Below are positions 1 through 64,000 of a stretch of DNA of 64,000 bases, piece after piece. The notes beneath the pieces were generated by a model. It searched no databases, was not told where the DNA came from, and saw only the letters and a program-made list of their open reading frames with translations. Location of the stretch: positions 1 through 64,000 of the forward strand of contig NZ_BPKW01000010.1 in NCBI RefSeq assembly GCF_019656015.1. The letters run 5' to 3'. Within the stretch, counting starts at the first letter, position 1. Each line of letters begins with the position of its first letter. Origin of the DNA: Leuconostoc inhae. GTDB lineage: Bacteria; Bacillota; Bacilli; Lactobacillales; Lactobacillaceae. The position numbers were made by a program, and so were the translations under genes.

Positions 1-22
1 GGTTCGAGTCCTGGATGGCCCA
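1..22 (+). tRNA. tRNA 3' end (partial, isotype unknown)
   Basis: The window opens in the T loop of a tRNA: TTCGAGT, then the T-stem half CCTGG, the acceptor half ATGGCCC and discriminator A at 22. CCA is not encoded. The anticodon lies outside the window, so the isotype cannot be read. A strong terminator follows directly. Confidence 0.8.
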
Positions 23-27
23 TAAGG

Positions 28-63
28 AGAAGTAAGTGACGTGTTGTCACTTACTTCTTTTTT
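28..63 (+). terminator. Terminator after the partial tRNA
   Basis: A perfect 13-bp stem (28-40 with 46-58, loop GTGTT) is followed by a T run. It ends the upstream tRNA transcript. Confidence 0.9.
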
Positions 64-66
64 CGC

Positions 67-95
67 TTGCTTTTTATAGTTCTTTTAGATACAAT
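67..95 (+). promoter_or_regulatory. Promoter of the serS T-box transcript
   Basis: TTGCTT (67-72) and TACAAT (90-95) are separated by 17 bp, directly upstream of the T-box leader. Confidence 0.55.
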
Positions 96-101
96 AAACT
101 T

Positions 102-325
102 ATTAACTTACCATAAGTAGGCTATCTCAGAAAGTTGTTGGGTAATGCAAAACAACAAGCTGAAATTCCAGTAAGTCACGATAGTGGGTAATGCTGCTCG
201 GTTGTTCGCCGTTATCAGATAATGAGTGTTATGTATTGATTTACATAAAATCTGGGTGGTACCACGGAAGCGCGTTTTTCGTCCCTTTTCCTTTTTGGAT
301 GGGATGAGAAACGCGCTTTTTATTT
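102..325 (+). promoter_or_regulatory. T-box riboswitch leader of serS
   Basis: The conserved T-box/antiterminator element GGGTGGTACCACGG is at about 254-267. It overlaps the 5' arm of a terminator whose 18-bp arms (268-285 and 301-318, two G-U pairs) precede a T run. Uncharged tRNA would stabilise the antiterminator and allow serS transcription. A possible serine specifier TCC lies at 167-169 in a GAAAT-TCC context, but Stem I was not folded, so the specifier is only a candidate. The gene downstream is seryl-tRNA synthetase, which fits. Confidence 0.85.
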
Positions 326-359
326 TGATTATTTAAACATACAAGTAGAGGAGAAAACT

Positions 360-1670
360 ATGTTAGATATGAAGTATTTGCGAAAAAATGTGACAGAGGT
401 GACACAAAAATTACAAGATCGAGGTGTTTCATCAGAAAAATTGACAGAATTATTGAATTTGGACCAAGAACGACGTGATATAATTCAAAAAGTTGAAAAT
501 CTCAAAGCAGATAGAAATACTGCATCAGACAAAATTGCATATGCTAAACGCAATCAAGAGGATGCAAGTCAAGCTATTATGGCGATGCAAAGAGTTAGTC
601 AAGAAATCAAAAAATTAGATGCACAGCAATTAGAATTAAATGATCAAGTGCAAAATTTAGCAGCACATTTACCTAATTTGGCAGCGGTAGATGTACCTGT
701 TGGCGTAGATGAATCAGCTAATATCGAGCAACGCACTTGGGAGCCAACTGACTATCAAAAAAGGCCGCATGCTTTACTCGAAACGCCTAAGTGGCTAGAA
801 GCCCATTATGATGTTGGTGAGAAATTAGGTATTTTAGACTTCGAACGTGGGGCAAAAGTATCTGGCGCACGGTTCTTATACTATGTTGGTGATGGTGCAA
901 GATTAGAGCGAGCAGTTTATAATTTTATGCTGGATGAACATCGTAAAGAGGGCTATACCGAAATGATTACACCTATTGTAGTTAATGATACTGCCATGTT
1001 TGGTACAGGACAATATCCAAAATTTCAAGACGATGCTTATCGTGTGGCTGGTTTGGCACAAACATATATTCCAACAGCGGAAGTGCCATTAACAAATTAT
1101 TATTCAGGTGAAACTTTACCTGCTGACGAGTTACCTATAAAATTTACGGCATTGTCACCCTCATTTCGTAAGGAAGCTGGTGCTGCTGGTAAAGATACAC
1201 GTGGCTTGATTCGTTTGCACCAATTTAATAAAGTTGAAATGGTTAAATTCACTAAACCAGAGCAATCTTATGCTGAATTGGAAAGTATGACAGCAAATGC
1301 CGAAAGTATTTTGCAAAAATTAGAATTACCTTATCATGTTATTATGCTCTCGACGGGGGACATGGGTTTTTCTGCGGCTAAAACTTACGATATAGAAGTG
1401 TGGATGCCACAACAAAGTTTATATCGTGAAATTTCTTCTGTATCAAATACAGAGGCTTTTCAAGCGCGAAGAATGCATATTACCTATCGTGATGAAGAAA
1501 ATAAATTACAACTTGTGCACACCTTAAATGGCTCTGGTTTAGCTGTTGGTCGCACTGTTGCAGCGATTCTAGAAAATTATCAAAATGAAGATGGTTCGGT
1601 AACGATTCCTGAAATTTTACGTCCATACATGGGTGGTCAAGAAAAATTAATTGCTACCCCTCATCATTAA
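360..1670 (+). CDS. serS: Seryl-tRNA synthetase
   Basis: Cytoplasmic class II synthetase that charges tRNA-Ser with serine. The 436-residue protein has the expected length. Residues about 30-105 form the long N-terminal coiled-coil arm that binds the tRNA long variable arm. Motif 2 is [15 protein letters not shown] near 269-283, and motif 3 is GSGLAVGRT near 391. ATG at 360 is preceded by GAGGAG at 348-353. It is transcribed alone from a T-box leader and closed by a terminator at 1676-1702, so expression should follow the charging state of tRNA-Ser. Confidence 0.97.
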
Positions 1671-1675
1671 TAATG

Positions 1676-1702
1676 AAAGCCTGTATTTGTCAGGCTTTTT
1701 TT
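1676..1702 (+). terminator. serS terminator
   Basis: Stem AAAGCCTG (1676-1683) with CAGGCTTT (1691-1698), then T's. The T run merges into the -10 region of the next promoter. Confidence 0.85.
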
Positions 1703-1710
1703 GATATAAT
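1702..1710 (+). promoter_or_regulatory. Extended -10 promoter of secA
   Basis: TGATATAAT (TGn plus consensus TATAAT) begins inside the T tract of the serS terminator. There is no good -35 at 17 bp, as is common with extended -10 promoters. Confidence 0.6.
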
Positions 1711-1754
1711 TGAAAGTAGACTATTGTGCGAAAACACACACAAATTTAGATTTC

Positions 1755-1800
1755 AGAGGAGAAACACACGATAAATTAATGTTGTGTGCTAAAAACAATG
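1755..1800 (+). promoter_or_regulatory. Unusual translation start region of secA
   Basis: The only good Shine-Dalgarno, AGAGGAG at 1755-1761, is 36 nt before the likely ATG at 1798 and 24 nt before the alternative GTG at 1786. Between them CACAC (1765-1769) can pair with GTGTG (1784-1788), extended by weaker pairs inward. This hairpin would hide the GTG and bring the SD nearer to ATG 1798. An overlapping 12-codon ORF starts at ATG 1779. Which arrangement is used cannot be settled by reading. Confidence 0.45.
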
Positions 1801-4212
1801 GCAAACCCAATACGTAAATTAGTTGATAATTCAAAAAAACAATTAAAAAAATTAAATCATATTGCTGACCAAGTAGAAAATTATGCTGACCAAATGGCAG
1901 CAATGTCCGATGGTGAATTGCAAGCAAAGACGCCACAATTTAAGCAAATTATTGCGGATGCGTTGGTCGATGTTAAAGGTCAAGACAAGCAAAATAAAGT
2001 ATTAGCGAAAACTTTAGACGAGTTGTTGCCAGAAGCCTTTGCTGTTGCTCGCGAAGGTGCAAAAAGAGTTCTTGGTTTGTACCCATTTCATGTACAAATC
2101 ATGGGGTCGGCTGCCTTGCATGATGGCAACTTAGCTGAAATGCGTACGGGTGAAGGAAAAACCTTAACAGCTACGATGACTGTTTATTTAAACGCTTTGT
2201 CAGGCCGCGGTGTGCATGTTGTCACTGTCAACGACTATTTATCAGCACGTGATGCCGAACAGATGGGCCAATTGTATAATTGGCTTGGTTTGTCGGTAGG
2301 CGTTAACGTAGGGGATTCACCTGCGGATGAAAAACGTGCAGCATATGATGCTGATATTACTTATTCAACTAATTTTAATATTGGTTTTGATTATTTACGT
2401 GATAACATGGTACGTCGAGCAGATGAACGTGTTATGCAACGAGGTTTGAACTTTGCTTTGATTGATGAGGCCGATTCAATTTTAATTGATACGGCACGTA
2501 CACCATTGATTATTTCAGGACCTGGGTCAGGTGTTTCTCAGCTTTATGCGAGGGCTGATCGTTTTGTAAAGACACTTCAACTTGAAGAAGATTATAAAAT
2601 CGATGAAGAAGCTAAAACAACGATGCTAACAAACGAAGGCATTCATAAAGGTGAAATTTTCTTTAATTTAGATAATTTATATGATGCAGGTGATACAGCG
2701 TTAACGCACCATATTGATCAGGCATTACGAGCTAATTTAAATTACATTAATGATAAAGATTATGTTGTTCAAAATGGTGAAGTCAAATTAATTGACCAAT
2801 CAACGGGTCGAATTTCAGAAGGAACACGTTTATCAGACGGTTTACACCAGGCAATTGAAGCCAAAGAAGGTGTGGATATTCAAGAAGAAAACAAGTCTAT
2901 GGCGCAAATTACTTATCAAAATTTGTTCCGCATGTATAAAAAGCTTTCAGGCATGACAGGAACGGCTAAAACAGAAGAAGAAGAGCTACGTGAAATTTAC
3001 AATATGGAAGTAGTTACTATTCCGACAAATCGTCCGATTAAGCGTGTGGACTATGCGGACTTGTTATATCCATCAATTCGTGCAAAATATAATGCTGTTG
3101 TGAAAATGATACAGGAACTGCATACTAAAGGACAACCGATTTTAATTGGTACAGGGTCTGTGGAGTCGTCGGAATTATTATCTAAAATTTTGATGGCGCA
3201 AAATGTACCACACAATGTTTTGAATGCTAAAAATAATGCTAAAGAAGCTGAAATTATTGCAAATGCGGGACAGTCCGGAGCTGTTACTGTTGCAACAAAT
3301 ATGGCTGGTAGAGGAACAGATATTAAACTTGGCCCCGGCGTTGCTGATTTAGGTGGCTTGGTAGTTATTGCGACTGAGCGACATGAGTCACGTCGGATTG
3401 ATAATCAACTGCGCGGTCGTGCAGGACGTCAAGGTGATGCAGGCTTTTCACAGTTTTTCTTATCTCTTGAAGATGATTTAATGATTCGTTTTGGGGCCGA
3501 CCGTATTCGTGTACTTTGGGAACGCATGAATCTTGATGAAGAAGAAACAGTAATCAAAAACCGTTTGATTACGCGTTCGGTAGAGTCAGCTCAAAAGCGT
3601 GTTGAGGGTAATAATTACGATACACGTAAAAATGTTTTACAATATGATGATGTTGTACGTGAACAGCGCGAACTTATTTATCATCAACGTGATGTTGTTA
3701 TTGATGAAAAAAAATCTCTGGAATGGGTTTTGATGCCTATGGTTGAGCGGACAATTAATCGTGTTGTGGATGCGCAGACAAAAGGCAAAAACATGGCAGA
3801 GTGGCATTTGGATCAAATTATTACTTTTGCAAATAATGCATTAACCTCTGAAGGTAATGTGACGGTTGAACAATTACAAGACTTGTCACGCGACGAGATT
3901 AAATTGAAGTTATTGAACTTAACTAAACTAAACTATAAAGCTAAACAAGGACAGTTATACGATCCAGATCAAATGTTAGAGTTTGAAAAAGTTGTTGTTT
4001 TACGTGCAGTTGATCAACATTGGACGGATCATATTGATTCATTAGATCGGTTGAGACAAGGTGTTGGATTGCGTGGTTATGGCCAGTTAAACCCTCTGAT
4101 AGAATATCAAAATGAAGCATTTACAAACTTTAATAAAATGATTGTTGATGTTGAGTATGATGCAACTCGTACGTTTATGAAGGCTGAAATCCGTCAAAAT
4201 TTGAAAGCGTAA
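1798..4212 (+). CDS. secA: Protein translocase ATPase SecA
   Basis: Peripheral membrane ATPase that drives preproteins through SecYEG; secY is at 26918. The protein has Walker A in MRTGEGKT near 115-122, a DEAD box near 223, the helicase-like motif [12 protein letters not shown], and GRAGRQGD near 540. ATG 1798 (MANPIRKL) gives 804 residues, matching family N-termini; GTG 1786 would add four. The C-terminus stops at about the end of the helical scaffold and lacks the Cys-rich zinc tail seen in many SecA proteins. Its own extended -10 promoter lies upstream, and the start region is unusual. Confidence 0.96.
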
Positions 4213-4326
4213 GTAATATTTGGTGTCAGTAATTGGCAAAATGCCTAGAACTGCTGTTAGTAAATTTAATATTAGATAATAGCAACTGGCGTAAACGTTT
4301 GTGTTTTTTGAAGGGATACAGTAATT

Positions 4327-5445
4327 ATGGAAATTATCGACGCTAAACATGCTGAGGCAGATATTCAAGAAAATATCGCACGTTTTCGCGGAACATTAGA
4401 TTTAGAGGCATTGACAGAAGAAATTGCTGATTTTGAAAATCGCATGACAGAATCCGGATTTTGGGATGATAACGTTAAAGCACAAAAAATAATTGAAGAA
4501 AATAATGTCTTAAAAAATCGTCGTGATTCTTTTTTGAACTTAACAAATCAAGCTGAAGAAATTGATTTGTTAATTGAAATGCTTTCTGAAGATGTGACTG
4601 ATTCTGAAATGATGTCAGAGCTTGAGGAAAGTGTTGCCAAAGCTCAGAAGGATATTGAGGCATACAATTTAGAACAATTGTTAACTGAGCCATATGACGC
4701 TAATAACGCTATTTTGGAAGTTCATCCGGGATCAGGTGGGACAGAATCAACTGATTGGGGTGCCAATTTGTATCGTATGTACACGCGTTGGGCACAACAA
4801 CATGACTTCCAAGTTGATGTATTAGATTATCATGCTGGTGATGAAGCAGGCATTGATAGTGCGACGATTAAAATCACGGGACATAACGCCTTTGGATTTT
4901 TACGTAGCGAAAAAGGTGTTCATCGTTTTGTACGTATTTCACCGTTTGATTCGGCTGGGCGACGTCACACGAGTTTTGTAAGTGTTGATGTTATGCCAGA
5001 ATTGGATGATACGATTGATATCGAAGTACGTGATGACGATGTTAAAATGGACGTTTTCCGTTCTGGTGGTGCCGGTGGACAAAACGTTAACAAGGTGTCA
5101 ACCGGTGTGCGCTTGACACATGAACCAACAGGCATTGTCGTGTCCTCGACAGTGGAACGTACGCAGTATGGTAACCGAGATTATGCTATGCGTCTGTTAA
5201 AGGGAAAGTTATATCAACTTGAGTTGGAAAAACAAGAAGCAGAGCGAGCTGCTTTGACAGGGGATAAATTAGATAATGGCTGGGGATCTCAAATACGCTC
5301 ATATGTCTTGCATCCGTATCAAATGGTTAAAGACCATCGAACGGACTATGAAACTAACCAACCACAACAAGTGCTGGATGGTGATTTAGATCCCTTCATA
5401 AATGCCTATTTACAATGGCAATTAAGTTTGAAGAACCCAAGTTAA
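4327..5445 (+). CDS. prfB: Peptide chain release factor 2
   Basis: Class I release factor that reads UGA and UAA and hydrolyses peptidyl-tRNA. The stop-codon tripeptide SPF is at about 205-207 and the catalytic GGQ at 250-252. The 372-residue reading frame is uninterrupted from ATG 4327 (SD AAGGGA at 4311-4316). The place where most prfB genes have an in-frame UGA and +1 shift reads R-G-T-L-D-L-E in a single frame, so no programmed frameshift is needed. It follows secA by 114 bp without an obvious terminator. Confidence 0.96.
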   Translation: MEIIDAKHAEADIQENIARFRGTLDLEALTEEIADFENRMTESGFWDDNVKAQKIIEENNVLKNRRDSFLNLTNQAEEIDLLIEMLSEDVTDSEMMSELEESVAKAQKDIEAYNLEQLLTEPYDANNAILEVHPGSGGTESTDWGANLYRMYTRWAQQHDFQVDVLDYHAGDEAGIDSATIKITGHNAFGFLRSEKGVHRFVRISPFDSAGRRHTSFVSVDVMPELDDTIDIEVRDDDVKMDVFRSGGAGGQNVNKVSTGVRLTHEPTGIVVSSTVERTQYGNRDYAMRLLKGKLYQLELEKQEAERAALTGDKLDNGWGSQIRSYVLHPYQMVKDHRTDYETNQPQQVLDGDLDPFINAYLQWQLSLKNPS

Positions 5446-5452
5446 CGTGAAG

Positions 5453-5482
5453 AAAGGTCGAAACAATTAGTTTCGGCTTTTT
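5453..5482 (+). terminator. prfB terminator
   Basis: Stem around GGTCGAAAC (5456-5464) with GTTTCGGCT (5470-5478), including G-U pairs, followed by T's. Confidence 0.75.
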
Positions 5483-5524
5483 GAATTTTCAAACAAATTA
5501 GTTCCTAATACGCTTGTAATGCGC

Positions 5525-5550
5525 TATAATATAAGTCAACATTAGACATT
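5525..5550 (+). promoter_or_regulatory. clpC -10 box and possible degenerate CtsR site
   Basis: TATAAT is at 5525-5530, but no good -35 lies 17 bp upstream. Just downstream AGTCAAC-ATT-AGACATT (5534-5550) loosely resembles the CtsR heptad direct repeat (consensus RGTCAAA-NAN-RGTCAAA). The second half is poor, so CtsR control is only a possibility. Confidence 0.4.
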
Positions 5551-5577
5551 AACTGCCTAAAAAACGGAGGGCAAAAT

Positions 5578-8052
5578 ATGGATACCAATTATACACCAAG
5601 TGCACAAAACGTATTAGTTTTAGCACAAGAACAATCTAAATATTTTAAACATCAAGCAGTAGGAACAGAACATTTATTGCTTGCGTTAGCTATTGAAAAA
5701 GAAGGTATCGCTAGTAAAATACTGGGACAATTTAATGTATCAGACGATGATATTCGTGAAGAAATCGAACATTTTACAGGATATGGCATGACCTCAAGAT
5801 ATGACAAAAATAGTTATTTGCCATACTCACCAAAAGCGTCTGATATTCTACGTCAGTCAGGTGAGGAATCACGTGCGTTAGGACAACCAAAAGTTGGAAC
5901 AGAACATATCTTGTTAGCACTTCTTCAAGATGAAAGTATTTTATCATCACGTATTTTACTGGCTTTGGATGCTAATTTACAAGAAATGAGACGTGCCATT
6001 TTACGTAAACTAGGGGTCACTGATGTACGTAAGCAGATGAAACAAAGGGATAAACAGCAACCCCAAGGAACACCAACATTAGACGGATTAGCGCGTGATT
6101 TGACACAAATGGCTAAGGAGGAAAAGTTAGATCCAATTATTGGCCGCTCAAAAGAAGTTCGTCGGGTTGTACAAATCTTATCGCGACGTACGAAAAATAA
6201 TCCAGTTCTCATTGGTGAACCAGGTGTTGGTAAAACAGCTATTGCTGAGGGATTAGCACAACAAATTGTTAATAATGACGTACCGGTTACTTTGAAAAAT
6301 AAACGATTAATGGCTTTAGATATGGGGTCACTAGTCGCAGGAACAAAGTATCGTGGTGAGTTTGAGGATCGACTAAAAAAAATTATTGACGAAATTTATC
6401 AAGATGGGAATGTTATTCTATTTATTGACGAGTTACATACACTTATTGGTGCCGGTGGTGCAGAGGGTGCCATTGATGCTTCTAACATTTTGAAACCGGC
6501 TTTGGCACGTGGCGAATTGCAAACATTAGGTGCGACAACTTTTGATGAATATCAAAAATATGTTGAATCTGATGCTGCATTGGAACGACGTTTTGCACCA
6601 GTAACGGTGAATGAACCGACACAAGCAGATGCAATCGAAATATTGACAGGTATTCGCCCAAAGTTTGAGGCACATCATCAAGTACAAATCGATGATGCTG
6701 CTATTGAAGCAGCCGTTAAATTATCTTCTCGATATATTACAGATCGCTTTTTACCAGATAAGGCAATTGATCTGATGGATGAAGCAGGCGCAAAAGTACG
6801 TATTGATGCTGTGGACAAACCAACACCAATGAGTCGAAACAAAGCACGTTTATCAGCAGTAACAAGTGCTAAAGATATGGCGATTGCAGCGTTAGATTTC
6901 GACGAAGCTGCAAAGCAACGTGCAGAAGAAATGAAATTAAAAACAAAAATCGATAAAATGGCCGCAAAACAAGCGATTGATGAAAATAATGACAGGCCAC
7001 ACTATAGCCTACATGTAACAGCAGAAGATATTGGTGAAGTGATTTCACAACAAACAGGTATCCCATTAACACAACTTGAAAAAAATGAACAACAACGTTT
7101 GGTCAATCTAGAAACTGTTTTGGGTAAGCGTGTTATTGGGCAAAAAACTGCTATTTCAGCGGTTGCACGTGCAATTCGTCGTGCACGATCTGGATTAAAG
7201 GATCCCAGTCGCCCAATTGGGGCATTCATGTTCTTAGGACCAACGGGTGTTGGAAAGACAGAGCTAGCTAAGGCGTTAGCTGAAGCCATGTTTGGTAGTG
7301 AAGATAACATGATTCGAATTGATATGTCAGAGTATCAAGAAAGATGGTCTTCCTCACGTTTAGTTGGTTCGGCACCAGGATACGTTGGCTACGATGAAGG
7401 TGGTCAACTAACAGAGCAAGTGAGAAATCACCCCTACTCTGTTGTCTTGCTAGATGAGGCAGAGAAGGCACATCAAGATATATTTAATCTGATGCTACAG
7501 GTGTTTGATGATGGTTATCTGACGGACTCGAAGGGTCGTAAAATTGATTTTAGAAATACAATCATCATTATGACGTCTAACCTTGGTGCTACACGCGTGC
7601 GCGATGAAAAATCAATGGGATTTGGAGCAATCGATTTAAAAAATAACAATGAGGCTGTTGCTGCAAAAATTCGTGAAACTTTAAAAGAAACTTTCCGCCC
7701 AGAATTTATCAATCGTTTGGACGAAGCTGTTGTATTTGATTCATTAACAAAAGATGAGTTACATCAAATTGTTAAATTGATGAGTCAATCCGTTCTGCAA
7801 CGTGTGGCAGAACAAGGCATTTCTGTTAAAATAACACCCGCAGCAATTGATGTTGTCGCTAGCGCTGGATTCGATCCTGAGTATGGGGCACGTCCAATAA
7901 GGCGTGCTTTACAGACCAAGGTTGAAGATGCATTGAGCGAAGAATTACTACGTGGTAACATCACAACTGAAAGTGCTGTAACAATTGGTGCAAAAAATGG
8001 TGTGATTAAAATTAATATTAAACCACTTGAAAAGTTACCAACCAATGCTTAA
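5578..8052 (+). CDS. clpC: ATP-dependent Clp protease ATPase subunit ClpC
   Basis: AAA+ unfoldase that feeds substrates to ClpP and also disaggregates proteins. The order is a double Clp-N repeat (about 1-145), AAA+ domain 1 with Walker A GEPGVGKT (213-220), a middle/UVR-like segment (about 415-465), and AAA+ domain 2 with GPTGVGKT (554-561) and a ClpB-type C-terminal domain. Length 824 fits ClpC. SD GGAGGG precedes ATG 5578. Unlike Bacillus, no ctsR, mcsA or mcsB is upstream; it is a single-gene unit. ClpC rather than ClpB because the long M-domain is absent. Confidence 0.93.
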
Positions 8053-8069
8053 AAATGCTGAAATTGCTT

Positions 8070-8741
8070 TTATGGTGCAATAGATATGGCTATTTTTTCA
8101 ATTAAAATAATACTTAACCAGCCGAAATAAAGAAATGGTACAAACGGCAGACGGTGAACATGGTGTTTGACAAGATAAAGCAACGCAGACACAGAAGCTA
8201 AAAGCAATGCTAATGAGAAACTTTGTGTTGTAGTCGTTAATGTTAGTATTAGGAGTACCGGAATATCACCGCTGCCCATAGCTTTTCGATGATACACTAG
8301 AAATAAGCTGATAATCATGACAGCGCAAGCTGTCAGTAGTTTGGAATCATGCCAAAAGTGAATAATTAAGTAGACAATATAAGGGATTAAAATATTGGCA
8401 TGAATGCGCTCAGTGTGCCAATCTTCTAAGGCGAGGAAGAATAGTAAGTAAGCTGTTATCCAAGCTATCATGTCTGAAAATAAATAGCTGCCTACAATCA
8501 CACCTACTAATTCTAGGTATGCATAATGCATACCGTAAGTGTGGTGACAATAGCGGCAACGCGCGCGTGTTAGTAACGCTGATAAGATAGGTATTAAGTC
8601 GTACCAGTGCAAAACATGACCACAATGCATGCAAAATGATCGCTTGATAAAAATATGAATACGATTATTGAGCCGATCAGCAAGGCACATAATAGTTGAA
8701 ACGAGAATGGCATTTAAAATAATAATGAGTAATTTTTCCAT
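8070..8741 (-). CDS. comC: Type IV prepilin peptidase (ComC/PilD-like)
   Basis: Membrane aspartyl protease that cleaves and N-methylates prepilins; in Firmicutes it processes ComG pseudopilins for DNA uptake. From ATG 8741 the protein has 223 residues. It has the cytoplasmic Cys pairs CMHC (37-40) and CRYC (62-65), catalytic Asp107 in LEDWHTE, and Asp159 in GSGDI, with about seven membrane helices. A TTG at 8777 would add 12 residues, but ATG matches the family N-terminus. It is convergent with clpC, 17 bp apart. No other com gene lies in the window. Confidence 0.88.
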   Translation of the reverse strand: MEKLLIIILNAILVSTIMCLADRLNNRIHIFIKRSFCMHCGHVLHWYDLIPILSALLTRARCRYCHHTYGMHYAYLELVGVIVGSYLFSDMIAWITAYLLFFLALEDWHTERIHANILIPYIVYLIIHFWHDSKLLTACAVMIISLFLVYHRKAMGSGDIPVLLILTLTTTTQSFSLALLLASVSALLYLVKHHVHRLPFVPFLYFGWLSIILIEKIAISIAP

Positions 8742-8823
8742 GCTAAATGATACGTGATATACTGAAGAAATGCACAAAAAATGTTAATTTAGATACAAAA
8801 TAAATAAAGTGAATTGTTAGCTA

Positions 8824-8851
8824 TTGACAATTATGCTCAATCTGGTATTAT
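8824..8851 (+). promoter_or_regulatory. Promoter of the str operon
   Basis: TTGACA (8824-8829), 16 bp, TATTAT (8846-8851). A near-consensus promoter for rpsL-rpsG. Confidence 0.8.
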
Positions 8852-8857
8852 ATTGAG

Positions 8858-9015
8858 CGTGCTTTTAAGTAATCTGTTCTGTGATATCATCACAACGTGC
8901 TGAATAGCGCTGTAAAGGCAATTGTCAGCAGATTTCCAGTGGGCATTTTTGTTTAAGTACAATTATGATACACCTGGAACTGTGCTATTAATAAAAATCT
9001 TAAGGAGATCGTAGA
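8858..9015 (+). promoter_or_regulatory. Long 5' leader of rpsL
   Basis: About 155 nt of untranslated RNA lie between the promoter and rpsL. They include a small GTGAT-ATC-ATCAC hairpin near 8881 and longer imperfect pairings. Ribosomal protein operons often carry autoregulatory leaders. No known class was recognised here, so function is inference. Confidence 0.35.
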
Positions 9016-9429
9016 ATGCCTACAATTAATCAATTAGTTCGCAAGCCTCGTAAGTCACAAGTGACTAAGTCAAAGTCACCGGCTTTGAACTTTGGCTACA
9101 ATTCAATGAAAAAGAAAGCAACAAATAATGTTGCACCACAAAAGCGTGGTGTTGCTACGCGTGTTGGTACAATGACACCTAAGAAGCCTAACTCAGCTTT
9201 GCGTAAGTATGCTCGTGTTCGTCTTTCAAATTTGTATGAAGTTACTGCTTATATTCCAGGTATTGGACATAATTTACAAGAACACTCGGTTGTTTTGATC
9301 CGTGGTGGACGTGTTAAGGATTTGCCTGGTGTACGTTATCACGTTATTCGTGGTGCATTGGATACTGCGGGCGTTGATGGTCGTATGACTTCACGTTCAA
9401 AATATGGCACAAAGGCGCCAAAGAAGTAA
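9016..9429 (+). CDS. rpsL: 30S ribosomal protein S12
   Basis: Decoding-site protein of the small subunit. The 137-residue product contains [11 protein letters not shown] and [13 protein letters not shown], the loops where streptomycin-resistance changes occur; both read as wild type. SD AAGGAGA before ATG 9016. It is the first gene of the str operon, 15 bp before rpsG. Confidence 0.98.
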
Positions 9430-9444
9430 GAAGGAGACTGACTA

Positions 9445-9915
9445 ATGCCACGCAAAGGTTATACTAAGCGTCAGGAAGTTTTGCCTGACCCAATTTACAA
9501 TTCAAAACTCGTTTCACGTTTGATCAACAAGTTGATGCTTGATGGTAAACGTGGTACTGCTTCAACTATTTTGTACGATGCTTTTGATCGTATTAAGGAA
9601 GCTACTGGTAACGAACCATTGGAAGTTTTTGAACAAGCCATGGAAAATATCATGCCAGTATTAGAAGTTAAGGCTCGCCGTGTTGGTGGATCTAACTATC
9701 AGGTGCCTATTGAAGTTCGTCCAGACCGTCGTTCAACATTGGGACTACGTTGGTTAGTAAACTATTCACGTTTACGTAATGAACATACTATGGATGAGCG
9801 TTTGGCTAAAGAAATTATGGATGCAGCTAATGACACTGGTGCATCTGTTAAAAAGCGTGAAGATACGCATAAAATGGCTGAAGCTAACCGCGCATTTGCT
9901 CACTATCGTTGGTAA
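9445..9915 (+). CDS. rpsG: 30S ribosomal protein S7
   Basis: Primary 16S rRNA binding protein that nucleates head assembly of the 30S subunit. The 156-residue protein has the typical start [10 protein letters not shown] and the S7 body with [16 protein letters not shown]. It lies 15 bp behind rpsL with SD AAGGAG. In E. coli S7 represses the str operon; whether that holds here is unknown. Confidence 0.98.
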
Positions 9916-9920
9916 AACGT

Positions 9921-10081
9921 ACAACGCAATTTAATGTTGCGTTGTGTATCATTAACACTATTTATGATTATTGAGAATTTAATTGTTCTCAAATACAATA
10001 AATAGCGTAAAATGAGAGTAGACGGTAATATGCTATCAGTGTTTACCGTCAAAAAGCGAACACAATTCTGTGTCGCTTTTT
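9921..10081 (+). promoter_or_regulatory. Structured rpsG-fusA intergenic region with terminator-like hairpin
   Basis: Four dyads occur in order: ACAACGCAA/TTGCGTTGT (9921-9945), TTGAGAA/TTCTCAA (9971-9992), GACGGTAA/TTACCGTC (10021-10050), and an A-rich-arm hairpin (10051-10064 with 10069-10081, one bulged A) ending in five T's. The last is a convincing intrinsic terminator only 38 nt before fusA. A -10-like TAAAAT is at 10008-10013. The arrangement fits a separate, attenuated fusA transcript. Confidence 0.6.
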
Positions 10082-10119
10082 GTTGCATACAGAACAAAAA
10101 AACCAGGAGATAACTCACA

Positions 10120-12231
10120 ATGGCAAAACGTGAATACCCACTAGAACGTACACGTAACATTGGTATCATGGCCCACATTGATGCGGGTAAGACAACAACT
10201 ACGGAACGTATCTTGTACTACACAGGTAAAATTCACAAAATTGGTGAAACACATGATGGTGCTTCACAAATGGATTTCATGGAACAAGAAAAGGAACGTG
10301 GAATCACGATTCAATCAGCTGCTACAACAGCTGTTTGGCATGGTTTCTTTGACCAATTCGAAAAGACACCCTACCGTGTTAACATCATTGATACACCAGG
10401 TCACGTGGACTTCACAATTGAAGTTGAACGTGCGCTCCGTGTTTTGGATGGTGCCGTAGCGGTTTTGGATGGTGCTGCTGGTGTTGAACCTCAAACAGAA
10501 ACTGTTTGGCGTCAAGCAACAACATATGATGTACCACGTATTGTATTCGTCAATAAGATGGATAAAATGGGCGCTGATTTCCAAATGTCTGTGGATTCAA
10601 TTCACGAACGTTTGCAAGTTAACGCTGAAGCTATCCAATGGCCAATTGGTGCTGAAGATGACTTTGAAGCCGTGATTGATTTAATTACACAAGAAGCTTA
10701 TTATCCAGTTGATGAACTGGGTGAAAAGTGGGAACCACGTGATATTCCAGCTGAATTGAAAGATTTGGCGGAAGAAAAGCGTAATACATTGATTGAAGCT
10801 GTTGCTGATGTTGATGATGATTTGATGGAAAAGTATCTTGAAGGCGAAGATATTTCAGTTGAAGAATTAAAAGCGGCTATTCGTCGTGCTACTTTGGCAT
10901 TGCAATTCTATCCTGTGCTTGCAGGCTCAGCCTATAAAGATAAGGGTGTCCAAATGATGTTGGATGCCGTTGTTGATTATTTACCAGGACCTTTGGATGT
11001 TAAGGCATATATTGCTAATGATCCTAAAACAGGTGAAGAAATTGACTTGATTGCTGATGATAGTAAGTCATTTGCTGCCTTAGCATTTAAAATTATGACG
11101 GATCCTTTCGTTGGCCGTCTAACATTTATGCGTGTTTATACAGGAACATTGCAGTCTGGCTCATATGTACAAAATACGTCATCAGATACACGTGAACGTG
11201 TTGGTCGTTTGTTACAAATGCATGCAACATCACGTACTGAAATTGAAGAAGTGTTCTCTGGTGATATCGCTGCAGCGATTGGCTTGAAAAACACGACAAC
11301 TGGTGATTCATTGACATCTGTTGATCATCAATTGATTCTTGAATCAATGGAGTTCCCAGAACCAGTTATTGAATTAGCGATTGAACCAAAAACAAAAGCT
11401 GATCAAGACAAGTTGTCTAATGCTATTCAAAAGTTAGCAGAAGAAGATCCATCATTCCGTGCAACAACAAATCCTGAAACTGGCGATACTTTAATTGCTG
11501 GTATGGGTGAGTTGCAGTTGGATATCATGGTTGATCGTATGCGCCGTGAATTCAACGTTGAAGCAACTGTTGGTGCACCTCAAGTTGCCTACCGTGAAGC
11601 ATTCACAAAAACAGTGCAAGCGCGTGGTTACTTCAAGCGCCAATCTGGTGGTAAGGGTCAATATGGTGATGTTTATATTGAATTCTCACCAAACGAAGAA
11701 GGCGCAGGCTTTGAGTTCGATGACGCCATTGTTGGTGGTGTTGTGCCTCGTGAGTATATTCCTTCAGTTGAAGCTGGGTTGAAGGACTCATTGAATGCGG
11801 GTCCTTTGGCTGGATTCCCATTGGTTGATTTGAAGGCGAAGTTGTATGATGGTTCATACCACGATGTCGATTCTTCTGAAGCAGCCTTTAAAATTGCGGC
11901 TTCATTGGCTTTGAGAGAAGCTGCTAAGACTGCTGGTGCCGTTATTTTGGAACCAATTATGGCGGTTGACATTGTTGCACCTGAAGACAATCTTGGCGAT
12001 GTTATGGGACATGTCTCTGCACGTCGTGGTATGATTGAAGGTCAAGAATCACGTGGACCTGTTTTGGCTGTTAAGGCCAAGGTGCCTTTGTCAGAAATGT
12101 TTGGATATGCTACAACTTTGCGTTCAGCTACACAAGGTCGTGGTACATTCCAAATGGTATTTGATCACTATGAAGCTGTTCCTAAGAATATTCAAGAAGA
12201 AATTATTAAAAACAGTGGTAAAGAAGATTAA
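10120..12231 (+). CDS. fusA: Elongation factor G
   Basis: Translocation GTPase that moves tRNAs and mRNA through the ribosome. The 703-residue protein has the G1 loop AHIDAGKTT near 18-26, the switch II motif DTPGHVDF, the NKMDKMG guanine-binding motif, and EF-G domains II-V. ATG 10120 follows SD CAGGAGA. It is separated from rpsG by about 200 bp with hairpins. A strong terminator follows. EF-Tu is not encoded in this cluster. Confidence 0.98.
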
Positions 12232-12286
12232 TTTTTAAATAATGTCGAACTATCATTGTTTCAATATGATAGTCGATTATTCGGTA

Positions 12287-12326
12287 AAAACGGTATCACT
12301 CTTTAGAGTGATACCGTTTTATTTTA
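12287..12326 (+). terminator. fusA terminator
   Basis: Perfect 15-bp stem (12287-12301 with 12306-12320, loop TTTA) followed by ATTTT. A second, weaker hairpin precedes it (about 12250-12272). Confidence 0.92.
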
Positions 12327-12344
12327 AAGAATATAGAGAACAGT

Positions 12345-13535
12345 ATGAATAAAGAACATAGTAAATTTTTGATTTTTGGTATTATTGTAGTTGGGATGGT
12401 TTTACGTTTGCCCTTTACATCAATTCCACCAATTCTTGGTAGTATTGCTAAATCTCAGCATGTGTCGGTAGGTCAATTAGGTATGTTAACAACTATTCCG
12501 TTGATAGCATTTGCTTTATTTTCGTCTCTTGCCCCAAAAACTGCTCAAAAATTTGGATTAGAACGTGCCTTTGCATTGATGCTGGGATTGATGATTATTG
12601 GTTCAATTATTAGAGTGATTAATACACCATTTTTGTATTTTGGGACGTTGTTGATTGGCATTGGTATTGCACATTTGAATGTTTTATTACCGAGTGTCAT
12701 TCGAACCTATTTCCCGATGAAAATTGGGCCAATGACATCATTATTTACATTCAGCATGATGCTAGCAACAGCCCTGGGCGCTAGCATGGCGGCACCAATT
12801 ACTGCGATTACCAATTGGCATATGTTTATCATTATGCTGAGTATAACTTTGCTTATCGCGTTAATGATTTGGTTGCCCAATGAAAGATTTGCAGCAAAAC
12901 ATCAGCAAAACAAAGTATCAGAAAATCATGTTATTAGAACGCACGAAAAAATAAATGTTTGGAAAAATAAATATGCGTGGCTGTTGTTATTTTTTTGTGG
13001 CATGCAATCAGCGATGTTTTATGTTTTGATGGCATGGGGGCCTACTATTGCTGTACAGACAGGATTGTCACCAGCTGTTGCGGGTATTTTTTCTGGTTTG
13101 AATTCTTTAATTGGGTTACCATTTGCTTTGATAATACCAACAGTTATTACACGGTTAACACGCAAACGACGGCAAATTTTAATGAGCATTATCTCTTTGA
13201 GTGGTGTGCTTGGTTATTTGTTATTATTGCATCCCTTAGGCACTTTCAGTTATTGGTTAATCGTAAATTTATTAATTGGCATGAGTACAGCTGGGTTATT
13301 TCCGTACTTATTGACCACGTTTAGTTTGAAAACCAGTACGCCAAGTCAAACGGCACAAATATCTGGTATGGTTCAAAGTGGCGGTTATTTAATTGCAGCA
13401 TTGGGTCCTGCGTTATTTGGTTATGCGTTTTCCTGGTTTCATAGTTGGACACCACAAATTGTTGTTATTTTGGTGTTATTTGTACTAATGATTATTGCTA
13501 TGATTATAGTTGAGAAAAAAGATAAAATATTGTAA
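12345..13535 (+). CDS. MFS transporter, CynX/NimT-like
   Basis: A 396-residue integral membrane protein with about 12 hydrophobic helices. The N-terminal pattern [18 protein letters not shown] and the conserved [19 protein letters not shown] segment resemble the cyanate/nitroimidazole (CynX/NimT) branch of the major facilitator superfamily. A central cytoplasmic loop falls near residues 185-210. The substrate cannot be told from sequence. The gene stands alone after the fusA terminator. Its stop codon lies inside a 25-bp inverted repeat that precedes potA. Confidence 0.8.
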
Positions 13536-13584
13536 CAAGAAAAGCATGCAACCAGTGAAGTTGTGTGCTTTTCTTGTTACAATA
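13528..13584 (+). promoter_or_regulatory. 25-bp inverted repeat carrying an extended -10 element
   Basis: Arms 13528-13552 and 13560-13584 pair over 25 positions, including two G-U, with a 7-nt loop. The 5' arm covers the MFS stop codon. The 3' arm contains TGTTACAAT, a TGn-TACAAT extended -10 pointing to potA. No T run follows, so it may act as an operator, a processing hairpin, or a weak terminator. Confidence 0.6.
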
Positions 13585-13614
13585 GATTTATTGATTAAAA
13601 GTGAGGGTTGGGAA

Positions 13615-14727
13615 TTGACTAATATATCAACACCAATTATTGAGTTTAAAAACGTTGGACTATCGTACGGTGATGACGAGGTTTTAAAAAATATTGATCT
13701 TGAGTTAGAGGCAGGGAAATTTTATACATTGCTGGGACCTTCGGGGTCTGGAAAAACAACAATTTTAAATCTTATTTCAGGTCAGTTGCGGGTTACGCAC
13801 GGCGATATTTTTTTCGAGGGAAATATCATTAACGATGTGCCTGTTGAAAAAAGACATATGAATACTGTTTTTCAAGATTATGGTTTATTTCCAAATATGA
13901 CTGTTTTTGAAAACGTCGCTTTTGGCCCAAGTATTAAGGGTATGAGCAAAAAAAATATTAAGACTAAAGTAACAGAAATGTTAACGTTAGTTAAATTGAA
14001 TCAGTATGCTGATAGAGAAATTACGGAATTGTCTGGTGGCCAACGTCAGCGTGTGGCTATTGCGCGTGCACTGGCAAATGATCCTGAAGTTTTACTGTTG
14101 GATGAACCATTATCTGCGTTGGATTATAAATTACGCAAAGAAATGCAATATGAATTAAGAGAAATTCAACAACGTCTGGGAATTACGTTTGTATTTGTGA
14201 CGCATGATCAAGAGGAAGCGTTAGCAATGTCTGATTGGATTTTCGTGATGAATGACGGGGTTATTCAACAAAATGGCTCACCGGAAGATATATACGATGA
14301 ACCAATTAATCATTTTGTTGCTGATTTTATTGGAGAATCAAATATTTTAGATGGTATTATGAAAACGGATTATCTCGTACACTTTACAGGAAAAGACTTT
14401 GAAAATGTTGATGCTGGTATGCGCCCAAATGAGCGTGTCGAGATTGTTTTAAGACCAGAAGATTTAGATTTGACAACAATTGAAAATGGTAAATTAATTG
14501 TCACTATTGCTGATCAATCATTTCGCGGTGATTATTATGAAATTACGGCAATTGATGATGATGGTAACGAATGGCAAGTACAAGCAACAAATAAATCACA
14601 AATAGATGCACGTGTTGGATTGACTTTTGATCCCGAAGACATTCATATTATGCGTTTTAACGAATCTGAAAATGATTTTGATGCCCGCTTAGAAAGTTAT
14701 GAGGGGGAGGAAGATGCCGAAAAGTAA
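13615..14727 (+). CDS. potA: Spermidine/putrescine ABC transporter ATPase PotA
   Basis: ATP-binding subunit of the polyamine importer at the inner face of the membrane. Walker A GPSGSGKT is near 41-48, the signature LSGGQRQR near 139, and Walker B LLLDEP follows, with a C-terminal TOBE-like regulatory domain. TTG 13615 is chosen as start because GAGGG lies 8 nt upstream and it gives 370 residues, normal for PotA; the frame stays open further upstream into the inverted repeat. It overlaps potB by 14 bp, which indicates translational coupling. Confidence 0.92.
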
Positions 14728-15535
14728 GCAACAAAGACAATTATTTTATTTAATGCCATATGGTTTATGGCTAATATTATTCGTTGTAGCACCTTTGGTA
14801 TTACTACTTTTTCAGTCCTTAACAACACAAGATGGTCATTTCACGTTACACAATTATGCACTTTATTTTTCTAGTGGCACATATCTATTGATGACTTTCA
14901 ATTCAGTATGGTATGCTTTTTTAATTACTATAATTACTCTACTAATTAGTTACCCTACCGCGTATTTACTGAATCAATTGAAGCAAAAACAGTTTTGGCT
15001 ACTACTGGTTATTTTACCGACTTGGATTAATTTATTACTGAAAACCTATGCTTTTATAGGCTTACTTTCAAAAACTGGCACTGTTAATAATTTTATGAGT
15101 TTATTTGGTATTGTGCCACAACAGCTACTCTTTTCAAATTGGAGTTTTCTATTAGTTGCCTCTTACATTGAAATTCCTTTTATGATATTACCGATTTTCA
15201 ATTCATTAGCTGAGATTAATCCTAGGTTAGAGCAAGCGAGTCGTGATTTAGGCGCGAATAGGTGGCAAACTTTGCGCCGTGTGATTATGCCTTTGTCAAT
15301 GCCTGGTATCAAGGCTGGTATTCAAGCGGTCTTTATTCCCAGTCTATCTCTGTTTATGATTACACGATTGATAGGTGGTAACCGGGTAATTACCTTAGGA
15401 ACTGCAATTGAAGAACATTTTTTAGTCACGCAAAATTGGCATTTAGGATCGACTATTGGGGTTATTTTGATTGTAGCGATGGTGATTACTATGATCTTTA
15501 CGCGTGATCGTAAGAATTCTAGGAAACGGGGTTAA
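14714..15535 (+). CDS. potB: Spermidine/putrescine ABC transporter permease PotB
   Basis: First membrane permease of the polyamine importer. The 273-residue protein has about six helices and the EAA-type coupling loop near [19 protein letters not shown] 14714 is preferred over the in-frame ATG 14699 because the very strong SD GAGGGGGAGGA lies between them. It starts within the end of potA and ends 3 bp before potC. Confidence 0.93.
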
Positions 15536-15538
15536 CTC

Positions 15539-16366
15539 ATGAGTCGAAAATTTCAGTGGGGCAATATTTATTTAGGGATTGTTTTTGTATTACTGTACTT
15601 ACCCATTCTTTTTCTAATTGTATATTCTTTCAATGCTGGGGATGTGATGCAAGGTTGGGCAGGATTTTCATTAAAACACTACAATGAACTATTTTCAGAT
15701 ACACGTATACTAGAAATTGTTGTGAGTACCTTTTTGATTGCGTTATTATCATCGTTGCTTGCTAGTATTATTGGTACAGCCGGAGCATTATATATTTATA
15801 ATTTAAAGCACACAGTGATCAAAAATGTTTTCCTGTCATTGAATAATATTTTGCTCGTTTCGCCTGATGTTATTATTGGTGCATCATTTTTGATTTTATT
15901 TACTGTCATGGGGTTTGCGCTCGGTTTCACATCAGTTTTGTTATCACACATTGCGTTTAGTATTCCGATTGTTGTGCTTATGGTACTGCCTCGTTTACAA
16001 GAAATGAATCAGTCATTAGTCGCAGCGGCAAAAGATCTGGGGGCTAACAATTGGCAAATGCTGTCTCGCGTGATTTTACCTGTTATCTCACCAGGCATAC
16101 TGGCCGGGTTTTTTATGGCATTTACGTATTCGCTTGACGATTTTGCAGTCACTTTTTTTGTAACAGGAAATGGTTTCACAACCTTATCTGTAGAAATATA
16201 TTCTCGTGCGCGCCAAGGTGTGAGTTTGGAAATTAACGCGTTGTCAACAATGATGTTTGCAGTGTCGTTGTTGCTGGTATTGTTTTACTACGTGATCTCA
16301 ACGCGTGCTGTAAAGAATAAAAAGCGCAGCACAAGACTTGTCTTGCCTGCATCTGAGGGATTATAG
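15539..16366 (+). CDS. potC: Spermidine/putrescine ABC transporter permease PotC
   Basis: Second permease of the importer, pairing with PotB. It has 275 residues, about six helices and the coupling loop SLVAAAKDLGANNWQM. It starts 3 bp after potB and its stop lies 1 bp before potD, so all four genes form one operon. Confidence 0.93.
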   Translation: MSRKFQWGNIYLGIVFVLLYLPILFLIVYSFNAGDVMQGWAGFSLKHYNELFSDTRILEIVVSTFLIALLSSLLASIIGTAGALYIYNLKHTVIKNVFLSLNNILLVSPDVIIGASFLILFTVMGFALGFTSVLLSHIAFSIPIVVLMVLPRLQEMNQSLVAAAKDLGANNWQMLSRVILPVISPGILAGFFMAFTYSLDDFAVTFFVTGNGFTTLSVEIYSRARQGVSLEINALSTMMFAVSLLLVLFYYVISTRAVKNKKRSTRLVLPASEGL

Positions 16367-16367
16367 T

Positions 16368-17447
16368 ATGCGGAAAATAATAACTAGTATGATGACTATT
16401 ATTGTGATTATTCTCATTTTATTTGGCACACAGCATTATTTATCATCAAAGACTGGCACAAATGTCTCGTCTGATAAGGTTTTAAATTTGTATAATTGGG
16501 GTGACTATATTGATCCTGCATTACTTAAAAAATTTACGCAAGAAACAGGCTATAGAGTGAGCTACGAAACGTTTGATTCAAATGAGGCAATGTATACAAA
16601 AATTAAACAAGGCGGTACATCTTATGATTTAGCGGTGCCTTCTGATTATATGATTCAAAAAATGAAACGTGAAAAACTACTTTTACCACTAGATCATAAA
16701 AAGCTCACTGGTATTGGTAATTATGATAGTCGCTTTTTAAATCAATCGTTTGATAAAAATAATCACTATTCGCTGCCGTATTTTTGGGGAACATTAGGAA
16801 TCATTTATAATGATCAATATGTCAATGCTAAAGATATACAACATTGGGATGATTTATGGTCGCCGCAATTTAAAAATCAAATTATGCTAGTTGATTCGGC
16901 ACGTGATGGACTTGCCATTGCATTAATCACACAAAATAAGTCGGTTAATGACAAATCACGTGCTGATCTTGCAGCAGCACAGGCAAAACTACGTACCCTG
17001 ATGCCAAATATTAAAGCCATTGTGGCGGATGAGATTAAAATGTATATGGCTCAAAATGAGGCTTCGATTGCAGTTACTTATTCAGGTGAAGCGTCTGAAG
17101 CATTGAGCAACAATAAACATCTGCACTATATTGTCCCTAGTGAGGGTTCTAATCTTTGGTTTGATAATATTGTTATGCCAAAAACTGCTAAACATAAAGC
17201 AGCTGCCTATGCATTTCTTAATTTTATTAGTGACCCTAAAAATGCTGCACAAAACGCAGAGTACATTGGCTATGCAACACCTAATAAAAAAGCGCTCGCG
17301 TTGCTGCCGAAATCAATTCGTGATGACAAACAATTTTATCCGAATAACCAAACTGTCAGTCATTTGCAAGTATATGATGATTTGGGGCAAACATGGACTG
17401 AAAGGTACAATGATGCTTTTTTAGAATTCAAAATGACGCAAAGATGA
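16368..17447 (+). CDS. potD: Spermidine/putrescine-binding protein PotD
   Basis: Extracellular solute-binding subunit that delivers polyamines to PotBC. From ATG 16368 (SD GAGGGA at 16355-16360) the protein has 359 residues. A hydrophobic N-terminal segment covers about residues 4-20, then the PotD core starts with LNLYNWGDYID. The N-terminal segment has no cysteine, so the protein is not a standard lipoprotein and is probably anchored by an uncleaved helix. An upstream in-frame ATG at 16338 would overlap potC and has no SD. Confidence 0.92.
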   Translation: MRKIITSMMTIIVIILILFGTQHYLSSKTGTNVSSDKVLNLYNWGDYIDPALLKKFTQETGYRVSYETFDSNEAMYTKIKQGGTSYDLAVPSDYMIQKMKREKLLLPLDHKKLTGIGNYDSRFLNQSFDKNNHYSLPYFWGTLGIIYNDQYVNAKDIQHWDDLWSPQFKNQIMLVDSARDGLAIALITQNKSVNDKSRADLAAAQAKLRTLMPNIKAIVADEIKMYMAQNEASIAVTYSGEASEALSNNKHLHYIVPSEGSNLWFDNIVMPKTAKHKAAAYAFLNFISDPKNAAQNAEYIGYATPNKKALALLPKSIRDDKQFYPNNQTVSHLQVYDDLGQTWTERYNDAFLEFKMTQR

Positions 17448-17513
17448 AAAAATGAATGCGCAAATTTTGAAAGAAGAAAAATAAAAATTAAATAGATAAT
17501 TTTTTGAAAACAG

Positions 17514-17542
17514 TTGCATTGCAGTGGGGTTTCTGTTAATAT
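17514..17542 (+). promoter_or_regulatory. Promoter of the S10 operon
   Basis: TTGCAT (17514-17519), 17 bp, TAATAT (17537-17542), placed about 190 bp before rpsJ. Confidence 0.65.
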
Positions 17543-17549
17543 AAATAAG

Positions 17550-17731
17550 TACGCTTTTGGAACAGTAGTCACATAAACCTACCGAAAGCCTGGTGTATCA
17601 ATGTTTAGCGATGATGATTAAGGTTGCGACACGCGCGGCCGCGTTGCCATGGGTGCGCAGAACACAAGCAGTGTTGTCGGTTTTTAATCGAAGTTAGCTG
17701 ATTTACAAAATCAACGAGGAGGCACGAAAGA
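17550..17731 (+). promoter_or_regulatory. S10 operon leader
   Basis: About 180 nt of untranslated leader. A locally GC-rich segment (about 17625-17660) forms imperfect stems around ACACGCG and CGCGTTG. AACAC-AAGC-AGTGTT is a further hairpin near 17661-17675. In E. coli and other bacteria, ribosomal protein L4 represses this operon through its leader; a similar role here is inferred. SD GAGGAGG precedes rpsJ. Confidence 0.5.
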
Positions 17732-18040
17732 ATGGCACAAAAGAAAATCCGTATCCGTTTAAAGGCATACGAACACCGTATCTTAGACCAATCAGCGGAA
17801 AAAATTGTTGAAACGGCTAAGCGCACGGGCGCAGAAATTGCTGGTCCTATTCCGCTACCAACTGAACGTACATTGTATACAATACTACGTTCACCACATA
17901 AGCATAAGGATAGTCGCGAACAATTTGAAATGCGTACGCACAAGCGTTTGATTGACATTGTGAACCCTACTGACAAGACAGTTGACGCATTGCGTAAACT
18001 TGAATTGCCATCAGGCGTTGCAATTGAAATTAAGTTGTAA
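17732..18040 (+). CDS. rpsJ: 30S ribosomal protein S10
   Basis: Small-subunit head protein, also known as NusE in antitermination complexes. The 102-residue product shows the canonical start [20 protein letters not shown] and the segment [13 protein letters not shown]. It is the first gene of the S10 operon behind a strong SD. Confidence 0.98.
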
Positions 18041-18118
18041 TTCTCCGGAATAACACTTCGCGTCTCAAATCAATGAGACGAAAATATAGTCAAACAAAAA
18101 TAATTAAGGAGATTAGTC

Positions 18119-18802
18119 ATGACTAAAGGTATCTTAGGCCGTAAAGTCGGTATGACTCAGGTTTTCACTGAAATTGGTGAATTGATCGCCGTAACTGTTG
18201 TTGAAGCTACACCAAACGTTGTTTTGCAAGTTAAAAATGCAGAAACAGATGGATATAGTGCACTACAACTTGGTTACCAAGACAAGCGCACAGTTTTGTC
18301 AAATAAACCTGAACAAGGTCACGCTTCTAAAGCGAACACGACCCCTAAGCGCTACATTCGTGAAATCCGCAATGCGGAAGGCGGATTTAACGCAGGGGAT
18401 GAAATCAAAGTTGATACATTCGAAGCTGGCGAATACGTCGATGTAACCGGTATTACGAAGGGGCATGGCTTCCAAGGTAACATTAAAAAGGATGGTCAAT
18501 CTCGTGGGCCTATGTCTCACGGATCACGTTTCCACCGTCGTCCTGGTTCAATGGGTGCTGTTATCAACCGTGTTTTCAAGGGTAAGCTTTTACCAGGACG
18601 CATGGGTAATCACAAGCGTACAATGCAAAACGTTGCTATTGTTCACGTGGATGTAGAAAACAACCTGTTGTTACTTAAGGGTAACGTTCCTGGTGCCAAT
18701 AAGTCATTATTAACAGTTAAATCAACTGTTAAAGTTAACGCAAAGCATCCTGAAGTTAAAATGGCTGGTGCATCTGCATCTGCTGTAACTGAAGAAGCTT
18801 AA
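18119..18802 (+). CDS. rplC: 50S ribosomal protein L3
   Basis: Early-assembly 23S rRNA binding protein near the peptidyl transferase centre. It begins [16 protein letters not shown] and contains the loop [18 protein letters not shown]. At 227 residues it is about 18 longer than the common form, owing to an Ala/Ser/Val/Glu-rich C-terminal tail. SD AAGGAG; 78 bp after rpsJ. Confidence 0.97.
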
Positions 18803-18833
18803 TATAAAATATTAGAAAGGAGAACAATCAATC

Positions 18834-19457
18834 ATGACTAAAGTTGCTGTATTAAAGCAAGACGGTAGCCAGACTGCTGAAATCGAATTAGATGATGCAG
18901 TCTTTGCCGTTGAACCTAACAACGCCGTTATCACAGATGCTGTGTTGATGCAACGTGCATCAATGCGTCAAGGTACACATGCTGTTAAGAACCGTTCAGC
19001 GGTTTCTGGTGGTGGACGTAAGCCTTGGAAGCAAAAGGGTACTGGTCGTGCACGTGCCGGATCAATCCGTGAACCACAATTCCGTGGTGGTGGAATCGTC
19101 TTCGGACCTTCACCTCGTTCATATGCATACCGTATCAACCGTAAAGCCTATCAACTGGCTTTGAAGTCAGTTTTGTCACAAAAAGTTGCTGATGGTAAGT
19201 TGGTAGTTATTGATGCTTTGTCATTCGAAGCACCAAAAACACAAGACTTCAAAAAGGTTTTAGCTAACCTATCAGTTGACACTAAGACATTAGTAGTTGT
19301 TGATGAAGATAACGAAAATGCTATTTTGTCAGCCCGTAACTTGGTTAACGTTCAAGTTATGACAACAAAGGGTATCAACGTACTCGACGTTGTTAATGCA
19401 GATAAGCTGGTGGTTGTTCAATCATCAATCGAAGAAATCCAAGGAGGTCTTGCCTAA
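18834..19457 (+). CDS. rplD: 50S ribosomal protein L4
   Basis: 23S rRNA binding protein with a long loop lining the exit tunnel, here [20 protein letters not shown]. It has 207 residues. In enterobacteria L4 also represses its own operon. Its stop codon overlaps the start of rplW by 1 bp. Confidence 0.97.
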
Positions 19458-19744
19458 TGGATGCACGCGATATTATCCGTCGCCCTATTATCACTGAAGC
19501 TTCTATGGCGCAAACAGAACGCAAACGCTATGTCTTTGAAGTTGATGTTCGCGCAACAAAGCCTCAAATTAAAAAAGCGATTGAAGAAATATTTGACGTT
19601 CAAGTTTCAGGCTTGAACACAGCTAACGTCCGCGGTAAGCAAAAGCGTCAAGGCCGTTATGTTGGTTACACACGTAAGTTGAAAAAGGCAACGGTAACGT
19701 TGTCAAAAGATTCAGAAGATATTCAAATCTTTAACGAAGGTTAA
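19457..19744 (+). CDS. rplW: 50S ribosomal protein L23
   Basis: Tunnel-exit protein that forms the docking site for trigger factor and SRP. It has 95 residues, with the loop [17 protein letters not shown]. It is translationally coupled to rplD through an overlapping TAATG. Confidence 0.97.
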
Positions 19745-19767
19745 ATCTAAAGTAGGAGGATAAGACA

Positions 19768-20601
19768 TTGGCTATCAAGAAGTATAAGCCAACCTCTAAC
19801 GGACGTCGTAACATGACGACTTCAGATTTCGCTGAAATCACGAAGTCAACGCCCGAAAAGAGTTTGTTGGCCAAAAAGTCAAAAACTGGAGCTCGTAACA
19901 ATTCTGGTCGTATGACAGTTCGCCACCATGCTGGTGGACACAAGCAAGCCTACCGTTTGGTAGACTTCAAACGTATCAAAGATGATAAGACAGCTACTGT
20001 TAAAGCTATCGAATACGATCCAAATCGTACTGCAAACATCGCTTTGCTGGTCTATGAAGATGGTATTAAATCATATATCTTGGCGCCAAAAGGATTGAAG
20101 GTTGGCGATAAAGTTCAATCTGGTCCTGATGCCGACATTAAGCCCGGCAATGCCTTGCCATTAAGTAACATTCCTGAAGGTACTTTAATTCATAACATCG
20201 AATTAAAGCCTGGTAAGGGTGGACAGTTAGCACGTTCAGCTGGTACTTCGGCACAAATTTTGGGTAAAGATGGTAAATATATCATTGTTCGTCTAACTTC
20301 AGGTGAAGTTCGTTTGGTTTTGGCAACTAACCGTGCAACAATTGGTGAAGTTGGTAATGCAGAACACTCATTAATTAACTGGGGTAAAGCTGGTCGTAAC
20401 CGTTGGCGTGGAAAGCGTCCACACGTTCGTGGATCAGTAATGAACCCTAACGATCACCCACACGGTGGTGGTGAAGGTAAAGCACCAGTTGGTCGTCCAA
20501 GTCCTATGTCACCATGGGGTAAGAAGACTGCTGGTAAGAAGACTCGCGATAAGAAGAAGGCTTCAACGAAGCTTATTGTTCGCAGTCGTAAGAGTAAGTA
20601 A
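19768..20601 (+). CDS. rplB: 50S ribosomal protein L2
   Basis: Highly conserved 23S rRNA binding protein needed for subunit association and peptidyl transfer. It has 277 residues, starts [16 protein letters not shown] and contains the conserved HPHGGGEG segment. The start codon is TTG at 19768, supported by SD AGGAGGA just upstream and by the exact family N-terminus. Confidence 0.97.
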
Positions 20602-20618
20602 GGGAAAGGAGATAACTA

Positions 20619-20900
20619 ATGGCTCGTAGTTTAAAAAAGGGACCATTTGCGGACCCACACTTGCTTAAGAAGATTGAAGCGCAAGCGGATTCTGAGAAGA
20701 AGTCAGTGATCAAGACTTGGTCACGTCGTTCAACAATCTTCCCAAGCTTTGTCGGCTTTACAATTGCCGTTTATGATGGACGCAAGCACGTTCCAGTTTT
20801 TGTACAAGAAGACATGGTTGGCCACAAGTTGGGCGAATTTGTCCCAACTCGTACATTCAAAGGCCACACAGCTGATGATAAGAAGACTGTTAAAAAATAA
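20619..20900 (+). CDS. rpsS: 30S ribosomal protein S19
   Basis: Small-subunit head protein that contacts the A-site finger region and S13. It has 93 residues with the canonical [18 protein letters not shown] start. It lies 17 bp behind rplB. Confidence 0.97.
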
Positions 20901-20916
20901 AGGAGGAAATTGAAAA

Positions 20917-21273
20917 ATGGCTGAACAAATTACTTCAGCTCGCGCGACAGCTAAGATCGTTCGCGTTGCCCCACGTAAGGCACGCCTAGTTCTTGACACG
21001 ATTCGTCGTAAGAGCGTTAACGAAGCATATGCAATTTTGAAGTTCCTACCTAACACTTCTACTGAAGATATTTACAAGGTTTTGAACTCAGCAGTTGCTA
21101 ATGCTGAAAACAACTTCTCATTAGACCGAGAAGATCTTATCGTGAAGGAAGCCTTTGCTAACGAAGGACCAACGCTTAAGCGTTTCCGTCCTCGTGCCAA
21201 AGGTTCTGCTTCACCTATCAACAAGCGTACAAGTCACATCACTATTGTGGTTGCTGAGAAGGAGGCAAAGTAA
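20917..21273 (+). CDS. rplV: 50S ribosomal protein L22
   Basis: Tunnel-lining large-subunit protein. Its beta-hairpin tip, [18 protein letters not shown], is a site of macrolide-related variation and reads as normal. It has 118 residues. Its stop codon overlaps the rpsC start by 1 bp. Confidence 0.97.
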
Positions 21274-21944
21274 TGGGTCAAAAGATTAACCCTACTGGAT
21301 TCCGTGTCGGCGTTATTCGCGACTGGGATGCAAAGTGGTTTGCTGACAAGGCTGATTATGCTAACCAACTTCACGAAGACTTACGTATTCGTAAGTATAT
21401 CGAAAAGAACTTAGCTGACGCCGCAGTTGATCGCATCGAAATTGAACGCAGCACAAAATCACGTGTTGACGTTTCTGTCCATACTGCCAAGCCAGGAATG
21501 GTTATTGGTAAAGGTGGTTCTGAAGTTGAAAAGCTTCGTACACAGTTGGCTAAGTTGACTGATGTTGATGAAAAGGGACGCTCAAAGCGTGTATTCATCA
21601 ACATTGTTGAAATCAAAAAGCCTGATTTGTCTGCACACTTAGTTGGGCAACAAATTGCTGGTGACTTAGAACGTCGTGTTGCTTTCCGTCGTGCAATGCG
21701 TGGCGCAATCCAACGTGCAACACGTTCAGGTGCTAAGGGTATAAAAGTTATGGTTTCAGGCCGTTTGAATGGTGCAGATATTGCCCGTATTGAACAGTAT
21801 ACTGAAGGCACTGTACCTTTGCATACTTTACGTGCTGATATTGATTACTCATGGGACGAAGCAATGACTGCTTATGGTAACTTGGGTATTAAAACTTGGA
21901 TTTATCGTGGTGATATTTTACCACAAAAAAAGAACAGTAAGTAA
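21273..21944 (+). CDS. rpsC: 30S ribosomal protein S3
   Basis: mRNA-entry protein with a KH domain, seen as [13 protein letters not shown]. It has 223 residues, starts [18 protein letters not shown], and is coupled to rplV. Confidence 0.97.
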
Positions 21945-21958
21945 GGAGGGAAGCGAAC

Positions 21959-22372
21959 ATGTTAGTACCAAAGCGTGTTAAATTCCGTCGTGTACACCGT
22001 GGTCACATGCGTGGCGAAGCAAAAGGTGGAAAGACGGTAACGTTCGGTGATTTTGGCTTACAAGCAACAACATCAAGCTGGATTACAAGTCGTCAAATTG
22101 AAGCTGCCCGTATTGCAATAACACGTTATATGAAGCGTGGAGGTAAGGTTTGGATTAAAATCTTCCCCCACAAGTCATATACATCTAAAGGTGTTGGTGT
22201 TCGAATGGGTAACGGTAAAGGTGCACCTGAAGGTTGGGTTGAACCAGTTAAACGTGGCAAAGTAATGTTTGAAGTGGCAGGAGTTTCTGAAGCAACTGCA
22301 CGTGAAGCATTACGTTTGGCACAACACAAGTTGCCTGTACGTACAAAGATTATTGCTCGGGAGGCTGAATAA
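21959..22372 (+). CDS. rplP: 50S ribosomal protein L16
   Basis: Large-subunit protein near the A site. It has 137 residues with [15 protein letters not shown] start and the [15 protein letters not shown] loop. SD AAGGAGGG. Its stop overlaps the rpmC start by 1 bp. Confidence 0.97.
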
Positions 22373-22578
22373 TGGCTAAAGCAAGTGAATTGAAAGAATT
22401 GTCACTTGCGGATTTGCAAAAGCGCGAAGCCGAATTCAAGGAAGAATTATTCAACCTACGTTTTCAATTGGCCACTGGTCAACTTGAAAACACGGCGCGT
22501 ATCGCACAAGTTCGTAAGGACATCGCACGAGTTAAAACAGTTATTCGTGCACAAGAATTGGCAAACGCCAGTAAATAA
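22372..22578 (+). CDS. rpmC: 50S ribosomal protein L29
   Basis: Small two-helix protein at the tunnel exit, next to L23. It has 68 residues and the conserved [20 protein letters not shown] segment. It is coupled to rplP. Confidence 0.97.
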
Positions 22579-22600
22579 GACGAAAGGAAGAAGCTGAAAA

Positions 22601-22867
22601 ATGAGTGAAGAACGTAATGCTCGAAAAGTTTACCAAGGCCGTGTCGTTTCAGATAAGATGGACAAGACAATTACTGTCGCTGTTGATACTTATGTAACAC
22701 ATGCAGTTTATGGTAAGCGAGTTAAGTACACGAAGAAGTTTAAAACCCATGATGAAAACAATAGCGCTAAGATGAATGATATTGTTCAAATTATGGAAAC
22801 ACGTCCTTTGTCTGCAACTAAGCACTTCCGTTTGGTTAAGATCGTTGAAGAGGCAGTAATTCTCTAA
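22601..22867 (+). CDS. rpsQ: 30S ribosomal protein S17
   Basis: Early 16S rRNA binding protein with an OB fold. It has 88 residues and contains [19 protein letters not shown] and [15 protein letters not shown]. It lies 22 bp behind rpmC. Confidence 0.97.
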
Positions 22868-22919
22868 TTCGTTCGGTACTAAATCGTCGTAATTAATTGC
22901 TAACTAAGGAGGAAGAACC

Positions 22920-23288
22920 ATGATTCAACAAGAGAGTCGTTTAAAAGTGGCTGACAACTCTGGCGCACGTGAAATCTTAACGATTAAAGTGCTCGGTGGT
23001 TCAGGCCGTAAGTTTGCGGGTGTGGGTGACATGATTGTTGCTACAGTTAAGCAAGCTATCCCTGGTGGTAACGTAAAGAAGGGTGACGTCGTTAAGGCTG
23101 TCATCGTTCGTACTGTTTCTGACGTTCGTCGTACAGATGGCTCATACATCAATTTTGATGAAAATGCCGCTGTTATCGTGAAGGAAGATAAGTCACCAGT
23201 TGGTACACGTATTTTTGGTCCTGTTGCACGTGAATTGCGTGACAGTGATTTCATGCGTATCGTTTCATTGGCACCAGAAGTGCTCTAA
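22920..23288 (+). CDS. rplN: 50S ribosomal protein L14
   Basis: Subunit-interface protein of the large subunit. It has 122 residues with the canonical [17 protein letters not shown] start. SD AAGGAGG. It begins the spc part of the cluster, 52 bp after rpsQ and without a visible terminator. Confidence 0.97.
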
Positions 23289-23311
23289 TACTGACAAGGA
23301 GGAGCCAAAAC

Positions 23312-23620
23312 ATGTTTGTAAAAACAGGTGATAAGGTTCGCGTCATTGCCGGCAAAGATAAGGGAAAAGAAGGCGCAATTACTAAAATTGTTGCTGGAAA
23401 AGATCGCGTAGTTGTCGAAGGCGTGAACATCGTTAAGAAGCATCAAAAACCTTCTAACGAATACCCACAGGGTGGTGTTATCGATATTGAAGCACCTATC
23501 CACGTATCAAACGTGCAACTGCTTGACCCTTCAACTAATGAACCAACTAAAGTTGCGTTTAAAATTGAAGACGGTAAGAAAGTTCGCGTATCTAAAAAGT
23601 CTGGTAACGTACTAGGCTAA
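23312..23620 (+). CDS. rplX: 50S ribosomal protein L24
   Basis: Assembly-initiator protein with a KOW motif, seen as [18 protein letters not shown]. It has 102 residues. Position L14-L24-L5 is standard. Confidence 0.97.
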
Positions 23621-23643
23621 TTTTGAAAGGTGAAATCATTTTC

Positions 23644-24186
23644 ATGGCTAACGCATTAAAAGAAAAATATGTTAATGAAGTTCAACCTGCTTTAATCGAA
23701 AAGTTTGGCTTTAAATCACCAATGCAAGCACCTAAGATCGATAAAATTGTTCTTAATATGGGTGTTGGTGATGCAGTTTCAAACTCTAAGAACTTGGATG
23801 AAGCGGTTGAAGAATTGAAGTTGATTGCTGGTCAACAGCCAGTTATCACAAAGGCAAAGAAATCAATCGCTGGTTTCCGTTTGCGTGAAGGTATGTCAAT
23901 CGGAACTAAGGTTACATTGCGCGGTCAGCGCATGTATGAATTCTTAGACAAGTTGATTAACATTTCATTGCCTCGTGTTCGCGATTTCCGTGGTGTATCA
24001 TCAAAGGCTTTTGATGGTCGTGGTAACTACACTTTAGGTATTCGTGAACAATTAATCTTCCCTGAAATCGATTTTGATAAAGTTAACCGCGTTCGCGGAT
24101 TAGACATTGTTGTTGTTACAACAGCACAAAATGATGAAGAAGGTCGTGAATTGTTGACACTCTTAGGAATGCCATTTACTAAGTAA
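23644..24186 (+). CDS. rplE: 50S ribosomal protein L5
   Basis: 5S rRNA binding protein of the central protuberance. From ATG 23644 it has 180 residues and begins [13 protein letters not shown]. An upstream in-frame TTG at 23623 would add seven residues, but the SD-like GAAAGGTG lies between the two, so ATG 23644 is preferred. In most Firmicutes rpsN follows next; here it does not. Confidence 0.96.
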
Positions 24187-24195
24187 TTGTATTCT

Positions 24196-24240
24196 AAAAA
24201 CGACTGTCGCTCTTAAAATTAAATAGAGTGACACGTTTTT
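24196..24240 (+). terminator. Terminator after rplE, in place of rpsN
   Basis: An imperfect stem (24196-24212 with 24226-24240) closes with AAAAACG/CGTTTTT and ends in five T's. It would stop at least part of the transcripts within the ribosomal cluster. Confidence 0.65.
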
Positions 24241-24263
24241 AACTGTAATTGACTGAAATGGTC

Positions 24264-24269
24264 TATAAT
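24264..24269 (+). promoter_or_regulatory. -10 element before rpsH
   Basis: A consensus TATAAT follows directly after the internal terminator. The -35 match is poor (TTAACT at 24239-24244, 19-bp spacer). It probably restarts transcription of rpsH and downstream genes. Confidence 0.45.
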
Positions 24270-24328
24270 GGTTAAGAGCGTGTCATTTAATTATGTCTCG
24301 TTCAAAAATTAAAGGAGGATATCGATAG

Positions 24329-24727
24329 ATGTCTATGACTGATCCAATTGCTGACTTGTTGACACGTATTCGTAACGCCAATTTGGCTCACCGCGAAATT
24401 GTTGAAATTCCAGCATCAAAAATTAAAAAGAGCATCGCTGAAATCTTGAAATCAGAAGGTTTTATCCGCGACGTAGAGTACATTGAAGATAACAAGCAAG
24501 GTGTTATCCGTGTATTTCTGAAGTACGGTGAAGACCGTAATCGTGTGATTACAGGAATTAAGCGTATCTCAAAGCCAGGTTTGCGTAAGTATGCTAAATC
24601 TGATTCATTACCAAAGGTTTTGAACGGATTAGGTATTGCTATTATTTCGACTTCAGTTGGTGTTATTACTGACAAAGAAGCTCGTTCAAAGCAAATTGGC
24701 GGCGAGATTCTCGCCTACGTTTGGTAA
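24329..24727 (+). CDS. rpsH: 30S ribosomal protein S8
   Basis: 16S rRNA central-domain protein; in E. coli it also represses the spc operon. It has 132 residues with [16 protein letters not shown] near the start and the conserved ending [18 protein letters not shown] (about 24312-24318) precedes ATG 24329; a start two codons on at ATG 24335 is possible. Confidence 0.97.
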
Positions 24728-24751
24728 TATATCTAAGAAAGGAGACTTACC

Positions 24752-25288
24752 ATGAGCCGTATTGGAAATAAAGTAATTACATTGCCAACAGATGTTGAAG
24801 TATCTCAAGAGGGTACTGTTGTTACTGTTAAGGGACCTAAGGGAACATTGTCGCGTGATATTGCTTCACAAATTTCAATGTCTGTTGAAGGTACTACAGT
24901 AGCATTTTCACGTCAAAGTGACGACAACAAGACAAAAGCTTTGCATGGTACCACTCGTGCAAACGTTGCTAACATGGTTGAAGGTGTTTCTAATGGATTC
25001 ACTAAAACTTTGAAGCTTGTCGGTGTTGGTTATCGTGCAGCAAAGTCAGGTTCAAAATTGACTTTGGCAGTTGGTTATTCACACCCCGTTGATTTTGAAG
25101 AACGTGAAGATTTAACAGTTGAAGTGCCTGACGCATTGACTATTAAAATTTCAGGTATCTCAAAGCAACGTGTTGGCGATTTAGCCGCTGAAATTCGTGC
25201 CGTACGTTCACCTGAACCATATAAAGGTAAGGGTATTCGTTACGAAGGCGAAATCGTTCGTCGTAAGGAAGGTAAGACTGGTAAGTAA
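24752..25288 (+). CDS. rplF: 50S ribosomal protein L6
   Basis: Large-subunit protein near the factor-binding stalk. It has 178 residues, starts [12 protein letters not shown] and ends with the conserved [12 protein letters not shown] segment. Confidence 0.97.
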
Positions 25289-25381
25289 AAGGATTCTATA
25301 TTCTTTTAATTCATCAGTATTATTTTCATCATAAATAATAATTTATAATGGCATAAGCCATAAGAAAAGGAAAGCACAGCT

Positions 25382-25735
25382 ATGATTTCAAAACCAGATA
25401 AAAATAAGCTTCGCGTAAAGCGTCATAAGCGCGTCCGCGGTAAGATTTCTGGTACTGCTGCTCGCCCACGTTTGAACGTATTCCGTTCTAATGCAAACAT
25501 CTACGCGCAATTAATTGATGACGTAGCGGGTGTAACGCTAGCAAGTGCCTCAAGCCATGATACAGAAGTATCAGGTACAAAAACAGAACAAGCAATTAAA
25601 GTTGGTGAGTTGATCGCTACACGTGGTAAGACTGCAGGATTAGAAGATATTATCTTTGATCGTGGTGGTTACTTGTACCATGGTCGTGTTCAAGCATTGG
25701 CAGAAGCAGCCCGTGAAAACGGCTTGAAGTTCTAA
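25382..25735 (+). CDS. rplR: 50S ribosomal protein L18
   Basis: 5S rRNA binding protein. It has 117 residues and contains [22 protein letters not shown] 93-bp gap before it carries a TATAAT-like element at 25344-25349 and a small TGGC-ATAA-GCCA hairpin, so a weak internal promoter is possible. Confidence 0.97.
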
Positions 25736-25754
25736 GGAAAGGAGGAATATAAAA

Positions 25755-26261
25755 ATGGTTGAATTCGTTAACCCTAAGTCACTTGGTGAATTAGAAGAAA
25801 ACGTGGTTGCTATTAACCGTGTTACGAAAGTTGTCAAAGGTGGCCGTCGTTTGCGTTTTGCAGCGTTGGTTGTCGTAGGTGATAAACAAGGGCACGTTGG
25901 TTTTGGTACTGGTAAAGCACAGGAAGTTCCTGAAGCTATCCGTAAAGCTATTGAAGATGCTAAGCGTAAGTTGATCACTGTTCCTACAGTATCTACAACT
26001 ATTCCTCACGACGTTCTTGGCGTATGGGGCGGCGGTAAGATTTTGGTCAAACCAGCTGAAGAAGGTTCTGGTGTTGCTGCTGGTGGTGCTGCACGTTCTG
26101 TTATGGAATTAGCAGGTATCACAGATGTGACTGCAAAGTCACTTGGCTCATCAACACCAGTTAACGTTGTTCGTGCAACTTTTGATGCTTTAACAAGTTT
26201 AAAAGATGCAGAACAAGTAGCAGCTTTGCGTGGTGTTTCTTTAGAACACTTGGCTGAATAA
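25755..26261 (+). CDS. rpsE: 30S ribosomal protein S5
   Basis: Small-subunit protein at the mRNA entry and decoding region. It has 168 residues, with [18 protein letters not shown] and the [15 protein letters not shown] segment. SD GGAGGA. Confidence 0.97.
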
Positions 26262-26272
26262 GGAGCGATAAA

Positions 26273-26455
26273 ATGGCTGATTTGAAAATCACTTTGATTA
26301 AGAGTGTGGCTCATCGTTTACCTAAGCAACGCACGATTGTTAAGTCTCTTGGACTTGGCCGTGTATCTAGCTCAGTGGTGAAGCCTAATAACGAAGCTAC
26401 CCGTGGCGCAATTTTTCATATTGCACATTTGGTAAGTGTTGAAGAAGTAAAGTAA
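26273..26455 (+). CDS. rpmD: 50S ribosomal protein L30
   Basis: Small large-subunit protein of 60 residues. [17 protein letters not shown] at its start is typical. It lies 11 bp after rpsE. Confidence 0.96.
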
Positions 26456-26483
26456 TAACAATTAAAATAGGAGGTACCGAAAG

Positions 26484-26918
26484 ATGAACTTGAACGAATT
26501 ACAACCTGCTGAAGGTTCACGCAAGTTACGTAACCGTGTCGGTCGCGGTACGTCATCAGGAAACGGTAAAACATCTGGACGTGGTCAAAAGGGTCAAAAA
26601 GCCCGTGGCAAAGTGCGTTTGGGTTTTGAAGGTGGTCAAATGCCTTTGTACCGTCGTATTCCAAAGCGTGGATTTACTAACATCTCACGTAAGGAATTTG
26701 CTGTGGTTAACTTGGAAAAGTTAAATACATTTACAGATGGCACAGAAATCACACCAACACTTTTGATTGAAAATGGTATTGTTAAAAATCAAAAGTCAGG
26801 CATCAAAATTTTAGCTGTTGGTCAACTTGACAAAAAGCTAATTGTTAAGGCTCATAAGTTTTCAAGCGCTGCTAAGGCTGCTATTGAACAAGCCGGTGGA
26901 TCGACTGAGGTGATTTAA
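26484..26918 (+). CDS. rplO: 50S ribosomal protein L15
   Basis: Late-assembly large-subunit protein of 144 residues, with the glycine-rich [19 protein letters not shown] region. SD AGGAGG. Its stop overlaps the secY start by 1 bp. Confidence 0.97.
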
Positions 26919-28252
26919 TGCTACGCACGTTATTTAATGCAGTACGTGAAAAAGATATTCGTAGAAAGATGGGATGGACACTTCTAATTTTGTTTATTTA
27001 CAGAATTGGAACGCATATTACTGTGCCAGGTGTAAACCCGTCAGCTATGGCGAATATGGCTAACTCAGGATTGATGAATATTTTAAATATCTTTTCTGGT
27101 GGTGGCTTGATGAATTATTCATTGTTTGCAATGGGTGTTTCACCATACGTGACGGCACAAATTGTTGTGCAACTTTTGCAATTAGATATCGTGCCTCGCT
27201 TTGTTGAATGGAGTAAGCAGGGGGAAGTTGGACGACGAAAGTTGAACAACGCCACACGTTGGTTAACACTTGTACTTGCTTTTGTTCAATCTGTTGGTAT
27301 TACAGCAGGATTCAATTCACTTTCTGCTTATGGCTTAGTTAGCCAAACAAATAATGCGATGTCTTTTGTTATAATCGGATCGGTTATGACTATTGGAACT
27401 TTTTTTGCTATGTGGCTGGGTGAAATGATTACGGAAAAAGGTCTTGGAAACGGTGTTTCTATGATTATTTTTGCTGGAATTATTGCGCAAGCACCAGAAG
27501 GTTTGTATGAAATTTTCCGAGAAAATATATTACAAGCTGGATCTGAAGATTTAACTAATGGCGTTGTGTTCATGATTGTGTTAGTTATAGCAATGCTGTT
27601 AGTTATAGCAGTTACAACATGGTTTTATGAGGCAACCCGTCGGTTACAGATGCAGTACACACGTTCTGCAACTTCATATGGTAGCGAAGCATATTTGCCC
27701 CTGAAAGTTAACGTTTCAGGTGTTATTCCAGTAATCTTTGCTTCATCGTTCATTAGCACACCGCAAACAATTATGATGGCATTTCAAGAGAAATATGCAT
27801 CAGCGCAATGGTATCAAGTGTTGCAACAAATATTTAGTATGACGACATTGCCAGGTGCAATTTTGTATACTGTATTGATTATTGTATTCACTTATTTCTA
27901 TGCGTTTGTGCAAGTTAATCCAGAAAAACTATCTGAAAATTTGCAAAAGCAAGGCGCTTACATTGTAGGCATTCGTCCTGGTGACGAAACAAAATCGTTT
28001 GTTTCACAATTGCTATTGAATTTAAGTTTTGTTGGATCAATTTTCTTAGGATTTGTTGCACTGGTACCACTTATTGCCTCAAATATTTGGGGCTTGAATG
28101 AGAAAATTGGTTTAGGTGGTACGAGTTTGCTTATTGCTATTGGTGTTGCTTTAGATTTAATTAGACAAATTGATGGTTTGATGCAAAAAAGAAATTATAT
28201 TGGGTTTATTACAAAAAATCAGTTAGCAAATCGGGAGGCAACTAATGGTTAA
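26918..28252 (+). CDS. secY: Preprotein translocase subunit SecY
   Basis: Channel-forming subunit of the Sec translocon. It has 444 residues with ten expected helices, the plug/TM2 region [16 protein letters not shown] and the cytoplasmic loop [11 protein letters not shown]. It is coupled to rplO and overlaps adk by 8 bp. The partner ATPase gene secA is in this window at 1798. Confidence 0.97.
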
Positions 28253-28808
28253 AAATTTAATTTTGTTGGGTTTGCCCGGTGCCGGTAAAGGCACACAAGC
28301 AGACTTTATTGTTAAGGATTATGCGATGGTACATATCTCAACAGGAGATATTTTCCGAGCAAACTTAACTAATAATACAGAGTTGGGTGAAAAAGCACGC
28401 GAGTATATGGATGCAGGAAACTTAGTTCCTGATGAAATTACAAACGCAATGGTTGCTGATCGTTTAAGTCAAGCGGATGTTGAAACAGATGGTTTCATGT
28501 TAGATGGATATCCACGTAATGAAGCTCAAGCCGAATTTTTGGATGACTATTTAGCCGAAACTGGGAAATCAATTTCGGCTACGCTTTACTTTAAAGTTTC
28601 TGATTCATTGTTGCGCGAACGTCTCTTAGGACGTGGACGCGCAGATGATACACCCGAAGTTATTGACAACCGTTTAGAAGTCAATAAAGCAGCTAATTTG
28701 CCTTTAGTAAATTATTACCAAAAAGCAGGTATTTTGCACACAATCGATGGCGGTCGTGAACTGACTGAGGTGTATCATGATGTGAGAAACATTTTAGATA
28801 GCTTATGA
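28245..28808 (+). CDS. adk: Adenylate kinase
   Basis: Converts ATP + AMP to 2 ADP. The P-loop is LPGAGKGTQ near residues 9-17, with HISTGDIFR and LDGYPRN motifs for AMP binding. At 187 residues it is the short form: the zinc-type LID insertion of Bacillus Adk is replaced by a short link after [11 protein letters not shown]. It overlaps secY by 8 bp. No map gene follows, unlike Bacillus. Confidence 0.96.
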
Positions 28809-28825
28809 AAGTTTCTAAAATTACA

Positions 28826-28854
28826 TTGAGAAGTACTAGTATATCTGGTATAAT
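28826..28854 (+). promoter_or_regulatory. Promoter before infA
   Basis: TTGAGA (28826-28831), 17 bp, TATAAT (28849-28854), with TGG in front of the -10. A strong extended promoter inside the cluster, in the 105-bp gap behind adk. Confidence 0.75.
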
Positions 28855-28866
28855 TTGATAGGTTAA

Positions 28867-28913
28867 GCACTTATCAACAATGTTGAACATTATTAGCACA
28901 GGAGGTTAAGTGC
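28867..28913 (+). promoter_or_regulatory. Hairpin able to mask the infA ribosome binding site
   Basis: GCACTTA (28867-28873) is the exact reverse complement of TAAGTGC (28907-28913), which lies between SD AGGAGG and ATG 28914. Inside the loop TCAACA/TGTTGA (28874-28885) forms a second small stem. Folding would cover the space between SD and start. Confidence 0.5.
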
Positions 28914-29129
28914 ATGGCCAACGATGTCATCGAAATTGAAGGTAAAGTAAAAGAAACTTTACCAAATGCGATGTTCCAAGTAGAATTAGAAAATGGGGCG
29001 GTTATTTTAGCGCATGTTTCAGGTAAGATTCGTAAGAATTTTATTCGAATTTTGCCAGGTGATCGTGTCACAGTCGAAATGTCACCGTACGACTTAACAA
29101 AAGGTCGTATTACTTATCGTTTCCGTTAA
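28914..29129 (+). CDS. infA: Translation initiation factor IF-1
   Basis: Single OB-fold factor that binds the 30S A site. It has 71 residues beginning [18 protein letters not shown] and containing the [17 protein letters not shown] core. SD AGGAGG is 8 nt upstream. Its own promoter and a possible start-site hairpin precede it. Confidence 0.97.
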
Positions 29130-29174
29130 GAAGCGATTTGGAATAATCAGTTAACCGAATAGGAGGAATCGATT

Positions 29175-29294
29175 ATGAAAGTACGCCCATCAGTTAAAAA
29201 GATGTGTGATGCTTGCCGCGTTATCAAGCGTAATGGTCGCACAATGATCATATGCTCAGCTAACCCTAAGCACAAGCAACGCGCTGGAAAGTAA
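29175..29294 (+). CDS. rpmJ: 50S ribosomal protein L36
   Basis: Small zinc-ribbon protein of the large subunit, 39 residues. Cys11, Cys14, Cys27 and His32 (MCDAC, ICS, PKHKQ) form the usual zinc site, so this is the zinc-binding version. SD AGGAGGA precedes ATG 29175. Position between infA and rpsM is standard. Confidence 0.97.
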
Positions 29295-29370
29295 TTTTTC
29301 AGCATATTAAAAATTATTGTAAATAGACATAATTGTCATTTTCAAAATACTAATTAGGAGGTAAATTGTT

Positions 29371-29742
29371 ATGGCTCGTATAGCAGGTATTGATTTGCCA
29401 CGTGACAAGCGAATTGTCATTGGCTTAACTTACATCTACGGAATCGGTAATAATACTGCACAAAAAGTGTTGGTTGAAGCAGGCGTTTCAGAAGACGTCC
29501 GTGTTCGTGATCTTTCAGCAGATCAAGAAGATGCCATCCGTGCAACAGTTGACAAGTTGGACTTACAACTTGAAGGTGACTTGCGTCGTAAAGTATCATT
29601 GGATATTAAAGGATTGCAAGAAATCGCTTCATACCGTGGCATTCGTCATCGTAAAGGGTTACCAGTTCATGGACAAAACACCAAGAACAACGCCCGTACA
29701 CGTAAAGGCCCAGCTAAATCAATTGCTGGTAGAAAAAAATAA
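29371..29742 (+). CDS. rpsM: 30S ribosomal protein S13
   Basis: Head protein of the small subunit contacting the P-site tRNA and L5. It has 123 residues, starts [15 protein letters not shown] and ends in a basic tail with [13 protein letters not shown]. Confidence 0.97.
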
Positions 29743-29793
29743 TTTAGAATTGTTTTTTTCTGTTGTATCCTCATCGATATGACACATGATTAT

Positions 29794-29832
29794 CGCAACC
29801 ACAGTTGCGTAATGTTGGTTAAGAAATTAACC
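29794..29832 (+). promoter_or_regulatory. Two tandem hairpins between rpsM and rpsK
   Basis: CGCAAC/GTTGCG (29794-29809) and GGTTAA/TTAACC (29817-29832) stand side by side in a 129-bp gap, without a T run. A processing or protein-binding site is possible. Confidence 0.4.
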
Positions 29833-29871
29833 CGAGAAATTATACAAAAGTATTGAAAAGGAGGCAACATT

Positions 29872-30258
29872 ATGGCAGGTCGTACAACGCGTAAGCGTCG
29901 TGTGAAAAAGAATATTGAAGCGGGTGTGGCTCACATTCACTCAACATTCAACAACACAATCGTCATGATTACTGATGTCCAGGGTAACGCAGTTGCCTGG
30001 TCATCAGCTGGTGCACTTGGCTTCAAAGGAAGCCGTAAGTCAACACCATTCGCTGCTCAAATGGCAGCGGAAGCAGCAGCAAAGAGTGCCATGGAAATGA
30101 ACATGAGCACTGTTGCGGTTACTGTTAAGGGACCAGGTTCTGGCCGTGAATCAGCTATCCGTGCTTTGGCCGCAGCTGGCTTGGAAGTAACATCAATTAA
30201 AGATGTTACTCCAGTTCCCCACAACGGATCACGCCCACCAAAGCGTCGTCGTGTTTAA
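29872..30258 (+). CDS. rpsK: 30S ribosomal protein S11
   Basis: Platform protein near the mRNA exit. It has 128 residues with [19 protein letters not shown] and the conserved C-terminus [13 protein letters not shown]. The gap to rpsM is unusually long (129 bp). SD AAGGAGG. Confidence 0.97.
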
Positions 30259-30304
30259 TTGATTTTCATTGCTCTTGCTTTGAAAGAAGGGGTAAGAATT
30301 ACAG

Positions 30305-31249
30305 ATGATTGAATTTGAAAAGCCAAATATTCATAACATCGAAGAGGGCGCCCGCTATGGCAAGTTTGTCATAGAGCCTCTTGAACGTGGATACGGTACA
30401 ACGTTAGGTAACTCATTACGTCGTATTTTATTGTCTTCACTTCCAGGCGCAGCTGTTAATACAGTTCAAATCGATGGGGTTGTCCACGAGTTTTCAACAG
30501 TGGATGGCGTCGTTGAAGATGTAACACAAATTATCTTGAATTTGAAGAAAGTTGTGTTGGCAATTGATTCAGATGAAGAACGCAGCCTTGAAGTTGATAT
30601 TCAAGGTCCTGCTGATGTCACTGCTGCAGATTTGCAAGCAGGGGCTGATGTTGAAGTTTTGAATCCTGATCTTCATATTGCCACTGTAGCCGCAGGTAAG
30701 TCACTTCATATGACAATCACGGCAGTTAAAGGTCGTGGTTACTCATCAGCTGACGAAAATAAACAACTGCGTGATGAAATGCCTATTGGTGTTTTAGCAG
30801 TTGACTCTATTTATACACCGATTGAGCGTGTGAACTACCATGTAGAAAATACACGTGTCGGTTCACGTGATGATTATGATAAGCTCACTTTTGATATTTG
30901 GACTAATGGTTCAATTAAACCAAGTGATGCATTGAGCCTTGGTTCAAAAATCTTGGCAGAACACTTAAACTTGTTCATGGATATTTCTCCAGTTGCAGCT
31001 GAAGCTAATGTTATGGTTGAAGTAGAACCTGTAGCAGTTAGTGCGTCAGATTCTGCGCCAATTGAAGATTTGGATTTGTCAGTGCGTTCTTATAATTGTC
31101 TCAAACGGGCCGGTATCAACACAATTGTTGAGTTAACGGATCGCACTGAAGCAGACATGATGAAGGTGCGTAATCTCGGTCGGAAATCACTTGACGAAAT
31201 CCAAGAAAAACTTACTGAAATGAGTTTGGGATTCCGCAAGGAAGATTAA
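30305..31249 (+). CDS. rpoA: RNA polymerase alpha subunit
   Basis: Assembly platform of RNA polymerase. The N-terminal domain (about 1-230) contains [19 protein letters not shown]. The C-terminal DNA-binding domain (about 245-314) has [16 protein letters not shown] and [11 protein letters not shown]. It has 314 residues. rpoB and rpoC are also in this window. Confidence 0.98.
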
Positions 31250-31287
31250 CACATGTCTTTAAATTATTAATAAAGGAGGATTCACCA

Positions 31288-31671
31288 ATGCCATATCGTA
31301 AATTGGGTCGTACATCTTCACAACGTAAAGCTATGTTGCGTGACTTGACCACTGATCTCTTGATTAACGGTCGTATCACAACTACTGAAGCTCGCGCTAA
31401 AGAAGTTCGTAAGACTACTGATAAAATGATTACATTAGGTAAGCGTGGTGACTTGGCCGCTCGTCGTCAAGCCGCTGCCTTTGTTCGTAACGAAGTTGCG
31501 GATGTGATTGAAGAAGGCGATAATGTTAAAGTGCAATCAGCTTTACAAAAGCTTTTTGATGACGTTTCACCACGTTTTGCTGAACGTAATGGTGGTTATA
31601 CACGAATTCTCAAGACTGTCCAACGACGTGGCGACGCCGCTCAATTGGTCATCTTGGAACTTGTTGATTAA
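31288..31671 (+). CDS. rplQ: 50S ribosomal protein L17
   Basis: Tunnel-exit side protein of the large subunit, 127 residues, with [20 protein letters not shown] at the start. It is the last gene of the S10-spc-alpha cluster and is closed by a strong terminator. Confidence 0.98.
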
Positions 31672-31703
31672 TTACTAAATACTATTAAAAGAATTAACAT
31701 TTA

Positions 31704-31741
31704 AAAAAGTCCTTGCAAGTTATAACTTGCAAGGACTTTTT
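31704..31741. terminator. Bidirectional terminator between rplQ and the minus-strand synthase
   Basis: A perfect 16-bp stem (31704-31719 with 31726-31741) has an A run on one side and a T run on the other, so it can serve both convergent genes. Confidence 0.92.
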
Positions 31742-31746
31742 AATTA

Positions 31747-32745
31747 TTAATTATGTCGATTTAATAATAATTGACTAAGTTGGTTGAGCTGATTTTGCAT
31801 ATCCACATTGGGTAGTGATGTAATTAGTGTAATTAGTGAGTCACTATATTCCGTAAGTAAGGACTCTAACTTAATCATGGCGTTACTACTAATAATCAAG
31901 TCATGTAGCACAACCATTTCTGAATCGGAAATTTCATCACGTTTAAGTAGTAAAGATTTAATGGGTTCATTTACTTCATTATCAGCTAAGGCAAATAATA
32001 TTGGAGCAGTATAAATACCATTTCTAATGTCTTGCCCAATTGGTTTGCCTAATGACAAATTATCCATAATTGATTCAAAATCTAAGTAATCATCTAATAA
32101 CTGAAAGGTAATACCAATGTTTTCACCTAGTTTACTAACGGTTTCTAATAACTCGGTATTGTAAGTTTTACCACTAACCAATCCAAAAGTTGCACTAAGC
32201 TTAAAAAGTGCTGCTGTTTTGCCTTTTATTTGAGAAAAGTAGGTTGCAAAAGATGTATCAAGATTATAACGATTTTGTTTTTGAATTAATTCTCCAAATA
32301 AAATTTCTTGTAAAGCTGTTAAAGCTAATTTGTTCGCAACAGGCCTATCGGCACTATCTAACAGAGAAAACATGCCAGTTAGCAAGTAGTCACCAGCGTA
32401 TACAGCAGTATCTTTACCAAATTGGCTTTGAATGCTCTCGTGTCCGCGTCTCAGTTTTGATTCGTCAATAATATCATCATGAATTAAAGTTGCAAGATGT
32501 AATAATTCTACACTTGCACCAAGAGATATTGCGCTTTTATTATAATCTTGATCTGATAATTGTGAAAAAATGAGTGTGAGCGCTGGGCGAACAAGTTTGC
32601 CAGCATTTAATTGTGATCGAATTGCACGATCAATTTCATCAAATCCAATATGCCAGCTTGCCGACATCTCAGCTAAAATAGCTTGTAGGGGTTCGGATAG
32701 TTCGGGGAAGGTTTCCCAAATTTTAGGTAAGGTAGGTGTTGCCAT
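31747..32745 (-). CDS. Polyprenyl diphosphate synthase
   Basis: Trans-prenyltransferase that extends farnesyl or geranylgeranyl diphosphate with isopentenyl diphosphate to a long chain, usually the menaquinone side chain. The first Asp-rich motif DDIID is at 90-94 and the second, DDYLD, at 218-222; the GK and RRG substrate residues are also present. It has 332 residues, like HepT/IspB. The upstream minus-strand gene is NDH-2, so the pair suggests quinone-linked respiration. Chain length cannot be read from sequence alone. Confidence 0.88.
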   Translation of the reverse strand: MATPTLPKIWETFPELSEPLQAILAEMSASWHIGFDEIDRAIRSQLNAGKLVRPALTLIFSQLSDQDYNKSAISLGASVELLHLATLIHDDIIDESKLRRGHESIQSQFGKDTAVYAGDYLLTGMFSLLDSADRPVANKLALTALQEILFGELIQKQNRYNLDTSFATYFSQIKGKTAALFKLSATFGLVSGKTYNTELLETVSKLGENIGITFQLLDDYLDFESIMDNLSLGKPIGQDIRNGIYTAPILFALADNEVNEPIKSLLLKRDEISDSEMVVLHDLIISSNAMIKLESLLTEYSDSLITLITSLPNVDMQNQLNQLSQLLLNRHN

Positions 32746-32771
32746 GTCAATTTCTCTACTTCTCTCATGTA

Positions 32772-32825
32772 TACATAGGTATACGTATATTTATGTACAA
32801 AATGCGAGAAAATTAATTCTCGCAT
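32772..32825 (-). promoter_or_regulatory. ndh terminator-like hairpin and promoter of the prenyl synthase
   Basis: On the minus strand ATGCGAGAA/TTCTCGCAT (32825-32802) is followed by TTTT. It is overlapped by TTGTAC (32800-32795), then 17 bp, then TATGTA (32777-32772). The two genes therefore need not be one transcript. Confidence 0.5.
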
Positions 32826-32839
32826 ATTATTATTATAAC

Positions 32840-34510
32840 TTATTTATCTAATTCATCGTACAATGATTTTGCTTTACCATACCAAAGACCACCAAACAGC
32901 TTTTGTAGTAATGGAACCACGTAAAAGTCTAAACCAAAACCACGACCAGAGCCATTCATAACAGCAATACTCGAAAGAATTAAGAACAAGTGAATGATAT
33001 CAAATCCGTTTGTCGCCCAAGCGGTAATAGCTAAAATAATTGAAACAAACGCCAAAGGCCAAGTTAATAAACCAATTAAAATACCGGCACCTGTAACGAT
33101 TTCAATAAAGCTGACTAAGTCGTGTTGCCAAAATAAACTATTTAGACTACCGAGATTGCCTAATGCTGCTAAAATCCAGAAGAGACCAAGGAATACACGC
33201 AGGGGCGTTGACCATAAAACATTGCCAAGACGAGAGATGGTGCCTTTAAATGGATTACGACCGTTTTCAGTACGGAAGAATTCATCCAATATATAATGAA
33301 AAATTGAATACAGGGAACGGATTTGTGAGTAAAAGAATAAATTGATACCGTGTTTAGCAATACTTGCAAAAAATCCTGAAAAATTCAAGCCCATTAGACT
33401 AGCAACCGTGAAATGAGATCCGATAGAGACGGCAAAGCCATGATATTTAACAGCTTCAGAAAATGTTTTTGTTTTACCAAAACCAAGATCAGCTAAAATG
33501 TTATGTGCTACTGCACGCGCTGCGCTTTCGGCACCTTCAACAGTTTGAGGAACAGGACCTGTTTTTTCGTCAACATATGATAGCGTGTCTCCGGCAACAT
33601 AAATGTCTTGTGCTGGTTCATCATTTTCAAGCGTGGCACGCATGTAATCATCTGCTTCAATACGGCCTCCTCGGCCATATTTGAATCCCCAATCGGAGAT
33701 AAATGATTTAGCTTTAACACCAGCAGTCCAAATTAATGATTTGGTTGGTAAGGTTGAGCCATCTTTGAAGACAACACCGTTTGCATCAACACCTGTTACC
33801 ATGGCGCTCAATCGAATTTCAACACCATTATCTGTCATATATTTGAACGCTTTGTCAGCTAAATTACGATCTTTTAACATGTTCAAAATTTTAGGCGCAG
33901 CCTCTAGTAAGACTAGTTTAATTTCTTTTTCATCTAATTTATAGTTTTGTGCGAGTACCTTACGTTGCTCAATAAATTCTCCCATTAATTCAGAACCGGT
34001 GAACCCAGAGCCAACAACGGCAATTGTTAATAATTGTTCGCGTTTATTTTGGTCAAGTTCAGCAGCACCTTGACCAATAATGTTTTCAATATGGTTACGG
34101 ATTTGTAAAGATTCTTCCATTGACCACAATTCGAAGCCGTGTTCCTTAACACCTGGCGTACCAAAATCATTAGATTGTCCGCCAACTGCCAAAATTAGCT
34201 TTTCATAGTTAATTTTGCCATGTGTTGTCTTGATAAATTTCTCTTCTTTATTAATACCATTAACTTCAGCAGTCAATAATTTGACGTTTTTATCTTGATA
34301 AAAAAGATGCTCTAAATCTTCTTGTACGTGTTTTGGAGCAACACGTTGAGAGGCAACTTCGTGTAATTCGGTCATGTATGTGAAGTAAGAATGCTTATCA
34401 ATTAAAATGATGTTGTATTCTTTGTGTGATTTCAACTTTTTTGATAAAGTTTTTGCTGCAAATACGCCACCAAAGCCAGCGCCAACGATGACAATATTTT
34501 TTTCTGCCAT
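32840..34510 (-). CDS. ndh: Type II NADH dehydrogenase with fused DoxX-like membrane domain
   Basis: Non-proton-pumping NADH:quinone oxidoreductase at the inner membrane face. The FAD-binding GAGFGG is at 10-15, the second dinucleotide fold (VVGSGFTGSE) near 170, and the AGD segment before VPQTVEGAESAA. Ordinary NDH-2 is about 400 residues. This one has 556 because a four-helix C-terminal domain (about 415-540) is added, ending in GSGRGFGLDFYV, which resembles DoxX-type proteins. SD AAGGAAG precedes ATG 34510. It is divergent from ecfA1. Confidence 0.9.
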   Translation of the reverse strand: MAEKNIVIVGAGFGGVFAAKTLSKKLKSHKEYNIILIDKHSYFTYMTELHEVASQRVAPKHVQEDLEHLFYQDKNVKLLTAEVNGINKEEKFIKTTHGKINYEKLILAVGGQSNDFGTPGVKEHGFELWSMEESLQIRNHIENIIGQGAAELDQNKREQLLTIAVVGSGFTGSELMGEFIEQRKVLAQNYKLDEKEIKLVLLEAAPKILNMLKDRNLADKAFKYMTDNGVEIRLSAMVTGVDANGVVFKDGSTLPTKSLIWTAGVKAKSFISDWGFKYGRGGRIEADDYMRATLENDEPAQDIYVAGDTLSYVDEKTGPVPQTVEGAESAARAVAHNILADLGFGKTKTFSEAVKYHGFAVSIGSHFTVASLMGLNFSGFFASIAKHGINLFFYSQIRSLYSIFHYILDEFFRTENGRNPFKGTISRLGNVLWSTPLRVFLGLFWILAALGNLGSLNSLFWQHDLVSFIEIVTGAGILIGLLTWPLAFVSIILAITAWATNGFDIIHLFLILSSIAVMNGSGRGFGLDFYVVPLLQKLFGGLWYGKAKSLYDELDK

Positions 34511-34697
34511 GACTATTTTCTTCCTTTTGTGAATTATCTAGTGTTATTGTGAAATATCTATTTAATTATAGACCAATTAACGTTATTTTAAAAGGGTTTA
34601 CGATAAAGTTTCTTTGTGAAATAACTATTGTGGACATTGAGCACGCAATAAATTAAATATAGTATAAATGGTGCAACCTATGATAAAATAAGGACTA

Positions 34698-35519
34698 ATG
34701 ACTCAAGCGATTAAAATAAACAATTTAAAATATAATTATGATGATAATGATACTGTGTTTGATGGCTTTAATCTATCAATCGAAGCTGGCCAGTGGTTGG
34801 CGTTAGTAGGTCATAATGGTTCAGGAAAATCAACTTTGGCTAAATTAATTTTAGGATTAATTGAAGCAAATGATGGCATCATTACAGTTTTTGGTGAGCA
34901 ATTGCGCATTGACACAGTTCACCATGTTCGTGAACAAATAGGTATGGTATTTCAGAATCCAGATAATCAATTCGTTGGCGCAACTGTCGCTGATGACGTT
35001 GCATTTGGTTTGGAAAATAAGGAAATGCCAAGTAGTGAGATGCCTGCTGTGATTGACGAGGCATTAAAAATAGTAGGCATGCAAGATTTCAAAGATCGAG
35101 AGCCACATATGCTATCTGGTGGGCAAAAACAACGCGTAGCATTGGCGAGCGTTTTAGCTCTACAACCAAAAATCATTATTTTAGATGAAGCAACTGCGAT
35201 GCTTGATCCAGATGGACGTGCAACAGTAATGGCAACACTGCAGAATTTAAAACAACGTTTTGGATCAGAATTAACGCTTATCACAATTACGCATGACATG
35301 GATGAAGCAATGTTGGCAAATAGAGTCGTAGTCATTAATGACGGACAACTTATTTTAGATGGTGCGCCATCAGATGTGTTTAGTCAATATGAGGTGATGC
35401 ATAACAATGGTTTAGAATTACCCTTTGTTGGTGAATTAGCAGTGCGATTAAATTCGAAACCTGATGGTTATCTAGATGAGAGAGAATTAATAAAATGGCT
35501 ATCACATTTGAAAAAGTAA
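34698..35519 (+). CDS. ecfA1: ECF transporter ATPase EcfA1
   Basis: One of two ATPases of the energy-coupling factor module shared by vitamin and metal S components. Walker A GHNGSGKS (38-45), signature LSGGQKQR and Walker B IILDEAT are present; 273 residues. It overlaps ecfA2 by 25 bp. An extended -10-like TGATAAAAT lies about 10 bp before the gene. No S component is encoded in the window. Confidence 0.95.
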   Translation: MTQAIKINNLKYNYDDNDTVFDGFNLSIEAGQWLALVGHNGSGKSTLAKLILGLIEANDGIITVFGEQLRIDTVHHVREQIGMVFQNPDNQFVGATVADDVAFGLENKEMPSSEMPAVIDEALKIVGMQDFKDREPHMLSGGQKQRVALASVLALQPKIIILDEATAMLDPDGRATVMATLQNLKQRFGSELTLITITHDMDEAMLANRVVVINDGQLILDGAPSDVFSQYEVMHNNGLELPFVGELAVRLNSKPDGYLDERELIKWLSHLKK

Positions 35520-36352
35520 ATTTCAGTTATGGTGCAGGAACAACATTGGCTCAAAGTATTTTACACGACGTTACACTAGATATGCCAACAGGTAAAGTAA
35601 CTGCTATTGTTGGACAAACAGGATCTGGTAAATCAACGCTGATTCAGCATATTAATGGCCTGTTAAAACCAACTAGTGGGCATGTTATCATAGATAATTT
35701 TGAATTAACGAATCATACTAAGGAAAAAGAATTAGTAAAGTTACGTAAAAGTGTTGGCATTGCTTTTCAATTTCCTGAAAACCAATTATTTGCTAATACT
35801 GTTTTAGAGGATGTCATGTATGCGCCTATAAACTTTGGGGCAACAAAATCAGAGGCTAAATTGGCTGCAGAACACGCTTTAACGCGTGCAGGAGTTGTCA
35901 AAGACTTGTGGGGTAAATCACCATTTGAGTTGTCAGGTGGCCAAATGCGCCGCGTTGCGATGGCTGGTACGTTGGCTAGTGACCCAAGCGTTGTGGTAAT
36001 GGACGAACCAGCTGCTGGCTTGGATCCTAAAGGGCAAGGCGAATTATTGCAATTAATTTTAGACTTAAAAAAATTAGGTAAGACTGTTATTATCATTTCG
36101 CACCAAATGGATCATGTTGTTGCGGTAGCAGATCAAGTTGTTGTGATGCATGAGGGACGTATGGTAGCACAGGAATCACCACAAATATTGTTTAATCGGG
36201 ATACCACATGGTTCAAGACAATGAAGCTAGATCTCCCCAAAGCGGGTCAATTAGCAGAAAAATTGCGAGATGAAGGGATTGTTTTGTCTAGACGTCCTTT
36301 AACTTTAAACGAGTTAGCTGATCTGATAAATACGGAGGTTAGTCATGAATAA
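35495..36352 (+). CDS. ecfA2: ECF transporter ATPase EcfA2
   Basis: Second ATPase of the ECF module, forming a heterodimer with EcfA1. It has Walker A GQTGSGKS, signature LSGGQMRR and Walker B VVMDEP; 285 residues. It starts inside ecfA1 and ends inside ecfT (8-bp overlap), typical of tight coupling. Confidence 0.95.
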
Positions 36353-37151
36353 TATTATGATTGGTCGGTTTGTGCCGGGTAATTCATGGGTACATCGTCT
36401 TGACCCACGCACTAAAATGATTATGACATTTGTGTATATTATTGTGATGCTTTGGGCTAATAATTGGCAAACCTATGCCTGGACAGCATTATTTGTTGTG
36501 GCATTAGTTAAATTAACAGATCAACCATTTAAACTCTACTGGGACGGCTTAAAACCCATTTTTTGGTTGATATTATTTACTGTCATATTACAGTTACTTT
36601 TTACACCAGGAACGCCTGTATTATTTAGTGCAGGTCCGTTGCAGGTTACAGTACCAGGTATTTTAAATGCTATTTACGTGATGGTCCGGTTTGTGCTGAT
36701 TATTTTAATGTCTACAATTTTGACACTAACAACACCACCAACGAGTATTGCCAATGCACTAGAATCACTTCTTAGTCCATTTAAAAAAATTGGCATTCCT
36801 GTTGCAGAATTAGCTTTAATGCTAGCTATTGCGCTTCGCTTCGTGCCATTATTAATGGATGAAATGCAAAAAATTATGAATGCACAAAAATCGCGTGGTA
36901 TGAGTTTTTCAACCGGTGGACCAATCAAACGTGCCAAGGCTATTATTCCACTTTTGATTCCACTCTTTGTAGGTGCACTACAACGGGCCTTAGATTTAGC
37001 TAATGCAATGGAAGTGCGTGGTTTTAAAGATGCGGTACAACGGACTAAATATCGCATTTTAAGTTATCAAAAAATAGATAGCGTGGCATTTGTCGCGCTT
37101 ATTGGATTTGTAATTTCTTTTTTTGTAATTAAAACATGGTTGCACGGATAA
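36345..37151 (+). CDS. ecfT: ECF transporter transmembrane protein EcfT
   Basis: Membrane scaffold that couples the two ATPases to interchangeable S components. It has 268 residues, about six to eight helices, and the two coupling-helix motifs with an Arg-Gly pair, NAQKSRGM and MEVRGF. It overlaps ecfA2 by 8 bp. Confidence 0.95.
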
Positions 37152-37224
37152 TTTTGAAAATGATCTGTGTGATAAATTAGTGGAGGAAAAGTGTGCTAAA
37201 AAGTTTGGCATGCTGTTAAATCAT

Positions 37225-37992
37225 ATGCCAAGATACAAAGCGATAGTATCCTATGACGGATCAGGATTTTTTGGATTTCAAGTCCAAACTAAGAATGGTG
37301 TTGAACAACAACGAACGGTACAAGGTGAGCTGAACAAGGCAGTCAATCAAATGGCTAAAAATCCAACGCAGCCTATTAAAGTGGTTGGGGCATCACGAAC
37401 AGACACGGGCGTGCATGCTTTTGGGCAAGTGGTACACTTCGATTTGCCGTTTGATATTAATGTTATTGGTGTACGTAAAGGACTTAATACACTATTACCA
37501 AGAGATATTATCATTCAATCGGTCGCTAAAGTAAAAGATGATTTTCACGCACGTTTTAATACACATGCCAAACGCTATGTTTATCGGGTATCAACACAAG
37601 ATTTTACAGACCCATTTAAACGTTATTATACTGGCCATTTTCAGTGGCAATTAGATGCTGAACGTATCAAAATAGCATTACCTGATTTGCTAGGAGAACA
37701 TGATTTTGCTAGTTTTGCAGCATCTGGTAATCAAACGGCTACGACAATACGTACCATTACGCGTGCTGACGTTAAGGTAAATCAAGACGAACAAGAGTTG
37801 GTTTTTACTTTTGAAGGAAATGCCTTCTTGTATAATCAGATTCGAATCATGGTGGGTGTCTTGTTAGAGATTGGTAACGGCCGACGTGATGTGCATGATA
37901 TTGTTAGATTAATCGCAGTGAAAGATCGAGAACAAGCGCGATTTACTGCACCTGCGAGTGGTTTGTATTTGGATGAAATTTATTATGATTAA
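37225..37992 (+). CDS. truA: tRNA pseudouridine(38-40) synthase TruA
   Basis: Isomerises uridines 38-40 in the tRNA anticodon arm. The catalytic Asp lies in ASRTDTGVHA, and YDGSGFFGFQ opens the fold. From ATG 37225 (MPRYKAIVSYDG) it has 255 residues, the normal length. The frame is open back to GTG 37180. The best SD, GGAGG at about 37182-37186, fits neither start well, so the exact start is uncertain. It follows ecfT. Confidence 0.9.
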   Translation: MPRYKAIVSYDGSGFFGFQVQTKNGVEQQRTVQGELNKAVNQMAKNPTQPIKVVGASRTDTGVHAFGQVVHFDLPFDINVIGVRKGLNTLLPRDIIIQSVAKVKDDFHARFNTHAKRYVYRVSTQDFTDPFKRYYTGHFQWQLDAERIKIALPDLLGEHDFASFAASGNQTATTIRTITRADVKVNQDEQELVFTFEGNAFLYNQIRIMVGVLLEIGNGRRDVHDIVRLIAVKDREQARFTAPASGLYLDEIYYD

Positions 37993-38095
37993 GTTACCAA
38001 AATAAGCGAAGTGATCGGTTTAAAAATCGTTTTTATTGAAAAGCAATCAATACATACTGTGTTTAATTTAAACGCAATAATTTTAGTTTAAATTA

Positions 38096-38124
38096 TTGAC
38101 AAATCATTCTATTTTCGGTAAGAT
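38096..38124 (+). promoter_or_regulatory. Promoter of rplM-rpsI
   Basis: TTGACA (38096-38101), 17 bp, TAAGAT (38119-38124). Confidence 0.8.
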
Positions 38125-38135
38125 TGTAAATGGTA

Positions 38136-38207
38136 TTGTTTACCTCACGATAAGCCCCGGAAACTTATTGTCATTGCGTGACAAGGAACGGTCACGCCTG
38201 TAAACAA
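38136..38207 (+). promoter_or_regulatory. L13-type ribosomal leader RNA
   Basis: An outer helix TTGTTTAC/GTAAACAA (38136-38143 with 38200-38207) encloses GCGTGAC/GTCACGC (38176-38182 with 38191-38197). The helix sits just upstream of the rplM SD. Firmicutes are known to carry an L13 leader at this place, and size and position match; assignment to that family is by context, not alignment. Confidence 0.7.
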
Positions 38208-38227
38208 CTAATCAAAGGAGCGCAAAC

Positions 38228-38671
38228 ATGCGTACAACATTTTTAGCAAAACCAGGTGAAATAGAAAAGAAGTGGTATATTATTGATGCCAAAGACGTCG
38301 TTTTGGGACGTTTGTCAACAGTAGTAGCTTCAATTTTACGTGGAAAGAACAAGCCAACGTTTACACCAAACGTTGACATGGGTGACCATGTTATTATTAT
38401 TAATGCAGGCGAAGTTAAGCTGACTGGTAAAAAGGCCACTGATAAGGTTTATTACCATCATTCAAACCACCCAGGTGGTTTGAAGGCTCGCACTGCTGGA
38501 AACTATCGTGAATTCAACCCTGAAAAGTTGCTTGAATTATCAATACACGGTATGTTACCAAAGAACACTTTGGGTCGTAAGCAAGGCTTGAACTTGCACG
38601 TGTTTGCAGGATCAGAACATGGTCATGCAGCACAACAACCTGAAGCACTTGACATCAACACGTTGATTTAA
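38228..38671 (+). CDS. rplM: 50S ribosomal protein L13
   Basis: Early-assembly large-subunit protein of 147 residues, with [20 protein letters not shown] and the [12 protein letters not shown] segment. It is the first gene of a two-gene operon with rpsI behind a structured leader; L13 is the likely autoregulator, by analogy with other bacteria. Confidence 0.97.
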
Positions 38672-38689
38672 GAAAGGAGAATCTAAATT

Positions 38690-39085
38690 ATGGCTACAGC
38701 AGTACAATATGCCGGCACAGGCCGTCGTAAAAACTCAGTTGCTCGTGTGCGTTTGGTTCCAGGTAATGGCCAAATCACAATGAACGGCAAGTCAATCGAA
38801 GAATATATTCCTTTCGCTAACTTGCGTGAAGTTGTTTTGCAACCATTTAACACGACTGAAACATTAGGTAACTACGATGTATTAGTTAACGTTATTGGTG
38901 GTGGTTATTCTGGTCAAGCTGGTGCAACACGTCACGGTATCGCTCGTGCGTTGTTGACAGTAGATCCTGATTTCCGTGCGGCATTGAAGGCAGCAGGTTT
39001 GTTGACTCGTGACTCACGTATGAAGGAACGTAAGAAGCCAGGTTTGAAGAAGGCTCGTAAGGCTTCTCAATTCTCGAAGCGTTAA
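38690..39085 (+). CDS. rpsI: 30S ribosomal protein S9
   Basis: Head protein whose C-terminal tail touches the P-site tRNA; the tail ends in the expected SKR. It has 131 residues with [16 protein letters not shown] near the start. It lies 18 bp after rplM. Confidence 0.97.
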
Positions 39086-39160
39086 TATATATTTGGCTCA
39101 GGCCTCATTTTATCAATGTTTTAGCGGATTCCTGAAGCGTATAACACTTCAAATTTTAAG

Positions 39161-39193
39161 AACACTAGTTGCTTATGCAGTTGGTGTTTTTTT
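39161..39193 (+). terminator. rpsI terminator
   Basis: Stem 39161-39172 with 39177-39188 (several G-U pairs, loop TTAT), then a long T run. Confidence 0.8.
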
Positions 39194-39237
39194 GTGGTGT
39201 TAAAACTTATACTAAGTTAATGTTACATAGGTTAATT

Positions 39238-39476
39238 TGTTATAATAGTATCTAGATGTAAAACATAGGCAATATTATGTTTTGACAAAGTAGCGTACAG
39301 TAAGAAGTTTAACTTTAAGGTTAAACTCTGAAGAAACTAGCAGTTAGCTTCCGTACAGTAGCGTACAGTAAAACTATCTAGAATTATAAAATTATGAACT
39401 AGTTAGTGAATTATCAATGTTAAATAAGCATATTAAGGTTGCGATATCTTTTGTTTTACTAGAACAAACTCAATAT
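39238..39476. repeat. Non-coding repeat block after rpsI, possible small RNA
   Basis: No credible ORF is present. An extended -10 (TG-T-TATAAT, 39238-39246) starts the block. AGTAGCGTACAGTAA occurs twice (39289-39303, 39357-39371), and a tandem CGTACAGTA partial copy is at 39352-39360. TATCTAGA also occurs twice (39249-39256, 39375-39382). Inverted repeats are AAAACATA/TATGTTTT (39260-39283) and AGTTTAAC/GTTAAACT (39306-39327). A strong terminator hairpin follows. It could be a small RNA gene, an operator array or a relic of an integrated element. Confidence 0.5.
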
Positions 39477-39517
39477 AAAAAGTTGTTACGCATGAAATAA
39501 TGCGTAACAACTTTTTT
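39477..39517. terminator. Bidirectional terminator before the MFS gene end
   Basis: A perfect 17-bp stem (39477-39493 with 39500-39516, loop GAAATA) with A's on one side and T's on the other. It serves the minus-strand MFS gene and any transcript from the repeat block. Confidence 0.92.
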
Positions 39518-39549
39518 GTTAAAAAATGAAACCGAATTAACAGTTTTAA

Positions 39550-40905
39550 CTATTCTTGTGACTGGCTTTTAAGTCTAGTGGCTAATAACAAACCAACCAC
39601 TGGGACAATGATAAACCAACCGCTTGTTTGTATTAATGACTGGCCAATTGAAGCGTGTTCGTTGAAATAAGTTATTAAAATAGTTGCTACGACAACACTA
39701 CTAGCACCAATAACTTGGCGCATGGTCGTAATCAGTGCCGTGCCATGACTGACTAGATTTTTTGGTAAAGCATTGTTAGCAGCCGTGACAGATGGCATCA
39801 TAACAAACGCATTACCACCTTCTAGTAGCATGGCAGCAACTAGCCCATAGAACCAAGAAGTCGTTCCGGCAACGTAAAGTAAAGCGTAACCGATGATCAT
39901 CATAGACATACCAATATAAACTAACTGCTTCAAACCAATTTGGTTTAATAAACGGCCTGCACGTGGGTTGAGTTGGCTGAGAAAAATTGCCGCGGGCACC
40001 ATTAATAGCCCGGACAACAATGGCGACAAAGAAAAGACACGTTGATAAAAAAGTGGCATCAATACAGTTGCGATAATTAAACCAGAGTAGGATAGGCCTG
40101 TTAAGATTAATCCTGGTAAAAAGCCTTGATAGCTAAACACGGTTAAATTTAAAAAAGGTTGAGATTGTTTTTGCTGACGTACAACAAAAACAATCAGCAG
40201 GAGGATACTTACTATCAAAATTAGCCACCAGTTTAAATTAAATCCGGTACTAGGAAGGCTAGCAATAGCGTATAAAATACCACCAAAACCAATGAGTGTG
40301 ATGGCAGATAACCAATCAAATTTGGATTTGTTAATGGGATGTGTATTTTTGATTAAGTGCTGAAATGCAACAATTAAAATCAATAATACGAAGAAAAATA
40401 AGGCAAACAAAGCACGCCAAGATACCCATTGTAAAATGACACCAGAAATAATAGGACCCACTGCCAATGCTGATCCCATTACCAGTCCAACAACGCCCAT
40501 TGTGAGGCCACGTTGCCCTTTTGTCGTGTTTTCCATGATGACACTTTGAAATGTGGGGAACAGAGCACCCACAGCCATGCCTTCAAATAATCGCCCAATA
40601 ATAATGCCTAAAAAATTTGTTGACAGCATAGCTATGGCTGTACCGACTAAAAATATGGCGACAATACTATTTAATAAAGGCTTTAAATGCACATTATCTA
40701 GTAACCAAGGGCTGAGCGGCATAACCAATGTCATTGCCACCATAAAACCTGTTGTTAACCACTGTACTGTCGTAGTACCAACGTTGAAATTTTTCATTAG
40801 GATTGGATAGGCTGTGGTCATTGTGGATTGACTAATTGACATAATAAATGAAATTGCTAGTAACATCAATGAAAATGGCGTTAATTGACGTATATTCTTA
40901 AACAT
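39550..40905 (-). CDS. MFS drug-type transporter (DHA2/EmrB-like)
   Basis: A 451-residue membrane protein with about 12 to 14 helices. The first half carries the drug:H+ antiporter pattern: QSTMTTAYPILMKNF in helix 1, GRLFEGMAVGALFP, and the motif C-like GSALAVGPIISGVI in helix 5. These features place it near the EmrB/LmrB multidrug exporters, but the substrate is unknown. It is divergent from the DyP peroxidase; no regulator gene adjoins. Confidence 0.82.
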   Translation of the reverse strand: MFKNIRQLTPFSLMLLAISFIMSISQSTMTTAYPILMKNFNVGTTTVQWLTTGFMVAMTLVMPLSPWLLDNVHLKPLLNSIVAIFLVGTAIAMLSTNFLGIIIGRLFEGMAVGALFPTFQSVIMENTTKGQRGLTMGVVGLVMGSALAVGPIISGVILQWVSWRALFALFFFVLLILIVAFQHLIKNTHPINKSKFDWLSAITLIGFGGILYAIASLPSTGFNLNWWLILIVSILLLIVFVVRQQKQSQPFLNLTVFSYQGFLPGLILTGLSYSGLIIATVLMPLFYQRVFSLSPLLSGLLMVPAAIFLSQLNPRAGRLLNQIGLKQLVYIGMSMMIIGYALLYVAGTTSWFYGLVAAMLLEGGNAFVMMPSVTAANNALPKNLVSHGTALITTMRQVIGASSVVVATILITYFNEHASIGQSLIQTSGWFIIVPVVGLLLATRLKSQSQE

Positions 40906-41088
40906 AATGAACTTCCCTTTTTGTCTTATTTATAATAATTCTAAACTAGTTCGTTGGATATTTCAACATGCTGGCTATTAAATAAAAAAAACGAACAATA
41001 GTATTTATCTTTAATTTAGAATCATTCTTGATAAAAGCTGAAATATGATGTATTATGAAGTAAGAATAAATACTTGGGGGAATTAAAA

Positions 41089-42045
41089 ATGACAATTGAA
41101 CCATCAAAAGCACAAGATGTTTGGAAAGATATTGGTGAGCATGTTCAATTTACTGTTTTAAAGTTAAAACGAACGAATCAAGCGGACGTACAAGAAGTAA
41201 TTCAAGAATTTGCTGATCGTTCTCAGGCTATTATTAGATCTTTACGCATTCGTGATTCAAAAGCAACTGGATCAGAGTTAAAGGTGTCTTTCGGATTCAG
41301 TAGTTCTGCATGGGATTATTTATTTCCTAATCAGTCAAAACCGGCTGAATTAGAAACTTATGAATCATTATCAGGACCACAGTACAGTATGCCAGCGACT
41401 GAAGGTGATTTATTTTTCCATATTCGTGCCAGTAATGAAGCTGTTGTGTATGAAGCACAGACACAATTTATGCGTTTCCTAAGAAAAGTGACAACAGTTG
41501 TCGATGAGACAAAAGGTTTTCGTTACTTTGAAGGACGCGCAATTATTGGATTTATAGATGGAACAGAAGCACCAGCTGTTGAAGATGCAGCGCCATATGC
41601 GCTAGTTGGTGACGAAGATAAAGAATTTATCAATGGATCATATGCATTCGCACAAAAATGGCTTCATAATATGGCTACATGGCATCATCTTAAGACTGAA
41701 GAGCAGGAAAAAGCTATTGGTCGTGAAAAATTTACAGATATTGAGTTAGAAGATGAAGATAAGTTTAAAAATGCCCACAATGTCACTTCTAAATTAGAAA
41801 AAGATGGGGTAGAGCAAAAAATTATTCGAATGAATGTCCCATTTTCAGAACCAGCCTCTGGTAAAACAGGTACTTATTTTATGGGTTATTCACGTCATTG
41901 GACAATTACGAAGGGGATGTTGGAAAATATGCTGGAAAAATCCGATTATTTATTGAGTTTTTCTGATATTTTATCAGGTCAGTTATTTTTTATTCCTTCT
42001 CGTGATACTTTAGCTGAAATTGCTGATGGTCATTTTAATGATTAA
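41089..42045 (+). CDS. DyP-type haem peroxidase (YfeX-like)
   Basis: Haem enzyme of the dye-decolourising peroxidase family; it may oxidise organic substrates with H2O2 or act on porphyrins. The signature GFIDGTEAP starts near residue 154 with the catalytic Asp157. From ATG 41089 (SD GGGGGAA) it has 318 residues, near the size of the shorter intracellular types. No signal peptide or Tat motif is present, so it is cytoplasmic. No ferredoxin or encapsulin neighbour is seen. Confidence 0.88.
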   Translation: MTIEPSKAQDVWKDIGEHVQFTVLKLKRTNQADVQEVIQEFADRSQAIIRSLRIRDSKATGSELKVSFGFSSSAWDYLFPNQSKPAELETYESLSGPQYSMPATEGDLFFHIRASNEAVVYEAQTQFMRFLRKVTTVVDETKGFRYFEGRAIIGFIDGTEAPAVEDAAPYALVGDEDKEFINGSYAFAQKWLHNMATWHHLKTEEQEKAIGREKFTDIELEDEDKFKNAHNVTSKLEKDGVEQKIIRMNVPFSEPASGKTGTYFMGYSRHWTITKGMLENMLEKSDYLLSFSDILSGQLFFIPSRDTLAEIADGHFND

Positions 42046-42092
42046 TGAGTACTAGGGATACCTTTTGTTTCAGTTGATTAATATGACAAATT

Positions 42093-42134
42093 AAAAAGCG
42101 GAGCGATGATTTTATATCAGCGCTTCGCTTTTTT
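42093..42134. terminator. Terminator between the DyP gene and hflX
   Basis: Stem 42093-42105 with 42121-42133 (one G-U), flanked by A's and T's, so it is probably used from both sides. Confidence 0.85.
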
Positions 42135-42146
42135 AAAACAAACAAG

Positions 42147-43445
42147 CTAAACAGTATATTTGGTAAATAATTCACGTTCAAGTTTTGAAAGTTCAACAGT
42201 TAAAAGTGCCCCTGTTTCATCATAAGTTTCACTTAAAAAAGTATGTTTAGATGCTAATTGAGCTTGTATAGCACCTTGATCAAAAGGGATTTTTAAAGTA
42301 ACTGTTTCAACATCGTTAAATATGTGTTGTTTAATTAAATCAATTAATGCTATTTGAGAGTCTGAATCTAGCGCTGAAATCGTAATGGCGTTTTCTCCTG
42401 ATAATTCAGGATAGACTAGTTCAGTACGATCAGCTTTGTTGTAAATTGTAATCATAGGGACATCAGTTACGCCGACTTCCGATAGTGTTTTTTCAGTGGT
42501 TGCCATCATGTCTTTGTAATGTTCATCAGATACATCGACAACATGTAACAAAAGATCAGCATTTGCAGCTTCTTGCAAAGTTGACTTAAAAGCTGCCACT
42601 AAATTGTGTGGCAATTTTGAAACAAAACCAACAGTGTCGCTCAATAAAAATTGCTTTTTATCTGGTAAAGTTAATTGTCGAACTGTCGTATTCAAAGTGG
42701 CGAATAACATATCTTTTTCGAAAACCTGTTTAGATTCTGATAGTTCAGATCCGACACCAAATTGGTCAAGTAGACGATTCATTAAAGTTGATTTTCCCGC
42801 GTTCGTATAGCCAACGAGGGCAACATTTGGTAGGTCATTTTCATGACGACGGGCAGATCGTGTACTATCTCCCGTTGTTAAATCAGACAGATCTTGACGA
42901 ATATGAACCATTTGTGCTGTAATACGCCGACGTGATTCTTCTAATTTGGTTTCACCTGAGCCACGAGAAGTAAAGCCGCCACCACCAGCACCAGTTTGTT
43001 GATCTAAACTCACAGACATACTTGTGCGTAAGCGAGGAAGTTGGTACTGTAGTCTGGCTAACTGAACTTGTAATTTGGCTTCTTTTGTTTGCGCACGTTG
43101 TGCGAAAATATCTAAAATCAATCCTGTACGGTCAAGTACAGTTGCGTTTGTTGCCTTTTCTAAGTTGCGAATCTGTGAAGGGGATAACTCGTCATTTGCA
43201 ACGATCATATCAACATCATAACTTTTAACAGCTTCAGCTAATTCTTCGACTTTTCCTTTACCAAAATAGGTCGCAGGATTAGGTCTTTCCAGCTTTTGTG
43301 TAAATGTTTCAACTGGTTCTAAGTTATTGGCGGTAGTCAGATTTGCCAATTCTTCTAATTCATAAGTTAAGTTAGTATTGTTAGTGGTTAATCCGACTAG
43401 AAAAACCTGGCGGGGTGTGTCAATATTTGAGTGTTGCTGTGTCAT
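42147..43445 (-). CDS. hflX: Ribosome-associated GTPase HflX
   Basis: GTPase that splits stalled ribosomes under stress. It has the Gly-rich HflX segment (QQTGAGGGGFTSRGSGE), then the G domain with GYTNAGKST, DTVGF and NKAD. ATG 43445 (MTQQHSNID) is chosen because GGAGG lies 9 nt upstream; the frame continues to 43529. This start gives 432 residues. It is a single-gene unit. Confidence 0.93.
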   Translation of the reverse strand: MTQQHSNIDTPRQVFLVGLTTNNTNLTYELEELANLTTANNLEPVETFTQKLERPNPATYFGKGKVEELAEAVKSYDVDMIVANDELSPSQIRNLEKATNATVLDRTGLILDIFAQRAQTKEAKLQVQLARLQYQLPRLRTSMSVSLDQQTGAGGGGFTSRGSGETKLEESRRRITAQMVHIRQDLSDLTTGDSTRSARRHENDLPNVALVGYTNAGKSTLMNRLLDQFGVGSELSESKQVFEKDMLFATLNTTVRQLTLPDKKQFLLSDTVGFVSKLPHNLVAAFKSTLQEAANADLLLHVVDVSDEHYKDMMATTEKTLSEVGVTDVPMITIYNKADRTELVYPELSGENAITISALDSDSQIALIDLIKQHIFNDVETVTLKIPFDQGAIQAQLASKHTFLSETYDETGALLTVELSKLERELFTKYTV

Positions 43446-43643
43446 AAAAAAATACCTCCAGTGTATGTGAGACTGGGGGCATTTTGACGTGTTGAAGGCA
43501 AAATTGCAAACCAATCCCAAGACGGACACACAAAAATAATCAAGTTATCTTCGTATGCGAAATCTTAAAATTTAGTCAACAATGCACTGCACTTCCTTTA
43601 TCTAAGTTAATGTTAGTGTAACAGTTTTTGAAGATATTGTCCA

Positions 43644-44309
43644 TTAAAAGACAGTTGTATCATCATTAAAGCGAGAGATGGTTGCTGAATTTGGCAGTAA
43701 TTCGATTTGCATTAGGGCACCATTTTTAACAGCGTTACTTGAAAGATCACGTCGGTTTAATTTTTCTGCAATGCCGCGAATCGTTGTACCATGAGATACG
43801 ATGAGCACATTGTCGCCATCCTGGTGTCGGTTACGAATATCATCAAAGCCGTGAGATACCCGTGCCCACCATTGTTCATCATTTTCTGCAAAAGTGAAGG
43901 GGTCAGCTAATCGAATTGTGTTCATCGTTTCTGCCATGCCATAACCTGTAATAAGGTCTGAGTAGGTGGCAAAAGTTTGTGTTGTATACGCGCTAAGCGT
44001 TGTTGTGACAGCTTCACTATCAATGCCTTCAAATGATCCAAAAAATTGTTCTCGAAAATCAGATAGTTGGTTTGGTTCAAAGGGAGAATTGGCGGTATTA
44101 TTTTTTAAAATATAGCGTGCAGTGTTGATAGCACGGGTTAAATCAGAAGAGTAAACACCATCAAAATGTATATTAGCTAATCTTGATCCTGCATCAAGTC
44201 CATTTTGAATGCCTTTTGGGGTTAACGGGGCATCGGACCAGCCCTGAAAACGATGTAAAAAATTAAAGTAAGTTTTGCCATGTCGAACAATATAAAGATT
44301 AATAGCCAT
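43644..44309 (-). CDS. Histidine phosphatase family protein
   Basis: Phosphoglycerate-mutase-like fold with the catalytic VRHGKTYFN near residue 8, Glu in DFREQFFGSFEG, and second His in IVSHGTT. The dPGM mutase motifs of GpmA (at 51637) are missing, so it is more likely a phosphatase of unknown substrate. Start is uncertain: ATG 44309 (MAINLYIVRHG) matches the family, ATG 44327 would add six residues, and neither has a good SD. A leader ORF with a strong SD and a 13-bp hairpin lie upstream. Confidence 0.82.
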   Translation of the reverse strand: MAINLYIVRHGKTYFNFLHRFQGWSDAPLTPKGIQNGLDAGSRLANIHFDGVYSSDLTRAINTARYILKNNTANSPFEPNQLSDFREQFFGSFEGIDSEAVTTTLSAYTTQTFATYSDLITGYGMAETMNTIRLADPFTFAENDEQWWARVSHGFDDIRNRHQDGDNVLIVSHGTTIRGIAEKLNRRDLSSNAVKNGALMQIELLPNSATISRFNDDTTVF

Positions 44310-44344
44310 AATTGTGGGTGTGTACATAACATGTGTAAAACACT

Positions 44345-44384
44345 ATGATAGATTAAATCTGTTAGTATTGCTTTAATCTATCAT
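44345..44384 (-). promoter_or_regulatory. 13-bp hairpin in the phosphatase leader
   Basis: ATGATAGATTAAA (44345-44357) is the exact complement of 44372-44384. On the minus strand it lies within and just after the leader ORF. Confidence 0.6.
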
Positions 44385-44400
44385 GAATAGTTAAGTACAT
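44362..44400 (-). CDS. Possible leader peptide (12 residues)
   Basis: Reads MYLTIHDRLKQY and stops. AGGAGG (44409-44404) is only 3 nt from its ATG, close but usable. It is the best SD in the region, while the phosphatase gene 55 to 75 nt further on has none. The ORF runs into the 13-bp hairpin, so ribosomes on it would change the fold. Function is inference; the SD might instead belong to a lost gene start. Confidence 0.4.
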   Translation of the reverse strand: MYLTIHDRLKQY

Positions 44401-44454
44401 GATCCTCCTAAAGTTTATTATCTCTATTTTAACATTTAATTGACATAAATTCTT

Positions 44455-44481
44455 GAACAAAAAAACCGCTTAAGCGGTTTT
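44455..44481 (-). terminator. Terminator of the CNNM-family gene
   Basis: On the minus strand AAAACCGC-TTAA-GCGGTTTT (44481-44462) is followed by a T run. Confidence 0.88.
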
Positions 44482-44485
44482 AGAA

Positions 44486-45889
44486 TTAATTAAGTTGATT
44501 TGTGGTTTCCGAGGATTCTTCATTGAGTTTCTTCTCGTCCTCATCAAAGATACCATTATCATTTTGATCTTGTCTAGGAGTAGGTAGAACTTTCACAGTA
44601 AACTGAGAAATATAAGCATTGTCATAATCTAAAGCAGTTAAGCGAAAATTAGCAACCTTCATTGTATCACCAGTTCGGAATTCAGGATCTTTATTCAATA
44701 CATAGCCGGTCAAAGTGACCGCATCATTATCTTCTAATTCTTTAACATTTTGATTGAAATATCTTTCAAAGTCATAAAGTGTCATTTTACCAGAAACTTT
44801 ATAATGATGATCGCCAAGTTTTTCGATGTAATCATCTGAGACATCATCGATTTCATCTCGGACTGTACCAAAAAGCTCTTCATAAATGTCTTTATCAGTA
44901 ATTAAACCACTTGTGCCACCATACTCATCTACAACAATGGCAATCGGTGAGCGCTTAATAATCATTTCATCCATGACATCATGCAAATCCATATTTTCGG
45001 GAACGGCCGGAATGTTACGCATAATTTTAGAGACTGGATCAGTATCCTTAATGCGTGACTGCCTAACTAAATCATAGTTGAAGACATAACCTAAAACTTT
45101 GTCTTTGTCGTTATCTGCAATGACAGGAAAACGAGAATAGCGTTTTTCCAAATACAAATTAAGTGCCTCAGAAATAGGTGTTTTGACATCAATTGCTGTC
45201 ATAGAGGTACGATCAATCATAATATCAACGGCAACTTTATCATTCATTTCAAAAGCACGTTGCATAAACGTTAAGTCTTCCTCATCTAATTCTCCTGCAG
45301 CAGCAGCATTCTTAGATAGAGATAGAATTTCAGTTTGTGAATAAATGTCTTCTTCACCATCAGTACGAAATCCTAACAAATGTGTAATGACATTTGATAA
45401 ATGATCTAATGCCCAAATCATTGGGAAAAGAGTAATGTGGAAAAAACGCACAGGACGGACAATAAAGAGTAAAACTTTGACGGGGGACTCAATAGCGATA
45501 TTTTTGGGAACTAAATCGGTAAATACAGCATGAACTATTGTAAAAATAATCATGGCAGAAACCGAAGCAACCGCGCGAGCATATTCAGGTGGCAAAACAC
45601 CTGAATTTAGGATAATATTAGCGACAGTTTCTTCACCGACCCAACCTAATATTAAACTTGTTAATGTAATACCGACTTGCGCAGTCGATAAATATTCAGT
45701 TAGATGGGTCACCATGTGAATGGCATTTGCGACATTTCGTGAAGGCTTTTCACGATTTTCCTGCAAATCCCGTAAAGCACTAAGACGTACTTTAACCAAA
45801 GAATATTCTGTTAATGTAAACAAAATAGCGAGTAGTAACACCACAACGATAATGACAAAGTTGAGGAGCATAGACGGACCAGAATCCAA
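44486..45889 (-). CDS. CNNM/HlyC-type membrane protein with CBS domains
   Basis: Hemolysin C/CorC-like family, in some members linked to Mg2+ or Co2+ export. The order is a DUF21/CNNM membrane domain with about four helices (1-190), a pair of CBS domains (about 205-330; SRFPVI and SPIAIVVDEYGGTSGLIT), and a CorC_HlyC domain (about 345-430). An acidic tail of about 30 residues follows. TTG 45889 is chosen because AAAAGAGG lies 9 nt upstream, giving 467 residues; ATG 45871 is six codons later. It ends at a strong terminator. Confidence 0.85.
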   Translation of the reverse strand: MDSGPSMLLNFVIIVVVLLLAILFTLTEYSLVKVRLSALRDLQENREKPSRNVANAIHMVTHLTEYLSTAQVGITLTSLILGWVGEETVANIILNSGVLPPEYARAVASVSAMIIFTIVHAVFTDLVPKNIAIESPVKVLLFIVRPVRFFHITLFPMIWALDHLSNVITHLLGFRTDGEEDIYSQTEILSLSKNAAAAGELDEEDLTFMQRAFEMNDKVAVDIMIDRTSMTAIDVKTPISEALNLYLEKRYSRFPVIADNDKDKVLGYVFNYDLVRQSRIKDTDPVSKIMRNIPAVPENMDLHDVMDEMIIKRSPIAIVVDEYGGTSGLITDKDIYEELFGTVRDEIDDVSDDYIEKLGDHHYKVSGKMTLYDFERYFNQNVKELEDNDAVTLTGYVLNKDPEFRTGDTMKVANFRLTALDYDNAYISQFTVKVLPTPRQDQNDNGIFDEDEKKLNEESSETTNQLN

Positions 45890-45994
45890 ATTCGTAAACC
45901 TCTTTTCTAATGTATAACTAACCGCTATTATACCAGAAAATAATGAAAAAGCTAAGTCATTTATCAAAATCATAAGTTTTAAAAAAACGAACAA

Positions 45995-46371
45995 TTTTTG
46001 ATATCGATTTACGAATAATAGATAAAATCGAACAAAATTTCGCTTAGGTTCTCAATTAAATTAATGAGTAGCATATTTAAAGTTTGATAGAACGGGTGTT
46101 GAGCAACTTTTATAATTTTTTGATGTTAAATTTAATTTGTGCCTATAGATGTTTTGCTTTGGTATGACAACGTTTTTAACGTTCGTATGTTTAGTTTGTG
46201 AAAAAAATTGTAGTATTTCTTTTGTACAGACTGAATTCATTGGTACACATCGAACAATTGTTTGTGAAGACGCATATTGTCCTTGTTATTTTTTAAAAAG
46301 TAGGTAAACTAAGGAGTAGCAGATATTTGATTTCATGATGAAAAATAATAAATATTACTAAAGAGGCGCTT
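45995..46371. other. Non-coding gap before nrdH
   Basis: About 380 bp without a credible ORF. CGAACAA occurs three times (about 45987, 46030, 46251), the last within an AACAATTGTT palindrome. A weak promoter (TTGATT 46327-46332, TAAATA 46349-46354) may drive nrdH. No clear NrdR box pair was found. Confidence 0.4.
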
Positions 46372-46602
46372 ATGGAGAAAGTAACAGTATATACTAAGTA
46401 CGATTGCGTGCAATGCAAAATGACAAAAAAGTTTTTGGAAACACAGGGTATTCCGTTTAAGGAAATCAACATTGAAGAAAATACAGAGTATGTTGACACA
46501 CTAAAGGCTGATGGCTTCCGTCAAACACCAGTTGTGTCAATTGAAGGCATGCCAAAATTCTCTGGTTTCCGCCCAGATGTATTAAAGCAGATTTCAGCTT
46601 AA
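46372..46602 (+). CDS. nrdH: Glutaredoxin-like protein NrdH
   Basis: Thioredoxin-fold electron donor for class Ib ribonucleotide reductase. It has 76 residues and the redox motif C-V-Q-C at 12-15, with the conserved RQTPVVSIEG and FSGFRPD segments. SD AGAGG before ATG 46372. A weak terminator separates it from nrdE. Confidence 0.94.
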   Translation: MEKVTVYTKYDCVQCKMTKKFLETQGIPFKEINIEENTEYVDTLKADGFRQTPVVSIEGMPKFSGFRPDVLKQISA

Positions 46603-46615
46603 ACTCAATGACATT

Positions 46616-46647
46616 AACATCGTGAGGTAATCAACCGATGTTTTTTT
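46616..46647 (+). terminator. Internal terminator between nrdH and nrdE
   Basis: AACATCG/CGATGTT (46616-46622 with 46636-46642) followed by seven T's. The 7-bp stem is short with a 13-nt loop, so partial read-through is likely. Confidence 0.6.
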
Positions 46648-46694
46648 ATTACAGTTAAAAACATAAATTGTGAGACGTATAGGGGACAAAATTC

Positions 46695-48866
46695 ATGCCA
46701 TTAAAAGAACTTAACTTAGATCAAGTGACTTATTTTGATTTAAATAATCAAGTCAATATTCCTAAAAATAATCAAATTCAGCTCGAAAAGGATCAAGAAG
46801 CACTTGATGCTTTTTTAAAAGAAAATGTCTGGCCAAATGTTATTCATTTTGAATCATTAGCAGACCGTTTTGAGTGGTTGTTTGAAAATGATTTTTTGGA
46901 ACGTGCGTTTATTGAGAAATATAGTTTGACGTTTATTGAGAAATTGTATGCTTATTTAGAGAGCCAACATTTTAACTTCAAGTCATTTATGGCAGCTTTT
47001 AAATTTTATAATCAATACGCTTTGAAAACAAATGATGGGCAACATTACGTTGAAACCTATGTCGATCGTGTCGCAATGAATGCTTTATATTATGCCGATG
47101 GTCGTGAGGAATTAGCATTACGTTTGGCTGATGAAATGATTCATCAACGTTATCAACCTGCCACACCGAGCTTTTTGAATGCTGGCCGTGCACGTCGTGG
47201 TGAATTAGTGTCATGCTTTATTATACAAACATCTGATGACATGAACTCAATTGGTCGAACAGTCAACTCAGCATTGCAATTATCAAAAATGGGTGGCGGT
47301 GTCGGTATCAACGTGTCAAATGTGCGAGAAGCTGGTGCCCCAGTCATGGGAATTGCTAATTCTGCTGGTGGTATTGTGCCAATCATGAAGTTATTGGAAG
47401 ATTCCTTTACTTTCTCTTCTCAAGTTGGCGCACGACAAGGTGCAGGTGTCGTTTATCTATCAGTTTTTCATCCTGATATTATGGCATTTCTGTCAACAAA
47501 AAAAGAAAATGCTGATGAAAAAATACGTGTTAAAACATTATCATTGGGATTAACAATTCCTGATAAATTTTATGATTTAGTACGTAAAAATGACGTGATG
47601 TACCTATTTAGTCCAGTAGATGTCGAAAAAGTCTATGGCAAGCCATTTAATTATATTGATATTACAGCTGAATATGATAATATGGTGGCTAACGATAAGA
47701 TTGCTAAATATCATGTTGATGCACGTTTTTTGGAAGAAGAAATATCAAAGTTACAACAAGAATCTGGTTATCCCTATGTTATTAATATTGATGTTGCTAA
47801 TCGTGCAAACCCGATTGCTGGCAAAATTATTTCATCCAACTTATGTTCGGAAATTTTACAAGTACAAACGCCATCGGAATTAGATAATGGCCAGCAATAT
47901 ACGCGTTTGGGTTCAGATGTGAGCTGCAACTTGGGGTCAATTAACATTGTTAATATGATGGCAACAAATAACTTTGGTGAATCAGTGGATACAATGGTAC
48001 GTGCGTTAACATATGTGTCTGATACATCAAACTTAGATGTTGTGCCGTCAATTGCCAAAGGAAACACTGAGAAACACGCCATTGGTCTAGGCGCTATGGG
48101 CTTAGCTGCATACTTTGCTCAAAATAAAATGTATTATGGTGATGAGGAGTCGTTGGACTTTACAACAACGTTCTTTATGACATTGAATTATTATTCAATT
48201 AAAGCCTCAATGGCAATTGCTAAAGAACGTCATGAAACCTTTTTCGAATTTGAAAAATCTACTTACGCTGATGGTTCTTATTTTGGTAAGTATCTAGAGA
48301 AGGATTGGGCGCCACGTACACAAAAAGTCGTTACAGCGTTTGCTAAACATAATATCCCAACAAAACATGATTGGGCAGAATTAAAAGCTGACGTTGCTAA
48401 ATATGGTATGTATAATGCCTATCGTCATGCTATTGCGCCAACAGGTTCTATTTCTTATGTTAATGATACAACAGCAACATTGTTGCCAATTGTCAATAGA
48501 ATAGAAGAACGTCAAGAGGGCATGATTGGGAAAGTTTATTATCCAGCTCCTGGTTTGAATAATGAAACAATGCCCTACTATGTTTCAGCGTATGATGTAG
48601 ATATGCGTAAGGTGATTGATATCTATGCTGCTGCTCAGGAACACATCGATCAAGGGATGGCATTAACTTTGTTTATGCGTTCGACGTTGTCAAATGATTT
48701 GTATGAATGGAAAAAGGGTCGAACAGATAAAATGACGACGCGTGATTTGACTATTTTACGTCATTATGCCTTTAACAAAGGTATTAAATCATTATATTAT
48801 GTGCGTACATTTACCGATGATAACCAAGAATCAGGTGTGAATGAATGTGAGAGCTGCTCAATTTAG
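46695..48866 (+). CDS. nrdE: Ribonucleoside-diphosphate reductase class Ib, large subunit
   Basis: Reduces ribonucleoside diphosphates to deoxyribonucleotides through a thiyl radical. The 723-residue protein has the redox Cys in RRGELVSCF, the radical Cys near 384 in SSNLCSE, and the C-terminal reducing pair in ECESCSI. No ATP-cone is present, as in class Ib. SD AGGGGA before ATG 46695. It works with NrdF (Mn-tyrosyl radical), NrdI and NrdH from the same locus. Confidence 0.96.
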   Translation: MPLKELNLDQVTYFDLNNQVNIPKNNQIQLEKDQEALDAFLKENVWPNVIHFESLADRFEWLFENDFLERAFIEKYSLTFIEKLYAYLESQHFNFKSFMAAFKFYNQYALKTNDGQHYVETYVDRVAMNALYYADGREELALRLADEMIHQRYQPATPSFLNAGRARRGELVSCFIIQTSDDMNSIGRTVNSALQLSKMGGGVGINVSNVREAGAPVMGIANSAGGIVPIMKLLEDSFTFSSQVGARQGAGVVYLSVFHPDIMAFLSTKKENADEKIRVKTLSLGLTIPDKFYDLVRKNDVMYLFSPVDVEKVYGKPFNYIDITAEYDNMVANDKIAKYHVDARFLEEEISKLQQESGYPYVINIDVANRANPIAGKIISSNLCSEILQVQTPSELDNGQQYTRLGSDVSCNLGSINIVNMMATNNFGESVDTMVRALTYVSDTSNLDVVPSIAKGNTEKHAIGLGAMGLAAYFAQNKMYYGDEESLDFTTTFFMTLNYYSIKASMAIAKERHETFFEFEKSTYADGSYFGKYLEKDWAPRTQKVVTAFAKHNIPTKHDWAELKADVAKYGMYNAYRHAIAPTGSISYVNDTTATLLPIVNRIEERQEGMIGKVYYPAPGLNNETMPYYVSAYDVDMRKVIDIYAAAQEHIDQGMALTLFMRSTLSNDLYEWKKGRTDKMTTRDLTILRHYAFNKGIKSLYYVRTFTDDNQESGVNECESCSI

Positions 48867-48872
48867 TTTTAA

Positions 48873-48909
48873 AAATAAATCGTCTAGTTATTGGTAAGAT
48901 GATTTATTT
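48873..48909 (+). promoter_or_regulatory. Hairpin between nrdE and nrdI
   Basis: A 12-bp stem, 48873-48884 with 48898-48909, including one G-U, without a T run. It may stabilise or process the message. Confidence 0.4.
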
Positions 48910-48950
48910 GTACATACAGCATAGCAGTGATTGAAGGGCGTTAATTATTT

Positions 48951-49391
48951 ATGATGAAAATCAATGTTTTATATACCTCAACTGAGGGAAATACACAATC
49001 TTTTGTGGAAAAATTACAAGCAGTGGCTGAAAAAAATAGTGATATACTTGAAGCACGTATGATTGGTGATGAGACAGAGTATGCAAATGAGACAGAACCC
49101 TATGTCGCTATTGTTCCTACGTATTTGAATGGGGGAACAGGAACTGGTCCTGAAGTGACGGAAATTTTCACTAACGCTTTAGGAGATTACATATCATTTG
49201 GACGTAATAGCCAGTATTTAAAAGGTGTTGTTGGATCAGGAAATCGTAATTTCAATGTACAATTCAATTTAACAGCGTTACGTTATGCCGACAAGTTTAA
49301 TGTACCAATGATATTTGCTTATGAACTACGTGGTAGCATATTTGATGCAGAAAAAGCCTATCACTTAATAAAACCTTTATTTGGAGAATAA
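48951..49391 (+). CDS. nrdI: Flavodoxin-like NrdI
   Basis: FMN protein that supplies the oxidant for assembling the Mn-tyrosyl radical in NrdF. It has 146 residues, starting with the FMN loop YTSTEGNTQSF, then VVGSGNRNF. It lies 5 bp before nrdF, behind nrdE rather than in the more usual nrdHIEF order. Confidence 0.92.
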   Translation: MMKINVLYTSTEGNTQSFVEKLQAVAEKNSDILEARMIGDETEYANETEPYVAIVPTYLNGGTGTGPEVTEIFTNALGDYISFGRNSQYLKGVVGSGNRNFNVQFNLTALRYADKFNVPMIFAYELRGSIFDAEKAYHLIKPLFGE

Positions 49392-49396
49392 AACCC

Positions 49397-50374
49397 ATGG
49401 AACATTTAAAAGATAACTCATATACAGCGATTAACTGGAATACAATTGAAGATGAACTCGACAAGGCAACCTGGGAAAAATTGACACAACAATTTTGGCT
49501 CGATACACGTATTCCAATTTCCAACGATTTGAAAACATGGCGTGGTAATATGTCAGATCAAGAACGCAAAACGATGAATTTGGTGTTTGGTGGACTAACA
49601 ACTTTGGATACATTGCAATCGCAAGATGGCATGGCACAATTAAAATTAGATGTTGTCAATCAAAAAGAAGAGGCTGTGCTGAATAATATTCAGTTTATGG
49701 AATCTGTTCATGCTAAATCCTATTCATCTATCTTTGAAACGCTGAATGAAAAAACAGAAATTGAAGCTATTTTTGATTGGGCTGATACGAATGAATTCTT
49801 GCAATACAAGGCTAATCGTATTAACGGCATTTATCGGACTGGATCACCATTGCAAAAGAAGATAGCATCAGTCTTTTTGGAAACATTTTTGTTTTATTCT
49901 GGCTTTTATACACCGTTATATTTTCTAGGTCACAACAAGATGTTAAATGTTGCAGAAATCATTAAATTAATCATACGTGACGAATCTGTTCATGGGACAT
50001 ATATTGGTTATAAATTTCAAATTGGTTTTAACCAACTGCCAGCAGAAGAAAAAAATGAATTACAAAGTTGGATGTATGATTTACTTTATGAATTATACGA
50101 AAATGAAGAAAAATATACACATGAATTGTATGATGATTTAGGATGGACAGAGCAAGTATTAACATTCCTACGTTATAATGCTAATAAGGCGCTAATGAAC
50201 TTAGGGCAAGAGCCAATGTTTCCAGATGGTGCGGATGATGTCAACCCGGTTGTTATGAATGGCATTTCAACCTCAACGGCTAATCATGATTTTTTCTCTG
50301 GTGTGGGTAATGGTTATTTACTTGGTGCAGTTGAAGCTATGGAAGAAGACGATTATAATATTAGCAATAACTGA
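49397..50374 (+). CDS. nrdF: Ribonucleoside-diphosphate reductase class Ib, small subunit
   Basis: Radical-generating subunit with a dimetal site. It has 325 residues; metal ligands are seen in MESVHAKSY and IIRDESVHGTYIG. SD GGAGAA precedes ATG 49397. It ends the nrd locus at a strong terminator. Confidence 0.96.
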   Translation: MEHLKDNSYTAINWNTIEDELDKATWEKLTQQFWLDTRIPISNDLKTWRGNMSDQERKTMNLVFGGLTTLDTLQSQDGMAQLKLDVVNQKEEAVLNNIQFMESVHAKSYSSIFETLNEKTEIEAIFDWADTNEFLQYKANRINGIYRTGSPLQKKIASVFLETFLFYSGFYTPLYFLGHNKMLNVAEIIKLIIRDESVHGTYIGYKFQIGFNQLPAEEKNELQSWMYDLLYELYENEEKYTHELYDDLGWTEQVLTFLRYNANKALMNLGQEPMFPDGADDVNPVVMNGISTSTANHDFFSGVGNGYLLGAVEAMEEDDYNISNN

Positions 50375-50383
50375 ATACAAAAT

Positions 50384-50427
50384 AAAACCTCTTAATATCA
50401 TTATTTAATGATATTAAGAGGTTTTTT
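50384..50427. terminator. Terminator between nrdF and the PAP2 gene
   Basis: A perfect 19-bp stem (50384-50402 with 50407-50425, loop ATTT), T's on one strand and A's on the other. Confidence 0.93.
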
Positions 50428-51095
50428 TATATTTCATCGTGTCTAAATAATGCAATGTTATGTTGTAAAAATATCGCTAGTTTTGGGTACAGAGAGGCAC
50501 AAAGAACAACCCAGCTATAGGCGAACAAAACTGCTGCAATGGTGTCGCTGAAAAAATGAGCGTTGAAATAAATGCGACTTAGTATGGTCATCAGTCCTAT
50601 TGTGATGGTAATCCAGTTAATTATTACCTGCGTGTAGGTAGAATTTATGTTAGGAGTTACTAGAATTGCCATAATGAATATAACAATAAACAATCCAAAG
50701 ACATGCGTGCTTGGAAACGAAGACGAACTGTCAGCCAATAGGTGGCCTACTGGCCGTGTACGGCCTACAATAACTCTTATTATGGCTATCACGGCATCAC
50801 CTGATATAATAGTGGCAATGGTCCAAATAGCGGGGATGTGTAATTTAGCAATAATAAGAACACCGGCTAAAATAAGTATGTAAACAACATCAACTACAGG
50901 ATTACCCAGAAAAGTGGCGATAGCCATCACGACGTCACCATAGCCGGTTTGTATATTGGCAACCCAACTGTGTATGCTATTATCAAGCATGACTGGTATA
51001 ATGACATTAAATTTAATCAAAATGGCTAAGACAACAGCAATGATAGAACTAATAATTGCTTGCCGGCGTTGTTTGTTTGTAATAGATACGATCAT
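50427..51095 (-). CDS. PAP2-family membrane phosphatase
   Basis: Integral membrane lipid phosphatase, of the type that dephosphorylates undecaprenyl-pyrophosphate or phosphatidylglycerophosphate. The three-part active site is complete: GRTRP, PSTH, and SRIYFNAHFFSD. It has 222 residues and about six helices. Convergent with nrdF across a shared terminator. Substrate unknown. Confidence 0.88.
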   Translation of the reverse strand: MIVSITNKQRRQAIISSIIAVVLAILIKFNVIIPVMLDNSIHSWVANIQTGYGDVVMAIATFLGNPVVDVVYILILAGVLIIAKLHIPAIWTIATIISGDAVIAIIRVIVGRTRPVGHLLADSSSSFPSTHVFGLFIVIFIMAILVTPNINSTYTQVIINWITITIGLMTILSRIYFNAHFFSDTIAAVLFAYSWVVLCASLYPKLAIFLQHNIALFRHDEI

Positions 51096-51283
51096 AATTG
51101 TACGACTCCAAATGCGGATTTTTACCTTACTCTAGTATAATGAAAGATACTGATATAAACAAGGTTATTGGCGTAGCAAATAAATAATATTCTACTTATT
51201 TAGATTGTAAATTCAAAATTTGTTGTTAACGATTGTTAATTACGCAGTAAAATGATGTCATTATAAGAATTTGAAGAAAGGGG

Positions 51284-51312
51284 TTGTCAACCGTGCTGAA
51301 ATTTGATATGAT
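51284..51312 (+). promoter_or_regulatory. Promoter of the tRNA-Tyr/tRNA-Gln unit
   Basis: TTGTCA (51284-51289), 17 bp, TATGAT (51307-51312), about 20 bp before the tRNA. Confidence 0.8.
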
Positions 51313-51332
51313 TATATAGTTGTTTGAGATAT

Positions 51333-51415
51333 GGGAGTGTAGCGAAGTCTGGCTAAACGCGACGGACTGTAACTCCGTTCCTTCGGGTTCGTAGGTTCGA
51401 ATCCTACCGCTCCCA
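51333..51415 (+). tRNA. tRNA-Tyr (GTA)
   Basis: Acceptor GGGAGTG pairs with CGCTCCC; anticodon GTA is at 51369-51371. A long variable arm marks a class II tRNA, and the T arm is GTAGG-TTCGAAT-CCTAC. Length 83. CCA is not encoded. Confidence 0.96.
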
Positions 51416-51454
51416 TAGCCGATTTAATAGTTAACGGCTAAAAAGATTAACTAT

Positions 51455-51526
51455 TGCCCCTTCGCCAAGTGGTAAGGCAGTGGTTTTTGGTACCGCTATG
51501 CGCTGGTTCGAATCCAGCAGGGGCAA
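51455..51526 (+). tRNA. tRNA-Gln (TTG)
   Basis: Acceptor TGCCCCT pairs with AGGGGCA. The anticodon stem GTGGT/ACCGC encloses the loop with TTG at 51487-51489. T arm GCTGG-TTCGAAT-CCAGC. It is cotranscribed with tRNA-Tyr, 39 bp apart. Confidence 0.95.
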
Positions 51527-51540
51527 TATAGGTAATTAGA

Positions 51541-51564
51541 AAAGAGCTGAAAGGCTCTTTTTTA
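51541..51564 (+). terminator. Terminator of the tRNA unit
   Basis: AAAAGAGC/GCTCTTTT (51541-51548 with 51555-51562), then T's. Confidence 0.88.
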
Positions 51565-51584
51565 GTTTTGTCAACTACAACATA

Positions 51585-51634
51585 AAAACCCGTTAACTTG
51601 GACATAATCAAATGTTCAAGTTAACGGGTTTTTA
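51585..51634 (-). terminator. gpmA terminator
   Basis: A perfect 17-bp stem (51585-51601 with 51618-51634); the T run reads on the minus strand. Usable from both sides. Confidence 0.88.
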
Positions 51635-51636
51635 TG

Positions 51637-52350
51637 TTACTTACTTAATGTTTTCTTAGAAATAACTTCTAAATTATTGTCTAAATCGTACACCAAAGGT
51701 TGTCCGTTTGCAATTTCAAGATTTAAGATGTCGTCATCTGAAATATGTTCAAGATGCTTTGCTAAGGCACGCAATGAATTGCCATGAGCAGCAATAACAA
51801 CGTTTTTGCCAGCTTTTAAATCTTTTGAAATGTCAGATTCCCAAAATGGCAAAACACGTTCCAAAGTAATTTTCAAATTTTCACCTAAAGGTAGTTCGCC
51901 TTCAGGCACATCGGCATAACGACGATCAAAAGCAGGGTAAGTTTTTCCTTGTACTTCAACAGTTTCGTCATAACTGTCCAGCAATGGAGGTAATACGTCG
52001 TATGAACGACGCCAGATGTGAACTTGTTCGTCACCCCATTTTTCGGCTGCTTCAGCTTTGTTTTGTCCTTGTAAAGCACCATAATGACGTTCATTCAAAC
52101 GCCATGACTTAGCTTCAGGGATGAACAATTGTCCAGCCTCCTCTAATGCGAGGTGCAATGTTGTAATTGCACGTGTCAAAACTGATGTGTATGCTTGATC
52201 GAACTGGATGCCTTCAGACGCTAATAGCTCACCAGCTTCTTTAGCTTGGGCAACACCTTTATCTGATAACTTTGTGTCAACCCAACCGTTGAACAAATTT
52301 AATGCGTTCCATTCACTTTGACCGTGACGGATTAATACTAACTTAGCCAT
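51637..52350 (-). CDS. gpmA: 2,3-bisphosphoglycerate-dependent phosphoglycerate mutase
   Basis: Interconverts 3- and 2-phosphoglycerate in lower glycolysis, which is also the lower part of the phosphoketolase pathway. The phosphohistidine motif [10 protein letters not shown] is at 5-14; [15 protein letters not shown] and [10 protein letters not shown] follow. It has 237 residues, fitting dPGM. SD AGGAG lies upstream of ATG 52350. Confidence 0.95.
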
Positions 52351-52414
52351 GTATTCTAAACTCCTTAGTTTGTGTTTAATCTAACAATTATATTATACCA
52401 CGAAAAGAGGACAC

Positions 52415-52439
52415 AAAAAAACTCGCCTAAGCGAGTTTT
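52415..52439 (-). terminator. Cold-shock gene terminator
   Basis: ACTCGC/GCGAGT (52421-52426 with 52431-52436) with a T run on the minus strand. Confidence 0.88.
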
Positions 52440-52459
52440 CAAAGTATCAGAACTTAATC

Positions 52460-52660
52460 TTACAACTTTGTGATGTTAGCAGCTTGCAAACCGCGGTCTG
52501 ATGTTTCAACTTCGAATTCAACAGCTTGACCTTCTTCAAGAGTCTTGAAGCCGTCACCTTGGATAGCTGAGAAGTGTGCAAATACATCTTCTCCGTTTTC
52601 ACGAGTTACGAAACCGTAACCCTTTTCTCCGTTAAACCACTTTACTGTGCCTTTTTCCAT
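52460..52660 (-). CDS. Cold-shock protein (CspA family)
   Basis: Single-stranded nucleic acid binding OB-fold protein acting as an RNA chaperone. It has 66 residues, with RNP1-like KGYGFVT and RNP2-like DVFAHFS. SD AAGGAGA before ATG 52660. It has a long untranslated leader typical of cold-shock genes. Confidence 0.95.
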
Positions 52661-52806
52661 GATATGTTTCTCCTTTGGTGTGCTCCACCAATAATTTTAT
52701 TTTGTAACTTAAATAATTGGTACTTGAGCGCCTTCCGAGAAAAACAAATCAAAATCAAAAACTTTTATTACAAGACCTAGTTTACCATACTGGTGAAAAT
52801 AAGCAA
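52661..52806 (-). promoter_or_regulatory. Promoter and ~110-nt leader of the cold-shock gene
   Basis: On the minus strand TTGCTT (52806-52801), 16 bp, and TAAACT (52784-52779) preceded by TGG form an extended promoter. The transcript leader of about 110 nt carries ATTGGT and ACCAAT segments that can pair. Long leaders in csp mRNAs act as RNA thermosensors in E. coli; that role here is inferred. Confidence 0.55.
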
Positions 52807-52923
52807 GCGAAATAATCAAAAATAATAAATATGGACCAATAATAAAGGAATAGGGTACTTATTTGGTGTTAAAAATGCCAAATAAGATAGTTTGTTATCA
52901 AGTATTTGATTAAACTGTATAAC

Positions 52924-52952
52924 TTGACAAGATGCTTTATTAACGATAAAAT
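52924..52952 (+). promoter_or_regulatory. Promoter of tRNA-Leu
   Basis: TTGACA (52924-52929), 17 bp, TAAAAT (52947-52952). Confidence 0.85.
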
Positions 52953-52979
52953 TGTATAGTTGTCAATATAGATAAACAT

Positions 52980-53064
52980 GCAGCCGTGGCGGAATTGGCA
53001 GACGCGCAGGATTAAGGATCCTGTGCCCGTTAAGGGCGTGCGGGTTCGACTCCCGCCAGCTGCA
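52980..53064 (+). tRNA. tRNA-Leu (AAG)
   Basis: Class II tRNA of 85 nt. The anticodon stem CAGGA (53007-53011) pairs with TCCTG (53019-53023). The 7-nt loop TTAAGGA puts AAG at 53014-53016, so A34 would have to become inosine. Long variable arm, T arm GCGGG-TTCGACT-CCCGC. The acceptor stem (GCAGCCG with CAGCTGC) has one C-A mismatch at pair 6. CCA is not encoded. Confidence 0.9.
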
Positions 53065-53260
53065 TAATCACATTTCATGGTGTTGCATAGGGTTTCAAAA
53101 ACCTTATGTAGCGCCTTTTCTTATGGAAAACGTTGCCCTGTGTTTCATAGCATTTCACACAAATAGACACAAGAAAACCACGACCCTTAGGAGGAGAGTG
53201 GTTGTTAAGATTTATCAAAGTTATCCGAGAAAAGACAATAGTATTTTATAATAGTAGCTA
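53065..53260 (+). other. Att-like remnant behind tRNA-Leu
   Basis: Four TTTCA-type repeats occur within about 90 bp (near 53070, 53090, 53135, 53148), then ACACAAATAG-ACACAAGAAA. They resemble integrase arm sites at a tRNA 3' end. An AACCAC/GTGGTT dyad follows, with AGGAGG in its loop and a 17-codon ORF from GTG. No integrase gene and no second copy of the tRNA end were found in the window. A relic of an integrated element is likely but unproven. Confidence 0.35.
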
Positions 53261-53357
53261 TGGTTATGAGCGTAATTAACTGATAGTCATTGAAAAAGCA
53301 CGGATGGAATTGTATACCCCTAGGCAAATAAACGTGCATAAGCTAGGGAGAAATACA

Positions 53358-53540
53358 ATGAAGTTTGTGTCTAGCGTTGTTATATGGGTTTTAGAGTTGT
53401 TGCCACCGTGGATATTAAAACTCACGGCTTATAACTTAGTTATTTGTACAAATCTAATTTTGATTAGGTTTGTTTATCTGATAATAAAAAATCCCCTGAA
53501 TATCGGAATGATAATCAAAGGAATTTTTAAACTAATATGA
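53358..53540 (+). CDS. Small membrane protein of unknown function
   Basis: A 60-residue protein, strongly hydrophobic (about residues 4-25 and 28-45) with a basic end. I do not recognise it. ATG 53358 is preferred over the frame start at 53304 because AGGGAG lies 8 nt upstream. GCATAAGCTA stands on both sides of the gene (53336-53345 and 53544-53553). It sits between an att-like region and accessory genes, so it may be a leftover of a mobile element. Confidence 0.45.
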   Translation: MKFVSSVVIWVLELLPPWILKLTAYNLVICTNLILIRFVYLIIKNPLNIGMIIKGIFKLI

Positions 53541-53552
53541 CGCGCATAAGCT

Positions 53553-53574
53553 AACAAGGGTTGCACCCCTTGTT
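53553..53574 (+). terminator. Hairpin after the small membrane gene
   Basis: AACAAGGG/CCCTTGTT (53553-53560 with 53567-53574), no long T run, so a weak terminator at best. Confidence 0.4.
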
Positions 53575-53684
53575 GGTGTACATAAATTATACAACGTTGG
53601 AACGATAGGACGGAACTGTCTTAACTTTTTCTTAACATTTAAACCAAGTTCTTTAAATAGAGCGTGGCTTTCTATAGGACTGAA

Positions 53685-54095
53685 TTACTTTGTTTCACAA
53701 TCAATAATGAACTTTGCAAAATCATCTAGGTTGCCTTTAAATGATTTGACGTTATCTAGAAAATAGAAAGTAGATGTCAGATCAAAATTTTCTATTTCAT
53801 TATTGACATCTAAAATATATATTCTTTTCTTTAGAGCAGTGGCAATACCAAATTCAATATTAGATCCTTTACCACTTGGAAAGATAAAGACAAGAAAGTC
53901 TGATTGCTGAACTCCTTGTAACTCTTCGTTAGCAATCCTATGTAATCGGTCAATAGAATCAGCTTTTTTATTGACTGTCCAATCGTAGGTGCGCATACAT
54001 GATTGGTTTTCTAGCCTATCAGCCAAATTATTAATTAATCTTGAATATTTAAAAGAACCAGCAATAGAAAATTTTGTTTTGTTATTTTGAGACAT
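53685..54095 (-). CDS. Nucleoside 2-deoxyribosyltransferase-like protein
   Basis: A 136-residue Rossmann-like protein. SIAGSF near residue 10, TYDWT near 39, and the pattern ELQGVQQSDFLVFIFPSGKG then NIEFGIATALKK match the nucleoside deoxyribosyltransferase/DUF4406 group, including the catalytic-type Glu. The enzyme family swaps bases on deoxyribose, and relatives hydrolyse nucleotides. ATG 54095 is preferred because AAGGA lies upstream; TTG 54113 would add six residues. No metabolic partner is nearby. An extended -10 TGATATAAT (54123-54115) precedes it. Confidence 0.65.
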   Translation of the reverse strand: MSQNNKTKFSIAGSFKYSRLINNLADRLENQSCMRTYDWTVNKKADSIDRLHRIANEELQGVQQSDFLVFIFPSGKGSNIEFGIATALKKRIYILDVNNEIENFDLTSTFYFLDNVKSFKGNLDDFAKFIIDCETK

Positions 54096-54114
54096 ATCAT
54101 TTTCCTTGAACAAT

Positions 54115-54123
54115 ATTATATCA
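54115..54123 (-). promoter_or_regulatory. Extended -10 promoter of the deoxyribosyltransferase-like gene
   Basis: Minus strand TGA-TATAAT, 20 nt before the start at 54095. No good -35. Confidence 0.5.
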
Positions 54124-54147
54124 ATAGATAATACCTTGATTCTTGTG

Positions 54148-54538
54148 CTGAAAGTTTAGTTTAAAAAGAACACTGAAATTGATAAGTATGTGGCGAACAG
54201 CAATCATAATAAGTAGGGCACTAATAATAATTTGACGCGGCGCTTGTCCAAAATATATTTAATACTAATTGAGCATACATGAAAATATACAAGGCTTGAC
54301 GGTTGTTTGTTACAAAATTTAGATTAGCACAATAAATACCTAGTAAAATATAAAGTAATCCCCATGCAGGTCCAAAAAGCCATTTTGGTGGCGCTAGTGG
54401 TGGTAAATTCAACCCATCATATATGGTGCCTATTGACACACCACGGATCCACGACACACGCAACGATGATAATGTGCCAAGAGCTAGAATAACGGCAATA
54501 AATAATATGGCTTTGATTGTGACAGAATATTTTTTCGT
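54148..54538 (-). pseudogene. tspO: tspO-like gene, broken (start lost, frameshifted)
   Basis: TspO/MBR tryptophan-rich membrane protein in pieces. The pattern YDGLNLPPLAPPKWLFGPAWGLLYILLGI and the following AQLVLNIFW are clear TspO helices. The SD AAAGGCGG (54552-54545) is followed at normal spacing by ACG (54538-54536), where ATG is expected; the next codons continue KKYSVTIKAI in frame. The frame stops at 54221 after NIFWT. A further helix (ISALLIMIAVRHI) continues in another frame, and the last TspO helix is missing. Loss of start, a frameshift and a truncation all point to decay. Confidence 0.75.
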
Positions 54539-54629
54539 GTTAAACCGCCTTTGTTTTCTATATCAAAGTTTGTTTTTAGTTTATGACAAATTGCAATGTA
54601 ACAAACATGCCAAATCAAATGGAAATTAT

Positions 54630-55484
54630 TTATTTTGAAAGTGTTTTATATGTCGCTCGGGATAAGGCATTCACGTAATCAATGCCAGCGTCTTGTGTAT
54701 GGCCGCCGTTTGACAGTATGGCGATTGTATAATTAACGTTATCATTTTTTACATGTCCGATGCTATTAACAATTGCATTTTGGTAGTTATCATTAAGCGG
54801 TAACCAACCGTTTTTAAGTTCTACTACGGTGTCATCGCTAACGCCAGTGGATATACCCCAATCTTGATCTTCATTCACATGATTCATTAAGTTAATAATA
54901 TAATTGCTGTCTGATTGAGATATTATTTTATGGCGATAAAACAGTTCATTTAATAATTTCAACTGATCTGTTGCTGTTGTTTGAGTCAATCCCCAAGTTT
55001 GATTAATGTTAGAATTTTTCATATCTAGTTTTTGGAATAATTTAGGAAACTGATAAATACCACCGAGTGACACCGTCATTTCAGTAGTGGCGTCATTGTC
55101 TGAGTCTTCAATCATTTGTGTTGCTAATATTTTGTCATCGTCGGTTAGTTCACCGAGAGACATTTTATACGTGAGAATAAATACTTTGATGATGCTAGCA
55201 GTGGGATACTTGTTTTTAGAACCATGGGTAAATTTATATACTTTACCTGTTTTTTTGTCATAAACTGCAATTTGAGCGTTTTTTATATCATCTGTATCGA
55301 CTTTGGACCATGTACGTTGTAATTGTCGATTTAAATTAGTGGCTGTTGTTTTATTATTATGAGTTGTTTGCTGATCGTAATTTGTAGAGGCACCTAGCAC
55401 AAGTGCAACAACAATAATGACAGCGGCGATGGCTAATTTTTGTTTGTCAAGCATCAGTACTTTTTTAATTTTTCTAATATTCAT
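54630..55484 (-). CDS. Class A beta-lactamase-like serine hydrolase, membrane-anchored
   Basis: 284 residues. A hydrophobic N-terminal segment (about 15-33) anchors or exports it. The penicillin-recognising fold follows, with S97-x-x-K100 in TASIIKVF, SDN at 128-130, and K-N-G at 224-226 in place of KTG. The omega-loop Glu of true class A enzymes is not obvious. It is therefore more likely a peptidoglycan-related hydrolase of the PF13354 type than a resistance enzyme. No SD precedes ATG 55484; ATG 55454 is an alternative. Confidence 0.78.
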   Translation of the reverse strand: MNIRKIKKVLMLDKQKLAIAAVIIVVALVLGASTNYDQQTTHNNKTTATNLNRQLQRTWSKVDTDDIKNAQIAVYDKKTGKVYKFTHGSKNKYPTASIIKVFILTYKMSLGELTDDDKILATQMIEDSDNDATTEMTVSLGGIYQFPKLFQKLDMKNSNINQTWGLTQTTATDQLKLLNELFYRHKIISQSDSNYIINLMNHVNEDQDWGISTGVSDDTVVELKNGWLPLNDNYQNAIVNSIGHVKNDNVNYTIAILSNGGHTQDAGIDYVNALSRATYKTLSK

Positions 55485-55797
55485 GAGGACGGGCCATGGT
55501 TTCTTGATTTGAGATTGCTGTATTAATCGTTTTCACTAAATCGATTAATACAGGTACCGTTAATGTACCATATTCACCATGTTTACGTCAGCTAAATAAC
55601 TTTGTAACACATACAAGTTACTTTGTTCTCTTGTTCATTATTTTTAACTTATAGTTTTATTTAAGATATTAAACGCCACAAAAATAAAGTAGCCTAAATA
55701 CATTTCTGTGATTAGGCTACTTATGACAATAACACAATAAATCTGTCACTTTTTTAAAGAAAGCATTCAGTGTCTATGAAAATAGGCGAGGTTTTCC
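55485..55797. promoter_or_regulatory. Gap with tandem palindromes and a terminator
   Basis: 313 bp. A perfect 12-bp inverted repeat CTGTATTAATCG/CGATTAATACAG (55518-55529 with 55542-55553) adjoins GGTAC/GTACC (55554-55570), just upstream of the beta-lactamase-like gene on the minus strand: operator or leader hairpin. AAGTAGCCTAA/TTAGGCTACTT (55687-55722) is the terminator of the next minus-strand gene. No ORF was seen. Confidence 0.6.
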
Positions 55798-56838
55798 TTA
55801 TTCTGTGATTAGTTTTTTAACTTGTTTAAATTTAGGGTCGCCCTTATATTGTGTATATAATGAGCTCAAACTTTTGGTGCCAACGGTTTCAGCACCAGCG
55901 TCTTGTTCCACACCTGATACGCGTGTGCCTTGATTTTTGTAAGTAATTGCATCACCAGAAATTGTGAAGTAACCTTGCTTATAAGTTGTATTATCAATAT
56001 TGCTAGGGACGTTATTCAACTTCACGATGTTTTTGACACCATCTAATGAAATGACGACGCCTGAAAAGGTCACATCCGTAATTTTGCCATTGTTTACATC
56101 GACGTGTGTTGAATCAAATGCATTACTTGTGACATTTGATTTGCCTGATAAAATTGTGTCGACAGTTAGGTCACCATAATCAGATACAAATCCTGAAGGT
56201 AGACCTAAGAGTGCCAGGGCTTGTTTGTCGATATTAGATAATGCATTAATTGCGCTTGTATCAGTTGTTGATACTTCCTTTTGAAGGGTGTATATATTTT
56301 CTTCACCAAATTGTTGACCAGAATAAATTCTATCTTGCGAACTGTCAGATGAACCACTAAAAGTCACATTTTTTGGAATAAAGTAAAGTGGAACTGACAT
56401 AGATGCACCCTCTGTTGGTAAGGGATCAGCGCCTATCTCTGCTTTTAACATGCTATCTTCGATTTTGGCTTTATCAAGATACACTTTTCCTTTTGGTACA
56501 GTTTGTCCAGAACTTGAACGAGACAGTAAACCTGTTCTGCTAAAAACAAAAGTATCGCCGGCTGGGTTTGACCATGTGCCGCTAACGCTTGAAAAATTGT
56601 TCGCCTTGATTTGCGTTAAATTCATACCAATGTTATTTTTTGTTGCAGTTGAGGATGATGATTTAATGGTTTCACTTGACGTGCTGGTGCTTTTTGATCG
56701 GGTTGCCGGCTTTTTTGCCTGTTGTGCCTTTTTACTGCTGTGCTGTGTCGGCATTTGATTTACTGCTGCATAAACTCCTACAACGCCCAAACTTAAGACA
56801 ACTGCACCAGAGATTAACCATGTTAGTTTTCTGTTCAT
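55798..56838 (-). CDS. Exported protein with DUF6287-like domain
   Basis: 346 residues from ATG 56838 (SD AAAGGA). An N-terminal hydrophobic segment (about 5-27) without a lipobox, a Ser/Lys/Thr-rich linker (about 35-75), then GMNLTQIKANNFSSVSGTW followed by N-P-A-G-D-T-F, which resembles the DUF6287 domain of Gram-positive surface proteins. The rest is an extracellular beta-rich region. Function unknown; the domain name is from memory of its pattern. Confidence 0.7.
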   Translation of the reverse strand: MNRKLTWLISGAVVLSLGVVGVYAAVNQMPTQHSSKKAQQAKKPATRSKSTSTSSETIKSSSSTATKNNIGMNLTQIKANNFSSVSGTWSNPAGDTFVFSRTGLLSRSSSGQTVPKGKVYLDKAKIEDSMLKAEIGADPLPTEGASMSVPLYFIPKNVTFSGSSDSSQDRIYSGQQFGEENIYTLQKEVSTTDTSAINALSNIDKQALALLGLPSGFVSDYGDLTVDTILSGKSNVTSNAFDSTHVDVNNGKITDVTFSGVVISLDGVKNIVKLNNVPSNIDNTTYKQGYFTISGDAITYKNQGTRVSGVEQDAGAETVGTKSLSSLYTQYKGDPKFKQVKKLITE

Positions 56839-56864
56839 AATTTTTTCCTTTGTGACGTAATCGT

Positions 56865-56912
56865 AAAAAAAGGCCAGAGACACGTTAATAATCGTCTTCT
56901 TTGGCCTTTTTT
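56865..56912 (-). terminator. Terminator of the small membrane-protein gene at 56951
   Basis: AGGCCA/TGGCCT (56871-56876 with 56902-56907) with T and A runs on both sides. Confidence 0.8.
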
Positions 56913-56950
56913 GCAGTATGAGTGTGTTGTTATTGGCAAGTTAGAATTTA

Positions 56951-57475
56951 CTAATTGTTACGCAAGCCATCAACGATTGTTTGAGCATTCTCTTGAGAAT
57001 GTTTTCTAACGTTTCTATCATCGTAAAACTTTGCAATTTCTGCTAACACTTGTTCTTCGAACTCGGCAACGTGATTAGCTTCAAAAAATGGTAAATAAAC
57101 TCGCTTTTCGACACCATTTCGTTCGTAAGCAAAAACTGTGATAATACCACTACCGAAAATGCCTACACCAATAAGTGCAAGAACAATACCTACTAGTGGA
57201 GAACTTGATAGTGCCATAAGACCACCAATTGCAATTATTAATCCTAAAAATATACGGCCAATTTTAAACTCTTTGTTCGAAGAAACGTTTGAAACATTTC
57301 CTAAAGGTGATGAATCTTTTGTCATTCCTGCTGGAATCATTCCGAATAAAATCGTGTTTTGCATCTTTATCTTTAAAAATCCATCTGGTGATACGTACAT
57401 ATTTCCTTTTATCCAAGGGGTAACAAGACTTACAGCAAAGTCTTTGTTAGTAGAAGTTTGAATTGATTCAACCAT
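56951..57475 (-). CDS. Membrane protein of unknown function
   Basis: 174 residues from ATG 57475 (SD AGGAGA 8 nt upstream). A soluble N-terminal part of about 75 residues is followed by two adjacent helices (about 76-115) and a C-terminal cytosolic part rich in Glu and Lys. The layout resembles PH-like or DUF-type membrane proteins, but I do not recognise a family. Part of a run of minus-strand envelope genes. Confidence 0.6.
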   Translation of the reverse strand: MVESIQTSTNKDFAVSLVTPWIKGNMYVSPDGFLKIKMQNTILFGMIPAGMTKDSSPLGNVSNVSSNKEFKIGRIFLGLIIAIGGLMALSSSPLVGIVLALIGVGIFGSGIITVFAYERNGVEKRVYLPFFEANHVAEFEEQVLAEIAKFYDDRNVRKHSQENAQTIVDGLRNN

Positions 57476-57547
57476 TATAAAATCTCCTAAAAGCTTTTTT
57501 CGTGATTCATTATTGCACGTATTTGATGATGATTTATAATATAACAC

Positions 57548-57829
57548 AATTTTAATTTATTATATGAGCAACGTTAATCATATCATATTAATACATTATT
57601 ATGAAAGGACTAAATAAAAAATGTGTAAAATATTTCAATGTCTTGTCAAAATTGGAAATAAAAAAGCAACATTATATGGAAACGACAACTGAGAAAATAG
57701 CTAAGAGTGAGAGAATTATCATTGAGATGATTTTATTGTGTATAAATATTGTCATCAAATAACCTGTCAGTATGTGACAGTGTTTGATTTTCTAGTTCAT
57801 GTACTATCTGTTGTGGTAAAATAAAAGCA
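57548..57829. other. AT-rich gap without a clear gene
   Basis: Two small overlapping frames were seen (ATG near 57601, 53 codons; ATG near 57621, 23 codons, behind AAAGGA), neither convincing. An extended -10-like TGGTAAAAT (57814-57822) probably serves the gene at 57842. Confidence 0.35.
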
Positions 57830-57841
57830 ATGGAGAATAAT

Positions 57842-58195
57842 ATGTTACTCTTTAAACGAACTAAAAAAAATAATGAGTCAAAGCTAGATGAAGATATTGT
57901 TTCACGTACGACTTTTGATGCGATGCAACAAGAAAATGATCAATTGTTAGATCAGTTAGAGACGTTGAAGCTGGATGTTTCAGAATTAACAGAAAGAAAT
58001 CAACATTTAACAGAACAATTAACACGTAGTAAGTATCATCAATCTATGGTTAAAACCATCATGGGACTGAGCGCCTTAATTATTAGTTTTGCGGTGTTGT
58101 ATCTACTTAATGAGGAACCACAATATACAGCAATGTTGCTTTTAATTGAAGCGGTATTTATCTTTATGATGCTAAGGAGTAGTGATAAATCATGA
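57842..58195 (+). CDS. Coiled-coil membrane protein of unknown function
   Basis: 117 residues from ATG 57842 (GGAGAA just upstream; ATG 57830 is less likely). A basic start, then a heptad-rich coiled coil (about 25-68, QQENDQLLDQLETLKLDV region), then two membrane helices (about 74-111) that end near the C-terminus. I do not recognise it. Its stop overlaps the tpiA start by 4 bp, so the two proteins are made together. Confidence 0.6.
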   Translation: MLLFKRTKKNNESKLDEDIVSRTTFDAMQQENDQLLDQLETLKLDVSELTERNQHLTEQLTRSKYHQSMVKTIMGLSALIISFAVLYLLNEEPQYTAMLLLIEAVFIFMMLRSSDKS

Positions 58196-59004
58196 CTAAG
58201 ACACATAAGGCACAGCGGGTGCCATTTGTCGTTGCTAATTGGAAAATTAACAAGTTACAGGCAGATGTTGTTGATTTTTTGGCGCAGGTTAATGGTAAAG
58301 TGCCAGATCAACGAGTAGTTGAGACAGGAATTGCAGCACAAGATTTGTTTTTGTCAGATATGGTCCGTGCGACGGCAGATTCACCAATTCATGTTGTGGC
58401 TGAAAATGTTCATTGGGAAGATAGTGGGGCCTACACAGGTGAAACATCACCTCGGGCTTTAAAAGATATTGGTGCAAAATATGTATTAATTGGCCACTTT
58501 GAACGTCGAAAATTTTTCAATGAGACAGATTCAACAGTTAATTTAAAAGTGACTGCAGCCTTACGAAACGGCTTACGTCCAATTATTGATGTTGATGAAG
58601 ATATGAGCACATATGCACAGTTTATGGACGCCGAACCTTCTGTTGCCCAAGTAGCTGCAGCATTAGCTGGCGTTTCCGTGGATCAAATTAGAAATGTCAC
58701 TATTGCATATGAACCCACATGGGCAATTGGTTCTGGTGAGGCAGCTAGCGCTGATCAAGCACAAAAAGCAGCGCATCTTATCCGTCAAACATTGGCTAAA
58801 CTGTATTCGCCAGTTATTGCTGAGCAAGTTCGAATCCTTTATGGCGGCTCAGTAACACCTAATAACGCACGTGAAATTATGTTGCAAAATGACATAGACG
58901 GCGTTCTTGTTGGCACAGCAGCATTAGACCCAACACAATTTCTACAATTAGTTGAAATTGTACGTGATCCAAACGTGCCAGAATTTGATGTGGATCACAT
59001 TTAA
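58192..59004 (+). CDS. tpiA: Triosephosphate isomerase, divergent
   Basis: TIM-barrel enzyme interconverting glyceraldehyde 3-phosphate and dihydroxyacetone phosphate. Catalytic Lys18, His102 and Glu174 are present. Conserved neighbours differ: GHSERR reads GHFERR (Phe103), CVGE reads DVDE (Asp133), the lid GTGK reads GSGE (180-183), and LVGGAS reads LVGTAA (Thr242). Length 270 is slightly above the usual 250. Activity may be weak or altered. A heterofermenter needs little TIM flux. Another tpiA elsewhere cannot be excluded. It is coupled to the gene upstream. Confidence 0.85.
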   Translation: MTKTHKAQRVPFVVANWKINKLQADVVDFLAQVNGKVPDQRVVETGIAAQDLFLSDMVRATADSPIHVVAENVHWEDSGAYTGETSPRALKDIGAKYVLIGHFERRKFFNETDSTVNLKVTAALRNGLRPIIDVDEDMSTYAQFMDAEPSVAQVAAALAGVSVDQIRNVTIAYEPTWAIGSGEAASADQAQKAAHLIRQTLAKLYSPVIAEQVRILYGGSVTPNNAREIMLQNDIDGVLVGTAALDPTQFLQLVEIVRDPNVPEFDVDHI

Positions 59005-59046
59005 AAAACAAAATTCAAATCACACGTGTTTATTAATTGGACTGAC

Positions 59047-59074
59047 TTGCAAAATATTGTTAAAAGCGTATAAT
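59047..59074 (+). promoter_or_regulatory. Promoter of rpoB
   Basis: TTGCAA (59047-59052), 16 bp, TATAAT (59069-59074). Confidence 0.7.
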
Positions 59075-59084
59075 TATTGATAGT

Positions 59085-59276
59085 AATACTGTGAATAAAT
59101 ACGGCATTTTGCGAAATATTGTCCGCAATACCTTTATATTGAAGCAAACGTTGTCTGCGGAAACAGCGGCGATTGCTTTTTTTGTGCCTATGCGGTGATG
59201 AAATCTAGAATAAAAGTGATTTTGTAACTAAATTGTAACAAACAGAACGCAGTGAAAAACAAGTGAGGTGATAAAT
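59085..59276 (+). promoter_or_regulatory. rpoB leader with attenuator-like fold (Lacto-rpoB candidate)
   Basis: A terminator hairpin joins AAGCAA (59142-59147) to TTGCTT (59173-59178) with internal pairs and a T run to 59183. CCGCA (59123-59127) can pair with TGCGG (59156-59160), which would break it, but also sits in TATTG/CAATA (59117-59130). Mutually exclusive folds suggest attenuation. Lactobacillales carry a described Lacto-rpoB motif at this site; membership is by position. Confidence 0.6.
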
Positions 59277-62200
59277 GTGGCAGGACATTTAGTAAAGTAC
59301 GGTAAGCATCGTACCCGTCGTTCATATGCTAGCATCAAAGAAGTACTTGATGTGCCTAATTTGATTGAAATTCAAACGGCATCATATCAATGGTTCTTGG
59401 ATGATGGTATCAAAGAAATGTTTGGCGACATCATGCCGATTGATGATTTCCAAGGAACATTATCATTGGAATACGTCGATTATCAATTGATGGAACCAAA
59501 ATATAATATTGATGAGGCGCGTGAACACGACGCCAATTATTCAGCACCATTACACGTAACCTTGCGTTTGACAAACCATGAAACTGGTGAAATTAAGTCA
59601 CAAGACGTGTTCTTTGGTGATTTCCCACTAATGACGGAACAAGGAACGTTCATTATTAACGGTGCGGAACGTGTTATCGTTTCACAATTAGTGCGTTCCC
59701 CTGGAATTTATTACAACCAAGAAAATGATAAAAATGGTCGACCACGCTATGGTACGACTGTTATCCCTAACCGTGGTGCATGGTTAGAATATGAGACAGA
59801 TGCCAAAGGTATTGCTAACGTTCGTATTGATCGTACACGTAAGTTATTGATGACTGAGTTAGTACGTGCCCTTGGATTTGGTTCGGATTCAGACATTCTT
59901 GATATTTTTTCTGATCAATATGACGCATTGAACATGACTTTGGAAAAAGATGTGCACAAAGACATGTCTGATTCACGTGTTGAAGAAGCTTTGAAAGATG
60001 TTTACGAACGCTTGCGTCCAGGTGAACCTAAAACTGCTGACTCATCACGTGCCTTATTAGTTGCACGCTTCTTTGATCCAAAACGTTACGATTTAGCTTC
60101 TGTTGGTCGCTACAAGATTAACAAGAAATTGTCGTTGAAGACACGTTTGTTGAATCATACATTGGCGGAAACATTAGCAGATCCAGATTCTGGTGAAGTA
60201 ATCGCTGAAAAAGGAACAACAGTTGATAAGACAGTCATGTCGAAGTTAAGTCCATTTTTGGAACGTGAAGACTTTAAAACGACAACATATACACCTTCTG
60301 GGGATGCTGTACTTGAAGAACCTGTAGTACTCCAAAAAATCAAAATCGAATCACCTGAAGATCCTGAAAAGACTTTGGTTCTAATTGGTAATGGTCATAT
60401 TGATGAAAATGATCGTACGGTACGTCCTGCGGATATTTTAGCTGGTATGAACTACTTCTTGAATTTGCAAGAAGGTATCGGAAATGTCGATGATATTGAT
60501 CACTTAGGAAATCGCCGAATTCGTTCAGTTGGTGAATTGTTACAAAACCAATTCCGTATTGGTTTGACACGTATGGAACGTGTTGTACGTGAACGTATGT
60601 CAATTCAAGATGCCAACACAGTAACACCACAACAATTAATTAACATTCGACCTGTTGTTGCTGCTGTGAAAGAGTTCTTTGGGTCGTCACAATTATCACA
60701 GTTTATGGATCAAACAAACCCATTAGGAGAGATGAACCATAAGCGTCGACTATCAGCTCTTGGACCTGGTGGTTTGACACGTGATCGTGCTGGTGTGGAA
60801 GTTCGAGATGTGCACTACACTCATTACGGCCGTATTGATCCAATCGAAACGCCAGAAGGTCCTAACATTGGACTAATCAACTCGTTAGCTACTTATGGTC
60901 GTATTAATAAGTATGGCTTTATCGAAACACCATATCGTCGTGTCGATTGGACAACACATATGGTTACTGACAAAATTGACTATTTGACAGCTGATGAAGA
61001 AGATAACTTTATCGTGGCACAAGCAAACTCACCTTTGAATGATGATGGTAGCTTTGTTCATGACACAGTAATGGCCCGTTTCGGTGAAGAAAACATTGAA
61101 ACACCAATTGATCGTATTGATTATATGGATGTGTCGCCCAAGCAAGTCGTCTCTGTTGGAACTGCTGCTATTCCTTTCTTGGAAAACGATGATTCTAACC
61201 GTGCTTTAATGGGCGCTAACATGCAACGTCAAGCAGTGCCTTTGCTTGATCCACATGCACCTCTTGTTGGGACAGGTATTGAGTACAAAGCTGCCCACGA
61301 TTCAGGTGTTGCCATGATTTCACGTGCAGCTGGTATGGTTGAATATGTTGATGGTCATGAAATTCGTATTCGTCGTGAAGATGGTCAATTGGATCATTAT
61401 GAATTAATGAAATTCCGTCGTTCTAACGGTGGAAAAAACTATAACCAAAAGCCAATTATTCATGAAGGTGAACATGTTGAAGCTGATGAAGTTTTGGCTG
61501 ATGGTCCTTCAATGGAACAAGGCGAATTAGCTTTGGGACAAAACCCATTAATTGCATTCATGACTTGGCAAGGTTATAACTTCGAAGATGCTATCGTCTT
61601 GAACGAACGTTTGGTTCGTGAGGATGTTTATACATCAATTCATATTGAAGAATATGATTCAGAAGCACGAGATACAAAACTCGGACCTGAAGAAATGACA
61701 CGTGAAATTCCTAACACTGGTGAAGATCAGTTGAAGGATTTAGATGCTGACGGTATTATTCGCGTTGGAGCTGAAGTACATGATGGCGACATTCTAGTCG
61801 GTAAAGTGACACCTAAGGGTGTCACAGAATTATCAGCTGAAGAACGTTTGCTTCATGCTATCTTTGGTGAAAAAGCGCGTGAAGTGCGTGATACATCACT
61901 ACGTGTTCCTCATGGTGGTGGTGGTGTCGTTCAAAACGTTCGTATTTATACACCAGAAAATGGTGATGAATTAGCACCAGGCGTTAACATGATGGTACGT
62001 GTTTATATCGCTCAAAAGCGTAAAATTCAAGTCGGAGATAAGATGGCTGGTCGTCATGGTAACAAGGGAACTGTTTCCGTTGTTGTTCCTGAAGAAGACA
62101 TGCCATATATGCCAGATGGTACGCCAATTGATATCTTGTTGTCACCCATGGGTGTGCCTTCACGTATGAATATTGGTCAAGTACTTGAATTACATCTTGG

Positions 62201-62891
62201 TTTTGCTGCTAAAAAGTTAGGTATTCATGTTGCATCACCTGTCTTTGATGGTGCTAGCGATGATGAAATTGAAGCTGCTTTGCGCGAGGCAGGTTTGCCA
62301 CAAGATGGTAAATCAGTGGTTTATGATGGCCGTACTGGTGAAGCATTTGATAAACGTGTTGGTGTTGGTGTCATGCATTATATGAAATTGGCCCACATGG
62401 TCGATGATAAAATTCATGCACGTTCAATCGGACCTTACTCACTTGTTACGCAACAGCCTTTGGGTGGTAAAGCACAATTTGGTGGACAGCGTTTCGGTGA
62501 AATGGAAGTTTGGGCACTTGAAGCATATGGCGCTGCTTATACTTTGCAAGAAATTTTGACATATAAGTCAGATGATGTTGCTGGTCGTGTGAAAGTCTAC
62601 GAGTCAATTATCAAGGGTGAACCAATTCCACGTCCAGGTGTCCCAGAATCATTCCGAGTTCTTGTGAAGGAATTGCAGGCACTTGGATTGGATATGCAAG
62701 TTTTGGATGGTGCGGGTAGTGAAGTTGAATTACGTCAAATGGACGAAGATGATTCAATCTTACCTGTTGATGCACTTGAAAAGTTAGTGCGTTCAAATCC
62801 TGACTTATTGAACAAAGAAGACGATGAAGTAGCCGCAGCATTCTTGAAGGTCACATCGCAAGATACGATTCAAACAAACGACGAAGTTTAA
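59277..62891 (+). CDS. rpoB: RNA polymerase beta subunit
   Basis: Catalytic beta subunit. 1204 residues from GTG 59277, which follows GAGGTG at 6 nt; GTG 59268 overlaps that SD and is less likely. The rifampicin region [21 protein letters not shown] and LSALGPGG reads as susceptible type. The conserved C-terminal [18 protein letters not shown] is present. It is the first gene of rpoBC, behind a leader with alternative folds. Confidence 0.98.
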
Positions 62892-62910
62892 CATAAAACA
62901 TAACGTGTAG

Positions 62911-62992
62911 ATACAAATATTGCACGTTTGTTATCAGATGCTTTTTATAATAATCATAAAAAGTGGCTGATAGCAAACGTGGATATTGTATA
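62911..62992 (+). promoter_or_regulatory. Large hairpin between rpoB and rpoC
   Basis: Three helices stack: CACGTTTG/CAAACGTG (62923-62930 with 62974-62981), TATCAG/CTGATA (62932-62937 with 62967-62972), and CTTTTTAT/ATAAAAAG (62941-62948 with 62956-62963). Outer pairing of ATACAA with TTGTAT extends it. It has no T run, so RNase III processing or mRNA balance between the two subunits is more likely than termination. Confidence 0.65.
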
Positions 62993-63034
62993 TACGCGTT
63001 TACGTAATAAATAATGAAAGGTAACAGCAAATAG

Positions 63035-64000
63035 ATGGCAATTGATGTTAATAAGTTCGAAAGCATGCAAATCGGTTTGGCTTCCCCTGATAAGATCCGT
63101 TCATGGTCTTATGGCGAAGTAAAAAAACCAGAAACAATTAACTATCGAACACTTAAGCCAGAGAAAGATGGCTTGTTCGACGAACGCATCTTCGGACCAA
63201 CAAAAGATTATGAATGCGCCTGCGGTAAATATAAGCGAATCCGATACAAAGGAATTGTTTGTGATCGTTGTGGCGTTGAAGTTACATCATCAAAAGTTCG
63301 TCGTGAACGTATGGGTCACATCGAATTAGCTGCACCTGTTACACACATTTGGTACTTCAAGGGTATACCATCACGTATGGGTCTTGTTTTAGACATGTCA
63401 CCTCGCTCACTTGAAGAAATTATCTACTTTGCTTCATATGTTGTCATCGAACCTGGTGATGCACCTGTTGAAAAGAAGCAATTAATGACAGAACGTGAAT
63501 ACCGTGAATTGAAGCGCGAATATGGTGCTAGTTTTAAAGCTGGCATGGGTGCTGAGGCAATAAAAGATTTGTTGGCTAGTGTTGATCTAGCTGCTGAAGC
63601 AGATCAATTGAAACGCGAACTGCAAGAAGCAACAGGTCAAAAACGAGTACGTGCAGTAAGACGTTTGGATATTATTGAGGCGTTTTTCCAATCAAACAAT
63701 AAGCCTGAATGGATGGTTATGGATGTTATTCCAGTTATTCCACCAGACTTACGCCCAATGGTTCAATTAGAAGGTGGTCGTTTTGCCACATCTGATTTGA
63801 ATGATTTATATCGTCGTGTGATTAACCGTAACAACCGTTTAAAGCGTTTGCTTGATTTGAATGCGCCAGGAATTATCGTACAAAACGAAAAGCGTATGCT
63901 TCAAGAAGCTGTTGATGCATTAATTGATAACGGTCGTCGTGGACGACCAGTAGCTGGACCTGGTAATCGACCATTAAAGTCCCTTTCTCATATGTTGAAA
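63035..64000 (+). CDS. rpoC: RNA polymerase beta' subunit (5' part)
   Basis: The first 322 codons, cut off by the window end. The protein starts [21 protein letters not shown] and has the N-terminal zinc-binding cysteines in CACGKY and CDRCGV. The clamp helix region [19 protein letters not shown] is present near the cut. SD-like AAAGGT is 12 nt upstream. It is separated from rpoB by 143 bp with a large hairpin. Confidence 0.97.

Follow-up and report, generated by a model that had tools for sequence, protein, structure and literature searches.

Lid-hinge and active-site changes in the triosephosphate isomerase of Leuconostoc and of other Lactobacillaceae without phosphofructokinase

Triosephosphate isomerase (TIM) is the textbook catalytically perfect enzyme. 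In PMC12874384, Ser96 is described as hydrogen-bonding the carboxylate of the catalytic Glu165 in unliganded (open) TIM, lid residue Trp168 as bonding Glu129, the phosphate as being held by the backbone amides of residues 171, 211, 232 and 233, and changes at S96 and V167 as suppressors of an E165 defect. PMC3431843 states that Cys126 contacts the catalytic Glu and is in all TIMs, that C126 mutants of other TIMs lose stability more than activity, and that the activity of yeast TIM is slightly affected by C126A/S; because these last enzymes stay active, Cys126 was not treated here as TIM-defining. In the open-licence PMC literature we found no paper on altered TIM residues in heterofermenters.

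The window, by which we mean the whole 64,000-nucleotide stretch of Leuconostoc inhae DNA analysed here (contig NZ_BPKW01000010.1, positions 1 to 64,000), carries a TIM that the initial annotation placed at 57842-59004 (+). The end of that interval is right and its start is not: the true start is 58192, and 57842-58191 is part of a separate ORF outside the TIM. The genes concerned are as follows:

57830..58195, + strand: 121-aa ORF upstream of tpiA, overlapping it by 4 bases, non-TIM (family matches all sub-threshold)
58192..59004, + strand: tpiA, triosephosphate isomerase, 270 aa (ORF, Pfam TIM, TIGR00419, predicted fold)
59268..62891, + strand: rpoB, downstream of tpiA (neighbouring ORF)

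Farther upstream, at 53685-57547, the minus strand carries a nucleoside deoxyribosyltransferase-like ORF (below cut-off), a Beta-lactamase2-family ORF, a DUF6287 ORF and one ORF without a confident family.

The window TIM scores 266.5 bits against Pfam TIM (PF00121; cut-off 20.1) and 182.8 bits against the NCBIfam TIM equivalog TIGR00419 (cut-off 130.6), and with 199 bits it misses the cut-off of 293 of the tighter equivalog NF000722 (PRK00042.2-1). Its score was the second lowest among 137 full-length best hits in our phylum search. An AlphaFold2 model built with 21 sequences (pLDDT 87) has as its best PDB match the bacterial TIM 2btm (TM 0.89 by query and 0.96 by target, 44% identity), and model and match together describe a (beta/alpha)8 barrel. 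The protein is 99% identical to the TIMs of Leuconostoc gelidum KCTC 3527 and L. inhae. By these measures it is a true triosephosphate isomerase, with GAP-DHAP activity predicted.

A search of the genome for a second canonical tpiA, which the initial annotation had proposed, returned none: the window TIM is the only full TIM there, accompanied by a far paralogue of 89 bits (Pfam TIM) at G000:C14:30975-31655 (L002). Like the window TIM, this paralogue has a TIM domain and, by motif, K, H and E at the catalytic positions; unlike it, it falls below the TIGR00419 cut-off (62 against 130.6), its lid is replaced and its LVGGAS motif reads LIGDRY. Its family (L002, L021-L024, L188-L190, L192 and L193) consists of proteins of about 230 aa with the motifs NFK, GHLERR/GHIERR and LIGDRY/LIGDRF, and occurs in 5/19 Leuconostoc genomes and in genera g8, g18, g32 and g36; it is the sole TIM-like gene found in G053. 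Its neighbours vary by genus, and in Leuconostoc include a cinA-like ORF (judged by its start alone).

For comparison, TIM and phosphofructokinase (PFK) were sought in the same 201 Lactobacillaceae genomes. Three sets of TIMs were then read residue by residue: 110 main TIMs of PFK-less genomes (99 from the search plus 11 from extra genus genomes that were classed without a PFK search of their own), 55 of the 98 TIMs of genomes with PFK (PFK+), and, as controls, 70 Bacillota TIMs from 149 genomes searched (the best 30 loci and 40 spread down the match list). Residue numbers from 96 to 235 are chicken/yeast numbers mapped by motif (the cited papers themselves name 96, 126, 129, 165, 168, 211, 232 and 233; the rest were obtained by counting), and window numbers run over the 270-aa ORF. 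The residues of interest, with window numbers first, are these:

58243..58245, + strand: Lys18 (K12), catalytic, kept (invariant in the 110 PFK-less, 55 PFK+ and 70 control TIMs)
58495..58497, + strand: His102 (H95), catalytic, kept (residue alignment of TIMs)
58498..58500, + strand: Phe103, Ser96 elsewhere (S in 70/70 controls and 55/55 PFK+, F in 39/110 PFK-less)
58588..58590, + strand: Asp133, Cys126 elsewhere (C in 70/70 controls and 54/55 PFK+)
58594..58596, + strand: Asp135, Gly128 elsewhere, loop 5, clade-diagnostic (G in 125/125 controls and PFK+, D/E in 110/110 PFK-less)
58603..58605, + strand: Met138, Leu elsewhere (L in 55/55 PFK+ and 67/70 controls, M in most PFK-less)
58711..58713, + strand: Glu174 (E165), catalytic base, kept (residue alignment of TIMs)
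58717..58719, + strand: Thr176, residue 167, lid hinge, clade-diagnostic polar (S/T/N/R in 110/110 PFK-less, I/V/L in 125/125 others)
58732..58734, + strand: Ser181, Thr172 of the lid tip elsewhere (controls and PFK+ comparison)
58915..58917, + strand: Thr242, Gly233 elsewhere (G in 68/70 controls and 55/55 PFK+, very variable in PFK-less)
58921..58923, + strand: Ala244, Ser235 elsewhere (controls and PFK+ comparison)

All four altered motifs first reported are present in the 270-aa ORF (GHFERR at 101-106, DVDE at 133-136, GSGE at 180-183 and LVGTAA at 239-244), and the catalytic triad is kept as described, with NWK, GH, YEP and YGGS intact. The accompanying statement that the altered positions are almost invariant holds for Ser96, Cys126 and Gly128 (each 70/70 in the controls), Thr172 (69/70), Gly233 (68/70) and Ser235 (68/70), and does not hold for the lid residue Lys174 in chicken/yeast numbering, whose change to Glu is unremarkable because K is found in just 41/70 controls. 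The change at residue 167 (Thr176) is an addition to the original list. Where near-invariant means ungapped and at least 95% invariant in both the Bacillota controls and the PFK+ relatives, the window TIM deviates at 7 of about 47 such positions (103, 133, 135, 138, 181, 242 and 244), and in the place of the Cys126 that lies near the catalytic Glu it has Asp133. Judged by contacts taken from papers on other TIMs, the changed residues would surround the catalytic base, the lid hinge and the phosphate loop, with the chemistry itself probably intact.

But are these changes peculiar to Leuconostoc? A TIM match was present in 199/201 Lactobacillaceae genomes and PFK exceeded its cut-off in 97/201. 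The main TIM scored at least 302.6 bits in 97/97 genomes with PFK and at most 301.1 bits in 99/104 genomes without it, a gap that is thin at its edge (302.6 against 301.1 bits). The other five genomes without PFK were G080 (327 bits), G034 (242 bits, aberrant), G053 (far paralogue only), and G045 and G177 (no TIM found); G080, which is 65% complete and has a genus-mate with PFK, was counted as PFK+ by genus, and the remaining four lie outside the set of 110. Residue 128 was acidic (103 D, 7 E) and residue 167 was S, T, N or R in every one of the 110 PFK-less TIMs, as against Gly128 with Ile, Val or Leu at 167 in 55/55 PFK+ and 70/70 control TIMs. The 128/167 lid-hinge changes are thus clade-wide over PFK-less Lactobacillaceae and not a Leuconostoc oddity. 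Asn16, Lys18, His102, Glu104, Glu174, Pro175, Gly180, Tyr217, Gly218, Gly219, Ser220, Leu239 and Gly241 (window numbers) were unchanged in 110/110, and most other near-invariant positions are also conserved in the PFK-less TIMs; 172, 233 and 235 vary freely within the clade.

The combination F103/D133/D135 was found in 19/19 genus genomes and in 13 named Leuconostoc loci. Phe96 always occurs with Asp126 (39/39), in genera g1 (Leuconostoc), g2, g7, g8, g29 and g39, of which g2 is probably Fructobacillus and g7 probably Convivina from motif matches to named loci. Genus g18 combines Ser96 with Ala126, and the extra copies in that genus combine Tyr96 with Ala126; Cys126 may therefore have been lost before Ser96.

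Several other TIM-like genes were seen. Extra copies inside the PFK-less clade (L153-L160 in g6, L176-L178 and L181 in g18, L185 in g26) often read GHIERR/CTDE or GHYERR/AIAE, and one extra copy in G062 directly adjoins an aldolase gene. The TIM of G034 (L175, genus g17) reads GYSQRR, with the catalytic His replaced by Tyr; no PFK, PGK (phosphoglycerate kinase) or GpsA C-terminal domain was found in this 87% complete genome, and decay of glycolysis is possible there. Another TIM-like family (L191, L194 and L196-L198; motifs NPK and NHxE) occurs in some PFK+ genomes, where L191 and L196 adjoin a class II aldolase-like ORF (judged by first residues alone).

A TIM tree in which each genus was represented by at most two main and three extra sequences groups 34 main and 7 extra TIMs from PFK-less genera in a single clade (100/100; stem 0.30), and only G034 lies outside it. 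PFK-less lactic acid bacteria have been found to be monophyletic (PMC4667430). Our rpoB tree of 30 genomes did not recover the PFK-less genera as one clade, with G022 weakly placed among them, and a single PFK-less clade was not rejected on the rpoB data (p-AU 0.189). PFK loss in the family is thus one event, and the family-wide association has n=1. Elsewhere in the phylum, six PFK-less genomes (two of them from one family) had a median TIM score of 283.5 compared with 330.8 in 130 PFK+ genomes (p = 0.003; fragments G336, G266, G325, G339 and G286, and also G356, were left out), with G285 (72% complete) and G346 off the trend; the one TIM of these six that was read (L342, G283) keeps Gly128.

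The distance of TIM to 30 outgroups, measured in 68 genomes, was 1.07 for PFK-less and 0.78 for PFK+ genomes, against 0.71 and 0.69 for PGK, and the TIM/PGK distance ratio was 1.35-1.64 in 33 PFK-less and 1.05-1.21 in 35 PFK+ genomes, with no overlap. The absence of such a shift in PGK rules out a genome-wide speed-up as the cause of the TIM divergence. Relative to PGK, the codon adaptation of TIM was 0.64 for Leuconostoc, 0.61 for g6 and 0.91 for g26, compared with 0.89-1.02 for six PFK+ genera; when the PGK of the genome itself served as reference, genus means were 0.57-0.81 in six PFK-less and 0.79-1.00 in eleven PFK+ genera (p = 0.0003). Among the 43 ORFs of the window TIM ranks 20th in codon adaptation and rpoB 8th; TIM codon bias is lost to the level of an average gene. 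The pgk gene lies within about 1.5 kb of tpi in 35/35 PFK+ loci, 14/21 other PFK-less loci and 0/18 Leuconostoc loci, so tpiA no longer sits near pgk in the Leuconostoc branch.

The initial annotation had raised relaxed selection linked to the phosphoketolase lifestyle and proposed dN/dS across the genus as a check. For the PFK-less clade as a whole, relaxation is supported, mainly in the past, by the score drop, the TIM/PGK distance and the codon bias. It is not supported for Leuconostoc today: we looked for raised present-day evolution by dN/dS across the genus and saw none, the median for TIM being 0.039, strong purifying selection (PGK 0.042), from the 42 of 171 pairs that were usable (in the other 129 dS was saturated or outside 0.05-2). 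The within-genus TIM/PGK ratio was 1.76, 2.84 and 3.74 in PFK-less genera, the value of 1.76 being that of Leuconostoc, and 0.72-3.14 in PFK+ genera, which gives no clear sign of acceleration continuing inside genera. Because dN/dS is low and its ratio lies within the PFK+ range, the Leuconostoc TIM is not decaying now.

GpsA is present in 19/19 Leuconostoc genomes, and the host genome has one aldolase over the TIGR01859 cut-off (356 bits), so the demand on TIM is not nil and some FBP-side use is possible. A 1951 report is said to have found aldolase and TIM activity missing from extracts of Leuconostoc; no argument here rests on it. In L. reuteri, another heterofermenter, PMC6821008 gives about 7% flux via the upper glycolytic route.

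We regard as the probable reading that the window gene encodes a working, low-expression, low-flux TIM with a small GAP-DHAP supply, remodelled when the loss of PFK lowered the demand on it. That loss would have taken place in the common ancestor of the heterofermentative Lactobacillaceae, after which hexose carbon no longer entered as FBP and TIM would have stopped carrying half of the glycolytic flux; its remaining duty would be DHAP from GAP for glycerol-3-phosphate and lipids (GpsA), and it would also serve a minor aldolase in those genomes that have one. Lower demand would have removed selection for high expression or catalytic perfection. On the stem, an acidic residue may have been fixed at 128 (in loop 5, beside Glu129, which hydrogen-bonds hinge Trp168) and a polar one at hinge position 167. 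The Leuconostoc branch would later have exchanged Cys126 for Asp and Ser96 for Phe, both beside catalytic Glu165, and its phosphate loop (233, 235) would have drifted. From sequence we infer low flux, altered lid opening and closing, a reduced kcat/Km, and a rate that is lower and presumably sufficient.

Relaxed constraint explains the rate shift, and rate, codon usage and free variation at 233 all fit it; the universal, invariant 128/167 pair fits a coupled change, and is easier to see as a linked alteration of the lid that became fixed than as random decay. Counting against the low-demand reading are the single PFK loss in the family, the six-genome phylum set with its two exceptions and a retained Gly128, the thin score gap between the classes and the aldolase of the host genome. 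In addition, TIM codon bias is almost fully retained (0.91) in one PFK-less genus, g26; relaxation on its own would not lead one to expect 128 and 167 to differ in all descendants without reversion; C126 mutations in other TIMs cost stability more than activity; and the TIM of Plasmodium functions with Phe96.

An alternative we think rather unlikely is that Asp/Glu128 and Ser/Thr167 were fixed by selection for a lid-opening bias and are now maintained, the benefit being a slow GAP-to-DHAP supply, limited DHAP or methylglyoxal, or added regulation. An acidic 128 with a polar 167 in 110/110 without reversal, a long stem followed by low dN/dS in Leuconostoc, and the conservation of most other near-invariant positions speak for such retuning; yet the pair arose once, so that epistasis acting as a ratchet may account for its universality, the free variation at 172, 233 and 235 is what relaxation predicts, and the lost codon bias points to low demand. 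Since there was one event, relaxation and selected retuning are inseparable.

Near-neutral drift by coupled, compensated substitutions, with ordinary TIM kinetics retained and expression alone reduced, seems to us distinctly doubtful. Phe96 in Plasmodium TIM and the little effect of C126A/S on yeast TIM activity (PMC3431843) agree with it, as do the S96 and V167 suppressors of the E165 defect (PMC12874384), which imply that compensated sets exist; but Cys126 to Asp, a carboxylate beside the catalytic Glu, is non-conservative, and 7 of about 47 near-invariant positions are altered at once.

That the window TIM isomerises another sugar phosphate, a new substrate also entertained in the initial annotation, is very improbable, even though the TIM fold includes paralogous isomerases that act on other sugar phosphates, such as L-erythrulose-1-phosphate isomerase (chain 11ef). 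None of the catalytic and substrate-contacting positions that we tested differs in any of the 110 PFK-less TIMs, the TIGR00419 cut-off is passed, this is the sole full TIM of a genome whose GpsA needs DHAP, and the nearest solved structures are ordinary TIMs. The L-erythrulose-1-phosphate isomerase type was rejected, as the 60 best whole-protein matches are without exception named TIM and do not include 11ef. An artefact, be it an error in sequencing, a pseudogene or an aberrant TIM gained by horizontal transfer, which nothing beyond the odd residues themselves would suggest, is refuted by the same residues in all the genus genomes and named loci, the open frame, and a TIM tree that places the window TIM with relatives inside Lactobacillaceae.

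We offer tentatively, as a possibility short of an even chance, a clade-wide re-engineered TIM: a hinge rewired by an acidic 128 and a polar 167 with PFK loss, the Ser96 and Cys126 that rest on the catalytic Glu replaced by Phe and Asp in the Leuconostoc branch, and so a directional step away from catalytic perfection to a new gating of the catalytic base, set by pathway flux. This bears on how far glycolytic flux maintains the perfection of TIM. One clade was apparently released from that flux once, and its more than 100 descendants, with intact sister lineages as controls, form a natural experiment; the changes fall on lid and catalytic-Glu residues known from mutagenesis, where kinetic tests are concrete and cheap. 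The printed statement that Cys126 is in all TIMs (PMC3431843) needs qualifying.

How does the window TIM compare with described enzymes? With bacterial TIM (PF00121, TIGR00419) it has in common the fold, the length, Asn16, Lys18, His102, Glu104, Glu174 and the YGGS phosphate loop, and it differs by S96F, C126D, G128D, V/I167T, T172S, G233T, S235A and Leu to Met at window residue 138; the TIM of Streptococcus pneumoniae (5ibx) is about 45% identical to it. One of the altered motifs also occurs in a well-studied TIM: Plasmodium falciparum TIM (the solved chains 1lyx/1ydv/3pvf, identified as such in PMC3431843) has Phe96 and reads GHFERR as the window TIM does, but it keeps Cys126, mutants of which are described in that paper, where the window TIM has Asp. 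The TIMs of PFK+ Lactobacillaceae are orthologues of the window TIM and its nearest outgroup in the TIM tree, and unlike it they have G128 and I167 (55/55 read), strong codon bias and an adjoining pgk.
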